Shown here: piece after piece, positions 1 through 34,748 of the stretch
Position numbering within the stretch: the stretch's first letter is position 1
Layout of the letters: each line of letters starts with the position of its first letter
Virus record (IMG/VR): IMGVR_UViG_3300042516_001481
Span: 1-34,748 of that record
Direction: 5' to 3' (one strand)
DNA from: a virus
DNA: 34,748 nt
Program-made: the position numbers and the translations under genes
The notes under the pieces: generated by a model
Told to the model about the DNA's origin: nothing
What the model saw: the letters and a program-made list of their open reading frames with translations, nothing else
Databases searched by the model: none

Positions 1-127
1 AAAAATTTTATGTTGAAGCTAAGAATGAACAAAAGTTAGTTAATATTGAACGTGGAGAAGCATTAAGACTAATTTATACTGAAATAGCAAAAACAATAGA
101 ATTAAGTGGAGAAAACAAAAAGTATAT
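1..127. repeat. Terminal redundancy, left copy
   Basis: These 127 bases are identical to 34622-34748. The protein reading frame runs through the repeat without a break when the two ends are joined (the codon CAA spans 34621 and bases 1-2). A length of exactly 127 equals a common maximum assembler k-mer, so this is best read as the overlap of a circular assembly and not as a biological direct terminal repeat. Confidence 0.95.
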
Positions 128-776
128 TTTAGAGAATGACCAATTAAAAAACGTTGCTAAATTCATTTATGACTACTCTTTAGAACATCATAAGGGTATA
201 ACTATATCAGAACTAAGAAATGCTTTTAAATTAGGAATAAGCAATGAATTTGGAGAATATGTTGGTTATGGAACTGTAACCTTTACAAAATTCATTAAAG
301 GCTATATGAGTTCTATTAAAAGAGAACAAGCCATGAAAGAATGGTTTAAATACCAAATACCTACAACTGAAAAACCAATGACTAAATTCTTTGAGCAAAA
401 TTTACAAATAGCTAATTACTTTTTTTCAATATGCGAAGAAAAAAACTCGGAGCGTTTTGATACAATAATTAACCATGAAGACAATGTGATGCACTTACCT
501 TCTATTTATGAGTTCCTTTATGCTAATTATCAAATATCATTTTCACCTGAAAGCAAAGAAATAATCACAAAGAAAGCAAAGATTAAATACAATAATTATA
601 TTAACAAAGGTGGGTTGAAAAAAGCTGATACAAAAGGCTACGAACAATTAATTAATTCAGTTAAGTTTGGTGAAAATAGAACTTTTGACTTTTATTTAAA
701 AACACAGGCTTTAATCTTCTTAACTTTAAAACTAAAGCAACAAGGTAAAAAATTTGATAATTTAAAAAGAATATGA
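1..776 (+). CDS. Replication-associated protein, C-terminal part (gene crosses the circular junction)
   Basis: This is the continuation of the ATG at 34552; the joined gene is 846 nt and codes for 281 residues. The first in-frame ATG after the window start (306) is internal and should not be used as the start. The protein is highly charged and mostly helical by appearance, with the segment GITISELRNAFKLGISNEFG near residue 85-105 that looks like a small helical DNA- or protein-binding domain. I do not recognise a named family. It is translationally coupled (ATGA overlap) to the DnaD-like initiator gene upstream, the position held by helicase loaders (lambda P, DnaC-like) in many phages. A loader or initiator-partner role is inferred from position only. 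No Walker A motif is visible, so it is not a DnaC-type ATPase. Confidence 0.75.
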   Translation, partial: KFYVEAKNEQKLVNIERGEALRLIYTEIAKTIELSGENKKYILENDQLKNVAKFIYDYSLEHHKGITISELRNAFKLGISNEFGEYVGYGTVTFTKFIKGYMSSIKREQAMKEWFKYQIPTTEKPMTKFFEQNLQIANYFFSICEEKNSERFDTIINHEDNVMHLPSIYEFLYANYQISFSPESKEIITKKAKIKYNNYINKGGLKKADTKGYEQLINSVKFGENRTFDFYLKTQALIFLTLKLKQQGKKFDNLKRI

Positions 777-850
777 TGTTATGAATATAACTTACATCTT
801 TGCGCTATAAAGTATCGACTTATTTAAAAATTAACTAAAAACAAATAAAC

Positions 851-1000
851 ATGAAAACATACAATCAAACAAATCTTTCACTTATTTCTAAAACAGAATG
901 GTGGGTAAAAAAATTAGATGTAAACTCTATTCGTGGAACATTCGACTGGAATCAGTATCAAAAGTATTTAAAAGCTTTACAGAATAATGAAAAAAAGTGA
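851..1000 (+). CDS. Small hypothetical protein, 49 aa
   Basis: A short ORF from ATG 851 to TGA 998-1000. It is preceded by the A-rich leader acaaataaac that is typical of starts in this genome. The product is basic and contains WW at residues 17-18 and a second aromatic cluster (FDWNQYQKY, residues 31-39), which suggests a small folded protein and not random translation. No family is recognised. It sits alone between the replication gene that ends at 776 and the promoter at 1012-1043, so it may be the last gene of the early transcript. A hairpin (GTTAT-gaat-ATAAC, 778-791) lies just upstream. Confidence 0.55.
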   Translation: MKTYNQTNLSLISKTEWWVKKLDVNSIRGTFDWNQYQKYLKALQNNEKK

Positions 1001-1011
1001 TTATCAATTAA

Positions 1012-1043
1012 TTTGCTTTGCTATCTTTTTAATTATATCTTTG
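1012..1043 (+). promoter_or_regulatory. Bacteroidota-type promoter for the packaging/tail operon
   Basis: TTTG at 1012-1015 is followed by 20 bases and then TATCTTTG at 1036-1043, matching the -33/-7 consensus TTTG - 19 to 21 - TAnnTTTG of the Bacteroidota primary sigma factor. Transcription would start near 1050, about 10 bases before the ATG of the ParB-like gene at 1061. It is the only good promoter seen before a long run of tightly packed + strand genes. Confidence 0.65.
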
Positions 1044-1060
1044 TTATTAAATAGCTGAGA

Positions 1061-1564
1061 ATGAAAATCCAAAAAGTAAAAATTACTGCGATAAAAAGCA
1101 ATCCAAACAATCCAAGATTAATTAAGGATGACAAGTTCCATAAATTAGTAAAGTCAATTAAAGAATTTCCTCAAATGCTTGAGTTAAGACCAATAGTTGT
1201 AAATGATGAAATGGTTATACTTGGAGGTAACATGAGACACAAAGCATGTATTGAAGCTGGTTTAAAAGAAGTAACAATAGTAAAAGCAAGTGAATTAACC
1301 GAAGAACAACAAAAGGAATTTATAATTAAAGACAATGTTGGTTTTGGTGAATGGGATTGGGATATGATTGCAGACAATTGGGACTACCAATTAATAACTG
1401 AATGGGGTTTAGATATACCAGGTTTTAATTTAGATGAAAATTTTAATGAAGAAAAACCTTATAATTTTATGAATAAAGTAGTGGTTGAGTTTAAAACAAC
1501 TGAAGAAGCTCAAGTATATTTTGAAAAAGCAACAAAAGAAGGATTAAATGTAAAAATGTATTAA
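1061..1564 (+). CDS. ParB/Srx-like N-terminal domain protein (ParB-like nuclease fold)
   Basis: A protein of 167 residues. The N-terminal half has the ParB/Srx hallmarks: NPNNPR at 14-19 (the NPR box) and LGGNMRHKA at 54-62 (the GxxRxxA nucleotide-binding box). The C-terminal half carries GEWDWDMIADNW near 105-117, which often follows ParB-like domains in phage genes next to terminases. There is no HTH domain for parS binding, so it is not a partition protein. ParB-like folds bind or hydrolyse CTP or act as nucleases or modification partners. The next gene, 10 bases downstream, is a PAPS-reductase-like PP-loop protein; this pairing recalls IbrB/IbrA and DndB/DndC. A joint role in DNA or nucleotide modification is inference. 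Confidence 0.75.
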   Translation: MKIQKVKITAIKSNPNNPRLIKDDKFHKLVKSIKEFPQMLELRPIVVNDEMVILGGNMRHKACIEAGLKEVTIVKASELTEEQQKEFIIKDNVGFGEWDWDMIADNWDYQLITEWGLDIPGFNLDENFNEEKPYNFMNKVVVEFKTTEEAQVYFEKATKEGLNVKMY

Positions 1565-1574
1565 ATTAAAAAAA

Positions 1575-2438
1575 ATGAAAAATTTATATAAATTTAAAAC
1601 AGGATGCGGCTTATATAATGATTTAAGCAATGAAGAAATAAATAAATTTACTCATGTAGTTTCTTTTTCAGGCGGTAGAACATCCGCATATTTATTACAT
1701 AAAATGTTACAAGAATATGGTAAAGAAAATATTAAAGCTATTTTTGCAAACACGGGAAGAGAAAGTGAAGCTACATTAGAATTTGTGAGGGATTGTGAAA
1801 ATTATTTTGATATTCCTATTATTTGGTTAGAATATGATTTAGATGATGATAACAAAGAAATTTTTAAAAAAGTAAATTTTGAAACAGCAAATAGAGATGG
1901 GTTACCGTTATATAAATCTATTAAAAAAACTAAGGTAGTGCCAAATTTTTTTCAAAGGCATTGCACAATTAATACAAAAATTCAAACTATAAGTAGGTAT
2001 ATTGTTTCTGAAAAATTAAGAGAAGATGAGGTTATTCAATATATAGGTATAAGGCATGATGAACCAAAAAGATGGAGTAAATATTACGGACAATTTGATA
2101 TATCTGGAAGAATAAAATGTTATCCATTAGTTGACTGGAATATAAGCAAACAAATCGTTTTAGATTTTTGGAAACAAATGCCATTTGATTTAAAATTAGT
2201 TGAGCCATTTGGTAACTGCGATTTGTGTCATTTAAAATCTATTAAAAAAAGAATAGCAGTTTTAAAACAAAAACCTGAAGTATCATTGTATTGGTCAAAA
2301 ATAGAAGAAGAAATGGGACATACTTTTGATGCTGAATATTCAGTAAAGCAAATATATAAAATAGCAACTGGTCAAACTATTGCTGATTTATCAAAACAAA
2401 GAGATTACGATATTGAGTGTAATTGTAATGTAGACTAA
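1575..2438 (+). CDS. PAPS-reductase-like PP-loop protein (IbrA/DndC-like)
   Basis: A protein of 287 residues with a PP-loop ATP pyrophosphatase signature, FSGGRTSAY, at about 31-39, followed by an alternating Rossmann-like pattern (IKAIFANTGRE at 53-63). Cysteines C130 (FFQRHC), C215 and C218 (CDLC) form a likely metal or Fe-S site, as in DndC and related thiolation enzymes. Enzymes of this superfamily adenylate a substrate, often before sulphur transfer. Genuine PAPS reductases carry a different C-terminal cysteine motif, so sulphate assimilation is unlikely. It begins 10 bases after the ParB-like gene and ends one base before the small terminase, so it is expressed with packaging genes. A role in modifying phage DNA before packaging is possible but unproven. 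Confidence 0.75.
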   Translation: MKNLYKFKTGCGLYNDLSNEEINKFTHVVSFSGGRTSAYLLHKMLQEYGKENIKAIFANTGRESEATLEFVRDCENYFDIPIIWLEYDLDDDNKEIFKKVNFETANRDGLPLYKSIKKTKVVPNFFQRHCTINTKIQTISRYIVSEKLREDEVIQYIGIRHDEPKRWSKYYGQFDISGRIKCYPLVDWNISKQIVLDFWKQMPFDLKLVEPFGNCDLCHLKSIKKRIAVLKQKPEVSLYWSKIEEEMGHTFDAEYSVKQIYKIATGQTIADLSKQRDYDIECNCNVD

Positions 2439-2439
2439 A

Positions 2440-2823
2440 ATGGCATACGATAAAAAAAAGATATTCGAACAAGCAAAGGAAGTGATAGTTAAACATAAGC
2501 TGTTTTTTATTGAAGACATTGTTGCTTTTTTACCTTGTCAAAAGTCAACGTTTTATGATTTAATACCAGTAAGTTCAAACGAAATGAACGAACTAAAAGA
2601 ATTATTAAACCTTAACCGCACTGAGTTAAAAGTATCAATGCGATCTAAATGGTACAAGTCAAATGCTCCTGCATTACAAATGGCTTTAATGAAGCTAATT
2701 GCAAGCCCTGAAGAATTAAAACGTTTATCAATGACATACACCGACAATGAAACTAAGTTAAGCGGAGGGTTAAACATTAATGTAGTAAACAAAGAAGACA
2801 TCGACAACCTTAACAACCTTTGA
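2440..2823 (+). CDS. terS: Terminase small subunit (putative)
   Basis: A protein of 127 residues directly upstream of, and overlapping by 4 bases, the large terminase. It is helical and basic; residues 20-60 (FFIEDIVAFLPCQKSTFYDL) look like an HTH that would recognise the packaging site. The segment KWYKSNAPALQMALMKL at about 68-84 followed by EELKRLS is typical of small terminases of Bacteroidota phages. The assignment rests on size, position and this general pattern. Its final codons hold the TTG start of the large subunit (TTGA), giving coupled translation. Confidence 0.75.
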   Translation: MAYDKKKIFEQAKEVIVKHKLFFIEDIVAFLPCQKSTFYDLIPVSSNEMNELKELLNLNRTELKVSMRSKWYKSNAPALQMALMKLIASPEELKRLSMTYTDNETKLSGGLNINVVNKEDIDNLNNL

Positions 2824-3980
2824 ACACAACGAATGTATTCAGCAAACTTTTAAAAGCAAAATCCCGACTTGTAATAAGTCAGGGGGGAACTTCATCTAGT
2901 AAAACCTATTCAACCCTTCAATTACTTTATTTAATAGCTTACAAAAAGCAAGGAACTCATATTTCAATAGTAAGTGAAACGCTTCCGCATTTAAAAAGAG
3001 GAGCAATGAGGGACTTCTTTAAAATATTAAAAGAAGATGGGTTGTATTCAGAAAAGAATCATAACAAATCAGGGAATATTTATAATATAGGTAATTCAAT
3101 AATTGAATTTTTCAGTGCAGATAATGGAGATAAAGTAAGGGGAGCAAGAAGGGACTATCTATTTATAAATGAGTGCAACAATGTAAGTTTTGAAACTTAT
3201 AACCAGTTGGAAGTTAGAACAAAAAATCAAATTTATTTAGATTACAATCCAAGTCATGAGTTTTGGGTTCATGAAAACCTTTTGAGAAATGAAGTTGAAC
3301 ATACTTTCATTAAGTCGACTTATCGCGATAATCCTTACCTAGACAATAACATCGTAAAGTCAATTGAAAGCAGAAGATTAACCGATCCTAATTGGTGGCG
3401 AGTTTTCGGTGAGGGTGAACTTGGCTTTGCTGAAAGCTTAATTTTTACACATTGGAAACAAATAAAAAATATTCCTGAAGGTAATGTTGCATACGGGCTT
3501 GACTTTGGTTATAACCACCCGACTGCATTAGTAAAGGTTACTGAAAATGATGGAAAGTTTTATGCTGAACAATTGATTTATGAAAGCCATATGACTAACC
3601 AGCAATTAATTGAAAGGCTTAAACAATTAAATATTAATCGCACAGCAGAAATATTTGCAGACTATTCAAGACCTGAAAGCATACGTGAAATATATTTAGC
3701 TGGTTTCAATATAAAAGATGCTGTAAAGGATGTTAAAAAAGGAATTGATAGTGTTAAGTCAAAGGAGTTATACATACATGAAGGTAGCGTTGACTTAATT
3801 AAGGAGTTACGTTCTTATTCATGGAAAAAAGACCGAAACGAAAAACTACTCGAAGAGCCTATAAAAATAAATGATGATGCAACGGATGCTTTAAGATATT
3901 GCATCCATACTTGGAAAGCTCCTCAAATTACATTTATGAAGCCGAAAATTACTAACTTTGGAAGCCGAAACAATTACTAA
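2820..3980 (+). CDS. terL: Terminase large subunit (ATPase-nuclease)
   Basis: A protein of 386 residues that drives DNA into the prohead. The N-terminal ATPase has Walker A GGTSSSKT at 22-29 and a Walker B-like YLFINE at 113-118 with catalytic E118; the usual D before E is replaced by N. The C-terminal RNase H-like nuclease has acidic positions in YGLDFGY (about 222-228), FADYSRPE (about 279-286) and DDATDALRY (about 351-359). This matches the PBSX/Terminase_3 type. The start is TTG at 2820 inside the stop codon of the previous gene; the next in-frame ATG (M63) would remove the Walker A motif, so TTG must be right. Confidence 0.95.
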   Translation: MNTTNVFSKLLKAKSRLVISQGGTSSSKTYSTLQLLYLIAYKKQGTHISIVSETLPHLKRGAMRDFFKILKEDGLYSEKNHNKSGNIYNIGNSIIEFFSADNGDKVRGARRDYLFINECNNVSFETYNQLEVRTKNQIYLDYNPSHEFWVHENLLRNEVEHTFIKSTYRDNPYLDNNIVKSIESRRLTDPNWWRVFGEGELGFAESLIFTHWKQIKNIPEGNVAYGLDFGYNHPTALVKVTENDGKFYAEQLIYESHMTNQQLIERLKQLNINRTAEIFADYSRPESIREIYLAGFNIKDAVKDVKKGIDSVKSKELYIHEGSVDLIKELRSYSWKKDRNEKLLEEPIKINDDATDALRYCIHTWKAPQITFMKPKITNFGSRNNY

Positions 3981-4532
3981 ATGATAAAAGCAGAAATAAA
4001 AGGGAAGGAATACGATATTCCAACAAGCTGGGCTGATGTGCCTTACATTAAAGCAATTGAAATAATAAAGATTAAAGAACCTGACTTAGCTTTATGTAAA
4101 TTAATAGGAATTGAAATTGAAGAACTTAACAGCCTTCAAAACAAGTCAGTTGCTATTCTTTATAATTGCGTTCAATTTATTAGTGATGTTTCAATAATGG
4201 AAAGCAATGAGCCAAAAGAAAAATACAAAGATTTTGACTATGGTTCTAAAAGTTATGGCGATACGGAAAAAGTAAGAAACATAATTAGCCAAAATTCAGA
4301 TAAAAGCTTTTTGGATTTAGCACCTGAAATTATTAAACATTTAACTGGGGACGATATAAGTAACGAGCCATTCAGCGATGTAATTGGGACTGTAGGTTTT
4401 TTTTTAAAGCAATGGATGACTTCTACAAGCAATATTCAGAGCTTAATGAAAGCAGTCGGGATGAAAAACAACTTATTGCAGGAATTGAAAGACTCGACAG
4501 GTTCGGGAGCTTCGGTACTTACGTTGAGTTAG
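3981..4532 (+). CDS. Tail assembly chaperone, short form (G-like)
   Basis: A protein of 183 residues starting one base after the terL stop. The N-terminus (IKGKEYDIPTSWADVPYIK) is of a type common in Bacteroidota phages. At residues 140-142 the codons TTT TTT TTA form the heptamer U UUU UUA, and the -1 frame continues open to 4660. This is the layout of the G/GT tail chaperones of siphoviruses, which keep the tape measure soluble during tail assembly. The -1 product would have 226 residues. The tape measure gene is six kilobases further on, further than usual, so the chaperone role is inferred from the frameshift architecture. The C-terminal 40 residues in frame 0 are low complexity (ST-rich). 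Confidence 0.7.
   Translation: MIKAEIKGKEYDIPTSWADVPYIKAIEIIKIKEPDLALCKLIGIEIEELNSLQNKSVAILYNCVQFISDVSIMESNEPKEKYKDFDYGSKSYGDTEKVRNIISQNSDKSFLDLAPEIIKHLTGDDISNEPFSDVIGTVGFFLKQWMTSTSNIQSLMKAVGMKNNLLQELKDSTGSGASVLTLS
4400..4406 (+). other. Candidate -1 ribosomal frameshift site, U UUU UUA
   Basis: Frame-0 codons here read TTT (4401-4403) TTA (4404-4406), preceded by T, which is a canonical X XXY YYZ heptamer and the same one used by HIV-1 gag-pol. The surrounding run is nine Ts (4397-4405). Slipping back by one base leads into KAMDDFYKQY and an ORF ending at 4660. The downstream sequence has no obvious strong hairpin by eye. Confidence 0.65.
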
Positions 4533-4660
4533 CAAGAAAAGGAGCATTGGGTTCTACTATTGAAGAGGTTTTAAAACAATCAACAAGAGTAGTTTACCAT
4601 TTAATGTTATACGATAAATTAAAGTCAGAATACGAAAGAGAATTATTAAAACAAAAATGA
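4412..4660 (+). CDS. Tail assembly chaperone, T-like extension in -1 frame
   Basis: This frame is -1 relative to the gene above and overlaps it by 121 nt. It encodes 82 residues from the ATG at 4412, or 84 if entered at 4406 by frameshift. The sequence is charged and helical (RDEKQLIAGIERLDRFG, then KSEYERELLKQK at the end), as expected for the T domain of a GT fusion. Independent initiation at ATG 4412 remains possible, but the heptamer only a few bases upstream favours fusion to the preceding product. Its stop overlaps the start of the next small gene (ATGA at 4657). Confidence 0.65.
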   Translation: MDDFYKQYSELNESSRDEKQLIAGIERLDRFGSFGTYVELARKGALGSTIEEVLKQSTRVVYHLMLYDKLKSEYERELLKQK

Positions 4661-4830
4661 ACGAAATAGAATGCGCTTTTTATTTAATTGGTAAGTTTTA
4701 TATTAATACTATAATAAGAAGCAAAGAAGAGGCTGTTAAATGTAGTATTTTAGCCGTAGAAGAAATACTAAAAGAAACCGAAAACGAAACTTATTGGAAT
4801 GAGGTTAAAAATATTCTAACTAAACTATGA
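4657..4830 (+). CDS. Small hypothetical protein, 57 aa
   Basis: An ORF from ATG 4657 to TGA 4828-4830, joined by ATGA overlaps both to the chaperone extension upstream and to the gene at 4827. The unbroken chain of overlaps is the main evidence that it is a gene. The product begins MNEIECAFYLIGKFY and contains helical charged segments (KEEAVKCSILAVEEILKE). No family is recognised; position suggests a minor tail-assembly factor. Confidence 0.65.
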   Translation: MNEIECAFYLIGKFYINTIIRSKEEAVKCSILAVEEILKETENETYWNEVKNILTKL

Positions 4831-5264
4831 CAATTATACAAGCAATAAGAGAAAGCGTACAAGATAGCATTCAAAATTCATTATTTGTTTATGGCAGAAA
4901 TTCCGATACTGCATTAGAATCTGCTAAAGAATTAAACATAGGTACATTTGTTTATTTAGAACCAATACAAAAAACAGGAAATTTAACAGACGGTTTTTTA
5001 ACTGATAATATAACTATTGGTTTTTTAACTCAGGATGAACCTGACAGCTCAAGTGATGAAGAAATAAACGAAGAAAGCAGCGAATCAATGGAACAAAAAG
5101 TTGCTGAAATGGAAAACGTTGCGATTGACTGGTTAGATTATTTCTGTAACAACTATACATATTCATTAAACGGAAATTATAATTTACAGCCTGTATTTAG
5201 GATTAAGAATGTTATGACTGGAGTTTTATTAACTTTCCAATTTATTGAGCCTAAACAATGCTAA
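4827..5264 (+). CDS. Putative tail completion/terminator protein
   Basis: A protein of 145 residues between the chaperone cluster and an HK97-gp10-like gene. The order chaperone, completion proteins is a common tail-module arrangement. An acidic, serine-rich stretch (EPDSSSDEEINEESSES, about 71-88) lies in the middle and would be a disordered loop. The C-terminal half (IDWLDYFCNNY..LQPVFRIKNVMTGVLLTFQF) has the alpha/beta alternation seen in tail terminators. I do not recognise a defined family; the call is from context. Confidence 0.5.
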   Translation: MTIIQAIRESVQDSIQNSLFVYGRNSDTALESAKELNIGTFVYLEPIQKTGNLTDGFLTDNITIGFLTQDEPDSSSDEEINEESSESMEQKVAEMENVAIDWLDYFCNNYTYSLNGNYNLQPVFRIKNVMTGVLLTFQFIEPKQC

Positions 5265-5797
5265 CTTTAAGCCAACAACTTATTATTGAGCAATTTGCAG
5301 CAAAAGTAGTTGCTGAAATAAAACATGTTTTAAAAACAAAGCCATTAACAAGAAAGTCGGTACGTTATGAGAATGGCACAAGAAAGGAAAGCACATTTCA
5401 AAGTCCTGTTTCTGCGAGTGGCAAATTAGATAATAGTGTACGCTTTGAGTTAACCGAAACTGAATTAATTATTTATGCAGAAGATTATATTTATTTTTCT
5501 ATTTACGGAAGAAAGCCAACTCAAAGTGGAGGAAGCGGAACTTTAAAAGATAAAATAAAAAAATGGATAAGTGACAAAGGAATTCAAAGTACAATTGACA
5601 AAGATACTTTGGCTTTTTTAATTACTCGAAAAATACATAGAGAGGGTAATTCACTTTATTTATTTAGCGGCAAAAAGAATTCAGGCTTACTTGAAAATAT
5701 AATAACAAGTCAAATGATTAACGAGTATAATTCTAAATTTACAAAACAATTGGAGCTTGACATTAAATCTGAATTTTTAAAAGACTTTGGCAACTAA
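5258..5797 (+). CDS. HK97 gp10-like head-tail/tail completion protein (putative)
   Basis: A protein of 179 residues overlapping the previous gene by 7 nt. Residues 60-95 (SGKLDNSVRFELTETELIIYAEDYIYFSIYGRKPTQ) follow the gp10-family pattern in which a basic N-terminus is followed by beta strands and a YxxYxxxGRKP-type turn, then a helical domain (LKDKIKKWISDKGI). Proteins of this family join the tail to the connector. The match is from pattern only. Its last codons overlap the TTG start of the next gene at 5787. Confidence 0.5.
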   Translation: MLTLSQQLIIEQFAAKVVAEIKHVLKTKPLTRKSVRYENGTRKESTFQSPVSASGKLDNSVRFELTETELIIYAEDYIYFSIYGRKPTQSGGSGTLKDKIKKWISDKGIQSTIDKDTLAFLITRKIHREGNSLYLFSGKKNSGLLENIITSQMINEYNSKFTKQLELDIKSEFLKDFGN

Positions 5798-6590
5798 CGT
5801 AACATTATCACAACAACCAGCGCAACTTTGGAATTCAGCCTATTCCGATATTACTTTTGTATTTGACTTTAAGTCTTATTTGATTAGTAGTATTTCTGAG
5901 CAAATAGTTTCAAGTGTTGGAACTGGTTATGCACAAATAACAATTTCAAATACTTGGGATATTAATCCCGTTAAAAATGAGTACGTATTTATTGATAGTG
6001 GAAGCTATACAGGAATTCATAGAGTTTTAAGTTCAACAAGTAGTACGGTAGTAATTGATTTTGATTACTCAACCGCATTATCTGGTACGGTTTATATAAA
6101 GAGTTTAAGACTTCCACAATTTACACTTTATAAAGGTTTTCAAAGTGATGAGTCATTTCCTGATGCATTGCCTTATACCTTAGTAACTAATTTCACATAT
6201 TCGTTTAATCAAAACATACAAATAGAAATAAACATTAAAGGCTTAGTACAAAAGATATTTCAAATACAAGCTCCAAACATTTACCAAGATTATGACTTCA
6301 GCGTTTTTAATGCTGTTCGTTTAAGTTGGGATGGTGAAGAAACAGTTTATTTCTTAGTATTAAATTCAAGTATACCAACAAGTGAACTGAATGCTAAATT
6401 TGTAAGTGGTGCTTTACCTTTGACAAATGTAGATGAACCTTTATTATTTGGATGCGGAAATACTTTTTTAACTGTATTTGACGGGGGTTTCCCTAAACTT
6501 AATATTTATAACGGATTTACACAAACAAGCGTAGGATTCAATAATGCATTTCAAACTAACCAATTCTCACAAGGATTTGATATAAATTAA
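5787..6590 (+). CDS. Hypothetical tail protein, beta-rich
   Basis: A protein of 267 residues with a TTG start at 5787, inside the end of the previous gene. Choosing the TTG gives MATNVTLSQQ, in line with the MAT/MAQ starts of neighbouring structural genes, and I see no other good start before residue 100. The sequence is dominated by alternating hydrophobic residues and S/T/N-rich turns, as in tail-tip or baseplate beta proteins. No known family is recognised. It lies between completion proteins and fibre-like genes, so a virion role is likely. Confidence 0.6.
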   Translation: MATNVTLSQQPAQLWNSAYSDITFVFDFKSYLISSISEQIVSSVGTGYAQITISNTWDINPVKNEYVFIDSGSYTGIHRVLSSTSSTVVIDFDYSTALSGTVYIKSLRLPQFTLYKGFQSDESFPDALPYTLVTNFTYSFNQNIQIEINIKGLVQKIFQIQAPNIYQDYDFSVFNAVRLSWDGEETVYFLVLNSSIPTSELNAKFVSGALPLTNVDEPLLFGCGNTFLTVFDGGFPKLNIYNGFTQTSVGFNNAFQTNQFSQGFDIN

Positions 6591-6592
6591 TT

Positions 6593-7171
6593 ATGGCACA
6601 AAAAACAAAAGCGCAGATATTAGCAGAAATAGCAAGTTTATTGGCGGACAATACAACAGGCGATATTTCAGCTTCAGATGTAAGAACTGTAGTAAATGAC
6701 ATTACTGATAGTTATGAAGATTTAATTACTGCTGGGACTACTTCACAATATTGGAGGGGTGATAAAACATGGCAAACATTTCCTGTTACTGAATTAACAG
6801 GAAGTTTAACCGCTGCTCAAATTAACGCATTAGATACAACACCAATTACTTTATTGGCTGCTGCTGGTGCTAATAAGTATTATGTTATTGAAAATACATC
6901 ATTTCATTACAAAGCTGGAACAACTGGATTTACAACCGCTGGAAATTTAAGACTAAAATATGTAACTGCTAATAGAAATATATTTACAACTTTAAATACA
7001 TCAACTTTAACAGGAACAACTGATAGAGTATATATTGGAGTGCCAGCGGCATTAGATTTAGAAAATACAATAATAAATGATTCAATTTCAGTAGATTGTT
7101 CAGCAGCTATTTCAGGAGGAGACGGAACAATTAATTATTCAATTAAATACAGAATAGTAACAACTTCATAA
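6593..7171 (+). CDS. Tail-fibre-like or tail-tip accessory protein
   Basis: A protein of 192 residues. The N-terminus (MAQKTKAQILAEIASLLADNTTGDISASDVRTVVNDI, first ~37 residues) is a helical anchoring segment often found at the start of tail fibre proteins of Bacteroidota phages, followed by a QYWRGDKTWQTFP turn that is also common in fibres. The rest is beta-rich. The length is short for a receptor-binding fibre, so it may be a small decoration or side fibre. It begins two bases after the previous stop and ends by overlapping the next ATG. Confidence 0.6.
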   Translation: MAQKTKAQILAEIASLLADNTTGDISASDVRTVVNDITDSYEDLITAGTTSQYWRGDKTWQTFPVTELTGSLTAAQINALDTTPITLLAAAGANKYYVIENTSFHYKAGTTGFTTAGNLRLKYVTANRNIFTTLNTSTLTGTTDRVYIGVPAALDLENTIINDSISVDCSAAISGGDGTINYSIKYRIVTTS

Positions 7172-8274
7172 TGGCAACTCCAGCTAAAACATTCACATTA
7201 CTTAAAGGGCAAGAAATAACCATTAATTTAAATGAAGTTTATATTAATGATTATGAGCCTATACGTGATGTTTATTTAAATTATGGAGACAATTTTGTAA
7301 TTGGTTTATTTCACGCTTCAGGTTCAACAAGTTTACCTGACTGGGCAACAATAACTCAATCAACAAATGTTAATACTTTAGATTATCCTTTAAGCTATAC
7401 AACTGCATTACAACCTCAAAATTTATATAACGGAACTGATTATGTTAATCAATTAAAAGTAAAAATTGATTCGGCTGGAACATATTATTTGCCATTTGAG
7501 TCTTTTTTTTATAAAGGTTTTCAAACAGGGGGCTATAGTTTAACTTATACTTTTATTGTAAATGAACCAATACCGCCTCAACCAGCTATACCACAAGGCA
7601 TTCAATATAATACTTACGATAGAGTAATTAGAGTTGAAAAAAATGTAGCTACAAATAAAAGTTTTGGTACGGATGGGCTTTATCCAAATGGCGAAGAAAT
7701 AATTATCAGTTCAACTTTGCCAGCGTGGATTACAAACAATACAATTAATAGCAGAACTCAAACTTGGGATATAACTGCTCCAAGTGTAAATACTTATTAT
7801 TACTATGGTAATGTTTATTTAAGAAATGAATTTAAAGGAGCTGCAACAATTACTCTTCAAGTAGTGGAAAGCTTATTTGAAGAAGTAGACAATTGCTGTT
7901 CAGATGAAAATATAAACATAGTTTGGTTAAACAGACAAGGTGGAAGAGGTAACTTTATATTTACTCAAAGAAGAGATTTTAAAGTAAACATAGGCGACAA
8001 AAAAACTTATATTACAAAAGATATTAAAAGGTATTCTGAAATAAATAAAGTTTATAATGCGGTAACTGTTTATGCAACAGGATTAAGTTTAAATCAAATT
8101 GACTTTTTAGATACCTTACGTTATTCAATACAAGCATGGGTATTTATTAATGAAGTTTTTATTCCTATAATTTTAGATGTTGAAAGTTTTGATAAATACA
8201 ATACAAAAGAAAATATGTACGATATTTCAATAACTTTTAATTATGCTGAACAATTAAACATACAAAGACAATAA
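7171..8274 (+). CDS. Hypothetical tail-tip/distal tail-like protein
   Basis: A protein of 367 residues. The N-terminal two thirds look like repeated beta-sandwich material, with a proline-rich linker (NEPIPPQPAIPQG, about 131-143). The last third, after a CC pair (EVDNCCSDENI), has a mixed alpha/beta pattern (GGRGNFIFTQRRDFKVNIG) and ends with a strand-rich block. I infer a distal tail or baseplate component because it lies between fibre-like genes and the large protein upstream of the tape measure. No family can be named with confidence. Confidence 0.55.
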   Translation: MATPAKTFTLLKGQEITINLNEVYINDYEPIRDVYLNYGDNFVIGLFHASGSTSLPDWATITQSTNVNTLDYPLSYTTALQPQNLYNGTDYVNQLKVKIDSAGTYYLPFESFFYKGFQTGGYSLTYTFIVNEPIPPQPAIPQGIQYNTYDRVIRVEKNVATNKSFGTDGLYPNGEEIIISSTLPAWITNNTINSRTQTWDITAPSVNTYYYYGNVYLRNEFKGAATITLQVVESLFEEVDNCCSDENINIVWLNRQGGRGNFIFTQRRDFKVNIGDKKTYITKDIKRYSEINKVYNAVTVYATGLSLNQIDFLDTLRYSIQAWVFINEVFIPIILDVESFDKYNTKENMYDISITFNYAEQLNIQRQ

Positions 8275-8276
8275 AT

Positions 8277-10373
8277 GTGGCAATTCTCGAAATTAAAATA
8301 CAAGACCAATTACTTGACTTATACGATACGGAAAAAATCGTTCAGTCATTTTCTTTAATTAACATTGAAGATATTACAAAGCGAGAAAGCGAATACTCAA
8401 ACACATTTAAAGTTCCGAAGACAAATAAAAATTTACAAAATTTAGGTTATGCTGACTTTTTGAATTCAGATAGCTTAATCCCCTATTCTCGTTTAAATTG
8501 TGAAATTCTAATTGATGGCTTTATATTCAAGAAAGGATTTGTTTCAATTGAAAGTATTGAAGAAGATATTAATTTACAATTCTATACAGGGAATGCAGGT
8601 TTTTATGAAATAATTAAAACTAAGGAACTTTCTGATATTAATACAGATAATACACCAAGTTTAGAAACTACATGGAATTTATCAAATGTTATATCTAAGA
8701 GGTCTGCAAATGAAGGTGTATTTTTCCCCATGATAGATTATAACGGTATGCCTTCGGCAAGTACAACTGTTGATGTTCGTTTATTACTACCAGCTTTTTA
8801 CAGAAAAACTTTAATAGAAGCTATTGTTGAGGATGCTGGTTATACTTTAGTTAATAATATAGGTAATGGAATAATTGATGCTTATAATCATGATATAATA
8901 CCAACTTCGACAAATAAGCTTTATAATGATCAAGACACAATTGATTTAAACTTTTATAAAGGTGTTGATAATTACAGAAATAGAAATTTAAGTGTAGCAA
9001 CTAAAGTATTTACAGTACCAGTTACGAATTTTGATTTATCTTATACAGGTTATGATGTATTTAGATATGATTATTTAGAAGGTAACGAAAATACATTTAC
9101 AAATATTCCAACTGGAAGAAGTTATTTTACTTCAAATGTTGCGGGTGATTATAATGTAAATATTAATTTTAATATTAACGCTGTTAATACTTTTACGTGG
9201 ATTAATGAAGCAAATACTTTAGACATACCAAGATTCATCGCAAATACAACTATAAGATTTTATTTAAAAATAGGAAATAGAGAAGTTCAATTTCATCAAA
9301 TAAATAATAATTTTGAAAACCCAACGGCTATATTAGCTCCAAATATTAGTTCAACTTTTAATGATGTAATAAACTATTCAGGAAAAATAAATGTTAATCA
9401 AGGAGAACAAGTAAGCATAAGAATAAATGTTTCATGTGTATTTGCTGATGCTGGTGTAACTTATTCGCCAATTGGTAACGTGCATTCAAATGTTTTATTG
9501 CAATGTTCAAAAGGTGATACCTTTGAAATAAAATTAGCTGATAGTTTAGCTTTTAATGGCATTGTTAACCCAGCTGGATGTTTAAGAGGCATAAAACAAA
9601 GTGAATTTTTTAAAGATACTTTGATTAGATATTGTTTAATTCCAATTGTTGATGAAAATAATAAAAAAGTAACATTATTTGAATTTAATCAAATTAAAAA
9701 TAATATATCAAATGCTGTTGACTGGAGCGGTAAATTAGATGAAACAAAAGATAAAGAATTAACTTTTAAAATAGATAATTACGGGCAAAATAATTATTTT
9801 AATCATAAAGAAGATAAATTTGTTTTGCAATTACCTCAACAAAGTAATGGTATTATTACAATAGCAAATCAAAACTTAATATTAAATAAAGATTTATATG
9901 TTAGTCCTTTTGCAGCCAGCGAAACAGTAGAAAGGTTAAATGGAAAAAAGGTTATTTATATAGATTTACATGATGGCGTTTCTTTAACAACAACACAAAG
10001 TTTTAAAAATGATGTGCAAGCAAGAACTGGTTATACATCTAAGGAAAATTTTACAGTTACCTATACAGATGGAACTTCAAACACAATTGTTTCAACTGAT
10101 ATTCCTTTAACATGGTTTATTGATACTGCTAAAAATTATAATGCAGGTTTTCAATATTTATTAGATTATTCAATTGACTTAATAGCTATTTTACAAAATA
10201 TTAAAAAGATAAAATGTGAAATAAGGCTTAACATATTAGATATAATAAACCTGAATTATTTTTATCCTATTTACATAGATGAATTTAATTCTTATTTCTT
10301 TTTATCAAAGATTAGTCAATTCGACTATACTTCCAACGATAGCACAAGTGTAGAACTCATTAAATTAAATTAA
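8277..10373 (+). CDS. Large tail-tip/baseplate hub-like protein, 698 aa
   Basis: The GTG at 8277 is the start; an ATG at 8275 overlaps it in another frame and leads nowhere useful. The product opens with strands (MAILEIKIQDQLLDLYD) and a KRESEYSNTFKVPKTNKN segment near 34-51, a pattern I associate with the large tail protein next to the tape measure in Bacteroidota phages. The middle is N- and F-rich beta structure and the C-terminus has INLNYFYPIYIDEFNSYFFLSKI-like strands. A tail hub or tip role is inferred from position immediately upstream of the tape measure and from size. Confidence 0.6.
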   Translation: MAILEIKIQDQLLDLYDTEKIVQSFSLINIEDITKRESEYSNTFKVPKTNKNLQNLGYADFLNSDSLIPYSRLNCEILIDGFIFKKGFVSIESIEEDINLQFYTGNAGFYEIIKTKELSDINTDNTPSLETTWNLSNVISKRSANEGVFFPMIDYNGMPSASTTVDVRLLLPAFYRKTLIEAIVEDAGYTLVNNIGNGIIDAYNHDIIPTSTNKLYNDQDTIDLNFYKGVDNYRNRNLSVATKVFTVPVTNFDLSYTGYDVFRYDYLEGNENTFTNIPTGRSYFTSNVAGDYNVNINFNINAVNTFTWINEANTLDIPRFIANTTIRFYLKIGNREVQFHQINNNFENPTAILAPNISSTFNDVINYSGKINVNQGEQVSIRINVSCVFADAGVTYSPIGNVHSNVLLQCSKGDTFEIKLADSLAFNGIVNPAGCLRGIKQSEFFKDTLIRYCLIPIVDENNKKVTLFEFNQIKNNISNAVDWSGKLDETKDKELTFKIDNYGQNNYFNHKEDKFVLQLPQQSNGIITIANQNLILNKDLYVSPFAASETVERLNGKKVIYIDLHDGVSLTTTQSFKNDVQARTGYTSKENFTVTYTDGTSNTIVSTDIPLTWFIDTAKNYNAGFQYLLDYSIDLIAILQNIKKIKCEIRLNILDIINLNYFYPIYIDEFNSYFFLSKISQFDYTSNDSTSVELIKLN

Positions 10374-10374
10374 A

Positions 10375-13005
10375 ATGGCAGAGGTTAAACTTTTTGAAGT
10401 CAATTTAGGGGAAACCATAAATAATATAAAGCGTTTAGAAAACGAATTAAAAGAGGTTAAAAAGCAATATAAAGAAGCTCAAATAGGAAGTGAAGCTTAT
10501 TATAAAGCACAAGCTGCTGGAAAGGAATTAACTGCTGAAATTAAAAAGCAAAATGACGCATTAAAAGCCAATACAAACGCATTAGGTGGAGTTAATAGTG
10601 CTGCAAAGTTTGCTGAAGGTAGTTACGGAAAATTAAAGCAACAAATAAAAGAAAATAAAGCGGCATTAGATGCAGCAGTTGAAGGTTCAAAAGAATTTGA
10701 CCAAGCCTTAAAAGAAAGAATACGTTTAGAAAATCAAAGAATTGCTATTGAAGAAAAAATACCATCATTACTTCAAAAAAGAATACAAGGAGGTATTGAA
10801 GAAGCTAAAACAATTCAAGAATTAAGACAACAAATAAAAGAATATACAGCAGCAGTTATAAGAGGTGAAGAAGGAGCTGCTCAAAAGTTAGCTGAACTAA
10901 AAGACAAATTAGAAGATGTAAAAGACGCAACAAATTCTTTTAAGGGTTCTGGAGTTGAAAGGTTAACAGCTTCAATGAATTTATTAAGGGAGTCTTTGGT
11001 TAATGTTGACTTTGATAAATTTAAAGTTGGATTGGAGGGATTAGGGGCTTCAATGAAAGCTATCCCTTTATTTTTATTAGTTGATTTATTAGGAAGATTA
11101 ATTGAAAAATTTGGAATTATTGACGCAGTTGTAAATGCTTTAACGGATGTTTTTTATGCCTTTACAGACGCATTAGGATTTACAAATAAAGAAGCTGAAA
11201 AAGTTGCTAAAACCATGATTGAAGGCATGGAAAAAGCAAATGAAGTAACACAAGCTAAATATGATGCTGAAATAAAACTTGCTAAAGCAGCGGGAAAAAA
11301 TACTGAAAGTTTAGAACTTGAAAAATTAAAAGATGTTGAAATAAATGTATTTAATCAAATACAATTATTAAAAAATTTAGCAGCAATAAAAGGCGAATTA
11401 AATAAAGAAGAGAAAAAAAAATATGAAGAGTTACAATTAGATTTAATTAATGCAACAGCGGATAGAGCCGAAAAAGAAGCTGAAATAAATAAAAAAATAA
11501 GTGATGCTGCAGATGATTATAATAAACAAGTTAAAAGTGCAGCAGATGATTTAAGAAGGTTAAGACAATCTGAAACACAAAACGCCATTGAAGATGCAAA
11601 AAAAGAAAGAGAAGAAAGATTAAAAGAATTAGATAAACAATTTGATGACGGACAAATTTATAATGATGCTGTAAATGGTTCTTTAAAAGAATTTGAAAAA
11701 GCTAAACAAGATATAATTGAAGCTTCTAATTTAAAGATAGCTAAAATAAATGCTGAAGCTGCAAAAGAAGCTAAGGAAAAAAGAAATAAAGCTCATGAAG
11801 AAGAATTAAAAAGACAAAAGGAATTATTAGATGGGGTTAAAAGAAACCAACAAGAAGAAATATCCTTTTTAAATTCTGCTATTCAGGAAAGAAAAAATTT
11901 AAACCAACAATCTTTTGACGAAGAAAGAAAACTTGCTGAATATCAACTTCAAATTGTTTTAACAGATAGAGATGCAACTTATGAGCAAATTTATGCAGCT
12001 CAAGTAGAGTTTGATGCTAAAATGATTGAACTACAAAAAAATCAATTAGCATATGAAAAACAATTACAAGATGAAGCATTTCAAAAAGATATTGAAGCAA
12101 GGCAAACACAACAAAACATAATTATAGAAGAGGAACAGGCATGGAATGAGGTTAATTTTTCCGATGCCATGACTACTTTAGAAACTCAGTTTGAGGCAAA
12201 GCAAGAATTACTTAATTTACAAAGGGAGCAAGAGCTTTATGGTTTAGAAGAAAACTCTTTAAAGTATCAAGAAATAGTTGCTAAATATGCTAACCAAGAA
12301 GTTGAGCTATTAAGACAAAAAGAAGCGGAAAAAGCTGCAATAAGACAAGCTGAAATTAAATCAGTTACCGATACCGCACAAGTAATTTTAAACTTAGGAG
12401 CTTTACTTGCTAAAGACCAAGAACAACAAGCGGCATTTGCTAAAATGGCTGCATTAATTAACATAGGTGCAAATACAGCAACTGCAATTTCAAACTTAAC
12501 AGCAACCTCTTTTTCGGTAAGTTCACCTGACAATATACTAACTGGTGGATTAGCAGCTTACGCTAAGTTAGCAACTGGATTAGTAACTATTACTTCAAAC
12601 ATGGTACAAGCTAAACAGCTTTTAAATTCATTTGAAGAGGGTGGTTATACTGGCGAAGGAAACCCACATGAACAATCAACTAATTTAGGAACTAAAAGCT
12701 ATACTTACCATAAGGATGAATACGTTATTCCTTCACGAGTTTTAAATACTCAAAAGGGTTCAATGTTAGCTTCGCAATTAGAAGGAATGAGGTTAGGTAT
12801 GAGCAATCCAATGCCACATATAAGCGGAATGTTTGACGGTGGATTTACAGGAAGATCTGCAAGTAGTTCAGCAAATATGCAGTTAAGCAATCAAGCAATG
12901 ATGGAAAGAATGATGTTATCAATGCCGCAACCAGTTGTAAGAGTAACTGATATAAATAAAACACAAACAAGTGTTGAAAGAGCTGTTCAAGTTAGCTCAC
13001 TTTAA
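10375..13005 (+). CDS. Tape measure protein
   Basis: A protein of 876 residues, the longest in the genome. Residues 10-200 and about 280-640 are long coiled coil rich in A, E, K and Q; a hydrophobic patch at about 225-265 (MKAIPLFLLVDLLGRLIEKFG) may cross the host membrane during ejection. A second hydrophobic block is at about 680-745. The C-terminal region has the GGYTGEGN and HKDEYVIPSRVLN motifs that end many tape measures. At roughly 1.5 angstrom per residue the tail would be about 130 nm long, in the siphovirus range. No lysozyme or peptidase domain is visible. Confidence 0.85.
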   Translation: MAEVKLFEVNLGETINNIKRLENELKEVKKQYKEAQIGSEAYYKAQAAGKELTAEIKKQNDALKANTNALGGVNSAAKFAEGSYGKLKQQIKENKAALDAAVEGSKEFDQALKERIRLENQRIAIEEKIPSLLQKRIQGGIEEAKTIQELRQQIKEYTAAVIRGEEGAAQKLAELKDKLEDVKDATNSFKGSGVERLTASMNLLRESLVNVDFDKFKVGLEGLGASMKAIPLFLLVDLLGRLIEKFGIIDAVVNALTDVFYAFTDALGFTNKEAEKVAKTMIEGMEKANEVTQAKYDAEIKLAKAAGKNTESLELEKLKDVEINVFNQIQLLKNLAAIKGELNKEEKKKYEELQLDLINATADRAEKEAEINKKISDAADDYNKQVKSAADDLRRLRQSETQNAIEDAKKEREERLKELDKQFDDGQIYNDAVNGSLKEFEKAKQDIIEASNLKIAKINAEAAKEAKEKRNKAHEEELKRQKELLDGVKRNQQEEISFLNSAIQERKNLNQQSFDEERKLAEYQLQIVLTDRDATYEQIYAAQVEFDAKMIELQKNQLAYEKQLQDEAFQKDIEARQTQQNIIIEEEQAWNEVNFSDAMTTLETQFEAKQELLNLQREQELYGLEENSLKYQEIVAKYANQEVELLRQKEAEKAAIRQAEIKSVTDTAQVILNLGALLAKDQEQQAAFAKMAALINIGANTATAISNLTATSFSVSSPDNILTGGLAAYAKLATGLVTITSNMVQAKQLLNSFEEGGYTGEGNPHEQSTNLGTKSYTYHKDEYVIPSRVLNTQKGSMLASQLEGMRLGMSNPMPHISGMFDGGFTGRSASSSANMQLSNQAMMERMMLSMPQPVVRVTDINKTQTSVERAVQVSSL

Positions 13006-13185
13006 TTTTTTCAAATAGTCTTTCCATCCGAAGGGCTCTTTGTCTTTATAATAATCTTTAAGAATATCACGAATTTTTGTTGATGCGCGTTCTTCGTTAT
13101 CCTTTAAATCGCATTCTAATTTATGCATAGTAGTCGAACCTAAACAAACTTGATATACTTTGAAATTGCGTGGTTTTTTAGACAT
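12997..13185 (-). CDS. Small ribbon-helix-helix-like protein (only minus-strand gene)
   Basis: A basic protein of 62 residues. After a basic N-terminus (MSKKPRNF) comes a strand-like KVYQVCLG, then helices TTMHKLECDLKDNEERAS and TKIRDILKDYYKDK, an arrangement that resembles Arc/CopG-type repressors. Similarity is by pattern only. It overlaps the tape measure gene tail to tail by 9 nt. A -7-like box on the minus strand (TAATTTTG, 13218-13211) lies 25 nt before its ATG, back to back with a plus-strand box for the protease gene. A local repressor of the head operon, or an early gene working against late transcription, is a reasonable inference. Confidence 0.7.
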   Translation of the reverse strand: MSKKPRNFKVYQVCLGSTTMHKLECDLKDNEERASTKIRDILKDYYKDKEPFGWKDYLKKLK

Positions 13186-13210
13186 TTTATATTAACTAAT
13201 AATAATAAAC

Positions 13211-13218
13211 CAAAATTA
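13211..13218 (-). promoter_or_regulatory. Putative -7 box for the minus-strand gene
   Basis: CAAAATTA on the + strand reads TAATTTTG on the minus strand, a full match to TAnnTTTG. It is 25 bases upstream of the minus-strand ATG. No TTTG is found 19-21 bases further upstream, so the -33 half is missing or diverged. Confidence 0.4.
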
Positions 13219-13233
13219 AGAATTTACTTTGAA

Positions 13234-13241
13234 TAAATTTG
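13234..13241 (+). promoter_or_regulatory. Putative -7 box for the head operon
   Basis: TAAATTTG matches TAnnTTTG and ends 10 bases before the ATG at 13252. There is no TTTG at the expected -33 distance. It lies 15 bases from the oppositely oriented box at 13211-13218, making a divergent control region. Confidence 0.4.
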
Positions 13242-13251
13242 TTTTAATAAT

Positions 13252-14454
13252 ATGAAAGTTGCAAAACTAAATATAGAAGGTTACATTGGAGGGAGCGATT
13301 TAGTTTCTCTTTTTGGTGGAGCTGAAACATTTAATTTAAGTCAATTAAAAAAGTTTTTAGATTCACTTGAAACAGATGTAACTGATATTCATGTTTCAAT
13401 TAATAGCGGTGGGGGTTCGGTAGTTGAGGGATGGGCTATTTATGACAAACTTAAAACAAGCGGGAAAAGAATTACAACAATAGGTGAAGGAATAGTTGGT
13501 TCAATAGCTACTGTTATTTACATGGCAGGGGATGTTAGAAAGCTACATGAAAATTCACGTTTCTTTATTCACAATCCTTACTGGCAACCTGATTCACCAA
13601 CTCCAATGGAAGCGGATGACTTAATTCAGTTAGGTGAAAACTTACAAGCTGAACAAAAAAAGATATTAGATTTCTATGTTAATCAAACAGGAAATTCAGT
13701 TGAGCAATTACAACCATTAATGCAAAAAGCTACCGACTTAACAAGCACACAAGCTATTGAATTGGGATTTGCTCATGAGATAATTACTTCAAGTGTAAAC
13801 TACACACCTTATAAATTAGTGGCTTACGTTGGGGAAAATAACCAAACAAATAAACAAACAATGAATAAACAAGAAAACAATCTATCGTGGATTAAAAGAG
13901 GGTTCACGAAGTTAGCAGCTATGATTAACGGTGTTACTTTAAATATGGAAATGCCTGTTAAAGATGCTGAAGGTAACGAAGTGCTTTTATATGTTGAAAG
14001 CGAAACTGAAGACTTAGTAGGCAAAGAAGCTTATTTAGTAGATGCTGAAGGCAATCAAACAGCTGCTGCAAATGGTGACTATACAGATGTTAATGGAAGA
14101 GTTATCAAAGTTGTAGATGGCTTAGTTAGTGAAGTTGTAGAGGCTGAAGCTAAAATGCATGAAGAAGAGAAGAAAAAACAAAATGAAATTTCAGTTGAAG
14201 ATTTAAACGCTAAAATCGAAGAGTTGACAAATATCAACAATTCTTTAAATGAGCAATTAAATTCAATTAAAGCTGAAAAAGAACAAACAGAAAACACATT
14301 TAACAATTTTAAAGCAGAGTTTGAAACACTTAAAAAAGTAGTAATTGGAAAGGGCAAAGAGTTCCAAGCAAGTGAACAAACTTTTGTAAAAGAAAATGCA
14401 AATGATTCAACTTTTGGCTCATGGGCGTTAAATAAAATCAAATCTAAAAACTAA
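13252..14454 (+). CDS. ClpP-like prohead protease fused to scaffold domain
   Basis: A protein of 400 residues. Residues 1-185 are a ClpP/S49-like serine protease: NSGGGSVVEGWAIYD at 51-65, nucleophile S84 in GIVGSIATVIYMAG, histidine H107 in RFFIHNP, and a likely third residue D162 in ATDLTSTQAIELGF. Residues 204-290 are a linker domain and about 290-365 are coiled coil, typical of a scaffold. The protease would cut the scaffold and capsid protein during prohead maturation. An internal ATG at 13861 may give a separate scaffold. It is followed directly by the major capsid gene. Confidence 0.85.
   Translation: MKVAKLNIEGYIGGSDLVSLFGGAETFNLSQLKKFLDSLETDVTDIHVSINSGGGSVVEGWAIYDKLKTSGKRITTIGEGIVGSIATVIYMAGDVRKLHENSRFFIHNPYWQPDSPTPMEADDLIQLGENLQAEQKKILDFYVNQTGNSVEQLQPLMQKATDLTSTQAIELGFAHEIITSSVNYTPYKLVAYVGENNQTNKQTMNKQENNLSWIKRGFTKLAAMINGVTLNMEMPVKDAEGNEVLLYVESETEDLVGKEAYLVDAEGNQTAAANGDYTDVNGRVIKVVDGLVSEVVEAEAKMHEEEKKKQNEISVEDLNAKIEELTNINNSLNEQLNSIKAEKEQTENTFNNFKAEFETLKKVVIGKGKEFQASEQTFVKENANDSTFGSWALNKIKSKN
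13861..14454 (+). CDS. Possible nested scaffold protein, internal start
   Basis: The ATG at 13861 is in frame with the protease gene (residue 204) and would give a 197-residue protein made of the linker and coiled-coil scaffold without the protease. The bases just before it (aaataaacaaaca) are the A-rich leader type seen at real starts in this genome and are unusual inside a coding region. The arrangement would match lambda C/Nu3. This is inference from the start context. Confidence 0.4.
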   Translation: MNKQENNLSWIKRGFTKLAAMINGVTLNMEMPVKDAEGNEVLLYVESETEDLVGKEAYLVDAEGNQTAAANGDYTDVNGRVIKVVDGLVSEVVEAEAKMHEEEKKKQNEISVEDLNAKIEELTNINNSLNEQLNSIKAEKEQTENTFNNFKAEFETLKKVVIGKGKEFQASEQTFVKENANDSTFGSWALNKIKSKN

Positions 14455-14472
14455 AAATTAAAAATTAAAAAT
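14452..14472 (+). repeat. Three tandem TAAAAAT units before the major capsid gene
   Basis: Three perfect copies of the 7-mer TAAAAAT run from the stop codon of the protease gene to eight bases before the ATG of the capsid gene. Bacteroidota ribosomes use A/U-rich leaders in place of Shine-Dalgarno pairing, so this may raise translation of the most abundant virion protein. The function is inferred. Confidence 0.55.
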
Positions 14473-14480
14473 TAAACAAA

Positions 14481-15497
14481 ATGGCAGCAATTACTTCGTT
14501 TACAACTTATACAGGTAAACAATCAGAATTTAGAGAATTGGTTATGAAAAAACTTGCAGGTTTTGCAAGAGTTGACCAATTAGGATTTCAATTGGTTGAA
14601 GATGTACAATCTAATAAGATTATGTACAAAGACCAATATTTAGACAAAGTAACAAAGAAATTTACAACTTGTAATAACACTGAAACAGGAAACGGTGTTG
14701 CAATTTCTTCATTTACTTTAAATGTAGTTAACATGCAAGCGCAATTAAAGCAATGTGCTGATGTATTTGAAGCTACTATTGCAGAAGTTGCTCGTAAAAA
14801 AGGAGCTGATATCAATGACTTAACAGGCACTGAAATTGAAGCTTATATCCTTGAAAGAGTAGCAGAAGCAGCAGCACGTGATTTATTCCGTGTTATGTTC
14901 TTAGGCGATACAACTTTATCAAATTCAGATTACACACAATTTGATGGTATCTTCAAAAAAATCAAAGCTGGTTATTTAGCTGGTGACGGTACTATTTATG
15001 GTGGAACTATTGCAGCAGCAGACATTAACACATCAAATATTGTTAACACTTTAGATTCTAAACTTTATGAAGTACAACCATACGAATTGAAGTTTATTGA
15101 AGATTCACAAAAAGTGTTATTAGTAACTGATAACATTTACAAAGCATGGGTTAAATATCTTTCATCAACTGCATATGGTATTGTTGAGCAAAGAAATGCA
15201 TTAGTAAATGGTTTATCAGGTGTAACTTATAGAGGTATTCCAATGGTATCTTTAGGTGTTTTAGATAAGTATTTAGCAACTGATTTTGCGACTGGTTCAC
15301 CAGCTGCAATTGCAACTCCTTACCGTGCTATCTTAACTAAAGCTGATAATCATTACTTAGCTACTGATACTTTAACAGCAACATCACAAGTTCAAATGTG
15401 GTATGACCAAACAGACGATACTAACTATACTCGTTTAAGATACAAAGCTGGTTATAACTATGCATTTGGTGAGTTAAACGTATTTGCAGGATTCTAA
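14481..15497 (+). CDS. Major capsid protein (HK97-like, putative)
   Basis: A protein of 338 residues immediately after the protease-scaffold gene, the standard place for the capsid gene. The sequence has a helical N-terminus, a long helical segment rich in A and E (LERVAEAAARDLFRVMFLGD, about 127-146) like the HK97 spine helix region, and a C-terminal block with MWYDQTDDTNYTRLRYKAGYNYAFGELNVFAGF, whose YxxxYAFGE-type ending is common in capsid proteins of Bacteroidota phages. The ATG follows the strong A-rich leader. A hairpin follows the stop codon. Confidence 0.8.
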   Translation: MAAITSFTTYTGKQSEFRELVMKKLAGFARVDQLGFQLVEDVQSNKIMYKDQYLDKVTKKFTTCNNTETGNGVAISSFTLNVVNMQAQLKQCADVFEATIAEVARKKGADINDLTGTEIEAYILERVAEAAARDLFRVMFLGDTTLSNSDYTQFDGIFKKIKAGYLAGDGTIYGGTIAAADINTSNIVNTLDSKLYEVQPYELKFIEDSQKVLLVTDNIYKAWVKYLSSTAYGIVEQRNALVNGLSGVTYRGIPMVSLGVLDKYLATDFATGSPAAIATPYRAILTKADNHYLATDTLTATSQVQMWYDQTDDTNYTRLRYKAGYNYAFGELNVFAGF

Positions 15498-15503
15498 TTT
15501 AAC

Positions 15504-15521
15504 GGGAGTAGAAATACTCCC
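15504..15521 (+). terminator. Hairpin after the capsid gene
   Basis: GGGAGTA, loop GAAA (a GNRA tetraloop), TACTCCC. The seven-bp stem is perfect but is followed by ttaacaattt and not by a clean T run. It is more likely a partial terminator, or a 3' end stabiliser that raises capsid transcript levels over the next gene, than a full terminator. Confidence 0.55.
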
Positions 15522-15544
15522 TTAACAATTTAAATAATAATAAA

Positions 15545-16111
15545 ATGGCAACAAATTGTAATGACTTAATAAGCGGAATTAATCCAGCTTGTGACGCACT
15601 TAACAAAGTAGGTGGAGTTAACAAGCGTGTTTGGATTGGCTTAAAAGGAAATATTACTTACACAACTGATTCAAACGGTTATGTAAATACTATTTCTATG
15701 GCAACTTCAGGAAGTTTACCAACTAAACTTTATACTTACACAGGAAAGCGTGATAAAAATTCTTTCTCATTTCCATTAACAGCTGGTGAAAACATTAATA
15801 CGTTTAACCATACTGCAATGATGATGTTATATTATTCAACTCCAGCGGAACTTGAAACACTTAATCAATTAGCAAACGCTGATGACTTAGTTGTTTTCAT
15901 GGAAGGCAACGATGGAAAAATTTACATCTTAGGATTAGAAAAAGGATTAAACGCTTCTGCTGGTGAAGGTGGATCAGGTGTTTTATTAAACGACTCAACT
16001 GCTTACACTTTAACTTTAAGTGGAGAGCAAACAAAAACTCCAAATATTTTTAGAGTAAATGCAGCTGCAAGTTTATCAACTAATCAAGCATACTTAGATG
16101 CTTTATGCTAA
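15545..16111 (+). CDS. Putative major tail tube protein
   Basis: A protein of 188 residues following the capsid gene. It starts MATNCNDLISGINPACD, then has strands (VWIGLKGNITYTT) and ends with KIYILGLEKGLNASAGEG and a TAYTLTLSGEQ strand; the general pattern of a short N-terminal cysteine pair followed by a beta barrel is what I associate with major tail proteins of Bacteroidota phages. There is no sheath gene anywhere, which agrees with a non-contractile tail. An alternative is a capsid decoration protein. It is followed by the strong terminator at 16133-16160. Confidence 0.55.
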   Translation: MATNCNDLISGINPACDALNKVGGVNKRVWIGLKGNITYTTDSNGYVNTISMATSGSLPTKLYTYTGKRDKNSFSFPLTAGENINTFNHTAMMMLYYSTPAELETLNQLANADDLVVFMEGNDGKIYILGLEKGLNASAGEGGSGVLLNDSTAYTLTLSGEQTKTPNIFRVNAAASLSTNQAYLDALC

Positions 16112-16132
16112 TTAATAAGTAAAATTTTAAAG

Positions 16133-16160
16133 AGCCTCACATTTGTGGGGCTTTTTTTTT
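16133..16160 (+). terminator. Rho-independent terminator ending the head operon
   Basis: AGCCTCAC (16133-16140), loop ATTT, GTGGGGCT (16145-16152): an 8-bp stem with one G-U pair, followed by nine Ts (16152-16160). It separates structural genes from the glycan-modification cassette. Confidence 0.9.
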
Positions 16161-16167
16161 AACTTTG
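16160..16167 (+). promoter_or_regulatory. Putative -7 box for the glycan-modification cassette
   Basis: TAACTTTG matches TAnnTTTG and begins in the last T of the terminator tract. The gene start is 16 bases downstream at 16184. A TTTG at 16142-16145 is present but only 14 bases away, closer than the usual 19-21. Confidence 0.45.
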
Positions 16168-16183
16168 AAAAAACAAAAATAAA

Positions 16184-16924
16184 ATGCCAAGACCAAGACC
16201 AAGAGAAACAAACGAAGAGTTTATCCAACGTTGCATGGGTGATTCTCAAATGATAGGAGAGTTTCCTGAAAATGAGCAAAGATATGCTGTTTGTCAATCT
16301 AAATTAGATATTTATGGAGCAGTTAAAACTTCATTTGATTTTGATGGGGTGTTATCAACTGCAAAAGGAAAGGAACTTGCTAAAGTTACCGAAGGTGATA
16401 TTTATATTATTACTGCAAGACAAAATAGGTCTGGTTTATTAAAAGTTGCAAGGCAATTAAACATTCCTCTATCACGAGTTTATGCAACTGGTAGTAATAA
16501 AGCAAAGATTGAAAAAATAAAAGATTTAGGAATTTCAAAACATTATGATAATAATCATGATGTAATTAAGCAAATAGAAAATGTAGGTATTTATTTTACA
16601 AATTATTTAAATGCTGAAAGTTATAATGACTATCCCGATAGTGTTTCTAATAACGCAAAAAGAGGAATAGAATTAAACGAAAAAGTAAATAATAAATGTG
16701 CTACACAAGTTGGTAAAGTAAGAGCGCAGCAATTGGCTAATAAAGAGAATTTAACTATTGATACCATTCAACGTATGTATTCTTATTTAAGCCGTGCAGA
16801 GACTTATTATGATGAAAGTAATACTGAAGCATGTGGGACAATTTCATATTTGTTATGGGGAGGTAAAGCTGGTTTAAATTGGAGCAGAAAAAAATTAAGA
16901 GAATTAGGATTATTAAATGAATAG
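16184..16924 (+). CDS. Composite protein with HAD-like phosphatase domain
   Basis: A protein of 246 residues that seems to have three parts. Residues 1-40 (MPRPRPRETNEEFIQRCMGD, then EFPENEQRYAVC) resemble a short module found at the front of phage portal-associated or prohead protease proteins. Residues 48-130 have HAD features: FDFDGVLS at 51-58 (nucleophile D52, D54), YIITAR at 74-79 and a late HYDNN with D122. Residues 150-246 (PDSVSNNAKRGIELNEK, then a tryptophan-rich LNWSRKKLREL end) resemble a phage C-terminal domain also seen fused to head proteins. Its role could be phosphate removal from sugar phosphates for the glycan genes that follow, or virion assembly; neither is proven. Confidence 0.6.
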   Translation: MPRPRPRETNEEFIQRCMGDSQMIGEFPENEQRYAVCQSKLDIYGAVKTSFDFDGVLSTAKGKELAKVTEGDIYIITARQNRSGLLKVARQLNIPLSRVYATGSNKAKIEKIKDLGISKHYDNNHDVIKQIENVGIYFTNYLNAESYNDYPDSVSNNAKRGIELNEKVNNKCATQVGKVRAQQLANKENLTIDTIQRMYSYLSRAETYYDESNTEACGTISYLLWGGKAGLNWSRKKLRELGLLNE

Positions 16925-17702
16925 TGAATTAATAAATAGAGTTCAAAATGTTTTGAGCAATCCAAAAGGAATGATTAGAGACCTTTTTGAATTATGCAAA
17001 ACACTTTGCAACCATACTGTAAATGTTAACTGTTCATCATGCGTAACTGAAGGAGTGATGTTACTTACAAACTGGGTTAAAGAAAATAACATTAAGATTG
17101 AAGCACAAAAGTATTTTGTAAAAGCGGTTAACGGTGAGTATGAATTTAAGCCTATTAATTTATTTGTTCAATATTACCAATGTGGAAATGAAGAAAGACA
17201 AAAAGAAATCGATGCATGTTCTAAATTAAACCACAAATTAAAACACTTTAATAAAGTTTTTAGCTTAACAGACAGGCTAAATTATAAACAGATATTTGAA
17301 TTAACAAATGAATATCCTGACTGTATTAATGTAATTGCAAACTCGGATATTTATTTTGATGAAACAATTTTATTTGCTCGTTTTATGAATGAGAATGACT
17401 GCTATGCTTTAAGTCGCTGGGATTATAAAGAAAGTGGACTTGCTGTTTTATTTGATAGGAAAGATAGCCAGGATGCGTGGGTATTTAATGGAGCTGTTAG
17501 GAAAATTGAAAGCGGAAACTATTATTTAGGTACAGCAGGATGCGATAACAGAATTGCATATGAACTTAATAATGCTGGTTATAATGTTTTAAATCCTTCA
17601 AAAACAATTCATGCTATACACTTACACAATTCGGAATATAGAACTTATACAGATAAAGATAGACTTTCAGAACCTTACCATTTTATTTTTCCACATTTAT
17701 GA
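16917..17702 (+). CDS. Glycosyltransferase-like protein (NSDIYFD type)
   Basis: A protein of 261 residues overlapping the previous gene by 8 nt. The catalytic part starts near residue 78 (KPINLFVQYYQCGN) and includes a DxD-like NSDIYFD at 142-148, followed by CYALSRWDY and a late IHAIHLH that may supply a metal-binding histidine. These are GT-A type features. The first 75 residues (with cysteines C27, C31, C39, C42) form an extra helical domain of unknown role. The gene opens a run of five sugar-transfer genes; the sugar and acceptor cannot be read from sequence. Confidence 0.65.
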   Translation: MNSELINRVQNVLSNPKGMIRDLFELCKTLCNHTVNVNCSSCVTEGVMLLTNWVKENNIKIEAQKYFVKAVNGEYEFKPINLFVQYYQCGNEERQKEIDACSKLNHKLKHFNKVFSLTDRLNYKQIFELTNEYPDCINVIANSDIYFDETILFARFMNENDCYALSRWDYKESGLAVLFDRKDSQDAWVFNGAVRKIESGNYYLGTAGCDNRIAYELNNAGYNVLNPSKTIHAIHLHNSEYRTYTDKDRLSEPYHFIFPHL

Positions 17703-18622
17703 AATTATTACACATAGGTCTTTGTGTTTCTGAAGTAGAAAACGGGTTTCAAAAAGCATTTAAACAAGTTTTAGGACCAGAAAATTATTTTGAAATATCA
17801 ACTGCTCATCCTAATTTAAATGGCAATATAATTCAGTTATTTAACGAATGTAAACCTGACTTAGTATTTATGCAAATACAAGCCCCTAACATTGTAGATA
17901 ATCAAACAATGGATTACATGAGTGAAAGTAGTTTTGTTATTAATTGGACTGGTGATAAAAGGGAAGGCATACCTCAATGGATTTTAGATGCTGCACCATT
18001 TGTTTCTTTAAGTTCATTTAGTAACATGGAGGATGTACGAGAAATGCAAAAGTTAGGTTATAAAAGTGAATATTTAGAAATTGGATTTGATGAAACCATT
18101 TACACAAATGAAGGCACAAGTTACCCAAGTGAAGATATTTTAGTTATGGCTAACAATTATGGGAGTGGTTATTTTCCAATGAGTGAATTTAGAATTCAAT
18201 TAGCAAATGAATTAAAATCTAAATATCAAAATAAGTTTGGTTTATATGGTTCGGGATGGGCAAATGGAAACGGTAATGTTAACCATTCTCAAAGCGTAGA
18301 AGCTCAATACTACAGAGGATGTAAAATAGCCATTAATTGTAGTCATTTTAACGTAGCAAGGTATAATAGTGACAGACTTTTAAGAATATTAGGTAGTGGA
18401 ACTTTTTGTTTGTCATATAAGCATCCTGAAATGGAACAGGATTATGAGAATTACAAACATTTAGTTTATTTTGAAAGTATAGAAGATTTAAAAAATAAAA
18501 TAGACTATTATTTAGAAAACGAAGAAGAAAGAAAACAAATTGCTGAAAATGGAAGGCAATTAGTTTTAAATAGAAATACATTTAAGCATCAAGTAGAAAA
18601 CATAATAAAATTAGCACAATGA
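17699..18622 (+). CDS. Glycosyltransferase, GT-B / CgeB-like
   Basis: A protein of 307 residues with GT-B features: an N-terminal Rossmann-like start (MKLLHIGLCVS), CKPDLVFMQIQAPN in the first domain, and a second domain with KFGLYGSGW, a nucleotide-sugar site region around CKIAINCSHFNVARYNSDRLLRILGSGTFCLS (about 209-240), and the final SIEDLKNKIDYYLENEEER segment common to group-1 transferases. It begins by ATGA overlap with the previous gene and its stop overlaps the next start, so all are made from one transcript. Confidence 0.8.
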   Translation: MKLLHIGLCVSEVENGFQKAFKQVLGPENYFEISTAHPNLNGNIIQLFNECKPDLVFMQIQAPNIVDNQTMDYMSESSFVINWTGDKREGIPQWILDAAPFVSLSSFSNMEDVREMQKLGYKSEYLEIGFDETIYTNEGTSYPSEDILVMANNYGSGYFPMSEFRIQLANELKSKYQNKFGLYGSGWANGNGNVNHSQSVEAQYYRGCKIAINCSHFNVARYNSDRLLRILGSGTFCLSYKHPEMEQDYENYKHLVYFESIEDLKNKIDYYLENEEERKQIAENGRQLVLNRNTFKHQVENIIKLAQ

Positions 18623-19359
18623 AAGTTTTAGGATTTATGCCTATTCATTACGGAATAGAATATTTAAAAGAAAGTTTATTATCAATTAAAGACCATGTGG
18701 ATGGAATGGTTATTAGTTATACTCATAAACCTTCGCATGGTTTTAAAACAATTTTAGAATGCCCTGACAAAGCGGAGGATATAAGAAAAATATGTGAAGA
18801 AACTTTAAAAGATAAATTAATTTGGGATGAGGCTGAATTTTATGGAGCTGAATTTCAACACAGAAACGTTGCTAAAAAATACTCACAAGGATTTGATTTA
18901 ATTATTAGCATTGATGCGGATGAAGTATTTGAACCAACTGAAATAGAAATAGCTTTAAAATACGCTTATACGCATAATGAAAGGTATTATGGAATAAAAG
19001 GATATTTAAATTTTTGGAGGTCTTTTAATTGGATTTGTTTAGATGGTTTTAGACCTATAAGAATAGAGAATTTAAACAGACACAATTCGTTACAGAATTT
19101 AGAATGTCCTTTAACTATTTATCATTTTAGCACTGCTCAAAAACGTGAAATAATGGAATATAAATACTCTTGTTTTGGACACGCTAACGAAATTAAAAAG
19201 GATTATTTAGAAAATATATTTTATAAATGGACTCCTGAAAATAACTTTGGCGATTTGCATCCAGTTTCTTTAAATCTTTGGAATGCTATTAAGTATGATA
19301 AAAATAAATTGCCTAACTTTATGCACTCACATCCAAACTTTAATAAATTATTGATATGA
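18619..19359 (+). CDS. Glycosyltransferase family 2-like protein
   Basis: A protein of 246 residues with a GT-A fold: MKVLGFMPIHYGIEYLKESLLSI at the start, FDLIISIDADEVFEP at 92-106 with the metal-binding DAD at 99-101, and an acceptor-site region with H and W residues (LTIYHFSTAQ, FYKWTPENNFGDLHP). It lacks a membrane segment and so acts in the cytoplasm. Its start overlaps the stop of the previous gene. A 26-codon ORF lies between it and the next gene but is probably not real. Confidence 0.75.
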   Translation: MKVLGFMPIHYGIEYLKESLLSIKDHVDGMVISYTHKPSHGFKTILECPDKAEDIRKICEETLKDKLIWDEAEFYGAEFQHRNVAKKYSQGFDLIISIDADEVFEPTEIEIALKYAYTHNERYYGIKGYLNFWRSFNWICLDGFRPIRIENLNRHNSLQNLECPLTIYHFSTAQKREIMEYKYSCFGHANEIKKDYLENIFYKWTPENNFGDLHPVSLNLWNAIKYDKNKLPNFMHSHPNFNKLLI

Positions 19360-19423
19360 TAGTTTATCATTTTTATGATGGGATTTTTGAGGTTTTTAAA
19401 TGTAAAATATATACGTTACAATT

Positions 19424-20026
19424 ATGCATGAATTAGCAGCTGTTATAGTAGATACAAGAAGATTAAGTTTGTATCAAGTTATTACTGAACATCTTTATTA
19501 TTTACCAAATTACACAAAGCTTTATATTTTTAGTTCAGAAGACAATAGGCACTTACAAGAAATGCTTAATTGTGAATTTCATGTAGTTGAGGTAAACACT
19601 ATTAATTGTTACAATAAACTTTTAAAAAGCAAGGAATTTTGGAATAAGATTAAAGAAGAAAATGTATTAATTTTTCAAGAAGATAGCAGATTATTAAAGG
19701 AAGGAATTGAAGATTTTTACGAGTGGGATTATGTTGGAGCAACTTGGAACTTTCATCCTTTTGTTGGAAATGGCGGTTTATCATTTAGACATAAATCAGC
19801 AATGCTTAAAATTTTAGAAACTTGCAATCCTGAAAATGATATGAACGAAGATATTTATTTTGCGTGGGGATGTAATGTTTTAAAATTAAATATTGCTCCA
19901 GTAGAAATAGCAAATAAATTTAGTTGTGAAACACAATTTCATTTGAAAACTTTAGGCTATCATGCAATTGAAAGTTGGTTAAATGAAGAACAATGCAATC
20001 AAATAAAAAAACAATATAATGGGTAA
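19424..20026 (+). CDS. DUF5672-like putative glycosyltransferase
   Basis: A protein of 200 residues with the pattern of the DUF5672 family: [28 protein letters not shown] at about 85-112, then [15 protein letters not shown] at about 116-130 and [10 protein letters not shown] near 145. The EDS triplet occupies the DxD position and the GNGGLSFR block is the family signature. These proteins are thought to be glycosyltransferases. It follows a 64-base gap, the largest within the cassette, and overlaps the acetyltransferase gene by 8 nt. Confidence 0.75.
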
Positions 20027-20543
20027 TTTAATAGTAGGTGAATATACTTATGGTAATGTAAATAGAAGAGGTAACATGAATAATGTTATTATCGGAAAAT
20101 TTTGCTCAATAGCTATAAACGTAATTGTTGATTCAGGATTTAATCATAATACAAGTTGGGTATCAACATATCCTTTTAATGTAAATTGGGGGACAGATAC
20201 ACCACACAATGCAACTTGTAAAGGAGATATTATTATTGGAAATGACGTTTGGATTGGTGAGAATGTTATAATAATGGGAGGTTTAAATATTGGAAATGGT
20301 GCAATAATAGGAGCTGGTGCAGTTGTAACAAAAGATGTTAAACCTTATACAATAGTTGGAGGTGTACCAGCAAAAGAAATAAAAAAAAGATTTACAGAAG
20401 AGCAAATATCTATTTTACAAGAAATGAAATGGTGGGATTGGAATGAAAGTGAAATTAGAAAAATTGCAAAATATTTAATGAGTACAGATGTAGAAAGTTT
20501 AATCAATTATTATAAATCAAAAAATGAATCAGTTATTAATTAG
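20019..20543 (+). CDS. Hexapeptide-repeat O-acetyltransferase (XAT/CatB-like)
   Basis: A protein of 174 residues with a left-handed beta-helix: hexapeptide repeats [15 protein letters not shown] near 23-37 and [18 protein letters not shown] and [17 protein letters not shown] further on, ending in the conserved [24 protein letters not shown] at 42-53 carries the probable catalytic histidine H43. Such enzymes move acetyl from acetyl-CoA to a sugar or other small acceptor. In this context O-acetylation of a virion or cell-surface glycan is the simplest reading. Confidence 0.9.
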
Positions 20544-21096
20544 AGACAATTTTTATCAATCGTGTAAAACTCCAAGTGATATTAATGAACATTTACCTGT
20601 ACTTTATGACATAGCAAAGGAATGTTCACATATTACAGAAATGGGGGTGCGTTCGGTAGTTAGTACATGGGCTTTTATGTACAGAAACCCGACTAAATTA
20701 ATTGGAATTGATTTGCACGTTCATCCAAATATAGATGAAGCTTTAAAGGTTTATCCTAAATGGGAATTTAAACAAGCAGATACTCTTAAAATTGAAATAG
20801 AGCCGACTGATTTACTTTTTATTGATACCCTACACATTTATACTCAATTAAAAAAAGAGTTGTTTAAACATGGTAAAAAAGCGAAAAAATATATCATATT
20901 ACATGATACAACTACTTACGGGACAGTTGATGAACCAACTGATTGGCAAACTCCTGAAATTATGGAAAACTACAAGCAAGAAGAAAAAAAAGGTTTAATA
21001 CCAGCAATTGAAGAGTTTTTAAATGAAAATAAAGAATGGTATATTTACAGAGAATATACAAATAACAATGGTTTAACTATATTAAAAAGATTATGA
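20524..21096 (+). CDS. Class I methyltransferase-like protein (first of two)
   Basis: A protein of 190 residues. [19 protein letters not shown] at about 38-56 replaces the usual glycine-rich motif I, and [12 protein letters not shown] follows as the acidic strand-2 end. [17 protein letters not shown] and [11 protein letters not shown] are typical of the cephalosporin-hydroxylase/CmcI-like branch of methyltransferases found in surface polysaccharide clusters. It overlaps the acetyltransferase gene by 20 nt. The substrate is unknown; sugar O-methylation is an inference. Confidence 0.65.
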
Positions 21097-21656
21097 CAGA
21101 CAGTACATTTTTATTAGTAGATGGAATAATAGCAGCACAAACTCCATTAGTTGAAAAATCATTTAATAAAATATTAAAAGATTTTAATCAAATAATTGAA
21201 ATTGGTTATGATAGAGGAGCGTTTTCTTTATGGTTACATAAAAATAAACAAAAAAATACAGAACTATTTTGCTATGATATTAATGACGGAGCAAGACAAA
21301 TATTCAATGATGAAATAAAATTTATTGTTGGTAATTGTTTTGAAGAAAAAATAATTGAAGAAATTAAATCAATTATAAATAAAGATGGCAAAACATTAGT
21401 ATTATGTGATGGCGGTGCAAAGAATTCAGAATTTTGTTTTTATTCTCAATTCTTAAAAAAAGGTGATGTAATAATGTGTCATGATTATGCACATTCAGAT
21501 GAAGAATCAATTATAATAAGAGAAAAATTAAACTGGTATGCAGGTCATGAATCACATTATGAAAATATAAAAGATTCAGTTTATAAAGAAAATTTAGAAC
21601 CTTATAATTATGATGAATTTAAAAATTGTCTTTGGGGTAGTTTTATAAAAAAATAA
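21093..21656 (+). CDS. Class I methyltransferase-like protein (second of two)
   Basis: A protein of 187 residues. Motif I is IIEIGYDRGAFSLWL at about 34-48, LFCYDIND follows as strand 2, and LVLCDGGAKNSEF and DVIMCHDYAHSDEES mark the later motifs. The layout is similar to the preceding gene but the sequences are clearly diverged. Both look like CmcI/TylF-type enzymes that methylate or hydroxylate sugars. It overlaps the preceding gene by ATGA and is followed by a leader of 11 bases before the next ATG. Confidence 0.65.
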   Translation: MTDSTFLLVDGIIAAQTPLVEKSFNKILKDFNQIIEIGYDRGAFSLWLHKNKQKNTELFCYDINDGARQIFNDEIKFIVGNCFEEKIIEEIKSIINKDGKTLVLCDGGAKNSEFCFYSQFLKKGDVIMCHDYAHSDEESIIIREKLNWYAGHESHYENIKDSVYKENLEPYNYDEFKNCLWGSFIKK

Positions 21657-21667
21657 ATAAATAAATT

Positions 21668-21997
21668 ATGAATTTAAAATTTAGAATTAAAAGCGAGTTT
21701 TTAGAATGTGATATTATCACAAAAGACAAAAGCGGAAATGATGTGTTGGTTAATAAAAATAATTTTAATGATTATTTTGCTAACTTAATGTTTATAAGTG
21801 GGCAAGGACATTTAATTGAGCAGAACCCTCATTACAATATTGAGTTTAAAGAAAAAAAAACTTTCGAGCAATTATCGGAAAATGTTATTGCATTAACTTA
21901 CGATCCTCTAAAGACCGAAGAGAACAATTTGCAAGAAACTCCAAAAGAGCAAACATCGAAGCCGAAACGTGGAAGGCAACCGAAAGCAAAGGAATAA
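21668..21997 (+). CDS. Hypothetical phage protein; possible frameshift donor
   Basis: A protein of 109 residues. The N-terminal half has strands and the phrase LMFISGQGHLIEQNP; the end is a basic, proline-containing tail (SKPKRGRQPKAKE) seen on small head-associated proteins of Bacteroidota phages. Both parts look like real coding sequence in frame 0. At residues 62-64 the codons GAA AAA AAA carry an A AAA AAA heptamer (21853-21859), and the -1 frame is open from there through a complete glycosyltransferase. A -1 shift would make a 265-residue fusion of the first 64 residues to the GT25 domain. Confidence 0.7.
   Translation: MNLKFRIKSEFLECDIITKDKSGNDVLVNKNNFNDYFANLMFISGQGHLIEQNPHYNIEFKEKKTFEQLSENVIALTYDPLKTEENNLQETPKEQTSKPKRGRQPKAKE
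21853..21859 (+). other. Candidate -1 ribosomal frameshift site, A AAA AAA
   Basis: In the frame of the 21668 gene the codons are GAA AAA AAA ACT; the heptamer A AAA AAA is a known -1 slip sequence. It lies two codons after the last -1-frame stop (TAA 21847-21849), so it is close to the first point where a ribosome could enter the open -1 frame. The run is nine As (21852-21860), so an indel in the assembly is the main rival explanation. Confidence 0.5.
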
Positions 21998-22464
21998 ACC
22001 ATAACGGTTTTTTATTACCGACTGAAATAGCAACACTTCGCAGTCATAAGGCAATACTACAACACTCTTTGAACTTAGGTTTTGAGAGTGTTTTTATTTT
22101 AGAAGATGACGTTGATTTTACAGATGAATTTTTAAACAAGCTAAATGATTGTTTAAATGAATTACCTGAAAATTGGGATGGCATACACTTAGGCGGTTAC
22201 TCACCACTGGGAAGTACAGTTAATTATTCTTTATTCTTAAATAAATGTTTTGCAAGTTGGGGTGGTTATGGTTACATAGTAAATAAAAAAGCTATTCCAA
22301 TAATTTTAGAAACTATAAAAGAAGAGCAGAAACAAATTGATACTTATATCGCATCACTTATGCCTTCATTAAACTGGTTTAAAAGCAAAGAGAAACTTGT
22401 TTTGCATCCGCCTAATCAAAGTACTATATTAAACAAGTGGGTTGACTACAAAGAATTATATTAA
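21859..22464 (+). CDS. GT25-family glycosyltransferase domain in -1 frame, without its own ATG
   Basis: Read from 21859 this frame encodes 201 residues with the GT25 layout: the N-terminal strand CYCINLRSSKDRREQF (12th to 27th residue), LLPTEIATLRSHKAILQHSL in the middle, then VFILEDDVDF with the acidic metal site, and GYGYIVNKKAIPIIL near the end. The frame is open from 21850 but has no ATG, GTG or TTG before a TTG at 22069, and starting there would remove the sugar-nucleotide domain. It overlaps the 21668 gene by about 140 nt, both frames being credible. Entry by -1 frameshift fits best; a rare start such as ATT is the alternative. It completes the sugar cassette before the portal. Confidence 0.7.
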   Translation, partial: NFRAIIGKCYCINLRSSKDRREQFARNSKRANIEAETWKATESKGINHNGFLLPTEIATLRSHKAILQHSLNLGFESVFILEDDVDFTDEFLNKLNDCLNELPENWDGIHLGGYSPLGSTVNYSLFLNKCFASWGGYGYIVNKKAIPIILETIKEEQKQIDTYIASLMPSLNWFKSKEKLVLHPPNQSTILNKWVDYKELY

Positions 22465-22503
22465 GTAAATTTTAAAAAGTAAATTAAAAACTAAATTTGA
22501 ATT

Positions 22504-23877
22504 ATGTTTAAGCCGAGAAGCCTTACTTATAAAAATAGAGTTGTAAAAATTGTAAAAGATAACAATTCCGACTTAATCAAATACGGCATGGATAATGCCT
22601 TTCCTCAAAAATTAGTTCAGCAATTAGATGAAAGCGGTACAGCAACAGCGTGTATTGATATTTTAACACAATATATTTTTGCTGAAGGCTTAGTAAATGA
22701 GCAGTTAGGTGAATTTAAGATTAACGAAAAACAATCTTTTAATGAATTAATTTCTGAAGTAAGTGGGTACGTTTCAATTTTTCAGGCTGTTAGTTTATAT
22801 GTAATGCGTGGCTTAGATGGAAAGGTAAAAGAATTAAAACTTATTCCATTTGAACAAATAAGAAGAACTGATAGAGGGACTTTTATTGTTAATCCTACAT
22901 TCGGAACTAATAAGTACAAAAAAGAAAAAGATAAAGAGTTTCCAGCGTTTTATGGTGCAATAATTACACCAGTAGAATTAAAAGAACACATCATGGAATG
23001 GGGAGAAGATAAAGGTGAAATCCTTTATTACTTCCGTAAAAAACCAATGAAAAATTATTACCCTATTCCGACTTTTTATTCAGCGATTGAAGATATAAAC
23101 ACGGATAGTGAGAATTCTAAATATGAACTTGAAAGTGTTACAAATTCATTTTTACCAAGTGGAATTTTAAATATAGTTGGTAATTATGACGATACGCAAA
23201 GAGATGAAAGCGGAATGACTCAACAAGATTATTTAGATGCAACTTTAGAACAATTTACAGGAAATGTAAAAGACGAAACTGGAGCAAGTGGAAGACAAAA
23301 ACTTTTAATCTTACAAGCAAAAACAAAAGAAGAACTTGCAGTTTATCAGCCTTTGAGTAATGAAGGTATTTTAAATGCAATTGAAAACAGTACTAAAAGA
23401 GTAGCTGAAAAAGTTGCAAGAGCCTTTGGAGTTCCGCCATTCTTAGTTGGCTTAGGCGGTAACGTTGGTTTCTCAACTAATATTATAGCAGATAATATTG
23501 AACTTTTTAACAATAGAGTAAGAGTACTTCAAGAATTAATTACAGACGCATTTGAACAATGTTTTCCACAGTTTGATTTTACATTAACTCAATTAAACCC
23601 GATTAAATACATAAACCCTGAAGTGTTTGCTAAACTTACAGATGCGGAAATAAGGGCAATCGGAGGATATGAAACAGTTGATACAGAACAAACGACAACA
23701 ATTACTTTAGCACAAACGCTTGGTGTTGGTGGCACTCAAAGTTTAGTTGGAATATTACAGGATACTGTATTAACTCCATCTCAAAAAGTTCAAACATTAA
23801 TTATTTTATTTGGATTAAGCGAAGAACAAGCTAACAAACTAATTAACGCAAATGGCATACAAACCACTAATAATTAA
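22504..23877 (+). CDS. Portal protein
   Basis: A protein of 457 residues forming the dodecameric DNA channel of the prohead. The N-terminal part (MDNAFPQKLVQQLDESGTATACIDILTQYIFAEGL) and the central KLIPFEQIRR with later ENSTKRVAEKVARAFGVPPFLVGL (about 299-322) are the pattern of HK97/SPP1-like portals in Bacteroidota phages; the latter is the stretch that precedes the stem and clip. The C-terminal helices are Q- and T-rich. Unusually it sits about 18.5 kb from the terminase genes and downstream of the capsid gene. It overlaps the adaptor gene by 26 nt. Confidence 0.85.
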   Translation: MFKPRSLTYKNRVVKIVKDNNSDLIKYGMDNAFPQKLVQQLDESGTATACIDILTQYIFAEGLVNEQLGEFKINEKQSFNELISEVSGYVSIFQAVSLYVMRGLDGKVKELKLIPFEQIRRTDRGTFIVNPTFGTNKYKKEKDKEFPAFYGAIITPVELKEHIMEWGEDKGEILYYFRKKPMKNYYPIPTFYSAIEDINTDSENSKYELESVTNSFLPSGILNIVGNYDDTQRDESGMTQQDYLDATLEQFTGNVKDETGASGRQKLLILQAKTKEELAVYQPLSNEGILNAIENSTKRVAEKVARAFGVPPFLVGLGGNVGFSTNIIADNIELFNNRVRVLQELITDAFEQCFPQFDFTLTQLNPIKYINPEVFAKLTDAEIRAIGGYETVDTEQTTTITLAQTLGVGGTQSLVGILQDTVLTPSQKVQTLIILFGLSEEQANKLINANGIQTTNN

Positions 23878-24400
23878 GAGCGATTTTGATATTTACGTTA
23901 AGTTAGGAAAGAACGTAAAGGATGCTGACTTGGACCAATTCATAAGGGTTGTACAAGAACTCGATTTAGATTCATGGGTTCCAGCAAACTTTTATACAAA
24001 TTTAAAAAATAACCTTACAACAATGCCACAATTAAATGCATTGTTTGAAGATTACATTAAACCATTTCTTGTTTTAGGTGCTTATTATCGTTTCTTGTTA
24101 TATCATGGTAGAAATATAAGCCAGTATGGAATAAGACAAAATAACGAAGATACAAGCGCAGAAATTAGCGACCAAGTAAGAGCAGCTTTAATGGGAGATG
24201 TTGAAAGCCAAAAAAGTGGTTATTTAAATAAATTAAAAAATAAAATGTTTGATGACAATTTTACGTATGACGGAGTTGTTTACGATTTTTATAATGACTG
24301 CGACAAACACGAATTAAAAAATCAATTAAACATTCGACAATTAGGTGAAAGAAAAATAATTAAAAAAGGAAGGGGGTTTTGTGGTTATCCGAAGGATTAA
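23852..24400 (+). CDS. Head-tail adaptor/connector protein (DUF6712-like)
   Basis: A protein of 182 residues next to the portal. The start MAYKPLIIKSDFDIYVKLG, the DLDQFIRVVQELDLDSWVPANFY segment and the LVLGAYYRFLLYHGRNISQYGIRQN block (about 70-95) match a helical connector of the kind found directly after portals. It would bind the base of the portal and form the platform for the tail. The family label is from memory of pattern, not from a search. Its end overlaps the next gene by 20 nt. Confidence 0.65.
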   Translation: MAYKPLIIKSDFDIYVKLGKNVKDADLDQFIRVVQELDLDSWVPANFYTNLKNNLTTMPQLNALFEDYIKPFLVLGAYYRFLLYHGRNISQYGIRQNNEDTSAEISDQVRAALMGDVESQKSGYLNKLKNKMFDDNFTYDGVVYDFYNDCDKHELKNQLNIRQLGERKIIKKGRGFCGYPKD

Positions 24401-24716
24401 AGGGGACACATATCCCGTAAAAGTTCAAATATCTTCAGAAGATGGGACTGCATTTGATTTGACAAATTGCACTTGCTTTTTTACTGTTAAAAAAAGATTT
24501 GAAGATACAGATGCCGAAGCTTTAATTTCAGTTGATACAACTACCCATGTAGATAGTTTAGAAGGAATTACAGAATTTGAAATGGTTAATGAAAATGTAA
24601 GTTTAGTTGGTTCTTTTATTTATGATATTAAAGTTAAAGATTCAAACGATATTATTTATTCGGTAATTACAGATAAGATAATTTTTGAAAATCACGTTAC
24701 TATAAGGACTTCATGA
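24381..24716 (+). CDS. Small beta-rich structural protein before the tail fibre
   Basis: A protein of 111 residues with a GTG start at 24381 inside the previous gene, preceded by a purine-rich stretch (aaaggaaggggg) that could act as a true Shine-Dalgarno site, rare in this genome. The sequence (IKGDTYPVKVQISSEDGTAFDLTNCTCFFTVKKRFEDTD) resembles the BppU-like immunoglobulin fold of baseplate upper proteins in which a strand set is followed by VGSFIYDIKVKDSNDIIYSV. A tail or baseplate attachment role is likely. It joins the fibre gene through an ATGA overlap. Confidence 0.65.
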   Translation: MVIRRIKGDTYPVKVQISSEDGTAFDLTNCTCFFTVKKRFEDTDAEALISVDTTTHVDSLEGITEFEMVNENVSLVGSFIYDIKVKDSNDIIYSVITDKIIFENHVTIRTS

Positions 24717-26251
24717 GTTATAAAGTTAAAATATTAAATGGAGTTTTAAAGCTTAAAACATTTTCTGACATTGTTTTAAATATCTTAGGTATAAAAGACT
24801 TGGGAACGCAAACAGGAGAGGTTACAAGCGGTTATATTGATTGGAGCATGCAGCAATATACACAAACAACTGCTCAATGGAATGCATCAACTTATATTTT
24901 ATTAAAGGGGCAAGTTGGAGTTGAAGATACTGGAACAACTACATTTAAATTAAAAGTTGGTGACGGTGTTTCGACTTGGCAACAATTAGGTTATATAAGT
25001 GGCGGAGGTGCAAATGATTTTCCTGAAAATCTTTACTTAACAGTAGTAAACAAAACAGGTGATAATCTTTTAGCGACTGGATATAAAGTTCTAAAAGTAC
25101 AAGACGCACAAGGGCAAAGGTTAGCAGTTGATTATGCATTAGCAGATAGCAACGGAAACTCAACAGACACAATTGGCGTTGTTTATGAGAATATAGATAA
25201 TAATCAAAGCGGTAGGATAGTAGTTATAGGTGAATTAACAGGATTAAACACAACAGGAAGTTTACAAGGCGAAACGTGGCAAGATGGGGATGTGCTTTAT
25301 CTTAGTTCATCAACACCGGGAAATCTTACAAAAGTACAGCCTATTGCTCCAAATCATTTAGTTGTTGTTGGCTATGTTGTTTACGCTCATGCTAACCAAG
25401 GTAAAATCTATTGTAAGGTACAAAACGGGTGGGAAATCGGTGAGCTACATGATGTTTATGCGCCATCACCAACACATAATGATGGTATATTTTGGAGTTC
25501 AGGAACTACTCGTTATGAGAATAAAAGCATTACAACTGCATTAGGCTATACACCTGAAAATTCAGCAAATAAAGGAATTGCAAATGGTTACGCACCACTG
25601 GGAAATGATAGTAAAGTTGATGTTGCTTATTTGCCAAGTTATGTTAGTGACATTTTAGAATATGCAAATCTTGCGGCTTTCCCTGTAACGGGACAAACTG
25701 GAAAAATTTATTTAGCATTAGATACTAATAAAGTTTATCGTTGGAGCGGAATTGTATATATTGAAGTTGCCGCAAATAGTGGTGTTTGGGGTGCAATAAC
25801 AGGCACAATAACAAATCAAACAGATTTACAAAATGCTCTAAATTTAAAATATAATATATATTACTTAGGTTCAAGTGGACTTAATTTAGCAGATTCAACA
25901 ACTTATTATATTGGTATTGTTTATTATGTTTTAGGAACTGTTGAGGCGTTAAAAAGATTTAATTTTGAAAAGTCAGAAACAGTAAAAGAAATTTATCTTA
26001 ATTCATTACACGCAGGAACAGCATCAAGTGAAAATTTGACTATATATTTAAGAAATAGTACAACTGGAGTTGATAATTTAATAGGTACATTTAAAGAAGA
26101 TTATCCAATAAATTCATCAAAAACATTTGCATTTACAGGATTAAATATAAGTGTAAATAGTTCAGATTTGTATACTATTAAGTTAGTAACACCATCATTT
26201 GCAGTTAATCCAACAGCAGTTAATTATTCTATTAAAATAAAAACAATATGA
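24713..26251 (+). CDS. Tail fibre protein
   Basis: A protein of 512 residues with fibre features: an N-terminal attachment region, a segment with YILLKGQVGVEDTGTTTFKLKVGDG and a WQQLGYI turn (about 60-98), a central block that may be a trimer (LTVVNKTGDNLLATGYKVLKVQD), the phrase LGYTPENSANKGIANGYAPLG near 279-299 and SVDVAYLPSY-like repeats, and GTITNQTDLQNALNLK near 362-377. The last part is a beta-rich binding domain. It likely contacts the cell surface. Its stop overlaps the next small gene. Confidence 0.8.
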   Translation: MSYKVKILNGVLKLKTFSDIVLNILGIKDLGTQTGEVTSGYIDWSMQQYTQTTAQWNASTYILLKGQVGVEDTGTTTFKLKVGDGVSTWQQLGYISGGGANDFPENLYLTVVNKTGDNLLATGYKVLKVQDAQGQRLAVDYALADSNGNSTDTIGVVYENIDNNQSGRIVVIGELTGLNTTGSLQGETWQDGDVLYLSSSTPGNLTKVQPIAPNHLVVVGYVVYAHANQGKIYCKVQNGWEIGELHDVYAPSPTHNDGIFWSSGTTRYENKSITTALGYTPENSANKGIANGYAPLGNDSKVDVAYLPSYVSDILEYANLAAFPVTGQTGKIYLALDTNKVYRWSGIVYIEVAANSGVWGAITGTITNQTDLQNALNLKYNIYYLGSSGLNLADSTTYYIGIVYYVLGTVEALKRFNFEKSETVKEIYLNSLHAGTASSENLTIYLRNSTTGVDNLIGTFKEDYPINSSKTFAFTGLNISVNSSDLYTIKLVTPSFAVNPTAVNYSIKIKTI

Positions 26252-26400
26252 ATTTAACTTATCAAATAATATTTGAAAATAATAAGTATAATATTTACTA
26301 CTATACAAATAATCAACTTGAAACGATAGAGTTTTATGCTTATGAATTAGATAATCCACAAACAATAATTAGATACGGATATAAACAAAAAATAAATTAA
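26248..26400 (+). CDS. Small hypothetical protein, 50 aa
   Basis: An ORF from ATG 26248, overlapping the fibre stop (ATGA), to TAA 26398-26400. The product is rich in Y, N and I (NKYNIYYYTNNQLETIEFYAYE) with alternating hydrophobic residues that could form a small beta structure. The overlap with the fibre gene and the near-contiguous next gene (26406) support it as real; the function is unknown, possibly a fibre accessory. Confidence 0.6.
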   Translation: MNLTYQIIFENNKYNIYYYTNNQLETIEFYAYELDNPQTIIRYGYKQKIN

Positions 26401-26405
26401 ATAAA

Positions 26406-26684
26406 ATGATAACATTCGCAAATAGAGCTGGGGTTTCAGGAGGTTCTGAACTAATAGCAGATACAGTAGCAAGAACAGGAAAACAAATATGTGCTTTTTA
26501 TGTACGTGAAGACACCGTTGTATCAGTTGCAACTGGTGGGGGTAAAAATTATGTTACCATACTTGGAATAAGTGGAAAAACTTTAAAAGCTGGTGATACT
26601 TATTATTTGCCATACTTTGAGTACATCACAGCATTAACATTAACAAGTGGAAGTATTATTGCATATTCAGAAAAGAATATATGA
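26406..26684 (+). CDS. Small tail-associated protein, 92 aa
   Basis: A beta-rich, Gly- and Thr-rich protein (ANRAGVSGGSELIADTVARTGKQICAFYVREDTVVSVATGGGKNY) with a regular strand-turn pattern like a small fibre tip or head-decoration domain. No family is recognised. It lies between the fibre gene and the lectin-like gene and is coupled to the latter by ATGA. Confidence 0.6.
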   Translation: MITFANRAGVSGGSELIADTVARTGKQICAFYVREDTVVSVATGGGKNYVTILGISGKTLKAGDTYYLPYFEYITALTLTSGSIIAYSEKNI

Positions 26685-27502
26685 TAGGCATAGCAAATAC
26701 AATATTTAGAAATATTAAAAAAATTAGCGGTGGCGCATCAACTGACACCGATGCACAAGCTTTTATAACAGCAGCTGGAATAACAGATGCTACTCAAAAA
26801 AGTGCGGTTAATCAACTTGTTTTAGATTTAAAGAGTGCTAACATTTGGATTAAGATGAAAGCTATTTATCCAATTGTTGGAGGAACTGCAACTACTCATA
26901 AATGGAATTTAAAAGATCCAAGAGACTTGGATGCTGCATTTAGATTAACATTTTCAACTGGATGGACTCATAGCTCAACAGGGATGACTCCAAACGGAAC
27001 TTCTTCTTATGCTGATACTTTTATTTCTCCAAATACAGCATTTACTAATTATAGTGGAACTTTATCTTATTATTCAAGAACAAATAATACTAATTCAGGG
27101 ATAGATGTTGGATCTCTATCTGTGACTGGTAATTATTTTATGCAGCTATACAGTAGTGGTCTTTTAGGTTCAAGGGCTTCTTTACAAAGGAATGATTCTA
27201 ATTATGTATTATTTTCTTCAACTGATAGACGTGGATTATTTACTGGTAGTATTACCGCAAATAATTCAATGAAAATATATCAAAATGGTGTTTTAAAAAA
27301 CACAAATACTACAACTGATACAACAGCATTAAATTCGGTAAAATTATCAATAGGAGCATTAAATAATAATGGAACAATACAGTCTTATGCAAATAGAGAA
27401 TGCGCTTTTTTTGCAGCAAGTAGTGGACTAACAGATACAGAAGCTGCAAACTTTTATACAGCAGTTCAAAATTACAACACAACTTTAGGAAGGCAAGTAT
27501 AA
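26681..27502 (+). CDS. Receptor-binding protein with lectin-like domain (putative)
   Basis: A protein of 273 residues. The N-terminal helical part has DTDAQAFITAAGITDATQKSAVNQLVLDLKSANIWIKMKAIYPIVGGTATTHKWNLKDPRDLDAAF (about 21-86), a signature common to receptor-binding or minor tail proteins of Bacteroidota phages. The rest (about 90-250) has the alternating pattern of a concanavalin-like jelly roll, including the SIGALNNNGTIQSYANRECAFFAASSGLTD-type strand order. It probably binds a cell-surface carbohydrate. Some host-range variation would be expected here. Confidence 0.75.
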   Translation: MIGIANTIFRNIKKISGGASTDTDAQAFITAAGITDATQKSAVNQLVLDLKSANIWIKMKAIYPIVGGTATTHKWNLKDPRDLDAAFRLTFSTGWTHSSTGMTPNGTSSYADTFISPNTAFTNYSGTLSYYSRTNNTNSGIDVGSLSVTGNYFMQLYSSGLLGSRASLQRNDSNYVLFSSTDRRGLFTGSITANNSMKIYQNGVLKNTNTTTDTTALNSVKLSIGALNNNGTIQSYANRECAFFAASSGLTDTEAANFYTAVQNYNTTLGRQV

Positions 27503-27720
27503 TGGAAGGAAGAATAGTAACAAACCAACAAGCAAATGAACTACAAGGCACGTTCATTGATGCTGATACATTTTTTAATTTCGTTCAAGATATTAACGGA
27601 GTTTACTTTTTATTTTTAAGTGAACAGGATGAAATTGACGTTGCAAATACTCAATATGCTTATTTATTAGATATTCCATTAAGCCCTTACACACCACCAC
27701 CAACACCACCAATACCATGA
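27502..27720 (+). CDS. Hypothetical protein with proline-rich tail, 72 aa
   Basis: A short acidic protein (MEGRIVTNQQANELQGTF, with FFNFVQDINGVYFLFLSEQ) ending in a proline repeat (PYTPPPTPPIP). Its start shares a base with the stop of the previous gene and its end overlaps the next start, so it is part of the lysis/fibre transcript. The proline tail is common at the ends of small virion proteins. No function can be assigned. Confidence 0.6.
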   Translation: MEGRIVTNQQANELQGTFIDADTFFNFVQDINGVYFLFLSEQDEIDVANTQYAYLLDIPLSPYTPPPTPPIP

Positions 27721-27920
27721 AAGAAACTTTAGAACTTATAAAGAAATATGGTGCAACTGCTGTTTTAGTATTATGGCTATGGCACACACATAATAGAGTA
27801 GCTAACTTAGAACAAAAACTATTTAATTGTTTGGAGCGTGATAGATACGAACAATATTATACAAGACCAAACGAAGCTATTTTACCAAAAAAGATAGAAG
27901 ATGAAGTTAAAAGTAGTTAG
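27717..27920 (+). CDS. Single-pass membrane protein, possible lysis accessory
   Basis: A protein of 67 residues with a short hydrophobic segment (ATAVLVLWLWHTHN, about 13-26) followed by a charged coiled-coil-like tail (RVANLEQKLFNCLERDRYEQYY). The N-terminal anchor and basic, helical tail recall small holins or inner-membrane spanins. It sits just upstream of a peptidoglycan-related gene, overlapping it by 20 nt, which supports a lysis role. The hydrophobic run is short for a sole holin, and a better holin candidate follows at 28419. Confidence 0.55.
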   Translation: MKETLELIKKYGATAVLVLWLWHTHNRVANLEQKLFNCLERDRYEQYYTRPNEAILPKKIEDEVKSS

Positions 27921-28326
27921 AGAAATAAAAACCGATATTAGTACAATTGGACGACTTTTTGTAAATGAAAAGTTTTTCTGTTATACACTTGAAGATAAAG
28001 ATAGGGGATTGAAACAAACAGATACTTTACTTTTTATTCAAGCTAAAAAGATATTTGGAGTTACTGCAATTCCTTCGGGTAGTTATGAGTTAATAGTTAA
28101 TCTTAGTCCTAAGTTCAAAAGGATGTTACCACGTATCCTCAATATAAAAGGTTTTGACGGTGTTCTTATGCATAGAGGAAACTCGGCAGACCATTCGCTC
28201 GGCTGTATTTTAGTGGGTTATCAGAAAGGCGATAATGCTATATTCGATAGCACTAAGGCTGAAAATGATTTGGTTAATCTTTTGCTATTGCACAAAGATG
28301 AAAAACATTCTTTAGAAATCCTTTAA
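27901..28326 (+). CDS. DUF5675-like protein, possible endolysin
   Basis: A protein of 141 residues matching the DUF5675 pattern: MKLKVVREIKTDISTIGRLF, YTLEDKDRG, FGVTAIPSGSYELIVNLSPKFKR, and the signature GFDGVLMHRGNSADHSLGCILVG (about 85-107). The H..GN..D..GC arrangement resembles the active site of L,D-transpeptidase-like folds and has been proposed as a cell-wall-active site; the catalytic candidates would be H91 and C102. It is the only candidate lysin in the genome. Placement between a membrane protein and a holin supports the call. It is followed by a hairpin at 28334-28357. Confidence 0.65.
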   Translation: MKLKVVREIKTDISTIGRLFVNEKFFCYTLEDKDRGLKQTDTLLFIQAKKIFGVTAIPSGSYELIVNLSPKFKRMLPRILNIKGFDGVLMHRGNSADHSLGCILVGYQKGDNAIFDSTKAENDLVNLLLLHKDEKHSLEIL

Positions 28327-28333
28327 ATCAAAA

Positions 28334-28357
28334 AAGCCTCTCATTTCTGAAAGGCTT
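28334..28357. terminator. Hairpin with its T tract on the minus strand
   Basis: AAGCCT (28334-28339), one C/A mismatch and TCA-TTTC-TGA inside, AGGCTT (28352-28357). Six As run directly up to the left arm (28330-28335), so read on the minus strand the hairpin is followed by a T run, while the + strand side continues cgttgttc. It would stop minus-strand transcripts better than plus-strand ones. Confidence 0.55.
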
Positions 28358-28418
28358 CGTTGTTCAAAGAATATTAGTTTATGAAAAAGAACGATGCGCA
28401 AATATAATAAAATTTTTT

Positions 28419-28895
28419 ATGCCAAACTTTCTAAATAAAATTTTTTCAGGTGGTGCTGGGCAAGTAGTTGAAAGCGTTGCCAATGTAGTAGATAAGTTCG
28501 TTCAAACTAAAGAAGAAAAAGATGCTGCTAATTTAGAACTGCAAAAGGTTTTAAATAGTCATTTAGAAGTAATGGAACAAGAAGCTACTAAGCAATTAGA
28601 AGTGTACCAAAAAGAAATGGATAGTGCACGTAATCGTGAAATACAAATAGCAACAGCGGAGAAAGCTCCATTAATAAATAAGATAGTTACACCTGTTTTG
28701 GCTTTAATAGTTGTTCTATTGACATTTATATTGTTTTACGTATTAATGTTTAAGCAAGTAGGTAATGAGAAAGATATTATTATTTATGTTTTAGGTGTAT
28801 TATCAGCAGTATGTACTCAAATTATAAGTTATTATTTCGGTAGTTCTCAAGGATCAGCACAAAAACAAACACAAATCGACAAGTTGATTAAGTAA
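28419..28895 (+). CDS. Holin (3TM/GTA-holin-like)
   Basis: A protein of 158 residues. The first 80 residues are an amphipathic charged helix (EEKDAANLELQKVLNSHLEVMEQEATKQLEVYQKEM). Two membrane spans follow: about 85-111 (INKIVTPVLALIVVLLTFILFYVLMF) and about 119-140 (IIIYVLGVLSAVCTQIISYYFG), then a short hydrophilic GSSQGSAQKQ tail, the pattern of the GTA_holin_3TM family. It would form the membrane hole that lets the lysin act. A strong terminator at 28923-28955 ends the late transcript. Confidence 0.75.
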   Translation: MPNFLNKIFSGGAGQVVESVANVVDKFVQTKEEKDAANLELQKVLNSHLEVMEQEATKQLEVYQKEMDSARNREIQIATAEKAPLINKIVTPVLALIVVLLTFILFYVLMFKQVGNEKDIIIYVLGVLSAVCTQIISYYFGSSQGSAQKQTQIDKLIK

Positions 28896-28922
28896 AATAT
28901 TACCATTGATTTTCAAGTAGTT

Positions 28923-28955
28923 AGCAATTATTATAAAAAATAGTTGCTTTTTTTT
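28923..28955 (+). terminator. Rho-independent terminator at the end of the late region
   Basis: AGCAATTATT (28923-28932), loop ATAAAA, AATAGTTGCT (28939-28948): a 10-bp stem with one G-U pair, followed by eight Ts (28948-28955). It separates late from early genes. Confidence 0.9.
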
Positions 28956-28965
28956 ATCCATGAAT

Positions 28966-28986
28966 GTAAAAGTGATTGATTTTTAC
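28966..28986 (+). promoter_or_regulatory. Inverted repeat next to the early promoter (possible operator)
   Basis: GTAAAA (28966-28971), spacer of nine, TTTTAC (28981-28986). The repeat ends three bases before the TAAATTTG box at 28989-28996, where a bound repressor would block polymerase. It is not followed by a T tract, so it is not a terminator. Confidence 0.35.
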
Positions 28987-28988
28987 TT

Positions 28989-28996
28989 TAAATTTG
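28989..28996 (+). promoter_or_regulatory. Putative -7 box for the early operon
   Basis: TAAATTTG matches TAnnTTTG. The first early ATG is at 29021, 25 bases downstream. No TTTG is found at 19-21 bases upstream, so activity may depend on an activator or on a diverged -33 element. Confidence 0.5.
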
Positions 28997-29020
28997 CTTT
29001 ATAATTAAAAACAAAGAATT

Positions 29021-29323
29021 ATGAAAGCGCACGAAATAATAGAAAAAATTAACCCTTCAAATTTAGTTTACAAAGCTTCTTATTATTATAAAATAGATGA
29101 TATAACAGTAAGAGTAAGTAACCATTTACCAAAGGCTTACAACTGGGATGAAAACAATAATGGAGATAAGGCATTATTTATATTTACAGATGAAATAGGA
29201 ATGACAGAAATGCAAATAGAAAAATATTTAGAAAGTGAATTCTCTGATATTTCTTTTCAATATGCTATTATTGATAATTTAGAAAACATTGGAGTAATTA
29301 ATTATTTATCAAATCAACTATAA
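29021..29323 (+). CDS. Hypothetical early protein, 100 aa
   Basis: An acidic, N- and Y-rich protein that starts MKAHEIIEKINPSNLVYKASYYYKIDDITVRVSNHLPKAYNWD and has strand-like segments at KALFIFTDE and SFQYAIIDN. No family is recognised. It is the first gene after the early promoter and a terminator, where phages often place host-takeover or anti-defence proteins; that is only a positional hint. Confidence 0.6.
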   Translation: MKAHEIIEKINPSNLVYKASYYYKIDDITVRVSNHLPKAYNWDENNNGDKALFIFTDEIGMTEMQIEKYLESEFSDISFQYAIIDNLENIGVINYLSNQL

Positions 29324-29348
29324 AAATAACAACTAAAAATCAAAAAAC

Positions 29349-29594
29349 ATGAAAGTAACAATTGAACGCAAAGAAAAAATCGAAGTAGAAGTAAACTTAC
29401 CTTTATTTACAAAAGACAAGTATTATTATTACATGATTGAAGAAAACAGAACTACAACTGTTTTGTATCACAAAGATGAGGTTTCAATTCAAATGGTTAG
29501 CTATACAATGCAATTTCCATGTGCCTATGAGCAAATTGATCGTGAAGAATTTTTTAATGTATTAACACTTGCTAAAACAGAATTGCCATGCTAA
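29349..29594 (+). CDS. Hypothetical early protein, 81 aa
   Basis: A small protein with an antiparallel-strand look: KVTIERKEKIEVEVNLPLF, KYYYYMIEENRTTTVLYH, VSIQMVSYTMQF, and a helical end (REEFFNVLTLAKTEL). This pattern recurs in early regions of Bacteroidota phages but has no known role as far as I can tell. It overlaps the next gene by 7 nt. Confidence 0.6.
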   Translation: MKVTIERKEKIEVEVNLPLFTKDKYYYYMIEENRTTTVLYHKDEVSIQMVSYTMQFPCAYEQIDREEFFNVLTLAKTELPC

Positions 29595-29857
29595 GCGATG
29601 AATTAAACTACTGGGAGTCCTATATTTATGATAAATTGAACGAATACAACAAAGCTAATAATACTAAGGCTGATTTAGGCTTATGGTATTTGGAAATGTT
29701 TATCAATGAAGAGTACACAACCTTTGCATTAAACTTCTTAAATGATAAATGCGATAGGATAGGGAGCCACATAATAAAGCAATCAATGAATCAGTATGAA
29801 ATGGACTTTATTGAAAGCTTTGACAAAGAATTAAACAAACTATACAAAACAATATGA
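29588..29857 (+). CDS. Hypothetical early protein, 89 aa
   Basis: A helical protein (LNYWESYIYDKLNEYNKANNTKADLGLWYLEMFINEEYT) ending YEMDFIESFDKELNKLYKTI. Its start overlaps the previous gene and its stop overlaps the next ATG (ATGA), so it is translated with them. No function is recognised. Confidence 0.6.
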   Translation: MLSDELNYWESYIYDKLNEYNKANNTKADLGLWYLEMFINEEYTTFALNFLNDKCDRIGSHIIKQSMNQYEMDFIESFDKELNKLYKTI

Positions 29858-30063
29858 AAATACCCAAACACATTCAAGAAACAATGAATGAGTACTACTC
29901 ATTCGGAGACCAAACTAAGCTAAAAAGGTTTGCCGATAAAAAAGGAAAGAAGTTTAGTTTAGTCACTATTCACAAGGCTTTTAAATCAGGTGAATGCAAT
30001 GATGACTTACTCGACCTAATTAACGAATTTTACAAACAAAAAACTGCTAAATATGGAAACTAA
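29854..30063 (+). CDS. Small HTH-like DNA-binding protein, 69 aa
   Basis: The product begins MKIPKHIQETMNEYYSFGDQTKLKRFADKKGKKF and has SLVTIHKAFKSGECND as a possible recognition helix, followed by LLDLINEFYKQK. The order helix, KLKRFA, turn, TIHKAFK resembles a Cro/C1-type helix-turn-helix. It could be an early transcription factor, and is a candidate to act on the inverted repeat at 28966-28986. Overlaps the next gene by 11 nt. Confidence 0.6.
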   Translation: MKIPKHIQETMNEYYSFGDQTKLKRFADKKGKKFSLVTIHKAFKSGECNDDLLDLINEFYKQKTAKYGN

Positions 30064-30265
30064 AATGTACATGGATAACTTAACAAGAGTTGAAACTAAT
30101 ATGTTAATGAGAATTAACCAAACAGAAAAAGAGTTAATTGAAGTTTGCGAGAAATTGGCGGATGCCGAAGAAGACATCAATTTTGAACTAACTGAAAAAT
30201 TTTTATGGTTAAAAAAACAGTTGGAAACTTTAACTCACAATTATTTAAATTATAAATTGGTTTAA
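30053..30265 (+). CDS. Small coiled-coil protein, 70 aa
   Basis: An acidic helical protein (MYMDNLTRVETNMLMRINQTEKELIEVCEKLADAEEDINFELTEKF) with heptad-like spacing of L and I, suggesting a dimeric coiled coil. No family is recognised. It is the last gene before the internal promoter at 30257-30286, which overlaps its end. Confidence 0.6.
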   Translation: METKMYMDNLTRVETNMLMRINQTEKELIEVCEKLADAEEDINFELTEKFLWLKKQLETLTHNYLNYKLV

Positions 30266-30286
30266 AATTAATTATTATTATATTTG
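30257..30286 (+). promoter_or_regulatory. Promoter for the recombination/replication genes
   Basis: TTG at 30257-30259, 19 bases, TATATTTG at 30279-30286. The -33 has TTGG in place of TTTG but the spacing is right. The next ATG is 17 bases downstream at 30303. Confidence 0.55.
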
Positions 30287-30302
30287 TAAAAACTTTATAA
30301 CT

Positions 30303-30548
30303 ATGAAAAAAACACAAAAACAAGCAGTATTAGATGCATTACTAAGTGGCATCGCGGTAAATGGTTCAAATGCTTACGCCATTACAAAAAAAGAATGCAA
30401 TCAAGGAACACTTAACCTTCACAAGTTAATTGCAATGATTAGAAAATTAGGTTATTCAGTTAATGAGCAGTGGTTAAGAAATGATAAAACAAAAAGCAAC
30501 TACAAACAATTTACAATAACTAATAAAAAACAAAAACATGGAAACTAA
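30303..30548 (+). CDS. Winged-helix protein (HTH_39-like)
   Basis: A basic protein of 81 residues. QKQAVLDALLSGIAVNGSNAYAITKKECNQGTLNLHKLIAMIRKLGYSV (about 5-53) follows the pattern of the small phage HTH_39 winged-helix domain, in which a first helix, a turn and a second helix of the form LHKLIAMIRKLGY are followed by a beta wing (YKQFTIT). It probably binds DNA or controls the adjacent recombination genes. Directly downstream of a promoter; overlaps the next gene by 11 nt. Confidence 0.65.
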   Translation: MKKTQKQAVLDALLSGIAVNGSNAYAITKKECNQGTLNLHKLIAMIRKLGYSVNEQWLRNDKTKSNYKQFTITNKKQKHGN

Positions 30549-30795
30549 ATTAAACAGCGGAGCAATCTTTAAGAATGCTAAAAAATCAAACGAGAAACAA
30601 CCTGACTACAGGGGTACTGTTAACGTAAATGGTAAAGAAATGGAAATATCATTATGGTTAAAAGAAAGCCAAAAAGGTGTTAAGTATTTCAGTGCAGCAT
30701 TTCAGGAGCCATTTAAAAAAGAGAATGAAACAAATACTTACTCAAATGAAACAAAGTACAGTCCTAAAATAGAAGATGATGGATTACCATTTTAA
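30538..30795 (+). CDS. SSB-like / DUF736-like protein, 85 aa
   Basis: The product has a short OB-like core (PDYRGTVNVNGKEMEISLWLKESQKGVKYFSAAFQEPF, about 22-59), a flexible linker, and ends in DDGLPF, which looks like the acidic tip by which bacterial SSB recruits partner proteins. The core is too short for a standard SSB. It lies just before an ERF recombinase and an exonuclease, where a single-strand-binding partner is expected. This function is an inference from the tail and the context. Confidence 0.6.
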   Translation: METKLNSGAIFKNAKKSNEKQPDYRGTVNVNGKEMEISLWLKESQKGVKYFSAAFQEPFKKENETNTYSNETKYSPKIEDDGLPF

Positions 30796-30844
30796 TCTAT
30801 TCACTACAAAAAAGTAAAAATAAAAAGAATTAAATCAATCTATT

Positions 30845-31414
30845 ATGAAAACGAACGAAACAAAACAGGAAAAAGTATTATCAATTAATGAACGTTTAAT
30901 TGCTATTCAATCAGAATTAAAAGTCCCAAAAGGTAATTATAATTCATTTGGCAAGTATAAGTATAGAAGTGCTGAAGATATTTTAGAAGCTGTAAAACCA
31001 CTTTTAAATAAATATCAATTAAGGCTTTCATTAACAGATGATATTTACTTTACTGACCATAAAATATTCATAAAGTCAACAGCATCTGTTTTTTTAAATA
31101 ATGAATTTATTGCTGTAAATGGATTTGCAGAAATGAGTGAACATAAAGGAATGAGCAGTGAACAATGTACTGGCACAGCTTCAAGTTACGCTCGTAAATA
31201 TGCTTTAAATGGTTTATTCTTAATTGATGAAACAGAAAGTGATGCTGACCATGATAATAAAAAAGAGGTAGCCCGTAAACCTATTTTAAAAGCCGATACA
31301 GAACACTTTGGCAAAGCAGTTGAGTATTTAATGAAAGGTGGTTCAATAGATGCTATAAAGGCAAAATATGAGGTTAGTCAAGAAGTAGAAACTAAACTAA
31401 TAAAATCAATTTAA
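30845..31414 (+). CDS. erf: ERF-family single-strand annealing protein
   Basis: A protein of 189 residues with the ERF core: GKYKYRSAEDILEAVKPLLNKYQLRLSL (about 36-63) and the family signature GTASSYARKYALNGLFLIDE (about 110-129). ERF proteins anneal complementary single strands during phage recombination and replication. It precedes an exonuclease, forming a two-component annealing/recombination pair like lambda Red. The C-terminal 55 residues are a charged linker and a small helical domain. Start at ATG 30845 after an A-rich leader. Confidence 0.9.
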   Translation: MKTNETKQEKVLSINERLIAIQSELKVPKGNYNSFGKYKYRSAEDILEAVKPLLNKYQLRLSLTDDIYFTDHKIFIKSTASVFLNNEFIAVNGFAEMSEHKGMSSEQCTGTASSYARKYALNGLFLIDETESDADHDNKKEVARKPILKADTEHFGKAVEYLMKGGSIDAIKAKYEVSQEVETKLIKSI

Positions 31415-31415
31415 T

Positions 31416-32153
31416 ATGATAAATACTGAATTAAGAATAGCAAAGTTTTCCGCTTCTAATATCTCCCGCTTATTAGCGGGGGGTAGTGGGAAAACCTCAC
31501 AAAGTTATATTTTAGAACTTGCATTACAAGCTATTGGAATAAAAGATGATATTGATACATCTGCAACAAGGCATGGTTTAAATAATCAAATTAATGCCTT
31601 TCAAAAAGTTGTTTTACCATTATACCCTGAAGCTACATGGCTTGATGAATTTTTACCTATAAATGAATTTTGCGGAGCAAGTCCAGATGTATTAATAGGT
31701 TATTCACCAATGGATATTAAATGTCCTTATAACGTTGATGCTTATATTGAACAAATAAATAGTGTTCCAACTAAATACTATCAACAAGTTCAAATGCAAA
31801 TGTTAGCCTGTAAATCAGATACTGGTTATTTATGTTTTTATTTAACCCGTCCTGAATTGTGGGGTGAAGAAGAATGGCAAGAATATCCTATTGAATTAGA
31901 AAAAAGATATAAGATATTTGAGTTAAAAACAGATGAAGAACTTCAAAATAATATACTTAAAAAAGTGGAAGAAAGCGAACCTAAAAAACAATGGATAGTT
32001 AATTTGCTTTTAAGTGCAAAAGAATTAAGTTTTGAAGAGTATTTTCATTTACAATGGAACGGAAATAAATTAAGAAACATTAAAGATTGCAGCAACATTT
32101 ATAAGCTAACAGATATATTTAGAGTTGGAAACAATTTTTATTATGAAATTTAA
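31416..32153 (+). CDS. YqaJ-like / lambda exonuclease-type nuclease
   Basis: A protein of 245 residues with a PD-(D/E)XK arrangement: GASPDVLIGYSPMDIKCPYN at about 87-106 gives D91, D100 and K102, and YYQQVQMQMLA at 121-131 is the typical following helix. SASNISRLLAGGSG near 12-25 is the usual N-terminal motif. The place normally held by a conserved glutamate in the preceding helix (often RG..HE) reads TRHGLNNQINAFQ here, so that residue seems missing or shifted. With the ERF protein just upstream it would form a Red-like recombination pair. Confidence 0.75.
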   Translation: MINTELRIAKFSASNISRLLAGGSGKTSQSYILELALQAIGIKDDIDTSATRHGLNNQINAFQKVVLPLYPEATWLDEFLPINEFCGASPDVLIGYSPMDIKCPYNVDAYIEQINSVPTKYYQQVQMQMLACKSDTGYLCFYLTRPELWGEEEWQEYPIELEKRYKIFELKTDEELQNNILKKVEESEPKKQWIVNLLLSAKELSFEEYFHLQWNGNKLRNIKDCSNIYKLTDIFRVGNNFYYEI

Positions 32154-32161
32154 ATCATTTA

Positions 32162-32947
32162 ATGGAAAGAAATAAAAATAAATCAAATAAAATAAACATG
32201 AAAACAACAAACACAGAACCAATGGTGAAGTACAGTAACCACGTTCACACAACAACTGATTACTATTTATTCAAGTCAATAGATGGTAATAGAAACAAAA
32301 ATCTTTTACATATTAATAGATTAAAAAAATCAATGCAATCTAATTATTTATTTACTGTTATTATAGTAAATGAGAATTATGAAATAATAGATGGGCAGCA
32401 TAGATTTGAAGTTATTAAAGAATTAAATCTTCCTCTTAGATATATTATTTGTGAAGGTTATGGATTAGATGAGGTTCATTTATTAAATGCAAATTCTAAA
32501 ACGTGGAATAGCGATGACTATTTAGAAGGATATTGTAATTTAGGAAATAAAGATTATTTGATATATAAAGAATTTAAACAAAGATATAATTTTGGGCATA
32601 CTGAATGTTTGACTTTTTTATCAGGTAAAGCTTCTCAACAAAAAACTGATAAATTAAAAGAATTTTATGAAGGAAAATTTAAAGTAGTTAATTATTTAGA
32701 AGCTTGTAATTTTGCTGATAAAATAGAAATAATAGGACAATATTATGCAGGTTATAAAAGACGTTCATTTATTTTTGCTATTTATAGTTTATTAAATAAT
32801 AAAAATTTTGAATTTACTGAATTTATACAGAAGCTTAAAATACAACAAGGAGCAATTGTTGATTGTGTGAATAGCACTCAGTATGTGGCATTAATAGAAG
32901 AAATTTACAACTATAAAAGAAGAGATAAGGTAAATTTAAGATATTAA
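32162..32947 (+). CDS. ParB-like domain protein (second copy type, DGQHR)
   Basis: A protein of 261 residues, with a possible shorter start at ATG 32198 (residue 13) after a leader (aaataaac) typical of this genome; the first 12 residues look like a leader. VNENYEIIDGQHRFEVIKELNLPLRYIICE (about 70-99) is the ParB/Srx-like nucleotide-binding core with the DGQHR signature. The rest is helical with lysine-rich segments, and no HTH is clear. It lies in the recombination/replication cluster, unlike the ParB-like protein at 1061. Its role is unknown; ParB-like proteins of this kind occur widely in Bacteroidota phages and are suspected nucleases. Confidence 0.7.
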   Translation: MERNKNKSNKINMKTTNTEPMVKYSNHVHTTTDYYLFKSIDGNRNKNLLHINRLKKSMQSNYLFTVIIVNENYEIIDGQHRFEVIKELNLPLRYIICEGYGLDEVHLLNANSKTWNSDDYLEGYCNLGNKDYLIYKEFKQRYNFGHTECLTFLSGKASQQKTDKLKEFYEGKFKVVNYLEACNFADKIEIIGQYYAGYKRRSFIFAIYSLLNNKNFEFTEFIQKLKIQQGAIVDCVNSTQYVALIEEIYNYKRRDKVNLRY

Positions 32948-33486
32948 TGAAAAAAATTAAAGATAAAAAATGCAAGGAGTGTGGGAATACCTACACTCCA
33001 TTTAATAGCCTTCAACAAGTTTGCAGTCCGAAATGCGCATCTTTATTAGCAGAAAAAAAAGTTTGGAAAAAGAAAAAAGCTGAATTAATTAGTAAATCAA
33101 AAACACGAACAGAATGGCTTAATACACTACAAAAGTTATTCAACCAATGGATAAGACTAAGGGATGAAAAAAAAGGCTGTATAACCTGTTTAAAGCCTTT
33201 TAAAGATAAGTTTGATGCTGGACATTTCTTAGCAGTTGGAAGTTATCCTAATTTAAGATTTAATGAAGATAACGTACACGGACAATGTGTTCACTGCAAC
33301 CAACACAAACATGGAGCAAGTGCTGAATACTTTATTCAATTACCAAACAGAATAGGCAAATTAAAATTTATTGAATTATTAAAAAGCAGGAATAAAACTT
33401 TAAAATTAACCTTAGATGAAATACAGGAACTAATTAAAATTTACAAATTAAAAATAAAAGAACATGGAAAAATCACTAACAATTGA
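32947..33486 (+). CDS. ninG: NinG/Rap recombination protein (HNH-like)
   Basis: A protein of 179 residues that resembles lambda NinG, a Holliday-junction endonuclease-type recombination factor. An N-terminal zinc-ribbon has C9, C12, C26 and C30. The core has KGCITCLKPFKDKFDAGHFLAVGSYPNLRFNEDNVHGQCVHCNQHKHG with C78, C81, H93, C114 and C117, the latter two in CVHC, as in HNH-type zinc-bound nucleases. The AGHF histidine is the likely catalytic residue. Placement after recombination genes supports the call. Start and stop share a base with the neighbouring genes. Confidence 0.85.
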   Translation: MKKIKDKKCKECGNTYTPFNSLQQVCSPKCASLLAEKKVWKKKKAELISKSKTRTEWLNTLQKLFNQWIRLRDEKKGCITCLKPFKDKFDAGHFLAVGSYPNLRFNEDNVHGQCVHCNQHKHGASAEYFIQLPNRIGKLKFIELLKSRNKTLKLTLDEIQELIKIYKLKIKEHGKITNN

Positions 33487-33748
33487 AGAAGCCAAAATTG
33501 AGTTTGAGTCTCACATGCTTATAGCATTATTTAAAGCTGCAGTTGAGCAATCAACACAATTAACTGGTAAATTTAAACATAAGATGAAAGCTGATTTTAA
33601 TCTATGGCAAAAACAAGGCTTTAAAATAGTTGAAGAACTTGAAAAAAGAAATATAACAGACGTTGAGTACTTAGATAAAATAGGTGATATTTACCATACC
33701 ATGAACTCAAATATGCGTGAAGAATTTTACAAAGGTTTGGAAAGTTAA
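33464..33748 (+). CDS. Hypothetical protein, 94 aa
   Basis: A helical charged protein (SLTIEEAKIEFESHMLIALFKAAVEQSTQLTGKFKHKMKADFN) with a central LWQKQGFKIVEELEKRNITDVEYLDKIGDIYHT. No family is recognised. It overlaps ninG by 23 nt and lies directly upstream of the promoter of the replication genes, which overlaps its last codons (33736-33766). It may contribute to replication. Confidence 0.6.
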   Translation: MEKSLTIEEAKIEFESHMLIALFKAAVEQSTQLTGKFKHKMKADFNLWQKQGFKIVEELEKRNITDVEYLDKIGDIYHTMNSNMREEFYKGLES

Positions 33749-33766
33749 ATAATTTTTGTATATTTG
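33736..33766 (+). promoter_or_regulatory. Best promoter in the genome, upstream of the replication initiator
   Basis: TTTG at 33736-33739, exactly 19 bases, TATATTTG at 33759-33766: a full match to the Bacteroidota -33/-7 consensus. It overlaps the end of the 33464 gene. Transcription should begin near 33772-33774, at or next to an ATG (33773), so the leader begins with the leader ORF described below. Confidence 0.75.
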
Positions 33767-33771
33767 TACCC

Positions 33772-33858
33772 GATGAGTAACGGCATCAGTAATAATAATA
33801 TTTTAATCCCATTGGTGAGTAGAGTCCGTTACCTCGAAAGCCGATGGGTTTTTTATTT
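33772..33858 (+). ncRNA. Structured leader RNA with terminator and interleaved arms
   Basis: Arm A (GAGTAACGG, 33775-33783) can pair with A' (CCGTTA-c-CTC, 33826-33835, one bulged C); arm B (CCCATTGG, 33808-33815) pairs with B' (CCGATGGG, 33841-33848, one G-U pair). The order A-B-A'-B' means either a pseudoknot or two competing folds. B-B' is followed by a run of six Ts, an A and four more Ts (33849-33859), so it can act as a terminator. It may be an attenuator for the replication genes or a small RNA made from the strong promoter. It does not match any RNA family I know. Confidence 0.55.
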
Positions 33859-33865
33859 TACATAA
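33773..33865 (+). CDS. 30-codon leader ORF (possible leader peptide)
   Basis: ATG at 33773 opens MSNGISNNNILIPLVSRV and runs to a TAA at 33863-33865, directly followed by the initiator ATG at 33866. The ATG lies at the predicted transcription start, so translation would be leaderless or nearly so. The ORF covers every arm of the structured leader, as expected for ribosome-controlled attenuation. It could also be chance within an RNA gene. Confidence 0.35.
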   Translation: MSNGISNNNILIPLVSRVRYLESRWVFYFT

Positions 33866-34555
33866 ATGGCAAAAAATTTTCCATATTTTAAATTTACTGC
33901 TACTGAATGGCTAACTGGAGATATAGTTTATGAATCTTTAGAACTTCAAGGTTTATTTATTAATGTATGTGCTTTATATTGGCAAAGAGATGGTAAATTA
34001 ACAATCGAAGATTTAATTAGAAGATATAAAAATGAATCATTAATAAAGGAGTTAATTGATAGATATATTTGGAATGAGCAAGGAAATATATTAATTAAAT
34101 TTTTAGATGAACAATTAATTGAAGCTAATCACATATCAAAAGTTAATTCAGAGAATGGCAAAAAAGGTGCAGAAGCTAAACGAAATAAAGCGAACGCTAA
34201 GCGACCGCTTAACGATAGTAAAGCGATTTTAAGCAAAGAAGAAAAAGAAGAAGAAATAAATAAGAATAAGAATAAGAATAAAATAAAAGAATTTGTTTTT
34301 CTTTCTGAATCTGAACTTAATAAATTAAATGAAGATTTTGCATCACATGAAGTAGAATGGATGCTTAATAAATTAAATGATTATAAAGCAAGTACAGGAA
34401 AGAAATACAAATCCGATTATGCTGCAATAAATATGTGGGTAAAAGATGCATTTAAAAAAGCAAAAGTTGATTTTGTAAAAGATAACAATACATTTAACAC
34501 TCGAATGCAAATAATACAAAACGAAATTAATAACACAGACTGGGAAAATCTATGA
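33866..34555 (+). CDS. Replication initiator (DUF4373/Lin1244-like N-terminal domain)
   Basis: A protein of 229 residues. The N-terminal domain (NFPYFKFTATEWLTGDIVYESLELQGLFINVCALYWQRDGKL, about 4-45) matches the Lin1244/Lin1753-type winged-helix domain of phage replication initiators. A lysine- and arginine-rich linker (about 100-145) with NKNKNKNK follows, then a C-terminal DnaD-like domain of about 75 residues. The linker DNA holds the candidate origin at 34187-34290. It probably binds there and brings in the host helicase with the help of the next gene product. The next gene starts by ATGA overlap. Confidence 0.75.
   Translation: MAKNFPYFKFTATEWLTGDIVYESLELQGLFINVCALYWQRDGKLTIEDLIRRYKNESLIKELIDRYIWNEQGNILIKFLDEQLIEANHISKVNSENGKKGAEAKRNKANAKRPLNDSKAILSKEEKEEEINKNKNKNKIKEFVFLSESELNKLNEDFASHEVEWMLNKLNDYKASTGKKYKSDYAAINMWVKDAFKKAKVDFVKDNNTFNTRMQIIQNEINNTDWENL
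34187..34290 (+). other. Candidate replication origin inside the initiator gene
   Basis: AAGCGA occurs at 34188-34193, 34199-34204 and 34221-34226, with starts 11 and 22 bases apart (one and two helical turns). The first copies also form inverted repeats: AGCG-AA-CGCT (34189-34198) and TAAGCG-AC-CGCTTA (34198-34211). They are locally GC-rich in an AT-rich genome and are followed at about 34232-34290 by an A-rich tract containing (TAAGAA) repeats. Position and order resemble lambda ori within gene O, where iterons lie in the linker region next to an AT-rich tract. Origin activity is inferred. Confidence 0.5.
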
Positions 34556-34748
34556 GTAACATTACAACAAGTGGCTTCAATAACTTAGAGTTAATAGCCT
34601 TAAATAAATTACAGCCTTCACAAAAATTTTATGTTGAAGCTAAGAATGAACAAAAGTTAGTTAATATTGAACGTGGAGAAGCATTAAGACTAATTTATAC
34701 TGAAATAGCAAAAACAATAGAATTAAGTGGAGAAAACAAAAAGTATAT
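34552..34748 (+). CDS. Replication-associated protein, N-terminal part (continues at base 1)
   Basis: ATG 34552 overlaps the initiator stop (ATGA). The reading frame stays open to the end of the window and continues from base 3 to the stop at 774-776. The N-terminus begins MSNITTSGFNNLELIALNKL and then YVEAKNEQKLVNIERGEALR. Together with bases 1-776 it codes for 281 residues (counting the overlap once). See the entry for 1-776 for function; the order initiator, partner is like lambda O and P. Confidence 0.85.
   Translation, partial: MSNITTSGFNNLELIALNKLQPSQKFYVEAKNEQKLVNIERGEALRLIYTEIAKTIELSGENKKY
34622..34748. repeat. Terminal redundancy, right copy
   Basis: Identical to 1-127. It shows the assembly closes into a circle of about 34,621 bp. 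Confidence 0.95.

Follow-up and report, generated by a model that had tools for sequence, protein, structure and literature searches.

How a phage makes a glycosyltransferase whose reading frame has no start codon is the question raised by a locus in the IMG/VR virus record IMGVR_UViG_3300042516_001481. The whole stretch of DNA analyzed here, referred to as the window, covers positions 1 to 34,748 of that record, a 34.7-kb tailed-phage sequence with tape measure and other tail genes, a head protease, a portal, and further late genes. Ahead of the portal gene, a short open reading frame (ORF A) overlaps a glycosyltransferase (GT) frame of family GT25, and a run of nine As (A9) lies where the second frame opens:

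21668..21997, + strand: ORF A, 109 aa, ATG start, zero frame, with a short basic C-terminal tail
21850..22464, + strand: GT25 glycosyltransferase frame, -1 relative to ORF A, 204 codons, no usable start
21852..21860, + strand: A9 slip run, with the heptamer A_AAA_AAA at 21853-21859 in phase with ORF A
21850..21997, + strand: dual-coding overlap of ORF A and GT25, 148 nt, assessed by pN/pS
22504..23877, + strand: portal protein gene (PF04860, E=3.8e-13; phrog_11226, E=3.7e-43)

A GT25 frame without a start codon

The product of 21850-22464 clearly belongs to the GT25 family and is a predicted glycosyltransferase. The frame matches PF01755 (Pfam) with E=4.4e-12 and 46.7 bits against a cut-off of 24, its N-terminal INL..R motif and its EDD motif align to COLGALT1, and residues I15-N16-L17, R23, and E85-D86-D87 are invariant across 18 sequences. 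A structure model of moderate confidence (pLDDT 65) matches the fold of COLGALT1 (Z 11.3, rmsd 4.1, 162 aligned residues) and also those of bacterial beta-1,4-galactosyltransferases.

An earlier examination of this DNA from the letters and translations, here called the sequence-only reading, had noted that the frame is open over its whole length with no ATG, GTG, or TTG before its conserved N-terminal motif, and both an ORF scan and the relatives described below confirm this. The first standard start is a TTG at codon 73, the sole one in the first 100 codons, and it comes after the conserved motif CYCINL. Among the forward stop-to-stop frames of at least 80 codons in the window, with one frame at the window edge set aside, the GT25 frame is unique in having its first start more than 40 codons in.

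The same reading had seen an A AAA AAA sequence within an overlapping upstream gene, just where the -1 frame opens. This also holds, with an overlap of 148 nt and the heptamer in phase with the ORF A codons GAA AAA AAA ACT that span the run. Recomputing a -1 shift at A9 gives the product size stated earlier, 265 aa, made up of ORF A residues 1-64 (through the second AAA, at 21859, the part common to ORF A and the predicted fusion) and the 201 residues of GT25 translated after the slip from 21859-22461.

Conservation of the run and of both frames

A protein scan of IMG/VR with the GT sequence recovered 22 contigs at 59-97% identity, plus four distant ones at about 24%. The 22 relatives come from separate metagenome assemblies and all represent one lineage. 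Every one of them has exactly nine As followed by C, the -1 relation between the frames, an intact GT frame, and no standard start before the GT domain. Counting the window, all 23 sequences (about 16 of them distinct) carry the identical run A9C, which is not attributable to chance. The layout is unchanged in the most distant member, L022, whose identity is 48% for ORF A and 59% for GT. The upstream stop codon that bounds the GT frame varies in position, 0 to 11 codons before the point at which the frame opens in the window, implying that the missing start was not merely inherited together with one fixed stop. The comparison of related phages that had been proposed for a conserved heptamer and overlapping frames therefore found both in 22 of 22 relatives, and neither of the two observations named in advance as counter-evidence, a run of another length or a normal start for GT25, occurs among them.

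Searches from other starting points agree with this picture. A back-translated ORF A motif, a query containing neither the run nor GT, recovered the same 22 contigs, and in portal-based scans the ORF A/GT overlap was present on every close contig covering the region; the one additional contig recovered with the portal, L070, starts within that gene and falls short of the site. Scans with ORF A, with the portal, and with the back-translated motif returned no counter-example to the A9/-1 layout, and genome-contig scans with the portal and with ORF A returned no further, more distant relatives. A tblastn search of annotated phages found only distant GT25s. At the distant GT25 loci (L023-L026) the genes begin with an ordinary ATG, but their identity is only about 24%. 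Two distant portal relatives, L075 and L076, lack ORF A/GT immediately before the portal.

GT25 is under strong purifying selection, and both frames are constrained in the overlap. In the GT-only part, downstream of the overlap, pN/pS is 0.20 for all members, 0.15 without L022, and 0.10 in an eight-member clade, compared with 1.5-3.4 and 16-18 stops per sequence in the other two frames; these and the following ratios are simple pairwise counts made without a tree and are indicative, though the contrast is large. GT is therefore translated. ORF A has a pN/pS of 0.09 upstream of the overlap. Within the overlap, the GT frame has 0.46-0.54 and the ORF A frame 0.37-0.49, against 0.9-1.2 and 3-4 stops per sequence in the third frame, in keeping with the earlier impression that both frames read as protein there. 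This constraint on both frames implies that translation of ORF A also continues beyond the run, and its frame stays conserved in the relatives for about 45 residues beyond A9.

Probable slippage at the nine-base runs and its alternatives

The locus combines a sequence prone to slippage, which lies in phase where the frames meet and is kept in relatives, with a downstream GT frame that is conserved as protein and has no independent start, as is characteristic of programmed -1 recoding. On this evidence, GT25 is very probably expressed only by programmed -1 recoding at A9, as a fusion of ORF A(1-64) to GT25 made beside ORF A. Most ribosomes would read A9 normally and produce the 109-aa ORF A, and a minority of decoding events would enter the -1 frame at A9, either through one extra A added to the mRNA by RNA polymerase or through the ribosome slipping back one base on A_AAA_AAA. 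Both routes would lead to the same 265-aa product, in which the complete GT25 domain of 201 residues comes after ORF A residues 1-64.

Ribosomal slippage on the heptamer alone, with no slippage by RNA polymerase, is a serious candidate to which we assign appreciably less than an even chance. All 23 sequences keep the heptamer in phase, and ribosomal slippage underlies the -1 frameshifts known in phages for tail chaperones and Ig-like extensions (PMC5009743). However, in E. coli A_AAA_AAA shifts ribosomes only modestly (PMC5009743), and no conserved stem-loop or Shine-Dalgarno-like stimulator was found at the site. Folding of the 45 and 90 nt after the run revealed no conserved RNA stimulator: z ranged from +0.4 to -2.1, L022 had no shape in common with the rest, and a hairpin beginning immediately 3' of the run is weak in most members (z about -0.7 to -2.1) and absent in L022. 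There was no Rfam match. An AGGA before the run occurs in part of the relatives only and is absent from the window, and no Shine-Dalgarno-like element is conserved at the A9 site across the window and its relatives. Moreover, seven As suffice for a ribosomal slip, yet nine are always kept, and a second site in the window, a T9 run described below, likewise carries two Ts beyond its heptamer. This last point is not decisive: the flanking As may also be held by the residues they encode, and sequence alone cannot choose between the two slippage routes.

For slippage by RNA polymerase a homopolymer is sufficient. Runs of nine A or T slip efficiently in bacteria (PMC5009743), and both A9 and T9 are A/T homopolymers of about this length that do not vary in size. 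Because no conserved stimulator was found and both sites are nine-base homopolymers, slippage by RNA polymerase appears at least as likely as slippage by the ribosome, and the presence in one genome of two opposite nine-base runs, both at -1 junctions, tilts the balance slightly toward transcription. Within recoding, we would give a little over half of the weight to the transcriptional route, most of the remainder to the ribosomal one, and a small residue to both acting together. The in-phase heptamer on which the sequence-only reading had built its ribosomal slip is present in every sequence, but RNA polymerase slippage would lead to an identical product and accounts for the observations no less well.

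Comparison of all A/T runs of at least seven in the window with six related contigs at the codon level sets these two runs apart. A9 at 21852 is nine long in six of six compared contigs and T9 at 4397 in all five that cover it. Among the A/T runs of at least eight in genes comparable in several relatives, only these two are always intact, the remaining ones being shortened in most or all of the relatives; a few runs had one relative or none to compare. An in-frame A9 at 11413, in the tape measure gene, is lost in every relative aligning there. Lysine codon conservation was considered as proof of the run and set aside as only mild, with AAA in every member at 18 of 51 conserved lysine columns. 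Since codon use makes AAA-AAA fairly likely, the case for A9 is built on the full stretch of nine bases together with the frame junction, rather than on lysine codons by themselves.

The second site is as follows:

4397..4405, + strand: T9 run, T_TTT_TTT in phase, at a second -1 overlap, intact in 5/5 relatives covering it

Phages make tail assembly chaperones by frameshifting, as in lambda G/GT. At T9, an ORF at 3981-4532 (183 aa) runs into a -1 frame at 4364-4660 upstream of the tape measure gene, an arrangement kept in relatives down to 52% identity that has what we take to be the position and form of such a frameshift. By this analogy, the T9 overlap is a candidate tail-assembly-chaperone frameshift. 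No family model names either of its products, and the -1 frame has an ATG shortly after T9. Tentatively, the host RNA polymerase may slip at both A9 and T9 to give two late fusions, one chaperone-like and the other a head-guided glycosyltransferase whose substrate would probably be a virion protein, a combined scheme that we consider possible and regard as having about one chance in three.

Initiation inside ORF A at an ATT, ATC, or ATA codon, perhaps coupled to ORF A translation, would instead release a free GT25. The window has ATT ATC immediately before the conserved motif, and aligned members have an ATT codon (I15 of CYCINL). In L022, however, the stretch from the stop to the motif contains no ATG, GTG, TTG, ATT, ATC, or ATA. 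A start at the shared ATT would cost the fold its first strand, the alignment with COLGALT1 and the galactosyltransferases beginning at about residue 6-11, and internal initiation leaves the invariant A9 unexplained, all of which makes it improbable.

Homopolymers are generally error-prone, but a sequencing or assembly error (a true run one A longer, giving an ordinary fusion) would have to recur in all 23 sequences, which stem from separate assemblies, and in spite of an ORF A conserved in its own frame for 45 residues beyond the run, and a GT pseudogene is at odds with a pN/pS of 0.10-0.20 and a stop or frameshift in 0 of 22 relatives, so that A9 in the 22 relatives and the pN/pS values rule out both. 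An equally negligible prospect is a truncated protein starting at TTG codon 73 or later, the window's first standard start in the GT frame, as this TTG is not common to all relatives and the residues before it, including INL and R23, are conserved, also past the end of ORF A.

The ORF A head, known systems, and neighboring genes

Programmed recoding at A9 would attach the enzyme to the first part of ORF A. Comparison with Pfam, PHROGs, and PDB sequences gave no family match for ORF A, and tblastn found no homologue in annotated phages (best E 0.7). Its structure model is poor (pLDDT 52), with a best fold match of E=0.044. A kinship with a protein upstream of a Bacteroides phage portal was considered and rejected, the proteins being unrelated. 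The sequence-only reading had described a programmed frameshift joining a phage structural-type domain to GT25; the -1 link of ORF A to GT25 stands, whereas the structural identity found neither a match in the three sequence collections nor a confident fold match. Nothing but the portal-adjacent position speaks for ORF A as a structural protein, and that assignment is unsupported. The further suggestion of that reading, that the fusion might bring the enzyme to the virion or prohead, stands as a hypothesis.

The 64-residue head would place the enzyme where ORF A binds and would keep it at a fixed minority relative to ORF A. By analogy with the lambda G/GT and Ig-extension precedents, enzyme placement and a fixed minority dose are the likely role of the shared head. 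The layout of the locus, its constancy in 22 relatives, and selection on both frames are demonstrated, whereas the occurrence of recoding, its efficiency, and a positioning of the enzyme by the head on the binding partner of ORF A are inferred.

Phage -1 frameshifts that produce tail chaperones and Ig-like or carbohydrate-binding extensions are known (PMC5009743, PMC6669499), and the new element here is the type of fused domain rather than programmed recoding. Lambda gpG/gpGT and related chaperones resemble the present case in using a -1 shift in a small late gene to make a short common product and a fusion sharing its N-terminus (PMC5009743). Here, by contrast, the added domain is a GT25 enzyme, the gene precedes the portal rather than the tape measure, and a separate chaperone-like overlap, at T9, exists in the same genome. 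In the T3 capsid, A2, SPP1, and 936-group TpeX proteins, an Ig-like or carbohydrate-binding domain from another frame is likewise added to some copies (PMC5009743, PMC6669499), but those are binding domains on known virion proteins, whereas the present domain is a predicted catalytic glycosyltransferase on a carrier without a known role. Thermus dnaX and Shigella type III secretion genes share the nine-base A/T homopolymer without obvious stimulators, their alternative frame being reached by base insertion in transcriptional realignment (PMC5009743); those cases are cellular genes with experimental proof, and ours is a phage gene for which slippage is proposed. COLGALT1, mimivirus R655, and bacterial beta-1,4-galactosyltransferases share PF01755, the INL and EDD motifs, and the predicted fold, but the phage enzyme differs in having no start of its own and in apparently being produced with a phage head piece of 64 residues fused to it. 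In the open-licence literature, subscription papers lying outside this scope, we found no case of a glycosyltransferase expressed by a phage frameshift.

The programmed frameshifts described in tailed phages mostly lead to tail chaperones or to binding domains added to virion proteins. Here the enzyme can apparently be obtained in no form other than a frameshift fusion; such phages would then also be using recoding to control how much of a sugar-modifying enzyme is made and where it is placed. The GT25 gene would also represent a class of phage genes that annotation based on start codons misses or shortens, and the paired A9 and T9 in one genome could serve as a test system for the exploitation of RNA polymerase slippage by phages.

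ORF A and the GT25 frame sit at the end of a sugar-modifying block, before the portal, and the portal directly downstream of GT25 marks their position as the late or structural region. It is plausible that GT25 modifies a virion component or the cell surface, given the sugar-modifying neighbor genes in the late region. The predicted block extends over 16917-21656, between the capsid region and the portal, and contains glycosyltransferase, acetyltransferase, and methyltransferase genes (Glyco_trans_1_2, DUF5672, hexapeptide acetyltransferase, FtsJ-like methyltransferase, and others). L022 has a comparable block with a different gene content.

Two further variations lie downstream. In the window and six relatives, the portal protein (encoded at 22504-23877; 457 aa) is extended at its C-terminus by about 64 residues, and this extension is without a match in most other relatives (about 394 aa). 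A 111-aa ORF at 24381-24716 has a GTG start in the window and an ATG start in its L022 homologue.

Follow-up and report, generated by a model that had tools for sequence, protein, structure and literature searches.

A kissing-loop leader family with a terminator-like hairpin upstream of replication and homing-endonuclease genes in Bacteroidota-type phages

In the intrinsic-terminator attenuators of bacteria and phages, a promoter, a folded leader, a terminator with a U-tract and a gene follow each other in that order. Kissing loops and loop-E motifs are known from riboswitch aptamers, e.g., that for lysine, and P4 immunity (P4 CI type) is an example of a phage leader RNA that acts in trans. 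In T4-like phages, expression of homing endonucleases is limited by RNA structure immediately upstream of their genes, mostly by hairpins that hide the ribosome-binding site and occur one per gene, and mobE and segF have terminators within coding regions (PMC2988022). The prophage RNA IsrK of Gifsy-1 occurs in two forms, as a small RNA ending at a terminator and as the leader of an mRNA made by read-through, and it regulates orf45/anrP/antQ by pairing in trans (PMC4825925). The put RNA of phage HK022 has two stem-loops directly after an early phage promoter and prevents termination by binding the polymerase (PMC9378689).

The locus described here lies in a virus record of 34,748 bases (IMG/VR IMGVR_UViG_3300042516_001481; the whole record was analysed and is called the window), whose two ends overlap such that the last ORF is repeated within the first. 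It has the general layout of an attenuator, in that a promoter, a terminator-like hairpin with its U-tract and a gene start follow each other in a set order. Unlike classical attenuators, however, it lacks both a leader peptide and a mutually exclusive antiterminator, and the terminator loop instead kisses the loop of a 5' hairpin. In contrast to the T4 hairpins, the stem does not lie over the start codon (in 41 of 50 copies, the ATG begins 4-13 nt past the first TTTT that follows the stem), and one and the same covarying family precedes many genes, replication initiators among them. The two-hairpin layout is shared with put, but the second hairpin here is the terminator itself; compared with IsrK, any trans target of the present leader is hypothetical. 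Similar to riboswitch aptamers such as that for lysine, it combines kissing hairpin loops with an AGUA/GAA-type internal loop, whereas its kissing sequence varies freely and the genes behind it are not metabolic ones. The AGUA/GAAA core is conserved in type 1, the family of the window, and other leader classes of the same layout are without the internal loop. The initial annotation of this locus had known of no such element in phages of this group, which held up: Rfam 15, searched at the gathering cut-off and at E up to 10, returned chance-level matches only (the best match of the leader being TEG147, E 0.35, at 18.3 bits against a gathering cut-off of 56.1), and literature searches, which covered subscription papers in part, retrieved no description.

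The locus and its predicted fold

The leader is placed in the gap between an ORF ending at 33748 and one starting at 33866, and its RNA of about 85 nt begins within a few bases of the promoter. Its features, in window positions, are:

33736..33766, + strand: Bacteroidota-type promoter, read from the sequence (TTTG 33736-33739, 19-nt spacer, TATATTTG 33759-33766)
33772..33787, + strand: 5' hairpin P1, GATG-AGUAACGG-CAUC as RNA, with stem GATG/CATC and 8-nt loop AGTAACGG
33773..33865, + strand: 30-codon ORF (MSNGISNNNILIPLVSRVRYLESRWVFYFT, then stop), considered not a conserved gene
33777-33783, + strand: kissing segment A, GTAACGG (GUAACGG in RNA), in the P1 loop
33788..33807, + strand: A/T-rich unpaired linker, varying in length and sequence among relatives
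33808..33848, + strand: terminator hairpin P2, as RNA CCCAUUGGU...GCCGAUGGG flanking the internal loop and inner stem
33808-33816/33840-33848, + strand: P2 outer stem, arms B-B', CCCATTGGT/GCCGATGGG
33817-33821/33836-33839, + strand: P2 internal loop GAGTA/GAAA (GAGUA/GAAA in RNA)
33822-33824/33833-33835, + strand: P2 inner stem GAG/CTC, 3 bp
33825..33832, + strand: P2 apical loop TCCGTTAC (RNA UCCGUUAC)
33826-33832, + strand: kissing segment A', CCGTTAC (CCGUUAC in RNA), pairing with 33777-33783
33849..33854, + strand: U-tract (T6) of the predicted intrinsic terminator, flush with P2, with the ATG 11 nt on at 33866
33866..34555, + strand: candidate regulated gene, a 229-aa replication protein (replisome organizer-like), starting 11 nt past the U-tract

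The promoter, the letters of the arms and their coordinates as initially annotated were correct on re-reading the sequence, as was the description of a structured leader with a terminator before a replication gene: P2 and six U residues precede a gene whose 229-aa product matched PHROG_13246, 'replisome organizer' (E 8e-16), and PHROG_29280 (E 5e-25). A Pfam search of the same protein gave nothing above the cut-off. A sigma-70 promoter scan is uninformative for this Bacteroidota-type promoter, and P2 escapes the terminator scan, whose loop limit it exceeds. Close DNA relatives of the window were sought in the phage collection and none were found. A prophage or host origin of the element was considered and rejected, as the search for initiator homologues in bacterial genomes came back empty and the family is nearly absent from bacteria.

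Using ViennaRNA on the window sequence, P2 was calculated at -16.6 kcal/mol and the isolated kissing duplex at -8.2 kcal/mol, while plain folding of the leader gave z = -2.1 only, which is unconvincing by itself. The internal loop GAGUA/GAAA has the letters of what we take to be a bulged-G or loop-E motif. All four arms of the initial annotation (A-B-A'-B') are present and real, but the structure differs from the one drawn there. A lies in the loop of P1 and A' in that of P2, and the two form a 7-bp kiss that is compatible with the terminator, and the three GAG/CTC base pairs that had been counted into A-A' belong to the inner stem of P2. It had also been suggested that A-A' might compete with B-B'; instead, the complementarity ends exactly at the loop edges, and could be extended past the loop in four of 47 relatives on the 5' side and in none of the 47 on the 3' side. 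So sharp a limit speaks against A-A' competing with the terminator, and the predicted A-A' pairing is a kissing contact able to coexist with it. Another nascent antiterminator, formed by the GCATCAGT region with ATTGGTG, reaches -12.8 kcal/mol in the window alone and was rejected, this helix being paired in 58% of cells family-wide vs 52% in shuffles.

Covariation and distribution of the family

With the downstream protein as query, 51 related viral loci were collected, in whose leaders compensatory changes were already visible in both loops. A DNA pattern prescribing no more than the internal loop and inner stem (GAGTAGAG-N8-CTCGAAA) retrieved, among the matches listed, many more elements in viral contigs. 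The search for compensatory changes in arms A/A' and B/B' that had been proposed at the outset was then run on an alignment of 30 distinct elements (A2). Across the full structure of 23 pairs, 99.9% of cells are standard pairs, both sides have changed in 18 of the 23 pairs, and the covariation score is 0.695 vs 0.184 when shuffled; slid-alignment controls gave at most 0.086 for the full structure and at most 0.098 on any control. The covarying pairs comprise all four of the P1 stem, all nine of the P2 outer stem and five of the seven in the kissing helix, which bears out the earlier option of a pseudoknot for A-A' in the form of a loop-loop kiss. The three inner-stem pairs of P2 are all invariant in A2 (type 1), and in distant members this stem is replaced compensatorily (GGCU/AGCC in L321, GGAG/CUCC in L325, CAAUG/CAUUG in L324). 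RNAalifold recovers P1 and P2 unguided. Because U-G pairs, common at two P2 positions, would be C-A mismatches on the opposite strand, the + strand is the one that would act as RNA.

An unbiased loop test was made on 32 non-redundant hairpins, picked blind to kissing for their T-run and well-paired outer stem. For 30 of the 32 (among the matches listed), the 60 nt upstream contain an exact complement of the apical loop, 7-8 nt long; the chance rate in random windows of the same contigs is 0.44%. About 14 kissing alleles occur among 50 distinct elements. We consider the comparative evidence overwhelming, and a more-than-chance structure confirmed at the level of aligned sequences.

The position of the element between promoter and start codon is also maintained. 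A TAnnTTTG-like box ends 9-11 nt before kissing segment A in 42 of 50 distinct relatives, and at least six of the eight bases directly after the stem are T in 46 of the 50, with a clean U-tract absent in L092 and L103. An ORF on the same strand lies directly 3' of nearly every complete element. About half of these downstream ORFs are replication initiators or small genes preceding them (MAKNFPYF type, DUF6291, HTH type), and most of the remainder are free-standing homing endonucleases (NUMOD4-HNH, HNH, GIY-YIG), the gene classes being assigned by Pfam or by clear N-terminal similarity judged by eye. Copies before homing endonucleases sit at varied places, e.g., before a terminase-like gene in L112. 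In L002, L070, L073, L078, L110, L112 and others, we observed homing endonucleases travelling with their own promoter and leader at many insertion positions.

A covariance model built for the family (R1) and run on 50 viral records matched 43 of them, and eight of the matched records hold a second element, each with a different kissing allele. These second elements precede homing endonucleases, an initiator or a ParB-like gene, and overturn the suggestion from the pattern scan of one element per genome. In G001/G005, two HNH paralogues have the same P1 stem and the kissing sequences GTAACGG and GTGGATG. Contigs carrying the family reach 266 kb (L077). A pattern scan of 84,980 species genomes retrieved one true copy, on a contig of a Psychroflexus MAG, and a covariance-model scan of 299 genomes of that MAG's bacterial family under strict filters retrieved the same genome only; the family is thus nearly confined to viral contigs.

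Three further observations were made among these loci. In L013, L075, L161, L082, L066 and L067, a conserved stretch resembling TAGTTAT[TCA]GGTNATCTTAAAACC separates the terminator from the start of a small protein-coding gene (MERTKIIF type) located ahead of the initiator, and is possibly another control site. At L109:7039-7156, the terminator hairpin looks flipped relative to P1, the model matches both strands and the loops are no longer complementary, which would reflect either a hairpin inversion or an assembly artefact. A phage contig with two kissing-terminator leaders also carries a Pistol ribozyme (L131:3544-3617; Rfam RF02679, 52.7 bits).

Unrelated leaders with the same plan

Sequence-unrelated leaders built on the same plan precede the same operon, including in cultured Cellulophaga and Flavobacterium phages (phi19:1, vB_FspS_morran9-1 and Nekkels_1). 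In Cellulophaga baltica phage phi19:1, the promoter is at 10353 and the element measures about 100 nt; in Flavobacterium phage vB_FspS_morran9-1, the promoter is at 14178. In a promoter-anchored test that left out type 1 and demanded a match of at least 7 bases between the terminator loop and the first 45 nt, 17 such terminators were observed among metagenomic loci vs 1.4 expected, several of the 17 being mutually related, and four in cultured phages vs 0.6 expected. Kissing or pseudoknot terminators were found within 900 nt upstream at 25 of 34 homologous initiator loci, compared with 20 of 482 control windows. A second family on this plan, class III, was found by pattern and has a P1 of GAAG...CUUC and an inner stem of AGGU/CACCU. 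Its 28 elements have many covarying kissing alleles of 7-10 nt and precede replication initiators, DUF6291 and primase-like genes, as judged by eye (L327, L328, L330, L331, L345 and others). As unrelated sequences have reached the same plan, the kiss between 5' hairpin and terminator probably does something useful in itself.

Separately, we observed a conserved leader of about 150 nt (class II; L015:144, L019:522, L025:587, L031:2393, L061:2513 and 39 loci) with P1 AUCGG-AGUAACGAA-CCGAU, a covarying pseudoknot (CATCAAC/GTTGATG, CAATCAC/GTGATTG, GCTTAAC/GTTAAGC) and a branched terminator TTAGGGGTTTTTT followed by the ATG; no Rfam match was returned in the loci scanned. In vB_FspS_morran9-1, the hypothetical CDS gp42 was annotated over a kissing-terminator leader (L067:14157-14300) and is probably not a gene. 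In the window itself, on the minus strand at 28406-28325 between two + strand ORFs, a terminator hairpin (GAAGCCTTTCAGAAATGAGAGGCTTT) lies about 60 nt past a TATATTTG promoter, which may mark a short antisense transcript or small RNA.

A proposed attenuator and its alternatives

Judged by its sequence and layout, the stretch 33770-33854 is, with moderate probability, the cis-acting 5' leader of the replication operon and a kissing-clamped transcription attenuator, and the RNA family would probably be a built-in brake on replication and homing-endonuclease genes. A cis-acting element of this kind is consistent with the order promoter-P1-P2-U-tract-ATG and with the family's occurrence in leaders of specific genes only. 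The same leader on homing-endonuclease cassettes is expected for genes whose premature expression is costly, and since T4 homing endonucleases are held back by RNA structures and terminators (PMC2988022), a brake is plausible for both gene classes.

The course of events that we infer, including termination in vivo, the direction of the kissing effect, the role in timing and the trigger, is as follows. Transcription would start just before P1, which would fold first and be complete before the P2 loop appears. As the top of P2 emerges, its loop would kiss that of P1 and help the weak 3-bp inner stem and internal loop of P2 to fold, nucleating the terminator. The GAGUA/GAAA internal loop and the outer stem would then close on the U-tract, and the polymerase would mostly stop before the ATG, such that expression of the replication gene would depend on read-through. 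Most likely, the kiss clamps or nucleates the terminator to give a set-point or timed brake, which a phage or host factor could release; that it promotes rather than hinders termination we think somewhat the likelier direction. Against a cis brake, a simple brake needs no hypervariable kissing sequence.

That variability could be mere structural covariation, or it could point to a role in trans as in IsrK. In the latter case, the terminated RNA of about 85 nt would accumulate and its kissing loops would target further transcripts of the same allele, whether nascent or read-through, with feedback or superinfection exclusion as the result. The kissing sequence is indeed the variable part of a conserved element, genomes with two elements hold different alleles, and IsrK provides the precedent of a short RNA acting in trans on its own read-through mRNA (PMC4825925). 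However, A already finds its partner A' in cis, many alleles are one compensated step apart as neutral covariation would give, and different alleles in all eight two-element genomes would be expected about one time in three (an estimate from allele frequencies), making the orthogonality of co-resident alleles suggestive only. We regard a trans-acting leader as unlikely. It is in the form of such a terminated by-product that the small RNA alternative of the initial annotation survives; a free-standing small RNA is less likely because a gene follows nearly every complete copy at once.

Rather more speculatively, and with a slim probability, the leaders may form a convergent phage RNA class in which a variable loop-loop 'lock' between 5' hairpin and terminator gates replication and the lock sequence serves as an identity tag specific to the allele. 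A resident or co-infecting phage would supply a matching leader RNA that opens or closes the terminator, which would amount to RNA-based immunity or copy control among Bacteroidota phages; the same device would have been taken up by selfish endonucleases.

It is improbable that the element works without termination, as an mRNA 5' protector or translation-start element with the kiss shielding the 5' end and ribosomes landing on the U/A-rich stretch. The short distance from the first TTTT to the ATG would suit this reading, and the U-tract could in part be an A/U-rich translation start region; yet of 552 other ORF starts in these phages just 25 have T6 within 25 nt upstream, and T6 is flush with the stem in nearly all elements. 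Put-type antitermination, which works via the zinc-binding domain of the polymerase and in which the two-hairpin RNA would bind its own polymerase to pass this and later terminators, appears quite improbable, and less likely than structural covariation or an IsrK-like role in trans. The position of two hairpins directly after the promoter of an early or replication operon recalls put RNAs, which are about 70 nt long with two stem-loops just after PL (PMC9378689), but P2 itself ends in a U-tract, the elements also serve single homing-endonuclease genes, and the kissing contact is without a reported counterpart in put RNA.

Least of all do we favour the ribosome-mediated attenuator first proposed for the 30-codon ORF, which is very improbable given the lack of a conserved leader peptide and of a conserved mutually exclusive antiterminator helix. 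The ORF exists in the window, but is found only in the subgroup with a GATG-type P1, where P1 happens to contain GATG; it is frameshifted in L082, runs on in L125 and is missing from all other lineages. Within the GATG-type copies, the frame is open with the usual end in 19 of 21 and the linker is 30 or 33 nt long in 20 of 21, which may reflect weak selection on the frame but is explicable by slippage in an AAT repeat. The Ka/Ks-type check suggested for this ORF revealed no synonymous bias and no conservation of amino acids, as 118 of 118 pairwise codon differences in the structure-free linker are non-synonymous and none synonymous, where 12% synonymous would be expected. Since the ORF is not conserved, ribosome-mediated attenuation is unsupported.

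The initial observation is therefore confirmed with its mechanism corrected, and the finding is larger than first proposed, being a phage-associated family. Together, these leaders define an RNA family that is missing from Rfam. Its terminator incorporates a tertiary contact with strong covariation, and it stands where replication operons and homing-endonuclease genes begin in Bacteroidota-type phages. Where small ORFs have been annotated across leaders of this kind, as with gp42 of vB_FspS_morran9-1, they may be spurious. To our knowledge, replication timing in Bacteroidota phages is largely unknown, and the leader offers a concrete candidate switch for it, along with R1 as a search model.
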